A stretch of DNA of 41,005 nt from Candidatus Nanopelagicales bacterium (GTDB lineage: Bacteria; Actinomycetota; Actinomycetes; S36-B12; UBA5976). This document shows positions 1 through 41,005 of this stretch, piece after piece. The translations under genes were made by a program, and so were the position numbers. The stretch covers positions 1 through 41,005 of the forward strand of contig JAEMSA010000011.1 in assembly GCA_016463095.1 (NCBI GenBank). Reading direction: 5' to 3'. The notes below the pieces were generated by a model that saw only the letters and a list, made by a program, of their open reading frames with translations, ran no database searches and had not been told where the DNA came from. Every line of letters begins with the position of its first letter. The stretch's first letter is position 1.

Positions 1-537
1 TTATTACTTTTATTTGGAGTGGTAGCAGGAACACAAACTGAATTATCATTTAGACCACGAATAACTTTAGTAATTTTTGTAATTATCGTGGCACTAGTAA
101 TTGTCGCATTTTCTATTTCTTCTTTCAGAAATTGGGTTATCAATCGTGCTAAACCAATATTTAATCAAGTCGGCCCAACCCTGGCCACAATTGCGCAACA
201 ACCTCAAAGATTATTAATAAGTTTGGTCTCATCACTTGCTTTAAATAGTGCCTACATTATGGCTTTTTATGCATCCCTTCATGCTTTCGGAAGTGAAATT
301 TCTTTATCAGTAGCAGCCTTTGTTTATCTTGCTGGAGCAACTCTTGGTCAAGCAGCTCCCACTCCCGGTGGTATTGGTGCAGTGGAAGCAGCTTTGGTTG
401 CTGGACTTACCGCAGTTGGAGTGGCTTCGGGAATGGCATTATCTGGAGTGTTGTTATATCGGGTAGTCACTTTTTGGTTACCAGTTATTCCGGGCTGGTA
501 TAGCTTTGCAAATCTGCAAAGCAAAAATCTGTTATAG
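1..537 (+). CDS. YbhN/UPF0104-family (LPG synthase TM-like) membrane protein, 5' truncated
   Basis: The frame is open from the first base of the window, so this is the C-terminal part of a longer integral membrane protein; the true start lies upstream. Hydrophobic segments follow one another, with a long one near the start and others around the Gly/Ala-rich motif APTPGGIGAVEAAL. That motif is characteristic of the YbhN/UPF0104 family, related to the flippase domain of lysylphosphatidylglycerol synthase (PF03706). Such proteins are thought to act in lipid handling or translocation at the cytoplasmic membrane; the substrate here cannot be told. It ends with TAG about 100 nt before the glycosylase gene. 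The family call is fairly secure, the function is not. Confidence 0.8.
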   Translation, partial: LLLLFGVVAGTQTELSFRPRITLVIFVIIVALVIVAFSISSFRNWVINRAKPIFNQVGPTLATIAQQPQRLLISLVSSLALNSAYIMAFYASLHAFGSEISLSVAAFVYLAGATLGQAAPTPGGIGAVEAALVAGLTAVGVASGMALSGVLLYRVVTFWLPVIPGWYSFANLQSKNLL

Positions 538-639
538 CAATAGTTTTTCGTTAGAATCTAGTCATAATTTAAATACCTAAGAATGAAATCATTATCTCGC
601 AAATTCTTTTGTTCTACATACGATTAGACTGGAAATATC

Positions 640-1275
640 ATGGGATCAAACTCAAAAGAATTAAAAACTGGTATCGAGCATGTGAAATCAGTCTGTCCAC
701 ACTTAAAGAAAATAATTGCAGTTAGCGACGTATGTAATCTTAAACCTCAAGAACAATCAGTTAATTCATACTTTGAATCCTTAGTTAGATCAGTGATTGC
801 TCAACAAATATCTTCAACGGCGGCTTCAACCATAATTCAAAGAGTAAGAAAAATTTCTAACAACAACATCACTCCCCGAGTGTTAGTAAATAGAACTGAA
901 ACACAATTACGTAAAGCAGGTTTATCTGCCTCCAAAGTCAAAACAATTCATGGTTTAGCAAATGCTCAATTGAATAAGGAAATTAATTTAGCCAACTTAG
1001 CTGATGCCTCTAATGATGAAGCAGTAGCGATGCTCAGTTCTCAATGGGGCATTGGCAGATGGACTGCAGAAATGTTTTTAATGTTCACCATGGGAAGACT
1101 TGATGTTTGGCCAGTTGGTGATTTAGCGGTTAGAAGAGGGTGGCAAATTGTGCACGGTTTAAAAGAAATGCCTAACGAGAAACAAATGGAACCTTTAGGA
1201 GATCCGTTTTCTCCCTATCGCTCTATTGCTGCTTGGTATTGCTGGAGGGTTCTTGAACCACAAGAGCCTTGGTGA
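640..1275 (+). CDS. AlkA-like DNA-3-methyladenine glycosylase (HhH-GPD)
   Basis: Predicted base-excision repair glycosylase that removes alkylated purines from DNA. The 211-residue protein has the HhH-GPD layout. The SVIAQQIS segment (about residues 51-58) resembles the usual family start. A helix-hairpin-helix follows at 133-144 (SQWGIGRWTAEM), then the catalytic Asp161 in PVGDLAVRRGW, and a C-terminal SPYRSIAAWYCWR typical of AlkA/MAG proteins. It lacks the extra N-terminal domain of E. coli AlkA, as many short actinobacterial homologues do. The ATG at 640 has only a weak GGA upstream. It lies 26 nt before map on the same strand and may be cotranscribed with it. Family assignment is confident; exact lesion specificity is unknown. 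Confidence 0.9.
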   Translation: MGSNSKELKTGIEHVKSVCPHLKKIIAVSDVCNLKPQEQSVNSYFESLVRSVIAQQISSTAASTIIQRVRKISNNNITPRVLVNRTETQLRKAGLSASKVKTIHGLANAQLNKEINLANLADASNDEAVAMLSSQWGIGRWTAEMFLMFTMGRLDVWPVGDLAVRRGWQIVHGLKEMPNEKQMEPLGDPFSPYRSIAAWYCWRVLEPQEPW

Positions 1276-1301
1276 TGAATTGACGATAGGTTTGGAATCA
1301 A

Positions 1302-2075
1302 ATGTTTAATAAATCACAGATTCAACTAAAAACTCCTGAACAATTCGCGATAATGAGAAAAGCTGGACGAGTAGTAGCCCTTTGTTTGGCAGAAATTAAT
1401 TCTGCAATTAAACCTGGCATGACCACACTTGAACTTGATTTAATTGCTAGAAAAGTCATGGAGAAAGAAGGAGCACAGCCATCTTTCTTGGGATATCACG
1501 GTTATCCCGCTGTGATTTGTGTTTCAATAAATGAAGAAGTTGTTCACGGAATTCCCGATGAAAAAAGATTTATTAACGATGGTGATCTAGTTAGTGTGGA
1601 TTGTGGTGCAATTATTGACGGCTGGCATGGGGATGCCGCCATCACAATTGGTGTGGGAAACGTTAAAGCAGAACATCAAAAACTTAGCGATATCACAAAA
1701 GAGGCGTTACAAATCGGGATCAATGCTGCCTTACCCGGTAAACATATCGGTGATATTGGATTTGCTATTGAAAAATTTGTGAGAAGTCATCAAGGTTTGC
1801 AAATTGGTATTTTGGAAGATTATGTTGGCCATGGCATTGGAACAGAAATGCATATGGCACCAAGTGTGCCAAATTATGGCAAAGCTGGATCTGGACCTGA
1901 ATTACAAGTTGGTATGGCTATAGCAATTGAGCCAATGTTAGTTTTGGGTAACAATAAAGTTCATGTCTTAGAAGATGAGTGGACAGTGGTTTCTAGTGAA
2001 GGATCTTTTGCAAGTCACTGGGAAAATACCATTGCAATCACTGCAAATGGCCCAGAAATTTTAACAAAATTATGA
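1302..2075 (+). CDS. map: Methionine aminopeptidase, type I
   Basis: Removes the initiator methionine from nascent proteins in the cytoplasm. At 257 residues it is a type I enzyme without N-terminal extension. All five dinuclear-metal ligands are visible: Asp100, Asp111, His177, Glu210 and Glu241, plus the substrate-side His82 in VHGIPD. The ATG at 1302 follows a GGTTTGGA stretch that can serve as ribosome binding site. Its stop overlaps the start of the SOUL gene by 4 nt (ATGA). In many actinobacteria map follows adk in the spc operon; here it is on the opposite strand and faces adk, with the SOUL gene between. This may be one of several map paralogues, which the window cannot settle. Confidence 0.97.
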   Translation: MFNKSQIQLKTPEQFAIMRKAGRVVALCLAEINSAIKPGMTTLELDLIARKVMEKEGAQPSFLGYHGYPAVICVSINEEVVHGIPDEKRFINDGDLVSVDCGAIIDGWHGDAAITIGVGNVKAEHQKLSDITKEALQIGINAALPGKHIGDIGFAIEKFVRSHQGLQIGILEDYVGHGIGTEMHMAPSVPNYGKAGSGPELQVGMAIAIEPMLVLGNNKVHVLEDEWTVVSSEGSFASHWENTIAITANGPEILTKL

Positions 2076-2584
2076 CCGAGCAACAAAAATACAGAGTCGT
2101 AAAGAAATTCATTGATTTTGAAATTCGTGATTATGAACCGTGCTTAATTGCTGAAGTAATTGTCGATGGTTCAATGAATCAGGCAGGCAGCTACGGATTT
2201 CGTCCACTCTTTAATTACATTTCCCAAAATAGTATTTCAATGACTGCCCCAGTTATTCAGATCCCAGTCAAAAAAGGCCAGTGGAAAATATCATTTGTTA
2301 TGCCACATGGTTCAGATATTTCAAGTTTGCCGATTTCTAAGAATTCAGATGTTGAAATTAAACAAGTACCGCAAGGATTTTATGCGTGCTTAAAATTTTC
2401 TGGAAATTACGCAGAAATAAAACTAGAGAAAAATCTGAAATTGTTAAAGAGCGCCTTGGTTAGAGAGTCAATCATTGAAATAGGCAATGAAAATAATTGG
2501 CGAAGCGCAAGATTTGATCCACCTTTTAAACCATCTTTTTTAAAAAGAAACGAAATTCATATTCCAATCAATTGGAACAATTAA
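2072..2584 (+). CDS. SOUL haem-binding family protein
   Basis: A 170-residue protein resembling the SOUL/HBP haem-binding family (PF04832). The start (YRVVKKFIDFEIRDYEPCLIAEV) matches the usual opening strand, where related proteins read 'FEIRxYxP'. The central SMTAPVIQ matches the family's 'MTAPV' signature and WKISFVMP its next core strand. No signal peptide is present, so it is probably cytosolic. The ATG overlaps the map stop by 4 nt, implying translational coupling. The 3' end overlaps the convergent adk stop at a shared TTAA. Bacterial members are poorly characterised; haem or tetrapyrrole binding is inferred from the family only. Confidence 0.85.
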   Translation: MTEQQKYRVVKKFIDFEIRDYEPCLIAEVIVDGSMNQAGSYGFRPLFNYISQNSISMTAPVIQIPVKKGQWKISFVMPHGSDISSLPISKNSDVEIKQVPQGFYACLKFSGNYAEIKLEKNLKLLKSALVRESIIEIGNENNWRSARFDPPFKPSFLKRNEIHIPINWNN

Positions 2585-3144
2585 ACACTAAGAGCTGTTT
2601 TAATCTTTCCTTCAACTTCACTAACTGAACCCATGCCATCAACTTTTATCAATATGCTGCGGTTCTTATATTCTGTTAACAAAGGTGCTGTTGATGAAGC
2701 ATAAACTTCTAATCTTTTTGTGATAACTTCTTTGGTGTCATCAATTCTTCCCTGTTCTTGCGCGCGCTTTAATAGTCTTGCTACCACCACGGGAACATCT
2801 ATAGTTAGTTCTAATACTTTTTCAATTTTTTGAGATTTCTGAGCAAGAATCTGGTCTAAGAAATTAACCTGCTCGATTGTTCTTGGGTATCCATCTAGTA
2901 AGAAACCATTTTTTGCATCATCCCAGGTAAGTCTGTCTTCAACAATTCTGTTGGTAACTTCATCCGGAACATACATTCCTTTATCATAAAAAGCTTTTGC
3001 TTCAAGTCCTAAAGCAGTTTCATTTTTCATATTTTCGCGAAAAATATCTCCGGTTGAGATGTGAGGAATATTAAGTGTTTTTGAAATATTTACTGCTTGT
3101 GTGCCTTTGCCCGCACCAGGTGGGCCCATAATTAATAGGCGCAT
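2581..3144 (-). CDS. adk: Adenylate kinase
   Basis: Converts AMP and ATP to two ADP. The 187-residue protein carries the P-loop GPPGAGKGT (residues 7-15), the AMP-binding STGDIFRE (30-37) and DGYPRT (84-88), and a short lid around GRIDDTKEVITKRL. It therefore belongs to the short-lid class without the zinc-binding lid insertion, as in other actinobacteria. It is the last gene of the leftward ribosomal-protein/secY run, 4 nt after the secY stop. I see no Shine-Dalgarno sequence before its ATG, so translation probably depends on coupling to secY. Its stop codon overlaps that of the convergent SOUL gene. Confidence 0.98.
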   Translation of the reverse strand: MRLLIMGPPGAGKGTQAVNISKTLNIPHISTGDIFRENMKNETALGLEAKAFYDKGMYVPDEVTNRIVEDRLTWDDAKNGFLLDGYPRTIEQVNFLDQILAQKSQKIEKVLELTIDVPVVVARLLKRAQEQGRIDDTKEVITKRLEVYASSTAPLLTEYKNRSILIKVDGMGSVSEVEGKIKTALSV

Positions 3145-3148
3145 TTAA

Positions 3149-4468
3149 TTAAATTGTTGGATTTTGCTTTAAGAAGCCTTCATAGCTTCTTTGTTGTAAC
3201 TGACTTTCAATTTGTTTCACAGTGTCCAAACCAACACCGACCATGATTAACAAACTGATTCCACCGAATACGAATCTATCTCCCACACCCAGTGCACCAA
3301 ATGCAATGAATGGAATTACGGCAATAATTGTCAAATAGGTTGATCCTGCAGCCATCAGTCTTGATAACACATATTTCAAATATTCTGCAGTGGGATTTCC
3401 AGCGCGAATTCCAGGTATGAATCCACCATATTTTTTCATGTTTTCGGCAACTTCTTGGGGATCAAAAGTGATTGAAGAATAAAAATAGGCAAAGAAAACA
3501 ATCAGTAACGCATAGGTAACTATGTAAGGAGCTTCGGTTCCATTTTGGAAATTACGTGAAATCCATTGTGCCCAAGGACTTTGAGAATTAGAAAGTTGTA
3601 CCAAAAGTGAAGGAATATAAAGTAAAGAGGAAGCAAAAATTACTGGAATAACTCCAGCCATATTAACTTTTAATGGAATATAAGTAGAAGTTCCTCCGTA
3701 GGACGCTCTTCCCACCATACGTTTGGCGTACTGAACAGGAATTCTTCTTTGCGCTTGTTCCACAAAAACTACCCCAGCAATAATTGCGATTCCCACAACT
3801 ACTGTGGCAATAAATGTGAAAAGACCGTTGATGGTTAATATTGCGGCAAATTGGCTTGGTACAGAGGAAATAATTGAGGCGAAAATTAATAATGACATGC
3901 CATTACCTACACCGCGTTGGCTAATTAATTCACCAAACCACATAACCAGTGCAGTACCAGCAGTCATTGTTAACACCATTGAAATCATCACCGGTAAAGT
4001 TTGATTTGGAATAATGTCGTTGGGACAACCTCTTAATAATTGTCCAGGAGTTCTAGCTAAAGCTAAAATCGAAGTAGCTTGCAAAAGACCTAAACCAATA
4101 GTTACATAACGGGTGTATTGAGTGATTATTGCTTGACCTGATTGGCCTTCTTTTTTTAACATTTCTAAACGTGGAATAACAACAGTCAACAACTGGATAA
4201 TGATCGAAGCGGTGATGTAGGGCATAATTCCTAGGGCAAAAACACTTAGTTGCAGTAATGCTCCACCAGAAAATAAGTTAATAACTCCATAAAGAGAGTC
4301 ACCTTCTACTAATTCCACACACTGTTGAATTGCAGGATAGTCAACTCCAGGTGTTGGAATTGTGGTACCTAAACGATAAAGAGCAATCATGCCCAGAGTG
4401 AACAAAATTTTGCGTCGTAAATCAGGAGTGCGAAAAGCATCCGTTAACCACGCAAAATTTAAGTTCAA
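3149..4468 (-). CDS. secY: Protein translocase channel subunit SecY
   Basis: Channel subunit of the SecYEG translocon in the cytoplasmic membrane. The 439-residue protein has about ten hydrophobic segments. The N-terminal AFRTPDLRRKILFTL, the plug-region sequence INLFSGGALLQLSVFALGIMP and the cytoplasmic QRRIPVQYAKRM are all typical SecY landmarks. The start is TTG at 4466-4468, supported by AGGAG about six bases upstream; no in-frame ATG fits the family N-terminus. It sits 9 nt after rplO and 4 nt before adk. Its partner secE is also in this window, near 36.1 kb. Confidence 0.98.
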   Translation of the reverse strand: MNLNFAWLTDAFRTPDLRRKILFTLGMIALYRLGTTIPTPGVDYPAIQQCVELVEGDSLYGVINLFSGGALLQLSVFALGIMPYITASIIIQLLTVVIPRLEMLKKEGQSGQAIITQYTRYVTIGLGLLQATSILALARTPGQLLRGCPNDIIPNQTLPVMISMVLTMTAGTALVMWFGELISQRGVGNGMSLLIFASIISSVPSQFAAILTINGLFTFIATVVVGIAIIAGVVFVEQAQRRIPVQYAKRMVGRASYGGTSTYIPLKVNMAGVIPVIFASSLLYIPSLLVQLSNSQSPWAQWISRNFQNGTEAPYIVTYALLIVFFAYFYSSITFDPQEVAENMKKYGGFIPGIRAGNPTAEYLKYVLSRLMAAGSTYLTIIAVIPFIAFGALGVGDRFVFGGISLLIMVGVGLDTVKQIESQLQQRSYEGFLKQNPTI

Positions 4469-4477
4469 AACTAACTC

Positions 4478-4918
4478 CTAAAGAGCTTTAATTGATCCGC
4501 CTGCAGCGGCTATCTTGCTGCTAGCTGATTCACTAAATTTGTCAGCCACCACAGTTACTTTGACAGTAATTTCGCCAAAACCTAACACTTTAACTGGTTG
4601 ACCTTTTCGAATTGCGCCAACTTTAACTAAAGATGCAGGAGTAACTTCGCCACCTTGGGGAAACAGTCTTGAAATATCAGAAACGTTAACTACCTGATAT
4701 GTAATTTTGTTTGGCGGGGTGAAACCGCGCAGTTTTGGTAAACGCATATGTAATGGCATCTGGCCACCTTCAAAAGCGGCAGAATAGTTACGACGCGCAC
4801 CAGATCCTTTGGTACCACGTCCTGCAGTTTTACCCTTACTTGCTTCACCGCGACCTTTACGATTCTTGTCCTTTTTAGCACCAGGTGCTGGACGAAGATG
4901 ATGAACCTTTATTGACAT
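4478..4918 (-). CDS. rplO: 50S ribosomal protein L15
   Basis: Large-subunit protein that binds 23S rRNA late in assembly. The 146-residue sequence shows the basic Gly-rich N-terminal tail ([29 protein letters not shown]) and the C-terminal globular part with VKVLGFGEI. Length is normal for the family. It starts 2 nt after the rpmD stop. Its own TAG overlaps the ribosome binding site of secY, so the two are probably translationally coupled. Confidence 0.98.
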
Positions 4919-4920
4919 GG

Positions 4921-5103
4921 TTACTTAACCTCCTCAACGGTTACTAAGTGGGCAACGCTTCTCAGCATTCCACGAAACTCTGGGCGATCAGGTTTAACTG
5001 ATTGAGAACCAATTTTTCCCAAACCTAAAGTTTTCAAAGTATCTAATTGGATTTTTGTGCCACCAATAGATGATTTGATTTGTTTAATTTTGAATGATGA
5101 CAT
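4921..5103 (-). CDS. rpmD: 50S ribosomal protein L30
   Basis: Small large-subunit protein of about 60 residues with the family pattern [12 protein letters not shown], then [11 protein letters not shown] and a [10 protein letters not shown] ending. I chose the ATG at 5101-5103, which gives MSSFKIKQ. An in-frame GTG three codons upstream (5112) overlaps the rpsE coding end and would add MFN, which is not typical. A GGTG lies upstream of the chosen ATG. The gap to rpsE is 1 nt and to rplO 2 nt. Confidence 0.96.
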
Positions 5104-5104
5104 A

Positions 5105-5722
5105 TTAAACACCAGCTTTTTCTGCAGCTTGTGCTTTTAAGATTGCTGCTGGAACAACATGTTCTACTGGTAGACCACGTCTTGCGGCAACTTGTTCTGG
5201 TCTTTCTAGTTTCTTTAACGCATCAACTGTGGCATGAACCACGTTAATTGCATTTCCTGAACCTAAAGACTTTGTTAATACGTCATGAATTCCGGCTGCT
5301 TCCAAAACTGCACGCACAGGTCCACCAGCAATTACACCGGTTCCTGGGGAGGCAGGACGAAGCATCACAATTCCTGCTGCTGCTTCACCTGTTATTGGAT
5401 GAGGAATAGTTCCTTGCACTCGAGGAACTTTAAAGAAAGATTTTTTAGCTTCTTCAACAGCTTTTTGAATTGCTTGTGGCACTTCACGTGCTTTGCCATA
5501 ACCAATACCAACCATGCCATTGCCATCGCCCACCACCACAAGTGCTGTGAATGCGAAACGACGTCCACCTTTCACAACTTTTGCTACACGGTTAATGAAA
5601 ACCACTCGTTCAATGAACTGTGATTTTTCTTTTTCACGAGCTCCGCCTTCATTTCTTTCGCGACGTTCGCGACGATTTGGGCGTTCTTCTGTGCCGTTTA
5701 GATTAGATGTCTTTGCAGCCAT
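5105..5722 (-). CDS. rpsE: 30S ribosomal protein S5
   Basis: Small-subunit protein with an N-terminal double-stranded RNA-binding domain ([23 protein letters not shown], about residues 36-58) and a C-terminal S5 fold. Both are clear, including the [19 protein letters not shown] segment. It acts in decoding fidelity and mRNA unwinding at the entry tunnel. The 205 residues include a roughly 35-residue charged, Arg/Glu-rich N-terminal extension, common in actinobacterial S5. The start overlaps the rplR stop by 1 nt (TAATG). Confidence 0.98.
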
Positions 5723-6096
5723 TAGAAAGTAAGACCTCCTTCACGTGCACCATCAGCTAAAGCAGCGACTCGTCCGTGGTACTTGCGTCCGGCGCGATCA
5801 AACACAACATCTTTAATGCCAGCAGCAGTTGCACGTTCTGCAACTTTTTTACCAACAATTTTTGCTTGTGCTGTTTTATCTCCTGCAATACCTTCTTCAA
5901 TTGAAGATGCGTATGCCAAAGTTTTTCCACTCAAGTCATCAATTACTTGGACACTGACATTTCTTAAAGATCGAGTCACAACTAGACGTGGCTTTAGTGT
6001 TGTGCCAGTAATTTTCTTTCTTACTCGAATATGTCTTCTTCTTCTCGAAGCTGACTTTTTACTTAAATTTTTGCCAGGTCTGGTGAATCTACTCAT
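5722..6096 (-). CDS. rplR: 50S ribosomal protein L18
   Basis: 5S rRNA-binding protein of the central protuberance. The 124 residues show the Arg/Lys-rich N-terminus ([16 protein letters not shown]), then [18 protein letters not shown], and the C-terminal [25 protein letters not shown] that is diagnostic for the family. It lies 3 nt after rplF and overlaps rpsE by one base, consistent with coupled translation inside the spc operon. Confidence 0.98.
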
Positions 6097-6099
6097 TAG

Positions 6100-6639
6100 T
6101 TACTTACCAGCCTTTCCAGCTTTACGTCTAATAACTTCGTTATCAAATCGGATACCTTTACCTTTGTAAGGATCTTGTTTGCGAAGTTTTCGAACCTTTG
6201 CGGCAGTTTCTCCCACGGCTTGTTTGTCAATACCGTGAATTTGAAATCTGGTTGGTGATTCAACTTTGAAGGTAATTCCTGCTGGTGCAGGAAATATCAC
6301 TGGGTGTGAATAACCAAGTGCAAATTCTAAATCATTTCCTTTAGCTGTCACTTTGTAACCAGTTCCCACAATTTCTAAGGTTTTGAAATAACCGTCGGTT
6401 ACCCCTTTAACCATGTTGGCTACTAAAGATCTAGACAAACCATGAAGTGCTTTGTTTTTGGTTTCTTCAGTTGCTCTGTGTAGTGAGTAGGTGCCATCTT
6501 CGTTTTTCTTAATAGAAATAGCATCAGGCAAATCAATACTCAATTGACCTTTTGGTCCTTTAACATCTACTTTGGTGCCGCTGATGTTAATTTCTACACC
6601 ACTTGGCACAGTTACTAGTTTTTTACCGACTCTAGACAT
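6100..6639 (-). CDS. rplF: 50S ribosomal protein L6
   Basis: Large-subunit protein near the factor-binding site, made of two similar domains. The start [17 protein letters not shown] and the C-terminal [16 protein letters not shown] are family hallmarks. I chose the ATG at 6637-6639 (179 residues). An in-frame TTG at 6651 would add four residues and overlap the rpsH end, which is less likely. The gap to the rpsH stop is 5 nt and to rplR 3 nt. Confidence 0.97.
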
Positions 6640-6644
6640 TTTGT

Positions 6645-7043
6645 TTACCAAACGTAGGCAAGGACTTCTCCGCCTACGCCTTTCTTGGATGCTTGTTTGT
6701 CAGTTAATAAACCAGTTGAAGTAGAAATGATGGCAATACCAAGTCCACCTAATACTTTGGGCAAGGTGTCATTCTTGGCATAAACGCGTAAGCCTGGGCG
6801 AGAAACTCTTCGCAAACCAGAAATTGATCTTTCACGACTTGGGCCGTATTTAAGATCTAACACTAAACTTTGTCCAACTTTGGCAGGTTCAGCTTTCCAA
6901 CTTTGAATGTAGCCTTCTGCTTTCAAAATTTCAGCAATATTTTTCTTAATTTTGGAATAGGGCATCGCAACAGAATCATGGTGTGCTGTGTTTGCGTTAC
7001 GCAAACGTGCCAACATGTCAGCGATCGGATCTGTCATTGTCAT
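6645..7043 (-). CDS. rpsH: 30S ribosomal protein S8
   Basis: Primary 16S rRNA-binding protein needed for central-domain assembly; in some bacteria it also represses the spc operon. The 132 residues open with the classical [17 protein letters not shown] and end with the conserved [12 protein letters not shown] and [10 protein letters not shown] second in-frame ATG two codons in is possible, but the longer MTMTDP form is standard in actinobacteria. A GAAAGG lies about 12 nt upstream. It is about 70 nt downstream of rpsN, one of the larger gaps in the cluster. Confidence 0.98.
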
Positions 7044-7112
7044 GGCTTTTTAAGCCTTTCTCGATGTGGTTTCTGATTCCAGTTGAATCAGACCTTCAGC
7101 GTCTTGTTTTTC

Positions 7113-7298
7113 TTACCAACTGCTCTTGGTAATACCTGGTAGTTCACCTTTGTGTGCTTTGTTTCTGAAACAAATACGACACAAGTTGAATTTTCTATAA
7201 ACTGCACGTTGTCTTCCACAAGCTCCACAACGTGTGTAGGCCCTAACTTTAAATTTTGGGGTGCGTTGTTGCTTTTGCACAATCGCAGTTTTTGCCAT
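7113..7298 (-). CDS. rpsN: 30S ribosomal protein S14, zinc-binding type
   Basis: Short 61-residue S14 of the C+ (zinc ribbon) type, often named rpsZ or rpsN1. Cys24, Cys27, Cys40 and Cys43 form two CxxC pairs that bind zinc. The ends [21 protein letters not shown] and [12 protein letters not shown] are standard. It helps assemble the small-subunit head. It lies 3 nt after rplE. A zinc-free paralogue, if present, is not in this window. Confidence 0.97.
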
Positions 7299-7301
7299 TG
7301 G

Positions 7302-7868
7302 TTATGCCTCCTTGAAAGGAAAGCCGAGCAATTTAAGTAAAGCTCGTCCTTCTTCGTTGTTGTTTGCGGTGGTTACCACTGTGATGTCCATACCGCGTGG
7401 GCGATCAATTGAATCTTGAGGAATTTCAATGAACACAGATTGTTCTGTTAAACCAAATGTGTAGTTTCCTCTGCCATCAAATTGTTTTGGGGAAAGACCA
7501 CGAAAATCTCTGATACGTGGCAAACCCACAGCTAAAAGACGATCTAAGAATTCCCACATACGGTCACCACGAATGGTTACGTGTGCTCCGATTGGTTGGT
7601 GTTCGCGCAGTTTGAAGTTAGCAATTGACTTAGTCGCTTTAGCAACTGCCGGTTTTTGACCGGTGATGATTGTTAAATCTCTTACTGCACCTTCAATAAG
7701 TTTGGAATCTTTTGCAGCCTCACCAACACCCATGTTGACCACAATTTTTGTCAGACGTGGAACTTGGTTAACATTTGTGAAACCGAATTCTTTTTGTAAC
7801 GCTGGAGCAATTTCTGCTGCATAGCGTTGCTTCAAACGAGGTGTGGTTTTTGTTTGAGTAGTAGTCAT
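7302..7868 (-). CDS. rplE: 50S ribosomal protein L5
   Basis: 5S rRNA-binding protein of the central protuberance that contacts the P-site tRNA. The 188 residues contain [36 protein letters not shown] and [21 protein letters not shown], all strongly conserved in the family. The start lies immediately after the rplX stop with no gap, so it is probably coupled. The end is 3 nt before rpsN. Confidence 0.98.
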
Positions 7869-8231
7869 TTAGATTTCCTTTCCGGTACGTGCCGAAACGC
7901 GAACAAGTCGGGTTGAAACATAAGTTGTGCCATCGGCACGCTTCTTTTCAATCTTGTCTCTACGACGTCTAACTCTGGTTGGCTTGTTATCACTTGGATC
8001 AACCACCATCAAGTTACTGGCATCAAGTGGTGCTTCAATTGTTAAAATTCCACCCACAGCAGCGCCACGTTCTGACTGTGCTGCTTTAGTGTGTTTTTTT
8101 ACTCTGTTAATTCCTTCAACAGTGACCAGACCTTGGATTGGGTCAACTTTTAATACTCGACCTGTTGTACCACGATCTTTACCACTAATAACTTGAACTA
8201 AATCACCTTTTTTAATGTGCAGGGAAGCCAT
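7869..8231 (-). CDS. rplX: 50S ribosomal protein L24
   Basis: Assembly-initiator protein with a KOW motif near the N-terminus ([21 protein letters not shown]), followed by the conserved [12 protein letters not shown]. The 120 residues are slightly longer than the E. coli protein, with a basic Arg-rich tail ([16 protein letters not shown]) usual for actinobacteria. It is adjacent without gap to rplN upstream and rplE downstream. Confidence 0.98.
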
Positions 8232-8600
8232 TTACAACACCTCCGGTGCTAGTGAAATAATTTTCATAAACTTTTTGTCACGAAGTTCGCGACCAACGGG
8301 ACCAAAAATACGGGTACCACGTGGTTCGCCATCTTCTTTCAAAATTACAGCTGCGTTTTCATCAAAGCGAATGTATGAACCATCTGGTCGGCGAACTTGT
8401 TTAACAATTCGCACCACAACAGCTTTAACAACTTCACCTTTTTTAACGGCACCACCTGGAATGGCATCTTTAACTGAGCAAACGATGACATCGCCAATAC
8501 TTGCGTAACGTCGATGAGAACCGCCCAGCACGCGAATACACAGAAGCTCTTTGGCTCCGGTGTTGTCAGCGACTCGAAGTCGTGACTCTGATTGAATCAT
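8232..8600 (-). CDS. rplN: 50S ribosomal protein L14
   Basis: Large-subunit protein at the intersubunit bridge. The 122-residue length is exactly typical. [19 protein letters not shown] at the start and the later [17 protein letters not shown] are diagnostic. It is preceded by an AAAGGGCAGG stretch as ribosome binding site and lies about 17 nt after rpsQ. The rplX start follows its stop directly. Confidence 0.98.
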
Positions 8601-8617
8601 TTTTTTTCGCCTGCCCT

Positions 8618-8884
8618 TTACTTAGCTTTTTCTATGATGCTGACCATGCGCCAACGTTTAGTTGCAGAAAGTGGTCTTGTTTCCATTAACAAAACACGAT
8701 CCCCAATTCCTGCTTCGTTCTTTTCGTCATGTGCTTTAAATTTCACGGAACGGTTCACAACTTTTCCATAAAGAGAATGTGTGTACTGTTCTTCTAATTT
8801 CACAACAATGGTTTTATCCATTTTGTTGGAAACCACAATTCCTTCACGTGTTTTACGGTCGTTTCTTTCTACAGTTTTACTCAT
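8618..8884 (-). CDS. rpsQ: 30S ribosomal protein S17
   Basis: OB-fold primary rRNA-binding protein. The 88 residues contain [19 protein letters not shown], then [31 protein letters not shown], the classic family pattern. The start overlaps the rpmC stop by 4 nt (ATGA), which implies translational coupling. Confidence 0.98.
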
Positions 8885-9114
8885 GCAGCACCTTCTGTAT
8901 CAACAGGAGTAATTCCCAGTTCGCGTTCACGCAAGATTGTGTAAATGCGAGCAATTTCGGTTTTAACTGTGCGCAAACGACCATGGTTTTCTAATTGACC
9001 GGTTGCTGATTGGAAACGTAGGTTAAACAGTTCTTCTTTGGCATCTTTCAATTTCTTTGCCAAGTCTTCATTTGTTTGACCACGAAATTCTTGTGTTTTA
9101 ACTGCTTTAGCCAT
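8881..9114 (-). CDS. rpmC: 50S ribosomal protein L29
   Basis: Small helical protein near the polypeptide exit tunnel, where SRP and trigger factor dock. The 77 residues show the L29 core: [49 protein letters not shown], read here in two adjacent helices. Residues before and after are the usual actinobacterial extensions. It abuts the rplP stop without a gap and overlaps rpsQ by 4 nt. Confidence 0.98.
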
Positions 9115-9534
9115 TTATCCCTCCACCAAATCTCTTGTAACGATTCGACATTTCATAGGTAGTTTGTGCATTGCTCTTTCCAAAGCTTGGCGTGCCACTT
9201 TGTCGTCAGGAAAAGTAACTTCAAACATCACGCGACCTGGCTTGATATTTGCTACCCACCATTCAGGTGATCCTTTACCAGAACCCATTCGAGTTTCAGC
9301 AGGTTTTTTGGTGATGGGACGATCTGGATAAATATTGATCCAAACTTTTCCGCCACGTTTCAAATGTCTAGTCATAGCAATACGTGCAGCTTCAATTTGT
9401 CTGTTGGTGACATAGGCAGAAGTCAAAGCTTGTAAACCGTAATCGCCAAATTCAACTTTTGTGCCACCTTTTGCTTTACCAGTTCTTCTAGGGTGGTGTT
9501 GTTTTCTGTGTGCAACTCTTTTAGGAATCAACAT
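9115..9534 (-). CDS. rplP: 50S ribosomal protein L16
   Basis: Large-subunit protein near the A-site tRNA elbow. The 139 residues begin [24 protein letters not shown] and contain [46 protein letters not shown] and the C-terminal [10 protein letters not shown], all diagnostic. The gap after rpsC is 2 nt; rpmC follows directly. Confidence 0.98.
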
Positions 9535-9536
9535 GA

Positions 9537-10322
9537 TTATTCAGCTGCTCCTTCTGTTGGCGCGGCTGCTTTTTCAGCTGTTTCTTTCTTAGGTTTTCTA
9601 GGAGCTCTGGTTTGCTTGGCTGCTTGGGCAGCTTGAGCTTGTAAGCGATCTTGTTGTTGACGAGCTTCTTTTTCAGCTTTGGTAACAGGAGCATCACCCT
9701 TGAAAATCCAAACTTTGCAACCAATAAGTCCAAAAGTTGTTAACGCTTCGTGGAATCCGTATTCGATGTTGGCACGAAGTGTGTGCAATGGAACGCGTCC
9801 TTCACGATAAAACTCGGAACGACTCATTTCTGCTCCACCTAAACGACCAGAAACTTGAACTCTAATTCCTTTAGCGCCACCTTTAAGAGCTGATTGCATA
9901 CCTTTTCTCATCGCACGACGGAAAGAAACACGTGATGCAAGTTGTTCGGCAACACCTTGGGCAACTAATTGGGCATTAACTTCAGGGTTTTTAACTTCTA
10001 AAATGTTTAACTGAACTTGTTTGCCAGTCAATTTTTCTAAGTCAATACGAATACGGTCTGCTTCTTGACCACGACGACCAATAACAATTCCGGGGCGGGC
10101 GGTGTGAATATCAATACGAACTCTTTCACGGGTTCTTTCAATGTCAACATGTGAGATTCCAGCACGTTCCATGCCAGCAGTTAACATTTTACGAATTAAA
10201 ATATCTTCTTTAATGTAATCTTGGTAGCGCTCACCTTTTTTGGTTGAATCAGCAAACCATTTACTGGTGTATTCAGAGGTATATCCCAAACGGAAGCCAT
10301 GTGGGTTAACTTTTTGTCCCAT
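9537..10322 (-). CDS. rpsC: 30S ribosomal protein S3
   Basis: Small-subunit protein at the mRNA entry channel. The N-terminal [24 protein letters not shown] is diagnostic, followed by a KH domain with [14 protein letters not shown], and the C-terminal domain with [26 protein letters not shown]. The 261 residues include an Ala/Lys/Gln-rich tail from about residue 215, which is normal variation in actinobacteria. The ATG overlaps the rplV stop by one base. Confidence 0.98.
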
Positions 10323-10864
10323 TACTTAGTGCCTCCTTTGGTGGTTTTCTTTGCAGCAGTCTTTTTAGTGGTGGCTTTTTTCGCTGCAGCTTTTTTGGCT
10401 GGGGCAGCTTTTTTAGCAACCGGAGCAGTGGTCTTTGCCACAACTTGAGTTTTAACTGTTTTGACAACAACTTCTTTAGTCTTGGGCTTATTTGATCTGC
10501 GACCTGGTTTTCTTCTAGGAGCAGAACCAACTGGTTCCAAAATTAAGGTGATGTGAGAAGTTCTCTTACGAATTGCATACGCACGTCCTTGAGCACGGGG
10601 ACGAATTCGTTTCATAGTTGGACCTTCGTCAACAAAAGCTTCTGCTACATAAAGAGTTGTGGGATCAACCTTTTGATTATTTTGCGCATTAGCCATGGCA
10701 GATTTCAAAACTTTGCCTATCGGTTCTGATGCAGCTTGATCAGCAAAACGCAACACTGCTTGTGCTTCACGCGCTGAAAGTCCGCGAATTAAATCAACTA
10801 CGCGTCTTGCTTTCATTGGTGTCACACGAACAAATCGTGCTGATGCTCTTGATTCCATTGTCAT
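10322..10864 (-). CDS. rplV: 50S ribosomal protein L22 with long basic C-terminal tail
   Basis: Binds 23S rRNA and lines the exit tunnel with its beta hairpin. The core (about residues 1-115) shows [20 protein letters not shown] and the hairpin ending [26 protein letters not shown] tail of about 65 residues follows, made mostly of Lys, Ala and Thr with repeated AAKK/ATTKK units, giving 180 residues against roughly 110 in E. coli. Tails of this kind occur in several actinobacteria; its role is unknown. Start is ATG at 10864, with a second in-frame ATG two codons later. It lies 6 nt after rpsS. Confidence 0.97.
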
Positions 10865-10870
10865 AATCCC

Positions 10871-11158
10871 TTAGTCGCCCTTAGTGACTTTTTTATCGTC
10901 ACCCTTAATGTGTCCACGGAAAGTTCTGGTTGGTGCAAATTCACCAAGTTTATGACCGACCATTTGTTCTGTCACAAAAACTGGAATATGTTTTTTTCCA
11001 TCATGAACTGCGATGGTGTGTCCTAACATGTCAGGAATGATCATGGAACGTCGTGACCAAGTCTTGATAACGTTTTTAGATTTCTTTTCATTTTGATCAT
11101 TCACTTTTTTTAACAAGTGAGTGTCAACAAATGGACCCTTCTTTAAACTTCTACCCAC
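10871..11158 (-). CDS. rpsS: 30S ribosomal protein S19
   Basis: Small-subunit head protein that forms a complex with S13. The 95 residues start with the canonical [19 protein letters not shown] (GTG start codon) and include [52 protein letters not shown] in successive segments. The gap after rplB is 2 nt. Confidence 0.98.
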
Positions 11159-11160
11159 GA

Positions 11161-12006
11161 TTATTTTCCACCTCTAGCTTTATTTGCTGGTCGACGACGA
11201 ACAATAAATTGTTGTGAAGCTTTTTTAGGTCTACGAGTACGACCTTCTGGTTTACCGGAAGGGTTAACTGGATGTCGTCCACCGGAAGTTTTTCCTTCTC
11301 CACCACCGTGAGGATGGTCGACCGGGTTCATAACCACACCACGAACGGTTGGTCGAACACCTTTCCAACGCATACGTCCTGCTTTACCCCAGTTGATATT
11401 TGATTGTTCAGCGTTACCAACTTCGCCAACTGTGGCACGACATCTCACATCAACGCTTCTAATTTCACCTGATGGAAGTCTTAGTTGTGCAAGTTGACCT
11501 TCTTTAGCAACAAGTTGAATACTTGCTCCAGCTGAACGTGCCATTTTTGCTCCGCCACCTGGTTTTAATTCCACGGCGTGAATAACAGTTCCTACTGGAA
11601 TATTTCTTAGGGGCAAATTGTTTCCTGGTTTGATGTCTGCACTTGGACCGGTTTCAACTGCATCATTTTGTTTCAGTTTGTTTGGTGCCAAAATGTAGCG
11701 CTTTTCTCCATCAGCAAAGTGAAGCAATGCAATACGTGCAGTTCTATTTGGGTCATATTCAATGTGAGCAACAGTTGCTGGTACTCCGTCTTTGTCTAAA
11801 CGTTTGAAATCAATTAGACGATAAGCACGTTTGTGTCCGCCACCTTGATGGCGAGTAGTAATTCTTCCTTGGTTATTTCTGCCACCTTTGGAATGAACTG
11901 GTCTAACTAAAGATTTTTCTGGGGTGGAACGTGTTGTTTCGGAGAAGTCAGCAACTGAGGCACCACGGTTTGATGGTGTGGTTGGCTTTAATTTTCTAAT
12001 ACCCAT
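11161..12006 (-). CDS. rplB: 50S ribosomal protein L2
   Basis: One of the largest 23S rRNA-binding proteins, required for subunit association and peptidyl-transferase function. The 281 residues contain the OB and SH3-like domains. The C-terminal [22 protein letters not shown] holds the conserved His-containing loop important for activity. Other landmarks are [17 protein letters not shown] and [18 protein letters not shown]. It begins 19 nt after the rplW stop. Confidence 0.99.
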
Positions 12007-12025
12007 TAGTTATCTCAACTCCCCT

Positions 12026-12325
12026 TTAAGCACTTGGCGCATTGAAGATGTCAATTCGATCGCCTTGCGCAAGGGATACGATTGCTCTTTTGGTGTCTGA
12101 TCTTGATCCTTCACCAAAACGAGTGCGGTAAGTTTTACCTTTTCTATTAAGTGTGTTAACACTCAAAACTTTTACGTTGAATAATGCTTCAACAGCTTGT
12201 CTAATTTGGGTTTTGTTGGCATCTTTCTTAACCACAAATGTGTATTTGTTTTCATCCAAAAGTGAGTAACTCTTTTCAGAAACAACTGGGGCAATTAAAA
12301 CATCTCTCAATAAGTTTTTATCCAT
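12026..12325 (-). CDS. rplW: 50S ribosomal protein L23
   Basis: Protein at the tunnel exit where trigger factor and SRP bind. The 99 residues show [25 protein letters not shown] and the later [18 protein letters not shown], typical of the family. The start directly follows the rplD stop without a gap, so coupling is likely. Confidence 0.98.
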
Positions 12326-13006
12326 TTAGGCACCAACTTCTGCATCAGTAGCGCGACCAACAGCACTTGCTGATTTACCGGTGCGCGGACCACTCAAGAA
12401 TTCATCCAAAGCAGTTTTTGTGAAAACAAGATCGTCAGCAACCAAAACGTCGTAAGTATTTAGTTGACCAGGTGAGACCACGTGCATATCGTTAACGTTT
12501 CTCAAAGAAAACCAACCAATTAATTCATTAAGTGAAACGATTACCAAAACTTTTTTGCCTTTAGCAATATTTCTAACGGCTTGTACACCTTGTTTGGTAG
12601 ATGGCTTGTCGCCTTCCACAATTGCACTCAAAACATGAACATGGTTTTCGCGAGCTCTGTCACTTAAAGCAGAGCGAAGTGCTGCAGCTTTCATTTTCTT
12701 AGGGGTTCTTTCGGAATAATCACGAGGCACGATGGAGTGAACGTGTCCACCACCAGTCCATTGTGGGGAACGAATAGAACCTTGACGAGCGTTACCAGTT
12801 CCTTTTTGTTTGTAAGGTTTTTTACCGCCACCAGAAACTTCGCTGTGTGATTTAGTTTTTTGTGAACCTTGGCGAGCAGCAGCTAATTGTGCAGTTACCA
12901 CTTGATGCATCAAAGGAACATTAACTTGAACATCAAAAATTTCTGCAGGCAAATCAACAGAGCCTGAAGCACTACCTTGAGGAGTTGTTATTTGTACTGA
13001 AGTCAT
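12326..13006 (-). CDS. rplD: 50S ribosomal protein L4
   Basis: Tunnel-constriction protein; in enterobacteria it also represses the S10 operon. The 226 residues contain the extended loop KPYKQKGTGNARQGSIRSPQWTGGG, which is diagnostic, and DYSERTPKKMKAAALRSALSD. The ATG overlaps the rplC stop by one base. Autoregulation in actinobacteria is not established and is not assumed here. Confidence 0.98.
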   Translation of the reverse strand: MTSVQITTPQGSASGSVDLPAEIFDVQVNVPLMHQVVTAQLAAARQGSQKTKSHSEVSGGGKKPYKQKGTGNARQGSIRSPQWTGGGHVHSIVPRDYSERTPKKMKAAALRSALSDRARENHVHVLSAIVEGDKPSTKQGVQAVRNIAKGKKVLVIVSLNELIGWFSLRNVNDMHVVSPGQLNTYDVLVADDLVFTKTALDEFLSGPRTGKSASAVGRATDAEVGA

Positions 13007-13668
13007 TATTTTTTACCTGCCTTGACTTGTGTTTTGGCAGCAGATCTAACAAGAATTAATGAACCAATTGGTCCGGGTACAGCACCTTTAATAAGTAGTA
13101 AACCATTTTCGGCATCAACTTTTGCCACAGTCATATTGATTGTGGTGATGCGATCTGAACCCATACGTCCAGCCATTTTGATACCTTTGAAAACTCGACC
13201 AGGTGTGGCACATGCACCGATAGAACCTGGAGATCTGTGTTTTCTTTCCACACCGTGTGAAGCGCGCAGTCCATGGAAACCGTGTCTTTTCATTACACCG
13301 GCAAAACCATGTCCGCGTGAAGTTCCGGTGACATCAACTGCATCTCCTGCAGTAAATACATCAGCATTTAATTCTTGACCAACTGTGTAGTTGTTGGCAT
13401 CTAGTGTTCTTAATTCAACAAGGTGTCGTCTTGGGGTAACTCCAGCTTTAGCAAAATGACCTTGTTCAGGTTTGTTAACTTTTCTAGGATCAATTTGTCC
13501 AAAAGCTAATTGCACAGCTGAGTAACCATCTTTTTCAGGGGTTCTAACAGTGGTGACAACATTTGGACCAGCTTTAATAACGGTTACTGGTACCACCTTG
13601 TTTGATTCATCCCAAACTTGTGTCATGCCTAGTTTTTCACCAAGCAAACCTTTAACGTTTCTGTCCAT
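13006..13668 (-). CDS. rplC: 50S ribosomal protein L3
   Basis: Early-assembly large-subunit protein reaching the peptidyl-transferase centre. The 220 residues include [14 protein letters not shown] at the start and the long finger sequence with [19 protein letters not shown], then [34 protein letters not shown]. An AGGTAGGTGA stretch precedes the ATG. It starts 17 nt after rpsJ. Confidence 0.98.
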
Positions 13669-13685
13669 TGTTAGTCACCTACCTT

Positions 13686-13994
13686 CTATAACTTGATTTC
13701 AATATCTACACCGGCTGGAAGGTCCAGACGCATTAGTGAATCAACAGTCTTTGGAGTTGGATCCAAAATGTCGATAAGTCTTTTGTGTGTGCGCATTTCA
13801 AAATGCTCACGTGAATCTTTATATTTAAATGGTGAACGAATAACCACATAAACATTTTTCTCAGTTGGAAGTGGCACCGGTCCAGCAACTTTTGCACCAG
13901 TTTTGATCACAGTTTCGACTATCTTCTTGGCAGAAGAGTCAATGACCTCATGGTCGTAAGCCTTTAGCCTGATACGGATCTTTTGTCCGGCCAT
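13686..13994 (-). CDS. rpsJ: 30S ribosomal protein S10 (NusE)
   Basis: Small-subunit head protein that also binds NusB and NusG in transcription-translation coupling. The 102 residues start [21 protein letters not shown] and include [33 protein letters not shown] at the end, diagnostic for S10. An AAGGAAGGTAGG stretch is upstream. It is the first gene of the S10 cluster and lies 104 nt downstream of tuf across a gap with a strong hairpin. Confidence 0.98.
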
Positions 13995-14098
13995 CGGTTT
14001 CGCCTACCTTCCTTACTAGTTTCGGTTGGTCTTACTTTTTTGGTTTCAAGCGGAACAGGTTTTACCCATCCCGCTTGAAAGTCAAATGTGATTGTTAA
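13995..14098 (-). other. tuf-rpsJ intergenic region with strong hairpin
   Basis: The 104-nt gap holds an inverted repeat, TTTCAAGCGG at 14044-14053 paired with CCGCTTGAAA at 14071-14080. With wobble pairs the stem extends inward to a TAAAA loop. On the leftward transcript it is followed by a run of A, not T, so it is not a standard intrinsic terminator for tuf. It may be an S10 leader element, a processing site or a Rho-related 3' end. I see no confident promoter for rpsJ. Confidence 0.6.
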
Positions 14099-15289
14099 TT
14101 ACTTAACAATCTTTGTTACACGTCCTGCACCAACAGTGCGTCCACCTTCGCGAATTGCGAAGCGAAGACCGTCTTCCATGGCGATCGGTTGAATTAACTC
14201 GACCTTCATTTCAGTGTTGTCTCCTGGCATAACCATTTCGACACCGTTTGGTAATTCACAAACACCAGTCACGTCAGTTGTACGGAAGTAGAACTGTGGA
14301 CGGTAGTTATTGAAGAATGGAGTGTGACGTCCACCTTCGTCTTTGCTCAAGATGTAAACCTGAGCTTCGAAGTTGGTGTGTGGTGTTGAAGTTCCTGGTT
14401 TAACAACGCACATACCGCGTTCAACATCTTCACGCTTGGTTCCACGAAGTAACAAACCAACGTTTTCGCCAGCTTGACCTTCGTCAAGAAGTTTGCGGAA
14501 CATTTCGATACCGGTAACGATAGTTTTTTGTGAAGTTTCGCGGATTCCCACGATTTCAACTTCTTCGTTAACCTTTACTTGTCCTCTTTCAATACGACCA
14601 GTAATAACTGTTCCACGACCTGTGATCGTGAAAACGTCTTCAACTGGCATCAAGAATGGCTTCTCGATTTCGCGTACTGGAGTTGGGATAAATGTGTCAA
14701 CCGCAGTCATTAATTCCATGATTGATTCTGACCATTTAGCATCGCCTTCTAGAGCTTTCAAAGCAGAGATGCGAACAATTGGAGTATCTTTTCCAGGGAA
14801 TTCGTACTTGGTTAGAAGTTCTCTAATTTCTTCTTCTACAAGTTCTAACAAATCTGGATCTGCTGTGTCGCACTTATTCAATGCAACAACAACTGCAGGT
14901 ACACCAACTTGACGTGCCAACAAAACGTGTTCTTTTGTTTGTGGCATCGGTCCGTCAGTTCCTGCAACAACAAGAATTGCGCCGTCCATCTGTGCTGCAC
15001 CAGTAATCATGTTTTTGATGTAGTCAGCGTGGCCCGGGCAGTCAACGTGTGCATAATGACGTGCTTCAGTTTGGTATTCGACGTGTGCAATCGAAATGGT
15101 GATACCGCGTAGACGCTCTTCAGGAGCTTTGTCAATTTGGTCGAACGGAGTAAATGGATTTACATCCGGATATTTGTCGTGTAGCACCTTGGTAATCGCC
15201 GCGGTCAATGTGGTTTTGCCGTGGTCGATGTGGCCGATGGTGCCGATATTTACGTGCGGTTTTGTCCGCTCGAACTTGGCTTTTGCCAC
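14099..15289 (-). CDS. tuf: Elongation factor Tu
   Basis: GTPase that delivers aminoacyl-tRNA to the ribosome. The 396 residues show G1 GHIDHGKT (residues 19-26), the switch region RGITIS (61-66), DCPGH (83-87) and NKCD (138-141), followed by the two beta-barrel domains with [20 protein letters not shown]. An AAAGGAG sits about five bases before the ATG, a strong ribosome binding site. It lies 73 nt after fusA and ends the str cluster (rpsL-rpsG-fusA-tuf). Confidence 0.99.
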
Positions 15290-15362
15290 TTTGCTTCTCC
15301 TTTGACCTGCGTTTTTCTATCCCGACAATTAGCAGTTTGCTAATTGCGCGGTTCTTTCTTTC
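15290..15362 (-). other. fusA-tuf gap with perfect hairpin
   Basis: The 73-nt gap contains a perfect 8-bp inverted repeat, CAATTAGC at 15326-15333 and GCTAATTG at 15339-15346, with a 5-nt loop. It lacks an adjacent long T tract on the leftward strand, so it is more likely a partial attenuator or RNA-processing element than a full terminator. The tuf ribosome binding site lies downstream of it. Confidence 0.5.
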
Positions 15363-17462
15363 TTACTCGCCGCGAACCTTGGCAACAATTTCTTGCGAAA
15401 CTGCAGCGGGTACTTGCGCGTAAGAATGAAATTGCATTGAGTAACTTGCTCGTCCTTGTGTTTTGGAACGCAAGTCACCTACATAACCAAACATTTCGCT
15501 TAAGGGCACAAGAGCTTTAACAACACGTGCGCCTGCTCTTTCGTCCATAGCTTGAATTTGGCCACGACGGGAATTCAAATCTCCAATTACTTCACCCATG
15601 AAATCTTCAGGTGTTACAACTTCAACATCCATCATTGGTTCTAACAAAACTGGATTAGCTTTTCGAGCAGCTTCTTTAAATGCCATTGATCCAGCAATTT
15701 TGAAAGCTAATTCTGAAGAGTCAACATCGTGGTATGCGCCATCTTGCAAAGTAACTTTGATGTCAACCATTTGGTAACCGGCTAGTACCCCGTTAACCAT
15801 TGCTTCTTGAGCACCGTCATCAACTGAAGGAATATATTCTCTAGGAATTCTTCCACCAGATACTTTGTTAACGAATTCATAACCGCCACCTTCAGTGGTG
15901 TTTGGTTCGATATCAACAATTACGCGGGCAAATTGTCCAGCGCCACCAGATTGTTTCTTGTGGGTGTAATCAACTTTTTCAACTTTTTTAGTAATAGTTT
16001 CGCGATATGCAACTTGTGGTTTACCAACGTTTGCTTCAACTTTAAATTCACGTTTCATGCGATCTACCAGAACTTCTAAGTGAAGTTCACCCATTCCACC
16101 GATAATTGTTTGACCGGTTTCTTCATCTCCACGAACATGGAATGTTGGGTCTTCTTCAGCAAGTCTTTGAATTGCTGTGGCAAGTTTGTCTTGATCGTTC
16201 TTGGTCTTTGGTTCGATTGCTACGTGAATAACTGGATCCGGAAAGTCCATTGATTCAAGAACAACTGGTTTATCTTGATCACAAAGTGTGTCACCTGTAG
16301 TGGTGTCTTTCAATCCCATAACTGCCACAATCAAACCTGCAGTTGCTGAATCTCTTTCTTCACGTTTGTTGGCGTGCATTTGATAAATCTTGCCAATTCT
16401 TTCTCTTCTATCTTTTGTAGCATTCAACACAGATGTTCCTGGTTCTAATTTTCCAGAATAAATTCGAATGTAAGTTAATTTTCCAAGATGAGGATCACTC
16501 ATGATTTTAAAAGCTAGTGCTGAGAATGGTTCATTTTCTGAAGGTGCTCTATCAATTTCAACGGAAGGATCTCCTTGCTTAAAGCCTTTGATGGCTCCAA
16601 CTTCTAATGGGCTAGGTAGATATCTAACAACTGCATCCAACATTTGTTGTACACCTTTGTTTTTAAATGCAGAACCCATGATTACTGGAACTACTGAGAA
16701 ATTAACTGTGCCTTTACGAATTGCGGCAATTATTTGCTCTCTGGATGGTTCTTTTTCTTCCATGAATAATTCCATAATTGTTTCATCAATGTCAGCAAGT
16801 TTTTCAATCATTTCAGCACGCTTAACTTTTGCTTCAGCTAACATATTTGCAGGAACTTCTTGGGTTTCAAATTCGTCGCCCTTATTTGCTTCAAGATCCC
16901 AAACATAAGCTTTCATATCGATCAAATCTACGATTCCAGCAAATTCACCTTCGGTTCCAATTGGAAGTTGTAACAACACAACTGGGGCGTGCAATCTTTC
17001 AATCAACATTTCATAGGTGCGGGTATAAACAGCACCGGTTCTATCTAATTTATTAATAAAGGCAATACGTGGAACTTTGTAACGATCTGCTTGGCGCCAT
17101 ACGGTTTCTGATTGTGGTTCAACACCAGCAACACCGTCAAACACTGCAACGGCACCGTCTAGTACTCGAAGTGATCTTTCAACTTCAACTGTGAAATCTA
17201 CGTGACCTGGTGTGTCAATGATGTTAATTAAATGGTCATCCCAAGTACAAGTTGTTGCTGCAGAAGTAATAGTGATACCGCGTTCTTGTTCTTGTGGCAT
17301 CCAGTCCATAGTTGCGGCACCATCATGAACTTCACCAATTTTGTAATTAACGCCTGTGTAGAAAAGAATTCGTTCAGTAGTTGTAGTTTTGCCCGCATCA
17401 ATATGAGCCATGATGCCGATATTGCGCACCGTAGCTAAATCAAGCTGCGTATCTGTTGCCAC
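15363..17462 (-). CDS. fusA: Elongation factor G
   Basis: GTPase that drives translocation and, with RRF, ribosome recycling. The 699 residues have G1 AHIDAGKTT (19-27), [17 protein letters not shown] and NKLDRTGA motifs. Domains II-V follow, with [14 protein letters not shown] in domain IV and the C-terminal [22 protein letters not shown]. The start is GTG (17460-17462) with AAAGGAAAAG upstream. It begins 23 nt after rpsG. Length and motifs fit a standard single-copy EF-G. Confidence 0.99.
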
Positions 17463-17485
17463 TGTCTTCTTTTCCTTTTCTTTAA

Positions 17486-17956
17486 CTACCAGCGATAGTG
17501 AGCAAATGCTTTATTTGCTTCAGCCATCTTGTGGGTGTCTTCGCGTTTCTTTACAGATGCACCTAAACCATTTGAGGCATCTAAAATTTCATTCATCAAT
17601 CTGTCCATCATTGACTTTTCTCTACGTTCGCGTGAGAAATCTACTAACCAGCGCAGAGCTAATGCTGTTGCGCGAGCAGGTTTAACTTCAACTGGAACTT
17701 GGTAAGTTGCACCACCAACACGACGTGATTTAACTTCAACAGTTGGTTTAATATTTTCTAAAGCTTTTTTCAAAGTGATAATTGGATCGTTGCCACTTTT
17801 ATCTTTGGTTCCGTTTAATGCACCATAAACAATTGATTCTGCCGTTGATTTTTTACCACGAGATAAAATCTTATTTACCAATTGAGTAATTAATGGGGAT
17901 GAATAAACTGGATCTGAAACTAATGGGCGCTTTAGCGCAGGACCTTTACGTGGCAT
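17486..17956 (-). CDS. rpsG: 30S ribosomal protein S7
   Basis: Primary binding protein of the 16S 3' domain, near the E site. The 156 residues begin [20 protein letters not shown] and contain [19 protein letters not shown] and [20 protein letters not shown], then [20 protein letters not shown] at the end. This is a textbook S7. It overlaps rpsL by one base (TAATG). Confidence 0.98.
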
Positions 17957-18330
17957 TAGCTTTTCTCTTTCTTTGCGCCATATCGGCTTCGTGATTGTTT
18001 ACGATCTTTTACACCTTGTGTATCTAGAGAACCACGAATAATTTTGTAACGAACACCTGGAAGATCTTTAACACGGCCGCCACGAACTAAAACGATTGAA
18101 TGTTCTTGCAAGTTATGTCCAACACCTGGAATGTATGCAGTGACTTCCATACCGGAAGATAAACGAACACGTGCAACTTTTCTTAAAGCAGAGTTTGGTT
18201 TTTTGGGAGTTGTTGTATAAACGCGTGTGCAAACACCACGGCGCTGAGGTGAACCTTTAAGCGCTGGTGTTTTACTCTTCGCCGATTTTTCTTGGCGACC
18301 CTTGCGTACGAGTTGTTGAATCGTAGGCAC
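17956..18330 (-). CDS. rpsL: 30S ribosomal protein S12
   Basis: Decoding-centre protein and first gene of the str cluster. The 124 residues start with [12 protein letters not shown] (GTG codon at 18328-18330, GGAG about eight bases upstream). They contain [18 protein letters not shown] and [20 protein letters not shown]. Lys43 and Lys88, the residues commonly altered in streptomycin-resistant strains, are wild type. A 176-nt leader separates it from the divergent lipoprotein gene. Confidence 0.98.
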
Positions 18331-18506
18331 GCAGTTACTCCAGTTTCTCTTTGGTACTGAAATTTCTTTCGATCTAGCTGAAAGTCAGCGATCAAATACG
18401 TGGGGCAAATAACCCTTTTGCACTTGAGACGCGAGACACCAATTTACGCAATGGTCACGGCACGCCCGACATCGGGGGTCGGGTTCCTAGGCGCTAGCCT
18501 CAATTT
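18331..18506. promoter_or_regulatory. Divergent intergenic region between rpsL and the lipoprotein gene
   Basis: This 176-nt gap must hold the promoter of the str cluster on the - strand and that of the lipoprotein on the + strand. The rpsL side is AT-rich. The far half (about 18440-18500) is much more GC-rich than its surroundings and contains the inverted repeat CCCGAC/GTCGGG at about 18466-18484 and a CTAG-GCG-CTAG element next to it. I cannot assign -35/-10 boxes with confidence. Confidence 0.5.
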
Positions 18507-18935
18507 GTGCTAAAGAGAGTCCTGTTGCTATTAACTCTTTCCCTCACAGTTTCGGCTTGTAATCAAGTGTCCCCAACTACTCAAAGTGCCTCAAATGCAG
18601 ACATATATGTAGTCAATTGCGTGACTTTTGAGCAAAAGCCAGTCGAATTAGTTCTTTATTGTGCCGATGCGGGTCAAATATTGAATGAAATCTCATGGGC
18701 TAGCTGGGCATCAACAAATGCTATCGGCGTAGGAACCTCCACAACTAATGACTGTGAACCAACTTGTGTGGAAGGAACCGACGTTGTTTCGGCAGTGGAA
18801 ATTAAATTAACTGCACCTATTACCGGTAAATCTGGCAAAAGTGTTTTTAGTAAGGTTGAAATTCAATATGACAAAGTACAACCAAGTGGTGTGATGGATG
18901 AAGTACTTGATTTACCGACAGATGTTTTTAATTAG
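18507..18935 (+). CDS. Predicted secreted lipoprotein, actinobacterial family
   Basis: A 142-residue exported protein. A short basic N-terminus (MLKR), a hydrophobic run and the lipobox VSAC predict acylation at Cys18. The mature part has four further cysteines, arranged as VVNC, LYCADAG, then DCEPTC. The pattern 'CADxG..L..I.W..W....A.G.G.....C.P.C' resembles a widespread family of small secreted actinobacterial proteins of unknown function. The start is GTG and no Shine-Dalgarno is evident, so the mRNA may be leaderless. Its end overlaps the convergent histidine kinase gene by 8 nt. I do not assign a function. Confidence 0.8.
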   Translation: MLKRVLLLLTLSLTVSACNQVSPTTQSASNADIYVVNCVTFEQKPVELVLYCADAGQILNEISWASWASTNAIGVGTSTTNDCEPTCVEGTDVVSAVEIKLTAPITGKSGKSVFSKVEIQYDKVQPSGVMDEVLDLPTDVFN

Positions 18936-20247
18936 GAAAAACTAGTCTGATTCGAAGACCGTTAAACACAGAGTCTTCTAAAAATATTTGGCCATTGTGT
19001 TTATCAACAACGGATTTAATGATGCTCATTCCTAAACCAAATCCCCCGGTATCTCTAGATCGTGATTCATCTAGTCGGGAAAATCTCTCAAAGACTTGAT
19101 TTCTGGCACTAGGTGGTATTCCTGGTCCAGCATCATCAATAATTATCACTGTGTTGCTGTCACTTTGTTTTATTACCACTTCAACATTTGAATCAACGGG
19201 GGTATGGCGCAAAATATTTTGTGAGATATTTGAAAAAAGTTGTCTCATTGAATCTTCGTCACAGCGGATTAATGCCTTAGCATCACCTTTAAATACCACA
19301 TTCCTATTTGAATTATTTGAAGTTAAGTCTTTAAAATATTCTTCAATAATTTCTCTGATGTCTAAGGATTCGTAGGTAAGGGATGCCACAGAATCTGCTT
19401 TGGTTAAAGTTAGCAAATCTTTAACCAGTCTTTCCATTCTTAAGCTTTCTGTTTCAATTCTTGAAGCTGCCCTATCTCGCTGGTCTTGATCAATATTTTC
19501 TTTTTGCAAAATTTCTGAATAACCCCTAATCACGGTAAGAGGGGTTCTAAGTTCATGTGATGCATCTGAAACAAATTGTCTTAAAGCCAGCATCATTTTA
19601 TTAATAGCTAAAGATAATTCCCCAAATTCTGTGCCACTTTTTGCCCCAGGCATATTCCTTGAAAAATCACCTTCTGCAACTGCATGTGCGACATCAACCA
19701 TTTGGATAACTGGTTTGAAGAATCTACTCACAGTAAACCAAGCAAGAATTCCACTTAGTAGAGAAATTATTATTGCCGCAAAAGCTGTGTTAGTTAATAC
19801 TTCCCCGGTTGCCCTTCGAGACTCTTTCAATGAAGCAGCCAAAACATAAATTTCATTGGTGCGACCTTGAAATGCTAAAACTCTATAGAAATCTTTATCT
19901 CTCACTGTGATTATTTTGGTACTTGCTTCAAACACTTGAGCAGGAGTTAATTGTGGAAATACGTCATCGTCATCGTTTATGCCTGCGGATCTAAGAATTG
20001 TTAAAGATCCATCTGCCTCAAATCGCGCAATGGAAATATAGGAATCGGCTAAACCTCTGGCTGGGGAAAGTGTTTCGCCACGTAATTCTTTCAAAAGTCT
20101 TGGTTGGCTTATAGAGGTAATTAGTGCATTATCAATTGAGTCGCTAAATGTTTTTTGCGCATTATTCACCGCAATGCCGCCAAGTGCAAAAGTTGGTATT
20201 GCAGACAATACGGCTGTTAAAATTGAAATTCTTGTCCTAAGTTTCAT
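18928..20247 (-). CDS. Sensor histidine kinase (two-component system)
   Basis: Membrane kinase of 439 residues. A first transmembrane segment lies at about 8-28 and an extracytoplasmic sensor region of about 125 residues follows. A second segment is at about 152-173, then a HAMP domain (about 174-226). The dimerisation domain has the phosphoacceptor His231 in SDASHELRTPL. The ATPase domain has the N box near Asn344, G1 DDAGPGIPP (371-379) and G2 GGFGLGMSI (401-409). All catalytic boxes are intact. Its ATG overlaps the response regulator by 4 nt, so they form one operon. The sensor region is not recognised, so the signal is unknown. Confidence 0.95.
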   Translation of the reverse strand: MKLRTRISILTAVLSAIPTFALGGIAVNNAQKTFSDSIDNALITSISQPRLLKELRGETLSPARGLADSYISIARFEADGSLTILRSAGINDDDDVFPQLTPAQVFEASTKIITVRDKDFYRVLAFQGRTNEIYVLAASLKESRRATGEVLTNTAFAAIIISLLSGILAWFTVSRFFKPVIQMVDVAHAVAEGDFSRNMPGAKSGTEFGELSLAINKMMLALRQFVSDASHELRTPLTVIRGYSEILQKENIDQDQRDRAASRIETESLRMERLVKDLLTLTKADSVASLTYESLDIREIIEEYFKDLTSNNSNRNVVFKGDAKALIRCDEDSMRQLFSNISQNILRHTPVDSNVEVVIKQSDSNTVIIIDDAGPGIPPSARNQVFERFSRLDESRSRDTGGFGLGMSIIKSVVDKHNGQIFLEDSVFNGLRIRLVFPN

Positions 20248-20927
20248 TTGGCTTCAATCTGGTAGCCAATACCACGCACAGTTCGTATGTATGCGCTATC
20301 TCCTAATTTTTTTCTTAAGTAAGAAATATATGTGTCAAGTACTGCTCCATCCGTTGCAAAATCTAGCCCCCACACCACACTTAGAATTTGTTCTCTCGTT
20401 AAAACTCGTCCAGAATTTTCCATCAGATATTGCAATAATTTAAATTCAGTTGGTGAGGTTTCAATTTCTTTATCATTAACACTCACTCGATAATTTAAAA
20501 TATCTAAAGATATATTTCCATTTACTAATACATTTCCCTCAGTAGGCTTATTCTTGGATCTTCTTAAAACTGCTGCCACTCGCATAAGTAGTTCTTCTAA
20601 ACCAAAAGGTTTGGTAACAAAGTCGTCTGCACCTAACCCAAAACCAATTGACTTATCATCTTTTTGATCTCGTGCAGTTAAAACAATTATGGGAATATTG
20701 TTATTTTCATTTCTCAGTTTTTCTATTACGCCGAAACCATCTAATTGAGGCATATTTATATCAAGGATTACTAAATCGGGTTTTTCTTCCCTAATAAGTC
20801 TTACAGCTTCCATGCCATGTTTGGCAGAAATAGTTTCATAACCATTCATGCGTAGAGCATCTTGCAATAGATCATTAAGTGACGTCTCGTCTTCTGCTAC
20901 CAGAATTCGAGCTAGGGAGTTAGTCAC
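20244..20927 (-). CDS. OmpR/PhoB-family response regulator
   Basis: DNA-binding partner of the kinase downstream. With the GTG start chosen here the protein has 227 residues. The receiver domain has the acidic pocket AEDE, phosphoacceptor Asp56 in VILDINMP, Thr84 and Lys106. The C-terminal winged helix has TREQILSVVWG and VLDTYISYLRKKLG, and ends with the VRGIGYQI typical of the family. GTG at 20925-20927 is preceded by TAGATT seven bases upstream, suggesting a leaderless mRNA. An in-frame TTG at 20957 would add ten residues but has no better signal. Likely targets include the adjacent secreted protein gene, by position only. Confidence 0.94.
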   Translation of the reverse strand: MTNSLARILVAEDETSLNDLLQDALRMNGYETISAKHGMEAVRLIREEKPDLVILDINMPQLDGFGVIEKLRNENNNIPIIVLTARDQKDDKSIGFGLGADDFVTKPFGLEELLMRVAAVLRRSKNKPTEGNVLVNGNISLDILNYRVSVNDKEIETSPTEFKLLQYLMENSGRVLTREQILSVVWGLDFATDGAVLDTYISYLRKKLGDSAYIRTVRGIGYQIEAK

Positions 20928-20979
20928 GGTTACTAATCTATTCGCTTTAGTTTGCAAGATGCTCTACAAGCCACCGGTT

Positions 20980-21558
20980 TTAGTAAGTCAGTGATGCAGT
21001 TTGGGCGGTTCCCAAATCAGCACCACGATGACTTCCTAATTTTCCTACCCAGGCTGCTTTGGCTGCCTTGATTGCATCAGCTTGAGCTTGGGTGATGGTG
21101 CTATTAGAAACCAAGGAAGTAAGAACTTCGTCTCTAATTACTGTGATGTCTTCTTTTGGAAGAGCACGCAGTGCGGTCTTAATTGATGTTGCTTCAGCAG
21201 TAGTTATAGTTCCTGCTGTTACAAGATCTCTAATTGATTTTTTAGTTGTTGCTGCAGCTTTAACTGCATTTGCTTTTGTTTGAGTCAAGGTTGAATTGCT
21301 AACTAAACCTGTTAAAACTGTGTTTAATTTAGTTACAAACTTGGCATCAAGCTTTGTTTTCATTGCTGCTTTAAAAGCATCAGCTTGTGTTTGGTTAATC
21401 GTTCCAGCAGTAACAAGAGATGCGATTGCGCCACCTCCGCGGTTACCTTCACCTCTGCCGCCGTTTCCGCCACCATGGTTAGCGAATGCTGCAGAAGAAG
21501 TTGAAGCAATTAGTCCAGTAACAACTAAAGCTGCTAGTACAGTTCTTTTCTTGATCAT
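20980..21558 (-). CDS. Secreted protein with four helical repeat motifs
   Basis: A 192-residue exported protein with no family I can name firmly. A signal peptide (MIKKRTVLAALVVTGLIAST, cleavage probably after AFA near residue 27) is followed by a Gly-rich linker (about 29-44). Four copies of an 18-residue motif follow, at 48-65, 85-102, 112-129 and 149-166, of the form LVxxxTxTxxxAxxxKxA. Spacing of 37, 27 and 37 residues implies a duplicated unit of about 64 residues. The motif resembles short-helix repeats in exported proteins such as DUF2680 types. AGAGGAA precedes the ATG. The gene lies just upstream of the two-component pair on the same strand. Confidence 0.85.
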   Translation of the reverse strand: MIKKRTVLAALVVTGLIASTSSAAFANHGGGNGGRGEGNRGGGAIASLVTAGTINQTQADAFKAAMKTKLDAKFVTKLNTVLTGLVSNSTLTQTKANAVKAAATTKKSIRDLVTAGTITTAEATSIKTALRALPKEDITVIRDEVLTSLVSNSTITQAQADAIKAAKAAWVGKLGSHRGADLGTAQTASLTY

Positions 21559-21699
21559 TTTTTCCTCTTTCTGTTGTCTTGCCTTACTTAAACTTTGATG
21601 GGCTTACCCTTAAATCATCTAAAACTATTCTGAGAGTTTCCTGAGAATAAGTGCCATTTTAAGTCGCCCATCCCTCACAAATCAGCCATAATTAGATAT
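21559..21699. promoter_or_regulatory. Divergent promoter region between the secreted-protein gene and ndh
   Basis: A 141-nt divergent gap. On the + strand CATAAT at 21687-21692 matches five of six bases of the -10 consensus and lies exactly 7 nt before the ndh ATG, so ndh is probably transcribed as a leaderless mRNA. No good -35 is visible. On the - strand the secreted-protein gene has a strong AGAGGAA ribosome binding site and so has a real leader. Confidence 0.55.
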
Positions 21700-22905
21700 A
21701 TGAGAGTTGTAATTGTCGGAGCAGGCTTTGGTGGACTTGCTGCTGCGCGAAAACTTTCTCAGCAAAAAGATGTAAATGTCACAGTGGTAGATAAACATCC
21801 TTACCAACTTTTTTCTCCCCTGCTTTATCAAGTAGCAACAGGTGGACTACCTGAAGATGACATTGCTTATCCAGTACGAGCAGCTATTCCTGGAGTTAGC
21901 TTTCGAAAAGGTGAAGTAACAAAGGTAAATAGTAATTCCAAATCCATTATTTTGGCTGATCAATCAACTATTGAATATGATCATTTAGTTTTAGCCACCG
22001 GAAGTACTGGCACCACCTTTGGTGTACCTGGTGTGCAAGAAAATGCTTTGCAAATGAAATCAATTTTGGAAGCCCGTGTAATCAAGAAACAATTGCTGGG
22101 CATGTATGAAGAAGTTGAAGCAGGACATAAACCCAAAGAATCTCTCAAAGTAGTTGTGATTGGCGCGGGTCCTACCGGTGTTGAAGTTTCCGGTGCAGTG
22201 GCTGAATTACAGAAAAGTATGAAACATGAATTTCCTAATATTTACAAAATGGCTTCAGTAACTTTAGTTGAAGCTGGCCCCAGAGTTTTACCAATGTTTC
22301 ATGAAAAATCTTCCAAACATGCCCAATCTGAATTAGAAGAAATTGGGGTATCTGTTAAAACTAATTCAGCTGTTGATCGAATGTATGAAACCGATGTTCA
22401 CTTAAAGAGTGGTGAAATTCTTTCTGGTGGAACTCTCATTTGGGCTGCAGGTGTTGCGGCGTACCAAACTTGGACTTCCCTTGGTGAAACAGATCGATCT
22501 AATCGAATCAAGATAGATGAGAATCTTCAAACCAGTGCAGGAATTTTTGTGATTGGTGATGGTGCTCATTTGCAATTCAAGGGAAACCCTCTTCCCATGA
22601 TCGCACCGGTTGCTTTACAAATGGGCAAACATGTTGCTAAACAAATAATAAGTTTAAAAAACAATAAACCTTTAAGCCCGTTTAAATACACCGATAAAGG
22701 ACAAATGGCCACAATTGGCAGAAGAAGAGCTGTGGTGGAAATGCCTGGTGGGTTAAGAATGCATGGAACAATTGCTTGGTTAACCTGGTTAGCGCTACAC
22801 GTTTTCTATTTAGCTGGGGGAAGAAATCGAATCAGTGTTATTGCTGATTGGATGTGGAATTACATTGCCTGGGGTGTTGGCCCTCGACGAACTGTTATTG
22901 ATTAA
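21700..22905 (+). CDS. ndh: Type II NADH dehydrogenase (NDH-2)
   Basis: Single-subunit, non-proton-pumping enzyme that passes electrons from NADH to quinone at the inner face of the membrane. The 401 residues have an FAD Rossmann motif GAGFGG (7-12), the YQLFSPLLYQVATGG segment typical of NDH-2 (35-49), a second NADH-binding fold VVVIGAGPTGVEVSG (151-165) and the FAD-closing FVIGDGAH (283-290). The C-terminal hydrophobic/aromatic helix LTWLALHVFYLAGG (361-374) is the probable membrane anchor. It faces rpoC and shares a bidirectional terminator with it. Other FAD-dependent quinone reductases are possible but fit less well. Confidence 0.93.
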   Translation: MRVVIVGAGFGGLAAARKLSQQKDVNVTVVDKHPYQLFSPLLYQVATGGLPEDDIAYPVRAAIPGVSFRKGEVTKVNSNSKSIILADQSTIEYDHLVLATGSTGTTFGVPGVQENALQMKSILEARVIKKQLLGMYEEVEAGHKPKESLKVVVIGAGPTGVEVSGAVAELQKSMKHEFPNIYKMASVTLVEAGPRVLPMFHEKSSKHAQSELEEIGVSVKTNSAVDRMYETDVHLKSGEILSGGTLIWAAGVAAYQTWTSLGETDRSNRIKIDENLQTSAGIFVIGDGAHLQFKGNPLPMIAPVALQMGKHVAKQIISLKNNKPLSPFKYTDKGQMATIGRRRAVVEMPGGLRMHGTIAWLTWLALHVFYLAGGRNRISVIADWMWNYIAWGVGPRRTVID

Positions 22906-22907
22906 AT

Positions 22908-22940
22908 AAAAAGACCCCCGAATTTTCGGGGGTCTTTTTT
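22908..22940. terminator. Bidirectional intrinsic terminator between ndh and rpoC
   Basis: A perfect inverted repeat, with AAAAAGACCCCCGAA at 22908-22922 and its complement at 22925-22939, separated by a 2-nt centre. The A run on one side and T run on the other make it work on either strand, for ndh (+) and for the rpoBC transcript (-). It begins 3 nt after the ndh stop. Confidence 0.95.
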
Positions 22941-22949
22941 AGTTCTTAA

Positions 22950-25900
22950 TTATCTTTGATTTGCACCTGAGTCATAATCATCCAAAGGCACAGCTTGTCC
23001 GCCACCTACCCCAAATGAGGTGTAATCAATATCGTCATAACTTGACATTGAGGCATACATTGCTGCTTTTGCTTCTTCAGTTGGTTCAACTCGAACATGT
23101 CGGTAACGAGGCAAACCAGTTCCAGCTGGAATTAGTTTTCCAATGATCACGTTTTCTTTTAGACCAACCAGTGAATCTGATTTTTCGTTGATAGCAGCAT
23201 CAGTTAGAACACGGGTGGTTTCTTGGAATGAGGCAGCAGACAACCATGATTCAGTTGCAAGTGATGCCTTAGTGATACCCATAAGTTCTGGTCTTCCTGA
23301 ACCTGGTTTACCACTTTCTTGCACAACTCTTCTGTTTTCGGTTTCAAATATTACGCGATCAACCAATTCACCTGGCAAAAGATTTGCGTCTCCTGATTCG
23401 ATGATTGTTACACGGCGAAGCATTTGGCGAACAATTACTTCGATGTGCTTATCGTGAATGCTTACACCTTGGGAGCGATAAACTTCTTGCACCGCATTTA
23501 CTAAGTGAATTTGCACTTCACGAGGTCCAAGTACTCGAAGGACTTGTTTTGGATCAACGGCACCAACAACTAGTTGATGACCAACTTCAACTGCTTGACC
23601 GTCTTCCACCATTAAACGAGTTCGCTTAGAAACTGGGTAAGCAACTTCTTCAGCGCCATCATTTGGAATAACGACAATTCTTCTAGTCTTGTCAGTTTCT
23701 TCAATACGAATACGTCCCGCTACTTCACTTATTGGTGCCACACCTTTAGGGGTGCGTGCTTCAAATAATTCAACAACACGTGGCAAACCATGCGTGATGT
23801 CTGCACCTGCTACACCACCGGTGTGGAAAGTACGCATTGTTAATTGTGTTCCTGGTTCACCAATTGATTGAGCAGCAATAATTCCTACTGCCTCGCCCAC
23901 ATCAACTAACTTGCCACTGGCCATGGAGCGGCCGTAACAACGAGCACAAGTTCCTAGTTTAGATTCGCAAGTTAAAATTGAGCGAACCCTAATTTCAGTA
24001 ACACCGTCTCCAATAAGTTCATTAATTAAACTCATTGATAATTCATCATCACGATGAGCAAGTGTTTCTTGGTTAATTTTGACTTCATCAGCTAACACAC
24101 GGGATGCAACTGTGGTGTCAACAAATTCAACTGCACGAGTGACTTTGTCTTGGCCAATTTCTCCAATAATTACTTTGAGACCACGATCAGTTCCACAATC
24201 TTCTTCTCTAATAATTACGTCTTGGGCAACATCAACAAGACGACGAGTTAAATAACCAGAATCTGCGGTACGAAGTGCGGTATCTGCCAAACCTTTACGA
24301 GCACCGTGTGTGGAAATGAAGTATTCCAACACTGATAGGCCTTCGCGGAAGTTTGATTTAATAGGGCGAGGAATAATTTCACCTTTTGGATTTGATACCA
24401 AACCGCGCATACCTGCAAGTTGTCTGATTTGCATCATGTTTCCACGTGCACCAGAGTGAGCCATCATCCAAACCGGGTTTGAAATAGGGAAATTCTTTTC
24501 CATTGCATCAGCAATTTCTGCAGTTACTTTGGTCCAGATATCAATTAATTCTTGGCGGCGTTCAGCATCAGAAATCATGCCTCGTTCAAAATTCTTTTGG
24601 ACTTTTGCTGCCACATCTTCAGCTTTCTTCAACAACGCATCTTTACTTGGTGGTTCCAGCACGTCATCGATAGAAATGGTGACACCACTTCTGGTTGCCC
24701 AGCGGAAACCTAATTCTTTCAAAAGATCAAGAATTTGTGCCACTTGAATTTTTGGATACTTTTCAGTTAATTCAGTAACAATTGCGCCAAGTTTTTTCTT
24801 GTCAACCACTGAATTAATGAATGGATAATTATCTGGCAACGCTTCATTGAATAAAGATCTACCTAGCGTTGTTTTCATAGTTAAAGGTTTACCAAATGAC
24901 CAACCTTTTGGTGTTACATGTTCGTGAGGTGGGTAAACATTTCTCAATCGGATTGTGATTTCTGATTGCAAATCAAGTTCGTGACGGTCAAAGGCCATCA
25001 CAGCTTCGGCCACTGAAGAGAAAATTCTTCCTTCACCTTTAGCACCAGCTGTTTGAAGTGTTAGGTAATAAATTCCCAACACCATGTCTTGGGTTGGTGT
25101 GGTAATTGGTTTACCTGAAGCTGGAGACAAAATGTTGTTCGAAGACAACATCAAAATACGAGCTTCAGCTTGAGCTTCTGGGGAAAGTGGTACGTGCACA
25201 GCCATCTGATCACCGTCGAAGTCTGCGTTAAATGCAGTACAAACCAAAGGATGAATTTGGATTGCTTTACCTTCAATTAATAGTGGCTCAAATGCTTGAA
25301 TACCTAAACGATGCAAGGTTGGGGCACGGTTAAGCATTACTGGATGTTCAGTAATTACTTCTTCTAATACATCCCACACCACCGCACGAGATCTTTCCAC
25401 CATGCGCTTGGCAGATTTAATATTTTGGGCATGGTTTAAATCAACCAGACGTTTCATCACAAATGGTTTGAACAGTTCTAGTGCCATTTGTTTTGGTAAG
25501 CCGCATTGGTGCAGCTTTAATTGTGGACCAACCACGATTACCGAACGGCCTGAGTAATCAACACGTTTTCCAAGCAAGTTTTGACGGAAACGTCCTTGCT
25601 TACCTTTCAACATGTCAGACAAAGATTTCAACGGACGATTTCCTGGTCCTGTGACTGGGCGACCACGACGACCGTTATCAAACAACGCATCAACTGCTTC
25701 TTGTAGCATTCGACGTTCGTTGTTGACAATAATTTCTGGTGCACCAAGGTCTAACAATCTTTTTAAACGATTGTTTCTGTTGATTACACGACGATACAAA
25801 TCGTTGAGATCTGAGGTGGCAAATCTTCCACCATCAAGTTGAACCATGGGGCGAAGATCTGGTGGGATAACTGGAATGGCATCGAGCACCATTGAAGCTG

Positions 25901-26825
25901 GTGAATTGGTGGTGGCATCAAAAGCGTTAATTACTTTAAGTCTTTTTAGGGCACGTGTTTTCTTCTGACCTTTACCTGAATGCACTAATTCCTTCAACAA
26001 TGCTGCTTCGGCAACTAGATCAAAGGTTTCTAAACGACGTTTGATTGCGGCAGCACCCATACCACCAGTGAAATAGCGACCGTATCTATCGCGCATTTCG
26101 CGATACAACATTTCGTCACCTTCAAGATCTTGCACTTTTAGGTTTCTAAAACGATCAAAAACTGAAGCTAGGCGGTCGATTTCAGCATCAATTTTTCTGC
26201 GAATTGAGTTCATTTCACGTTCTGCTGATTCTTTTACTTTACGTTTTTGATCAGACTTAGCACCATCTTTTTCTAATGCTTTTAAGTCTTCTTCAAGTTT
26301 TTTCGCACGAGCATTGATGTCAGCGTCGCGACGATTGGTAATTTTCTTCTTTTCAGAATCAAGTTTTGCTTCTAAAGATGGCAGATCTTCGTGACGTGCA
26401 TCTACATCAACGTCTGTGATCATGTAGGCGGCAAAATAAATAACTTTTTCTAAATCTTTTGGTGCTAGGTCAAGTAGGTAACCTAAACGTGAAGGAACAC
26501 CTTTGAAGTACCAAATATGTGTTACTGGTGCTGCTAATTCAATGTGACCCATTCTTTCGCGACGAACTTTTGCACGTGTTACTTCAACACCGCAACGTTC
26601 ACAAATGATGCCTTTGAATCGAACACGTTTGTATTTACCGCAATAACATTCCCAATCACGGGTTGGTCCAAAAATCTTTTCGCAGAACAAGCCGTCTTTC
26701 TCTGGCTTTAATGTTCGGTAGTTAATGGTTTCAGGTTTCTTAACCTCACCATGTGACCAGCTACGAATATCTGTTGCAGAAGCTAGGCCGATACGTAATT
26801 CGTCAAAGTTGTTTACATCTAACAC
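22950..26825 (-). CDS. rpoC: DNA-directed RNA polymerase beta' subunit
   Basis: Largest RNA polymerase subunit, 1291 residues. The N-terminal zinc finger has Cys60, Cys62, Cys75 and Cys78. The active-site loop NADFDGDQM (533-541) holds the three Mg-binding Asp at 535, 537 and 539. A second Cys cluster, [17 protein letters not shown], lies in the C-terminal third. The trigger-loop region with [19 protein letters not shown] is intact. The start is GTG with a GGGCGG upstream. It lies 29 nt after rpoB and ends at the bidirectional terminator shared with ndh. No intein or split is present. Confidence 0.99.
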
Positions 26826-26854
26826 TTTTCTTTTTCCGCCCTTTTCCTAGTTTC

Positions 26855-29800
26855 TTAAACTTCTTCTACAGAACTTGGTTCACGACGAGATAAGTCGATA
26901 CCTAGTTCTTCTGCTGTTCTGAATACGTCTTCATCTGTGTCACGCATTTCAATTGCTTTACCGTCACCTGACAAAACTTCAACGTTTAGTCCTAGTGATT
27001 GCATTTCTTTAACAAGAACTTTGAAGGATTCTGGAATTCCAGGTTCTGGAATATTTTCACCCTTCACAATTGCTTCGTAAACTTTTACTCGACCTAGTAC
27101 GTCATCTGATTTGATGGTTAATAATTCTTGTAGTGCGTATGCAGCACCGTATGCTTCCAGGGCCCAAACTTCCATTTCCCCAAATCTTTGACCACCAAAT
27201 TGTGCTTTTCCACCAAGTGGCTGTTGGGTAATCATTGAGTATGGACCAGTTGAACGAGCGTGGATCTTGTCGTCAACCAAATGGAGAAGTTTCAAAATGT
27301 ATTTGTATCCAACTGCAATTGGCATTGGGAATGGTTCGCCACTTCGTCCGTCAAACAGACGAGCTTTTCCATTTGCCCCAATTAAACGTTCACCGTTTGA
27401 AGATGGAAGGGAAGCTGTCATCAAGCCAGTTATTTCAGATTCTCTAGCCCCATCAAATACTGGTGTGGCAAGTTTGGTGTTAGGTGGAACTTTTCTCATG
27501 TTGTCTGGAATATTTTCGGCCCACTTTGGACTGCCTTCAATGTCCCAACCAGATTTAGCTAACCAACCTAAATGGAATTCCAAAACTTGACCTAAGTTCA
27601 TACGGCCCGGAACTCCCAGCGGATTTAACACAATGTCAACAGGTGTGCCATCTTCTAGGAAAGGCATATCTTCGGCAGGAAGAATTTTTGCAATAACACC
27701 TTTATTACCGTGGCGTCCGGCTAACTTGTCACCTTCAGTAATTTTTCTTTTTTGAGCGATGTAAACGCGAACGATTTGGTTAACACCTGGTCCCATTTCA
27801 TCATCGTGTTCACGATCGAAAACTTTGATGTCAATAACAGTTCCGCTTTCACCGTGGGGAACTTTCAAAGATGTGTCTCTTACTTCACGAGCTTTCTCAC
27901 CGAAAATTGCGCGTAACAATCTTTCTTCAGGTGTTAATTCTGTTTCACCTTTGGGGGTAACTTTTCCAACCAAAATGTCACCCGGTACAACCTCAGCACC
28001 AATGCGGATCACACCTCGTTCATCCAAATCGGCTAAAACTTCTTCAGAAACGTTTGGCAAATCTCTAGTAATTTCTTCGGCACCTAGTTTGGTATCGCGT
28101 GCATCAATTTCGTGTTCTTCAATGTGAATGGAAGTTAACACGTCATCTTGAACAAGTCTTTGATTCAAAATGATGGCGTCTTCGTAGTTGTGGCCTTCCC
28201 ATGGCATGTATGCCACAAGTAGGTTTCGACCCAGTGCCATTTCTCCACCATCGGTACATGGACCATCAGCCAAAACTTGTCCAGCTTTAACTTTTTCGCC
28301 TTCTTTAACAATTGGCTTTTGGTTATAAGAAGTTCCTTGGTTTGATCTACGGAATTTTTGAACTTTGTAAGTAGTAGCAGATCCATCTTCGTTAGCCACA
28401 TCAATTGTGTCTGCACTTATTTCTGAAACCACACCAGCTTTTTCAGAAACAACTACGTCTCCAGCATCAACTGCGGCACGATATTCCATACCAGTTCCAA
28501 TTAAAGGTGCTTCAGTTCTAATTAAAGGTACAGATTGACGTTGCATGTTAGAACCCATCAACGCACGGTTGGCATCATCGTGTTCTAAGAACGGAATCAT
28601 GGCAGTGGCAACGGACCAAACTTGGCGTGGAGAAACATCCATGAAATCAACTTCTTCAGGTAAAACAAAATCAACATCTCCGCCTTTACGGCGTACCAAA
28701 ACTCTTTCTTCAGAGAAAGTTCCATCAGCAGCTAACAGAGCGTTTGCTTGGGCAATAACGTGACGATCTTCTTCATCAGCGGTTACATAAGAAATTTGGT
28801 TAGTAACTTTACCTTTTGTTACTTTGCGATAAGGGGTTTCGATGAAACCGAATTCATTAACGCGAGCGAAAGAAGAAAGTGAACCAATCAAACCAATGTT
28901 TGGACCTTCAGGAGTTTCAATTGGACACATTCTGCCGTAATGAGAAGGATGCACGTCACGAACTTCAAAACCTGCTCGCTCACGTGAAAGTCCACCCGGA
29001 CCAAGTGCTGACAAACGACGTTTGTGAGTTAAACCAGCTAATGGATTTGTTTGATCCATAAATTGTGACAATTGGCTGGTACCAAAGAATTCTTTAATTG
29101 AGGCAACAACGGGACGAATGTTGATCAATGTTTGTGGCGTAATTGCTTCCACGTCTTGAGTTGTCATTCTTTCTCTTACAACTCTTTCCATACGAGATAA
29201 ACCGGTACGAATTTGGTTTTGAATTAATTCGCCAACAGTTCTTAATCTTCTGTTTCCAAAATGATCAATATCATCAATTTCCACAACTGTTTTACCACGT
29301 GTTTTATTTAATTCAGTAACACCGGCATGCAATGCGGCAATGTATTCAACTGTGTCACAAATATCATCAACAGTTAATGTGTTTTGTTGTAATGGTAATT
29401 GTGAACCAAGTTTTCTACCAACTTTGTAACGACCAACTTTTGCTAAGTCATAACGCTTGGCATTGAAATAATAATTATTAAGCAGGTTTCGACCACCCTC
29501 AATTGTTGGTGGTTCACCTGGTCTCATCTTGCGGTAAAGATCAACTAAAGCTTCTTCTTGAGTTTGTACAGAATCTTTTGCAAGTGTGTCAAGGATTGTT
29601 GGATACTTAGCAAACTTTGTAGCAATTTGATCAGCAGTTAAACCAAGTGCTTTTAGCAATACTGTGGCTGATTGTTTACGTTTACGATCTAGTCGAACTC
29701 CAACTAAGTCTTTCTTATCAACTTCAAATTCTAACCATGCTCCACGGCTAGGAATAACTTTTGCTGTGAAAAGTTCTTTGTCAGTGGCTTTATCAATTGA

Positions 29801-30307
29801 CTTTTCAAAATAAACACCAGGTGAGCGAACTAGTTGTGAAACCACAACTCTTTCAGTTCCATTAATTACAAATGTTCCCTTGTTGGTCATGATTGGGAAA
29901 TCGCCCATGAATACTGTTTGTGACTTGATTTCACCAGTTTCATTGTTCATAAATTCTGCTGTAACGAATAATGGCTGAGCGTAAGTTACGTCTTTATCTC
30001 GACATTGTTCAACTGTGTATTTAGCAGGTTCAAATCTGTGATCACGGAAAGACAGGGACATAGATCCTGCCAGATCTTCAATTGGTGAAATTTCTTCAAA
30101 TATTTCTGTTAAACCAGAAGTTGTTGGTACATCAGTTCTGCCTGCATCAAGTGCGGTCTTTACTCGTGTTTGCCATTTTTCATTACCCATTAACCAATCG
30201 AATGATTCGATTTGTAAATCTAGAAGATTTGGAACCTCAAGTGGTTCTTTAATTTTTGCAAAAGATAAACGCTGATTCTTTCCTGAAGCTTTGGCTGAAG
30301 ATGCCAA
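26855..30307 (-). CDS. rpoB: DNA-directed RNA polymerase beta subunit
   Basis: Second-largest RNA polymerase subunit, 1150 residues, in the actinobacterial form. [19 protein letters not shown] near the start and [11 protein letters not shown] (409-419) with [33 protein letters not shown] after it are diagnostic. The rifampicin-contact residues equivalent to M. tuberculosis Asp435, His445 and Ser450 are unchanged (Asp418, His428, Ser433). The start is TTG at 30305-30307, preceded by AAAGGA about seven bases upstream. The leader contains a terminator-like hairpin. rpoB is separated from rplL by two unrelated genes. Confidence 0.99.
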
Positions 30308-30497
30308 GTGGCGTCCTTTCGTCGGAAGGGCACATTACAAACTTTTGGTCGCAAAACAAAACGAGCCCTTGCGGGCTGGAATTTGGGATGCAAAATAAAA
30401 GCATACCTGCAAGCTGCTTGCTTGTAACACCCACCTACCCACTTCGTCAAGTTTGTGGGGCTCATGGGACTAATTGTTATGCGCTCGAGACCTCTTC
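30308..30497 (-). promoter_or_regulatory. rpoB leader/promoter region
   Basis: A 190-nt gap between the metallophosphoesterase and rpoB, both leftward. On the - strand a TTGACG lies upstream with TTACAA 17 nt later. A possible TATGCT -10 also follows TTACAA with 16-nt spacing. Further down, close to rpoB, comes the AGCCC-GCAA-GGGCT hairpin followed by CGTTTTGTTTTG. The boxes are weak and the promoter call is tentative. Confidence 0.5.
30350..30377 (-). terminator. Terminator-like hairpin in the rpoB leader
   Basis: On the leftward strand AGCCC pairs with GGGCT across a GCAA tetraloop (30364-30377), followed by CGTTTTGTTTTG. The stem is only 5 bp and the T run is broken. It could end transcripts from the metallophosphoesterase gene or act as an attenuator in the rpoBC leader. 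Confidence 0.5.
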
Positions 30498-32069
30498 CTA
30501 GAGAAAAGGGTCACTTACTCTCCACACCACGTTTCTATCCTCTACTTTGCCGGCGTGAGCAAGAACTGGGTTGGCGTCATCTCTTTTTTGCCAATCATTC
30601 AAAGCTAAAGACCGAGAGATTCCTGCCATTGTTAAGTAGTCCAACTCTTGGTCCTGCCAGTGCACCTGTCCTACATGATCAATCACAGTGGAAGCAATGG
30701 CTATGCCATTGTCTTCTTTTACTATTTCTAAAACTCTTGCTTGTTGGGGCCAATCAATATGTGATGCGGTCGTTAATTCCAAAAACGTTGATCCATCTTG
30801 CCTGGTGTGAATTCCAGCTGCATGGCGGTGCACATGTCCTGCTATCCAAACAATCAAGTTTTTATGTTGATAGAGCTCTTGTAATAACTCGTCTCTTATC
30901 ACTCTTCTTGGGGCATTTACTGGGGCGTAATCATTTATTAAAGTTGGGGACGGATGATGTGACAACAGCACACAATATTTATCTTTAGCTTCTATGAGTT
31001 TTTCTTTAAGCCAAGCTAATTGTTGCTCATCAATTGATCCTTGCCAACCACCATGTGGATTAACTGTGTCAAGTGAAATCAGTCTTAAGTTTGCTAAATC
31101 ATGAGACCAGTAAGCAGTATTATTTGAGACGTTTTCTTTAGTAAAACCATGTCCTAGCGGATTTCCACCTGAAGATAAATGCGCCTCAGCAAATGTTCCT
31201 GGGGTATTGAATGCTCGCATTTGATCCTCAGTGATTGATGCTGTTTCTGATCCTGAAGTGATGGGATATTTAATTGGCCCTACTTCACCAATTGCATTGG
31301 AAATCACATCTGGTAACTCAGAATCTTTAGCTAATTCAACTACTCGGGTAGAACCAGTAGAAATATCAGTCATTAATTGATTTGGGGTAACCGTGCCATA
31401 GACCAGTTGATCATGGTTTCCAAAGGTTGCAAACCAAGGAGCATTTAAACCTTGTGAAGTAAAAGCTGCTCTTGCTTTTGCAACCAAACCTTTGATAATT
31501 GGAAAACCAAATTTTGAAATTGGTCGGTCAAGTTCTTTTCCTACCGGTGCACCATCTGGATGCCAATAATTTTCATCGTATTTAACGTTGTGGGAACCAA
31601 CCCATTCAGATTCTTTTCTGTTGCCAGAAACTGGTTCCACTTTTCCACCATTTAATGCACTTAGATACCAACTGGTTTCATTTTGTTGTGCATTATCAGT
31701 CATATCCCCGGTAACAACCACAGCATCGATGGGAGCGTTAGTTAGCGGACCTAATTTTAATTCATTCATGGCATCAACCATTGCTGCAACAACTTGAGTA
31801 GTCAAAATTTCTTGAGGTCGATAACTTCCTATATGTCCAAACACTTCGCGCCACTTACTATCTGGGTCACACAATCGATCCAAATATTCAATTCTTGATG
31901 GTGACTCTGGATCACAAACATGTAGATCAGAAAAATGGCCTAACACAGCCAAGACTTTGCCTTGCGGCAAATCGTTGAAATGTGCCTCGCCCGCTGCTTT
32001 GATTACATTTCTCCAACCTAAATTGTTGGTTTCGCCGTGACTAAATGTTGACTTATCAGTTCTTGTCAT
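30498..32069 (-). CDS. TIGR03767-type metallophosphoesterase
   Basis: Calcineurin-like phosphoesterase of 523 residues. The dinuclear metal motifs are complete: HFSDLHV (Asp48, His50), VVVTGDMTDN (Asp122, Asn126), FGNHD (Asn218, His219), LLSHHP (His371/372) and GHVHRH (His412, His414). Length and order match the actinobacterial PPA1498/TIGR03767 group, whose substrate is not known. Unlike many members I see no signal peptide at the N-terminus, so it may be cytosolic. The ATG has no clear Shine-Dalgarno; TAAATT lies six bases upstream, so the mRNA may be leaderless. It sits between the DoxX-like gene and rpoB. Confidence 0.88.
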   Translation of the reverse strand: MTRTDKSTFSHGETNNLGWRNVIKAAGEAHFNDLPQGKVLAVLGHFSDLHVCDPESPSRIEYLDRLCDPDSKWREVFGHIGSYRPQEILTTQVVAAMVDAMNELKLGPLTNAPIDAVVVTGDMTDNAQQNETSWYLSALNGGKVEPVSGNRKESEWVGSHNVKYDENYWHPDGAPVGKELDRPISKFGFPIIKGLVAKARAAFTSQGLNAPWFATFGNHDQLVYGTVTPNQLMTDISTGSTRVVELAKDSELPDVISNAIGEVGPIKYPITSGSETASITEDQMRAFNTPGTFAEAHLSSGGNPLGHGFTKENVSNNTAYWSHDLANLRLISLDTVNPHGGWQGSIDEQQLAWLKEKLIEAKDKYCVLLSHHPSPTLINDYAPVNAPRRVIRDELLQELYQHKNLIVWIAGHVHRHAAGIHTRQDGSTFLELTTASHIDWPQQARVLEIVKEDNGIAIASTVIDHVGQVHWQDQELDYLTMAGISRSLALNDWQKRDDANPVLAHAGKVEDRNVVWRVSDPFL

Positions 32070-32128
32070 GGAAACAATTTAACTCTTAAAAAGCTATATT
32101 TATCAAGCCCGTTACCCAAGCGAGTAAC

Positions 32129-32166
32129 AAAAATAATAAAGTCCTTGGGCATTGCTACCCAAGGAC
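32129..32166 (-). terminator. Intrinsic terminator after the DoxX-like gene
   Basis: The 9-bp stem GTCCTTGGG (32141-32149) with CCCAAGGAC (32158-32166) has an 8-nt loop. On the - strand it is followed by TTTATTATTTTTG. It lies about 20 nt after the DoxX-like stop and before the metallophosphoesterase start. Confidence 0.88.
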
Positions 32167-32184
32167 CCATTTAATTGATTTTCT

Positions 32185-32598
32185 TTAGAACAGTGTGGTG
32201 TTACTTAACACAAATCCTACGGTTTCGCCATGTTTTGCGAAAATGTAGAAGAAGGCAAGTGCTGCACCAGCTAATGCGATGTCTTTGTTGAAGGCAATCA
32301 TTTCATTCATCTTTGCCATTGCATCTGTTTCTTTCCAGTATGGGTGCATTAGGAAAGCAGTTGGTATTAAGAAGATGAAAATTAATAGAGCACCAAGGTC
32401 TGCGTAAAAACCAAGTGCAATGTATGCAGCGCCAAGCAAAATCATTAAACCGCTAATGATTGTTGCAGCTTTTGCTGCAGGTACACCCTTAGAAGATGCA
32501 TAACCTGCCATTGCTGCGGTTTGACGAAGATGACCAATTCCTGAACCGATGAACAATAGTGCAAAAAATAAACGACCTACTAATAATGCTACTTCCAT
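32185..32598 (-). CDS. DoxX-family membrane protein
   Basis: A small integral membrane protein of 137 residues with four hydrophobic segments. The first reads VALLVGRLFFALLFIGSGIGHL, matching the DoxX family start 'RLxLGxxFxxxGxxH' (PF07681). The loop MHPYWKETDAMAKMNEMIAFNKDIALAGAAL also matches, where relatives typically have FW and 'F.KN..l.GG'. I chose the ATG at 32596-32598, which has TTAGGA at good spacing. An in-frame ATG at 32646 would add 16 charged residues and lacks a ribosome binding site. DoxX-like proteins are linked to thiol/oxidative stress and quinone functions in some bacteria; the role here is unknown. Confidence 0.88.
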   Translation of the reverse strand: MEVALLVGRLFFALLFIGSGIGHLRQTAAMAGYASSKGVPAAKAATIISGLMILLGAAYIALGFYADLGALLIFIFLIPTAFLMHPYWKETDAMAKMNEMIAFNKDIALAGAALAFFYIFAKHGETVGFVLSNTTLF

Positions 32599-32701
32599 TT
32601 TATTAATTCCTAACAGTTTTATTTCTTTGATGATCAATTTGACCATCTTGGTAAGGATAAACCTTCAAACAACAATTAGTAGTTTTATTCGCACCATGTC
32701 T

Positions 32702-32750
32702 TAAAAAACAAGAATCCCCCAAGAACAGTTTGTGCTGCTCGTGGGGGATT
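32702..32750 (-). terminator. Intrinsic terminator after rplL
   Basis: The outer stem AATCCCCCA (32713-32721) with TGGGGGATT (32742-32750) is extended inward by GAGCAG/CTGTTC pairing around a short loop. On the - strand it is followed by CTTGTTTTTT. It starts about 20 nt after the rplL stop, so it ends the rplJL transcript rather than letting it continue into rpoB. Confidence 0.93.
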
Positions 32751-32770
32751 TCTTTGCAAACGTTTTGCTA

Positions 32771-33160
32771 TTACTTGACTGTTACTTTTCCGCCTGCAGA
32801 CTCAATTAGTTCTTTTGCTTTGTTTGCAGTTTCTTTGTTAACTTTTTCAAGTACTGGCTTTGGTGCACCTTCAACTAGATCTTTTGCTTCTTTTAGACCT
32901 AAGTTGGTAAGTGTACGAACTTCTTTAATAACTTGGATTTTCTTGTCTCCGCCGTCTTCTAAGATGACATCGAATTCATCTTGTTCAGCAGAACCTGAAT
33001 CTCCGCCTGCGCCGCCGCCAGCTGGTGCTGCTGCGACTGCAACTGGAGCTGCAGCTGTTACGCCAAATGTTTCTTCAAACAATTTAACGAAATCTGCAAG
33101 TTCAATCAAAGTCATTTCTTTGAAAGCACTTAATAAATCATCTGTTGCTATTTTTGCCAT
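32771..33160 (-). CDS. rplL: 50S ribosomal protein L7/L12
   Basis: Stalk protein that recruits translational GTPases. The 129 residues have an N-terminal dimerisation part ([17 protein letters not shown]), an Ala/Gly-rich hinge (about residues 36-55) and the C-terminal domain with [30 protein letters not shown]. It starts 22 nt after rplJ with an AAAGGAAAAGGGA upstream. A strong terminator follows. Its synthesis is probably controlled with L10 through the rplJ leader. Confidence 0.98.
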
Positions 33161-33182
33161 TTTATTTTCCCTTTTCCTTTAT

Positions 33183-33704
33183 TTAGTTCTCTTGAGATTT
33201 CTGTTGCTGCAATGCACCTAAAGCTCTTGCGGTCTTGGCTAATGGAGCGGCTAACAAGTACACAGCTTGTGAAAGCGATGCATTCATTGCTCCAGCTAAT
33301 TTCGCAAGGATAACTTCACGTGATTCAAGATCTGCCAGACGAAGAATTTCTTTGGCTGAAAGTACTTTGCCATCCATGTATGCACCCTTAATAACAAGTG
33401 CAGGATTATCTTTAGCAAAATTCTTTAAACCTTTTGCGGATTCAACTGCGTCACCTTCGATGAATGCAATGGCACTTGGGCCTTTTAACATTTCATCTAA
33501 ACCTTCGACACCAGCAGCTTTTGCAGCCAAACGAGACAAAGTATTTTTAACAACTGAGTAAGTTGTTGTAGGACCCAATGCGCGACGCAATTCTTTTAAT
33601 TGCGTAACGGATAGTCCGCGGTACTCGGTCATAACAGTTGCAGTTGATTTACGGAAGTTTTCCGTCATCTCAGCTATAACTGCGGACTTTTCAGCAGTCG
33701 CCAT
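33183..33704 (-). CDS. rplJ: 50S ribosomal protein L10
   Basis: Stalk-base protein that carries L7/L12 dimers. With the ATG at 33702-33704 it has 173 residues and starts [20 protein letters not shown]. The GGGAG six bases upstream supports this start. The frame stays open to 33782, but that would run through the attenuator hairpin and is not credible. Other features are [17 protein letters not shown] and the C-terminal L12-binding helix. The long upstream leader resembles the L10 autoregulatory element. Confidence 0.97.
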
Positions 33705-33985
33705 TGAGGCTCCCTCTTCTTTTATCAGGCTAGTTTTTACTATCACCTTTGAGAAATAAAAAAACCTGATGCGCATATGCACCAGGCTAAGAAGACAAAT
33801 TAATTTGTCTTTTCAATCTTGATCGCACCTGCGCAGGTTCTCAAATTTCTTTGAGGCTTAGTTTCAAAGAAGTTTTACCTTCTTTGAAAACCAGCGGTCT
33901 TCGGCTTCTTACTTTTCCTAGATTACCCCTGCTTGTAAGTAGTACTTATCTGCAGGGGTGAATCTAAAGAAATCTTGGTGAGGAT
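33705..33985 (-). promoter_or_regulatory. L10-type ribosomal leader before rplJ
   Basis: The 281-nt leader on the - strand has the marks of the L10 leader (Rfam L10_leader type). GACCGCTGGTT (around 33888-33899) and AACCTGCGCAGGT (33827-33839) form the base of a junction. Inside it are two perfect hairpins, an 8-bp CAAAGAAG stem (33865-33886) and a 6-bp CTCAAA stem with GAAA loop (33840-33855). A 20-bp palindrome (33792-33811) and an intrinsic terminator follow before rplJ. In B. subtilis and others, L10-L12 binding to such a leader represses rplJL. That function is inferred here from structure. A separate hairpin lies at 33921-33964. Confidence 0.75.
33754..33786 (-). terminator. Attenuator terminator in the rplJ leader
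   Basis: On the - strand CCTGGTGC and GCATCAGG form an 8-bp stem (with one G-T pair) around ATATGC (33765-33786), followed by seven T and TATTT-like sequence (33754-33764). It lies between the L10-binding region and rplJ, where conditional termination would control rplJL. Confidence 0.85.
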
Positions 33986-34693
33986 TTAGTCCTCGGTCTC
34001 ACTTGATCCTGAAGCGCCAACTTCAACAGGAATTCCAGGTCCCATAGAAGAAGACATAACAGCTTTTTTGATGTAGCGACCCTTTGTTGAGGATGGTTTT
34101 GCTCTAGCAATTTCATCAAGAGCTGCGTTGTAATTTTCAGCTAATTGTTGTTCTGAAAATGAAGAACGACCGATTGGGAAATGTAGGTTTGAATTCTTAT
34201 CAATTCGGAATTCAATTTTTCCACTTTTAATATCGGTAACTGCTTTAGCAACATCCATAGTTACTGTGCCAGTTTTTGGGTTAGGCATTAATCCACGAGG
34301 TCCTAGAACTTTTCCTAGTCGACCAACTTTTCCCATTAGATCTGGTGTGGAAACAACTGCGTCATAGTCGGTGTATCCACCAGCTACTTTTTCAATTAAG
34401 TCATCACTACCAACTTCATCAGCACCAGCTGCTCTTGCTTCTGCTGCTTTGTCGGCGTTTGCGAAAACGATTACGCGTGCGGTCTTTCCGGTTCCGTGGG
34501 GCAACAAGACTGTGCCACGAACCATTTGATCGGCTTTTTTAGGATCGACACCTAAAGCCATTGAAACTTCAATGGTGGCATCGAATTTAACAGTAGTAGT
34601 TTTTTTCGCTAAAGCTGCTGCTTCTAGCGCAGTGTGCACCTTGTCGCGATCAACTAACTTTTCTGACTCTCTATATTTCTTGCTGCGTTTCAT
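33986..34693 (-). CDS. rplA: 50S ribosomal protein L1
   Basis: L1-stalk protein that moves deacylated tRNA out of the E site. With the ATG at 34691-34693 it has 235 residues, starting [18 protein letters not shown], with AAGGAG seven bases upstream. A longer open frame to 34753 is rejected as lacking a ribosome binding site. Landmarks are [41 protein letters not shown] and [17 protein letters not shown]. In some bacteria L1 represses rplKA; not tested here. It begins about 97 nt after the rplK stop. Confidence 0.97.
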
Positions 34694-34790
34694 TTGCCTG
34701 CTCCTTATTGATTGCAGTTTGTGGTTTTGATGAGCCCGCAGAGGCTCTCCCACTCTTAAAAGACAATTTGTCCTTTAAGAAATCTTTTTC

Positions 34791-35222
34791 TTAGTCGACG
34801 ACTGTGATTCCCATTGAACGAGCTGTTCCTTCGATGATGCGTGATGCAGCTTCGATGTCATTCGCATTCAAATCAGCCATCTTTACGTTTGCAATTTCTT
34901 TTACTTGAGACTTAGTAACTTTGCCAACTTTTGTGGTCAAAGGATTACTTGTGCCTTTTTCAATTCCAGCTGCTTTTAATAGCAATCTTGCTGCTGGAGG
35001 AGTTTTGGTAACGAAAGTAAATGAACGATCTTCATAAACAGTAATTTCAACTGGAATTACTTGTCCACGGTGTTGTTCAGTTGCTGCGTTGTATGCCTTA
35101 CAGAAATCCATGATGTTCACACCATGTTGACCCAATGCAGGTCCTACTGGTGGTGCTGGATTTGCTTGACCGGCCACAATTTGTAACTTTATGAAACCGG
35201 ATACTTTTTTCTTAGGTGCCAT
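34791..35222 (-). CDS. rplK: 50S ribosomal protein L11
   Basis: GTPase-centre protein that binds the thiostrepton loop of 23S rRNA. The 143 residues start [40 protein letters not shown], whose Pro-rich part is the thiostrepton-contact region. They contain [19 protein letters not shown] and the C-terminal [20 protein letters not shown] precedes the ATG. It lies 17 nt after nusG. Confidence 0.98.
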
Positions 35223-35239
35223 TTTATTTTCCCTTTTTA

Positions 35240-36076
35240 CTAGTTCTTTTGAATCTGACTAAAGCCGAGTTCAACTGGTGTTTCTCGTCCGAAGATTTCG
35301 ACCAGACCAGTTACTTTCTGTGAATCAATGTTGATTTCAGAAACTGTTGCTTGCAATGTGGCAAATGGTCCATCAACAACTGTGACAGAATCTCCCACTG
35401 CAAAATCAAGTACTTGAACTTCGCGCACAGTTGTGGTTTGCCCAGTTGTGGCAGAAACAATTCGTTTCTCAATTCTTGGAGCAAGAATTGCCACTACTTC
35501 TTCTAGTTTTAATGGTGAAGGAGTGTGAGCATGACCAACGAAACCTGTTACTCCTGGAGTGTGTCTTACCACTCCCCATGAATCATCAGTTAATTCCATA
35601 CGAACTAAAACATAACCGGGAAATTTATTTCTTTTAATTTGTTTTCTGGTTCCTGCTTTAATTTCTGTAATTTCTTCAATTGGAACTTCAACTTGGAAAA
35701 TGTAATCTTCCATATTTAAGGAAATAATGCGGTTTTCTAAGTTTGTTTTAACTCTGTTTTCTAAACCTGCATAAGAATGGATCACAAACCAATCACCGGC
35801 TTGTAATCTCAAAGAAGATGCAAATGCAACTACTGGATCAACTTCTTCGGCTGGTGTTTCCTCAACTTCTTCAATAACTTCTGTAGTTACTACTTCTTCA
35901 ACTGTCACTTCTTCGACTGGTTGTTCAAAGTTTGGTGAATCGTTAACAATTGGATCAAGAACTTCTGGGGTCTCAACGGTGGAAGCAGAAAACATGTCAG
36001 CTACGGCAACAGATGCATTATCTGGTGCAATTGCAGGTTTAATATCTTCAACGTGCGAGAACGGAGATTCAGTCAC
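35240..36076 (-). CDS. nusG: Transcription elongation/termination factor NusG, acidic N-terminal extension
   Basis: Binds RNA polymerase and links it to Rho or to the ribosome (S10). The NGN domain starts at [16 protein letters not shown] (about residue 97) and has the [29 protein letters not shown] core. The KOW domain has [22 protein letters not shown]. About 95 residues of acidic sequence precede it, rich in Glu, Val and Pro with repeated VEEV-like units, as in other actinobacterial NusG. The start is GTG at 36074-36076, with AAAAGGAAAA upstream. It lies 13 nt after secE. Confidence 0.97.
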
Positions 36077-36089
36077 AGTTTTCCTTTTC

Positions 36090-36326
36090 CTAGTTTCCGA
36101 AAATTCTTAAAGTTATTTGAGTGAAAGTAAAATCAAGTGCAGCAATGATTAATGCCACGATTACTACGAAAACTAAAACAATGATGGTGTAATTAATTAG
36201 TTGGCGTTGAGTTGGCCAAACCACTTTCTTTAATTCAGAAATTACATCGCGAATAAAATCACGAGTTCTTACAAAAGGATTTTGACGCGCGCCAACATCA
36301 GTTGCGTTAGCAAGTTTGTCAGTCAT
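36090..36326 (-). CDS. secE: Preprotein translocase subunit SecE
   Basis: Small subunit that clamps SecY. The 78-residue protein has the amphipathic [21 protein letters not shown] segment (about 30-50), including the conserved VVWPT, followed by a single transmembrane helix of about 20 residues. It is the normal short actinobacterial type with one membrane span. AAGGAC precedes the ATG. It is 43 nt downstream of tRNA-Trp, and the two are probably cotranscribed with nusG. Confidence 0.96.
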
Positions 36327-36369
36327 ACTTCGTCCTTTTTCTTTTTGTTTTGTACTAGAGATTCTTTTG

Positions 36370-36442
36370 CAGGGGCGACAGGATTTGAACCTGCAACCAC
36401 CGGTTTTGGAGACCGGTACGCTACCAGTTGCGCCACACCCCT
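36370..36442 (-). tRNA. tRNA-Trp (anticodon CCA)
   Basis: A 73-nt cloverleaf on the - strand. The acceptor AGGGGTG pairs with CGCCCCT, the anticodon stem CCGGT/ACCGG encloses CTCCAAA with anticodon CCA, and the T-loop is TTCAAAT. The discriminator is G and CCA is not encoded. Placement directly before secE-nusG is the usual actinobacterial arrangement. Confidence 0.97.
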
Positions 36443-36588
36443 AAGCGCACCAAAAGCTGCCGATCACGCTTAAAAGATAGGCATTCCTCGCACAGCGTCT
36501 TCACGCCTGAACGAGTTTACGCCGACACAGTATTTATCAGTCCTAGTGGGTGAAGCCTCGAGGAGAAGTGCCTGACAACATTGGGTTT
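36443..36588. promoter_or_regulatory. Divergent region between tRNA-Trp and the aminotransferase
   Basis: A 146-nt gap driving tRNA-Trp/secE/nusG leftward and the aminotransferase rightward. TATCTT on the - strand, about 30 nt from the tRNA end, is a possible -10. On the + strand TATTTAT near 36531 could be a -10. AGGAG at 36561-36565 may be a ribosome binding site, but its distance to GTG at 36568 (2 nt) or ATG at 36589 (23 nt) is unusual. Assignments are tentative. Confidence 0.4.
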
Positions 36589-37782
36589 ATGAGCAAAGAA
36601 ATCTCCGAGCGAGTCCAGGCCATTGCCGAATCGGCAACTCTGGCAGTTGACGCAAAAGCCAAAGCCTTAAAGGCAGCTGGTCGTCCTGTTATTGGTTTTG
36701 GTGCTGGTGAACCAGATTTTCCCACACCTGTTCACATCGTGGAAGCTGCGCAAAAAGCAGCAACTGAAGTTACTAATCATCGTTATTCACCAACTCCAGG
36801 TTTAGCACCACTTAGAGAAGCAATTGCAAAAGCTGCCACCAGAGATGATGGTTACGAAATAACTGCTGATCAAGTTGTTGTCACAAACGGTGGCAAGCAA
36901 GCAATCTTTAACACCATGGCAACACTTATTAATCCTGGTGATGAAGTTTTATTACAAGCACCATATTGGGTTACATACCCTGAAGCCGTGCAAATATTTG
37001 GTGGCAAACCTGTAGTGATTAATTCAGATGAAACCACTAATTACAAAATAAGTGTTGCGCAATTAGAAAAAGCTTGCACCAGTAAAACCAAACTACTGAT
37101 TTTTTCATCACCCTCAAACCCAACCGGAACTGTTTACACCCCGGAAGAAGTAAAGGCAATTGGACAATGGGCCGTCTCAAAAAATATTTGGGTTATGACC
37201 GATGAAATCTACTTGCATCTAATTTATTCAGGGTCAAAATTTTCTTCAATGCCTGGACTTGTTCCTGAATTGAGAGAAAAATGCGTAATAATCAATGGAG
37301 TAGCAAAAACTTATGCCATGACAGGTTGGCGAGTGGGTTGGACTATTGGACCAAAAGAATTCACTAAAGCATCAATAAATTTACAGTCTCACATGACCAG
37401 CAACGTAAACAACATTGCTCAACAAGCAACAATTGCTGCTTTAAATGGTTCCCAAGAAGTATTAAAACCAATGTTAGATGCGTTTGCTAAACGTCGTGAC
37501 ACCATTGTAAAAATGTTAAACGAAATCAAAGGTGTGGTTTGCCCTGAACCAGGTGGAGCTTTCTATGTCTACCCTTCTGTTAAAGGTTTGATAGGAAAAA
37601 CAGTTAATGGAAAAACAATTAATTCATCCCTAGATTTGGCAAACATTGCTTTAGAGGAAGTAGATGTTGCCTTAGTTCCAGGTGAAGCATTTGGGACACC
37701 TGGATATGTGCGAATGAGTTATGCCTTAAGCGACAAAGATCTCGTCGAGGGTATTACTAGATTACAAAAATTATTTGCTTAA
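36589..37782 (+). CDS. aspC: PLP-dependent aspartate aminotransferase-type enzyme
   Basis: Class I aminotransferase of 397 residues, likely aspartate/glutamate exchange. [33 protein letters not shown] matches actinobacterial AspC-like starts. SSPSNPTG (family PLP pocket), [16 protein letters not shown] with the Schiff-base lysine (Lys240 from this start), and VRMSYALS near the C-terminus are all present. I chose ATG at 36589. In-frame GTG codons at 36550 and 36568 could extend it by 13 or 7 residues. It is convergent with murB and overlaps its stop by 4 nt (TTAA). The exact amino acid preference is not determinable; related alanine or tyrosine enzymes are possible. Confidence 0.9.
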
Positions 37783-38792
37783 ATATTTAAAATTCTTGGC
37801 TCAATAGTTAATGCTATTCCAAATTTTTGCAAGACTCCTGATGTAATTAAATTCGCCAGCTCAATCACATCTTCTGCTGTGGCATTTCCTGAATTAGCAA
37901 TTGCCAAGGTGTGCTTACTTGAGATCATGGCACCACCATGTCTAAATCCTTTTTCAAATCCAGCTTGTTCGATTAACCAGGCAGCGCTGGTTTTTACTTT
38001 CCCCGATTGGTTTTCATACCTTGGAGCATTAGTTGGAACTTTATCTTTTTCCATAATTGGATTAATAAAAAATGAGCCAACACTGAAAGTGTCATGATCA
38101 TTTGCATTAAGAATCATGCCTTTGGAATTTCTAATTTCAAGAATAGTTTTACGTAAATCTTTAATTGATACAGCTTGTCCTGGATTGATACCTAATGATT
38201 CTGCCACTTGTGGGTAGTTAGTTATTTTTGAATTCTTATCTCTTTTTAATCTAAAAGTAACATTTTCGATAATAAATCTTGACGTTAAGTTTTTAAGAAT
38301 AGAGAATCTGTAACTAAATTTAAGATCTTCATTTGTCAAAATTCTTGATTTACCAGTTGTTCCATCCACTAGCTGGACAGATTTAATAGAAGAATTAACT
38401 TCTGTTCCATAAGCACCTATGTTTTGAATCGGAGAAGCTCCCACTGTTCCTGGAATACCTGAAAGAGTTTCCACACCACTTAAACCTTGATCAACTGCAT
38501 CTGCCACAAAGTCATCCCACAACATTCCAGCGCCAGCATTTATTTCAACAAAGTCTCCATCAGTTTTTGCCGCAGAGTTAACCAATTGCATAAATGCAAT
38601 TGGTGTTTTAATTTCATGATCTGGGGCAACAATATTGCTTCCCCCACCAAGTACAAAGAAGTCTTGATTTCCATATTCGTGTACAAAATCTTGAATATCT
38701 GATGGACTCTGAATTTCACAAACAGTTGTTGCTAATCCACCAACTCGAAGTGTGGTGTGATCTGAAAGTTTGAATCCTTTGAGTTGTCTCAT
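37779..38792 (-). CDS. murB: UDP-N-acetylenolpyruvoylglucosamine reductase (MurB)
   Basis: NADPH-dependent flavoenzyme that makes UDP-N-acetylmuramate for peptidoglycan. The 337 residues have the FAD-binding HTTLRVGG and VLGGGSNIV, then [22 protein letters not shown]. Arg162 in FSYRFS, the catalytic Ser240 in SVGSFFINP and Glu331 in the C-terminal IEPRILN match the key residues of E. coli MurB. It is the last gene of a leftward run that includes rpmG, hadA, hadB and the glycosyltransferase-like gene, with a 22-nt gap before its start. Confidence 0.97.
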
Positions 38793-38814
38793 GTTGATTA
38801 TGTTATTTCAACGA

Positions 38815-39741
38815 CTATCGTCTTGGACTCAATATTTGAGTTTTGCCTCGATAGTTTTGCAAGATACGGTCGTAGGTTTTCTTGGACTCTTTTTCTCTAT
38901 ATTCAATATCAGAATCGTGGTAGCCGTGATGTCTTTTTTGTTCTACCGGCAAAGTATTTCCTAGGGCTACTAATTTATGCCCTTTACTTCTTAATTCTAG
39001 AGACCATTCAAGATCTGCATTTCGATAAAATTTAGCTTTGGAGTTTGCCGGTATTTCTTGGGCTATTTTTGTTTTAATTGCGAATAAATAACCTAACAAA
39101 ATATCTACTTCGCCTTCTCCTTTGTCTTCAACGCTTCGCCATTCATCATCTATTTTGACCAATGACCCTTTCCATCCTGCGGCAACAAACTCATCATCTA
39201 TTTGGTTTATAAGCGGAGTAATTGCATCACCACTAATGATTGAACTTAAATCCATCACCACACTAAATTCAGCTGGGTTTAATTCGATTAATTTATTTAT
39301 TGAATTTGCCCATCCGGCTTGTTCTAAAGTCTGGGAGGTGTGAAGAGCGACTAAATTTTGATTTGTTTTTTCTGTTTCAGCTAAATAGTTTCCAACTAAT
39401 TCTTTATTCCCTAAATCAAGGGCTAGAATTGAAGCATCTTTGGGCATAAATTTAAGCAATGCATTTATGCACTCTTTAGTATCTTCTAGCCAACCATCAA
39501 TTACTAAGCAGACTGTAACTTTCTGATTTAAACGATTAGGTTTGAGTTTTAAACTTGCTAAATTCTCAAAAACTTCAAATGGTGGTTTGATAACTAATTC
39601 ATATCCTCCAGGGTTATCTTTAATCACATAGCCTAAATCTGAAATTTTATCGCGTAACTGATCAGATAACGCAAAATCTTTATTCGCACGAGCTTGAATT
39701 CTTTGCTCAGCTAAGTCAATAACTTCTTTAGGGGCGGTCAT
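38815..39741 (-). CDS. CysRS-tail/glycosyltransferase family 2-like fusion protein
   Basis: A 308-residue protein with two parts. Residues about 3-48 (LAEQRIQARANKDFALSDQLRDKI, then IKDNPGGYEL) closely resemble the C-terminal helical tail of cysteinyl-tRNA synthetase, but no synthetase catalytic domain or zinc site is present. Residues about 74-280 resemble a GT-A glycosyltransferase: the nucleotide-side VTVCLVIDGW and the later NADLEWSLELRSKGHKLV, similar to GT2 'D.DLSLRLR..GYK'. The expected DxD is replaced by VVMDLSS, so activity is uncertain. It lies 3 nt after hadB and 22 nt before murB, so it is cotranscribed with them. No tRNA-synthetase function is claimed. Confidence 0.75.
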   Translation of the reverse strand: MTAPKEVIDLAEQRIQARANKDFALSDQLRDKISDLGYVIKDNPGGYELVIKPPFEVFENLASLKLKPNRLNQKVTVCLVIDGWLEDTKECINALLKFMPKDASILALDLGNKELVGNYLAETEKTNQNLVALHTSQTLEQAGWANSINKLIELNPAEFSVVMDLSSIISGDAITPLINQIDDEFVAAGWKGSLVKIDDEWRSVEDKGEGEVDILLGYLFAIKTKIAQEIPANSKAKFYRNADLEWSLELRSKGHKLVALGNTLPVEQKRHHGYHDSDIEYREKESKKTYDRILQNYRGKTQILSPRR

Positions 39742-39744
39742 AGT

Positions 39745-40173
39745 TTAAGAAAGTTGAACTATTATTAAGGATCTACCTAAAACTTTTGTGCCATTGCAAC
39801 GAGCTTCCACTGCAATCTTTACTAAATTATCTGCCATTTTTTCTTCAATTTTTGCCCCAAATTCTACGTCTGTTCCTTTACCGTCATTTGGCACAACTAC
39901 TGGAGCAGAGAATTTAACTGAAAAACTTTTCACAGCAGTTATATCTTTTACCCAGTTGGTAACCACTCGACTTGCTACACCCATGGTTAGCATTCCGTGG
40001 GCAATAATGTCAGGCAATCCCACAGATTTTGCAAACGATTCATCCAAATGAATTTTGTTGTGATCTCCTGATGCATTTGCATATTTCACTAAATCTTGGC
40101 GTTGATAGTTATGAACAATCTTAGGTAATTCAAATCCAACTTCAACGTCACTGTATTTAATTACCACGGACAT
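39745..40173 (-). CDS. hadB: MaoC-family dehydratase, HadB-like
   Basis: Subunit of a (3R)-hydroxyacyl-ACP dehydratase. The 142 residues have the hydratase motif YANASGDHNKIHLDESFAKSVGLPDIIAHGMLTM with catalytic Asp37 and His42. This is the catalytic, hotdog-fold HadB type; partners are HadA or HadC in the fatty acid/mycolic acid pathway of actinobacteria. The ATG overlaps the hadA stop by one base. In a streamlined actinobacterium it likely serves ordinary fatty acid elongation rather than mycolate synthesis, which is inference. Confidence 0.93.
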   Translation of the reverse strand: MSVVIKYSDVEVGFELPKIVHNYQRQDLVKYANASGDHNKIHLDESFAKSVGLPDIIAHGMLTMGVASRVVTNWVKDITAVKSFSVKFSAPVVVPNDGKGTDVEFGAKIEEKMADNLVKIAVEARCNGTKVLGRSLIIVQLS

Positions 40174-40589
40174 TAGTTGTCCGTTCCGCGAGCAATAAGT
40201 GTTGCCTTTAAGGTTGCTACTTCGTTTCCTGCTGCATCCTTAACATCACTTCTAATAGTGATGAAATCATTGCCAACTTTTGATTTGATGTCTTCAATAG
40301 TGGAGATGAAAGATAATTCATCTCCTGCTTTGACCGGTTTCTTATATTCAAAACTTTGTTCACCATGAACGACTTTGCTGTAATCAAGGCCAAGTTCAGG
40401 ATCAAATAGGGCAGCTTCCATAGCTCCCATTTGAATGGAAATTAAGAAAGTTGGTGAGGCATAACCTTGTTTGACATAATCATTGTTATCACCAATGGCG
40501 TCACTGAATGCATTGATTTTTTCTTGATCAACTTTAAAAGTTTCTAAAGAAGGATAGGACCTGTTTAGAAACGCTAAGTTAAGTGCCAC
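40173..40589 (-). CDS. hadA: MaoC N-terminal-type dehydratase, HadA-like
   Basis: Non-catalytic or substrate-binding partner of HadB (FAS1-like dehydratase, UPF0336 group). The 138 residues begin with a GTG codon as MALNLAFLNRSYPSLETFKVDQEKINAFSDAIGDNN, whose 'yP...ev.rEkI..Fa.AiGD.n' pattern is typical, and include SPTFLISIQM and VVHGEQSFEYKKPVKAGDEL. It follows rpmG by 30 nt and overlaps hadB by 1 nt, the standard rpmG-hadA-hadB-(murB) order of actinobacteria. Confidence 0.94.
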   Translation of the reverse strand: MALNLAFLNRSYPSLETFKVDQEKINAFSDAIGDNNDYVKQGYASPTFLISIQMGAMEAALFDPELGLDYSKVVHGEQSFEYKKPVKAGDELSFISTIEDIKSKVGNDFITIRSDVKDAAGNEVATLKATLIARGTDN

Positions 40590-40619
40590 AGATTATTGAA
40601 AGAAGTTAGCTAAAAGTTC

Positions 40620-40784
40620 TTAGCGTGTTTCTTTATGTTCTGTGTGCTTGTTACAACGTGGACAAAACTTCTTAACTTCCAAACGATCTGGATCGTTACG
40701 ACGGTTTTTCTTTGTTATGTAATTGCGTTCTTTGCAATCAGCACAAGCCATAGTTATTTTTGGACGTACATCACTCTTTGCCAT
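40620..40784 (-). CDS. rpmG: 50S ribosomal protein L33
   Basis: Short 54-residue L33, read on the - strand from ATG at 40782-40784 to TAA at 40620-40622. The sequence [21 protein letters not shown], then [29 protein letters not shown], shows the two CxxC pairs (Cys14/17, Cys41/44) of the zinc-binding type. An AGAGAGGATAGG lies before the ATG. It sits between tRNA-Met and hadA, as in many actinobacteria. Confidence 0.97.
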
Positions 40785-40818
40785 TTACCTATCCTCTCTT
40801 AACACTTTTTTCTACTTG

Positions 40819-40891
40819 TAGCGGAGGCGGGAGTTGAACCCGCGACCCAACGATTATGAGTCGTTTGCTCTGCCACCTGAGCTACTCCGCT
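40819..40891 (-). tRNA. tRNA-Met (anticodon CAT)
   Basis: A 73-nt cloverleaf on the - strand. AGCGGAG pairs with CTCCGCT in the acceptor, and the anticodon loop CTCATAA carries CAT. The T-loop is TTCAACT and the discriminator A. The acceptor pairing at position 1 (A-T) and the D-arm indicate an elongator rather than initiator type. A CAT-anticodon tRNA-Ile2 cannot be excluded from sequence alone. It lies 34 nt before rpmG. Confidence 0.93.
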
Positions 40892-40914
40892 TTGCTCTTG
40901 GATCATTCAACCCG

Positions 40915-40987
40915 AGCCCCAATGCGGAATCGAACCGCAGACCTTCTCCTTACCATGGAGATGCTCTACCATCTGAGCTATTGGGGC
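40915..40987 (-). tRNA. tRNA-Thr (anticodon GGT)
   Basis: A 73-nt cloverleaf on the - strand. GCCCCAA pairs with TTGGGGC, the anticodon stem TCTCC/GGAGA encloses ATGGTAA with anticodon GGT, and the T-loop is TTCGATT. The discriminator is T and CCA is not encoded. It precedes tRNA-Met by 23 nt, the common Thr-Met-rpmG arrangement; the promoter must lie near the end of the window or beyond it. Confidence 0.96.
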
Positions 40988-41005
40988 TGAGCGACTGTCA
41001 AGATA

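Follow-up and report, generated by a model that had tools for sequence, protein, structure and literature searches.

A predicted secreted four-repeat DUF2680 protein encoded in conserved order with a PhoP-like two-component system in aquatic actinobacteria

Results

A repeat-protein gene ahead of a regulator and a kinase

The window, by which we mean the whole 41,005-nt stretch of a Candidatus Nanopelagicales contig that was analysed, contains the following features:

21630..21646, minus strand: putative response-regulator box TCTCAG-GAAAC-TCTCAG, 88 nt upstream of the ATG of the repeat gene
20980..21558, minus strand: gene for a probably secreted four-repeat protein of the DUF2680 type, 192 aa (ORF and translation)
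21481..21558, minus strand: signal peptide, residues 1-26, ending AFA before NH (read from the sequence by eye)
21430..21480, minus strand: Gly-rich linker, residues 27-43 (read from the sequence; the model starts here with low confidence, mean pLDDT about 50)
21364..21417, minus strand: repeat motif 1 (LVTAGTINQTQADAFKAA), starting at residue 45
21253..21306, minus strand: repeat motif 2 (LVSNSTLTQTKANAVKAA), starting at residue 82
21172..21225, minus strand: repeat motif 3 (LVTAGTITTAEATSIKTA), starting at residue 109
21061..21114, minus strand: repeat motif 4 (LVSNSTITQAQADAIKAA), starting at residue 146, the best DUF2680 stretch
20244..20957, minus strand: PhoP-like response regulator of the OmpR/PhoB family (Pfam; NCBIfam; best PDB match Mycobacterium tuberculosis PhoP, 3r0j/9ji3)
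18928..20247, minus strand: sensor histidine kinase (HAMP, HisKA, HATPase_c) with a predicted extracytoplasmic PAS/Cache-like domain (model and weak Cache/PAS matches)

The repeat gene, the regulator gene and the kinase gene thus follow one another on one strand, in agreement with the initial annotation, which had placed the repeat gene just upstream of a regulator/kinase pair. A Shine-Dalgarno-like GAGG precedes the ATG of the repeat gene, and the listed start of the regulator lies within 22 bp of that gene; this TTG may be internal to the true annotation, and an in-frame GTG is nearby.

The N terminus of the repeat protein, MIKKRTVLAALVVTGLIASTSSAAFA followed by NH, comprises a basic start, a hydrophobic stretch and an AxA site without a lipobox, and reads by eye as a Sec signal peptide. 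Beyond the linker, four LVxxGTITQAQADAIKAA-like motifs are arranged with start-to-start spacings of 37, 27 and 37 residues, so that each of these elements, as initially annotated, was found on reading the ORF. The duplication of a ~64-residue unit, proposed at the same time, was clearly borne out: the two halves share 27 of 64 residues, their BLOSUM62 local score of 118 compares with a maximum of 56 in 2000 shuffles, and the mature protein scored 113 against itself at an offset of 64, compared with a maximum of 48 in 500 shuffles.

Homologues retain the repeats

Relatives were found in 49 of the 166 genomes covered by a search within the host's order. A scan of 84,980 species genomes yielded 142 confirmed relatives, and the best 80 of these are mostly labelled as Nanopelagicales and related actinobacteria, with Firmicutes (Desulfosporosinus, Heliobacterium, Clostridium) ranking lower. 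The labels Bifidobacterium breve and Rubrivirga on several metagenome bins (L082, L087, L104, L110, L115, L133, L134 and L084) look wrong, and the genes in these bins resemble those of aquatic actinobacteria. A copy in the congeneric genome G005 is 98% identical and lies in the same gene order.

Homologues without the repeats would have spoken against the repeat reading; the large majority still have four motifs, with six or seven in a few. The extended homologues (L056, L059 and L065), which occur at two-component-linked loci, suggest further duplication of the unit. The distance from a B motif to the following A motif is constant at 23-27 residues in the relatives, and an A motif usually precedes its B motif by 33, 37, 40, 44 or 47 residues. 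The latter values step by about one or two helical turns, and we read the A helix as continuous, with a length that varies by whole turns.

DUF2680 membership and an all-helical model

The repeat protein scored 31.7 bits (E 1.7e-7) against Pfam DUF2680 (PF10925), above the gathering cutoff of 25 bits, and 30 of 31 aligned relatives matched the same profile at E <= 0.01. By profile score the protein is thus a DUF2680 member, as initially suggested. A PF10925 search of translated genomes gave just 15 bits per single stretch, because the full score adds up across the repeats. It carries the L-x-x-G-x-[IL]-T-x-x-Q-A motif of the secreted DUF2680 proteins, and the signal peptide read by eye would make it secreted too; however, the profile spans 57 positions, or about one motif, whereas the window protein is a fixed A-B-A-B duplication with four motifs, and in the actinobacterial branch it goes with a two-component system. 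We found no functional description of DUF2680 members in the literature searched, where a single paper gives the family's name.

An AlphaFold2 model built on 31 sequences shows an all-helical core at pLDDT 95-98 (mean 87, pTM 0.72). Of the 'periplasmic helical protein' in the initial annotation, the helical part agrees with this model, and 'periplasmic' is a loose term for a probably monoderm actinobacterium. A Foldseek search of the PDB, a method that is weak for small helical proteins, returned no match at E < 1, and nothing significant came from a viral structure library.

Membership of the CpxP/Spy-like families, also suggested initially, found no backing: nothing significant linking the protein to CpxP, Spy or ZraP emerged from profile, PDB sequence or fold searches, the solved CpxP, Spy and ZraP structures being absent from the Foldseek matches. 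The LTXXQ profile (PF07813) gave no match at E <= 1, and just [IL]TxxQ-like letters are present inside the DUF2680 motif. Pfam matches to CARD and L19e were below cutoff and chance-like, and no match was found in plasmid records.

Linkage to the two-component system

Among 40 actinobacterial homologues drawn from the best 80 of 142 in the genome scan, 26 have a regulator directly downstream on the same strand; at these linked loci the regulator is 50-56% identical to that of the window, and a kinase comes next where the contig allows. Within the host's order, 17 of 30 loci have the order repeat gene, regulator, kinase. The other 14 of the 40 scanned actinobacterial loci have no two-component neighbour, indicating that this type of protein also works outside such systems. 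When the repeat proteins were placed in a tree, a single supported clade (99/99) took in 11 of the 12 unlinked sequences, and two changes were enough to explain the linkage label, compared with a mean of 9.7 changes in shuffles; the window sequence falls among the linked ones on a long branch, a position without firm support.

Two kinds of neighbourhood were seen in the unlinked clade (L055, L058, L060, L064, L071 and L073 on the one hand, L063, L068 and L070 on the other), one with a YaaA-like gene plus a gene for an RNase H/phosphatase fusion, the other with a gene resembling that of a D-Ala-D-Ala carboxypeptidase (PBP4/DacB). In Firmicutes and others, six DUF2680 genes (L098, L105, L121, L122, L138 and L155) have a regulator/kinase pair within 4 kb, in other orders or divergent; the few Firmicutes cases may be due to chance, two-component systems being many there.

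In the congeneric genomes G001 and G006 the corresponding region contains rpoC, NDH-2, a small lipoprotein gene and rpsL, and the repeat gene, the regulator gene and the kinase gene are all absent between NDH-2 and the lipoprotein gene. This joint absence indicates that the three genes were gained or lost as a unit, which we refer to as the cassette. The corresponding lipoprotein-like gene of the window (18507-18935, plus strand) has no Pfam family, and in the congeners lacking the cassette it adjoins NDH-2 and rpsL.

A direct-repeat box upstream of the repeat gene

A search of 21559-21699 for binding repeats of the regulator, as initially proposed, revealed TTATTCTCAGGAAACTCTCAGAATAG at 21630-21646, a perfect direct repeat of TCTCAG with an 11-bp period. 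TCTCAG-N5-TCTCAG occurs as a single exact copy in the 1.2-Mb genome. At the same place, linked homologues have TCACAG-N5-TCACAG, and two weaker half-sites often continue the series with an unchanged period; half-sites 3 and 4 are degenerate in the window. Upstream of L078, L080, L081, L083 and L088, up to four half-sites occur with the 11-bp period (TCACAG, TCACAG, CCCAG, TCCCAA), an arrangement that would fit two tandem regulator dimers.

A box score of at least 10 of 12 was reached at 18 of 27 linked loci (window included) versus 1 of 14 unlinked loci (Fisher p = 3e-4, the loci being related and not independent). Across 15 non-redundant upstream regions, the box carries 1.39 bits per column, compared with 0.19 in the upstream flank. 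Exact TCWCAG-N5-TCWCAG sites numbered 16 in 12 genomes, nine of which bear the cassette, and 9 of these sites are at this promoter; the reversed control pattern gave 6. A promoter scan gave match counts equal to those of shuffles. The near-unique box in front of the gene suggests that making the repeat protein may be the main job of the signalling system.

The regulator and the kinase

The regulator combines a receiver domain (Response_reg, 104 bits) with a winged-helix output domain (Trans_reg_C, 92 bits), and a direct-repeat box with an 11-bp period stands at its putative target promoter. The NCBIfam equivalog cutoffs for PhoB, MtrA and WalR were not reached, and the nearest solved relative was M. 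tuberculosis PhoP. We therefore class the protein as a PhoP-like member of the OmpR/PhoB family, a likeness to PhoP that reflects a one-way PDB ranking and not orthology.

M. tuberculosis PhoP binds TCACAGC-N4-TCACAGC as a tandem dimer, with box contacts made by Asn212, Val213, Glu215, Ser216, Tyr217 and Tyr220, and a water shared by Asn212 and Ser216 touches the third base of the half-site (PMC4832192). The box type, a TCACAG direct repeat with an 11-bp period, is the same, whereas the window has TCTCAG. In the recognition helix of the window regulator, Val213, Tyr217 and Tyr220 are kept, and Asn212, Glu215 and Ser216 are replaced by Ala, Asp and Thr; among relatives whose box is TCACAG, many retain Asn, Val, Glu, Tyr and Tyr. 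The change of Asn212 to Ala parallels that of the third base from A to T in the window box, but this parallel is suggestive only, because TCACA is retained in relatives that have Ser or Thr in place of this Asn. We know of no repeat-protein partner in PhoPR.

Among actinobacterial two-component systems, CutRS of Streptomyces likewise senses outside the cytoplasm and has targets connected with secretion stress, the HtrA proteases (PMC12802291); it differs in its box, TAWATAAA, and in sensing by two conserved cysteines. Neither CutR nor MprA provided a matching regulator type, since their published boxes (TAWATAAA and TKTTAAGAAM, respectively) do not match. The kinase sensor domain, at about residues 28-158, was modelled as a helix plus a five-stranded PAS/Cache-like domain (pLDDT 75), and its structural matches were weak.

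Control by the adjacent two-component system, as initially proposed, gains good, though indirect, support from the box, the conserved order and the joint gain or loss of the three genes, and the operon is very probably activated by binding of the regulator to the box.

A second type of secreted partner

Each of the ten regulator orthologues detected in the host's family at E <= 1e-57 lies next to a gene for a small, apparently secreted helical protein. The partner is the repeat protein in three of them (G000, G005 and G019) and a divergently transcribed Ala/Lys-rich protein in the other seven, with a further case of the latter in another family (L026). These Ala/Lys-rich proteins (L022, L023, L024, L026, L027, L028, L161 and L162) are probably secreted and helical, have 132-186 aa and are encoded divergently from the regulator orthologue; two of them weakly match Pfam LTXXQ (CpxP/Spy), with a best E of 0.0022. 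Homology between them and the repeat protein was not supported (hhalign probability 25%), the aligned stretch being a low-complexity Ala-rich helix.

A direct-repeat box faces the divergent secreted-protein gene at five of six loci tested; two of the five repeat TCACAG perfectly, and the other three deviate from TCNCAG at one position. The independent pairing with divergent helical proteins supports the view that this regulator lineage drives a secreted helical protein. It is possible, although we propose it tentatively, that aquatic actinobacteria have a PhoP-like system with an exchangeable secreted helical third component, either a DUF2680 four-repeat protein or an unrelated Ala/Lys-rich protein, behind the same type of box, each tuning the kinase outside the membrane.

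Discussion

With moderate confidence, we propose that the locus is an autoregulated three-gene cassette whose main product is a secreted helical repeat protein that would act as a CpxP-like accessory in kinase feedback. From the gene order and its conservation, the box, the joint gain or loss and the repeats, we infer the following course of events. The kinase would sense an envelope cue through its extracytoplasmic PAS/Cache-like domain and phosphorylate the PhoP-like regulator, which would bind TCTCAG-N5-TCTCAG as a tandem dimer and switch on the operon, including its own gene (autoregulation). The repeat protein, as the main operon product, would be secreted and act outside the membrane, where it may bind exported or misfolded proteins, in the manner of a chaperone, or another envelope ligand, and would damp the kinase, closing a feedback loop.

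In organisation, the best analogue is CpxP-CpxRA of Escherichia coli, because the only evident targets of the present system are itself and the repeat protein. The cpxP gene is divergent from its two-component genes, whereas the repeat gene is the first in its operon, on the same strand, and its host is probably monoderm. CpxP is periplasmic, is the strongest CpxR target and inhibits CpxA by negative feedback (PMC4755656; PMC11078701). Both are small helical proteins, secreted or predicted to be so, encoded beside an OmpR/PhoB-family system and targeted by it (here by inference), but no relation in sequence or fold was detectable. The repeat protein would thus work like CpxP or Spy without being, as far as tested, a member of their group; by this analogy, the accessory role itself is quite possible, if still tentative.

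A less likely reading is that the system induces a helical protein that serves, bound to wall or surface, as a spacer or stabiliser and takes no part in kinase feedback. The flexible Gly/Arg/Lys-rich ends of the window protein and its charge of +9 (pI 10) would suit such a role, as would the A-to-B spacings, whose steps of roughly whole helical turns are what a rod- or hairpin-like element of adjustable length should show, and the existence of an unlinked clade with some members beside a D-Ala-D-Ala carboxypeptidase-like gene. However, the charge is not conserved, relatives having pI values from 4.8 to 10.7, and a Pfam search of the repeat protein found no wall-binding domain or sorting signal.

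It is very improbable that the repeat gene is a chance neighbour and that the box serves the regulator alone or the divergent NDH-2 gene (21700-22905, plus strand), with which the repeat gene shares a 141-bp intergenic region. The box faces the repeat gene, linked homologues that lie beside other genes elsewhere still keep both box and order, and NDH-2 has no box in the congeners lacking the cassette, a sign that the box is part of the cassette. Equally improbable is a metal-binding resistance or sensing protein of the ZraP, CnrX or Metal_resist type, since the scores that hint at it are insignificant and below cutoff (ZraP, E 0.0073, 16.6 bits, cutoff 200; Metal_resist, E 0.035, 14.7 bits, cutoff 29.2) over a stretch that includes the signal peptide, no ZraP structural match or adjacent metal transporter was found, and the mature window protein has no Cys and two His, with His-rich tails in some relatives only; the metal sensing initially suggested is thus without support.

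We found no description of the cassette of repeat gene, regulator and kinase in the literature searched. We regard it as a two-component system with a dedicated, probably secreted partner, a known kind of arrangement in a new form, and as a monoderm counterpart to the CpxP-CpxRA design. Its hosts, the Nanopelagicales and their relatives, are abundant, genome-streamlined freshwater and marine bacteria, and it is striking that such genomes keep a two-component system with no evident targets beyond itself and a single secreted protein. The cassette gives the uncharacterised DUF2680 family a regulator, a putative binding site and a testable role, and, since two unrelated, probably secreted helical proteins occupy one slot next to a single regulator lineage, the role of these partners can be tested directly.
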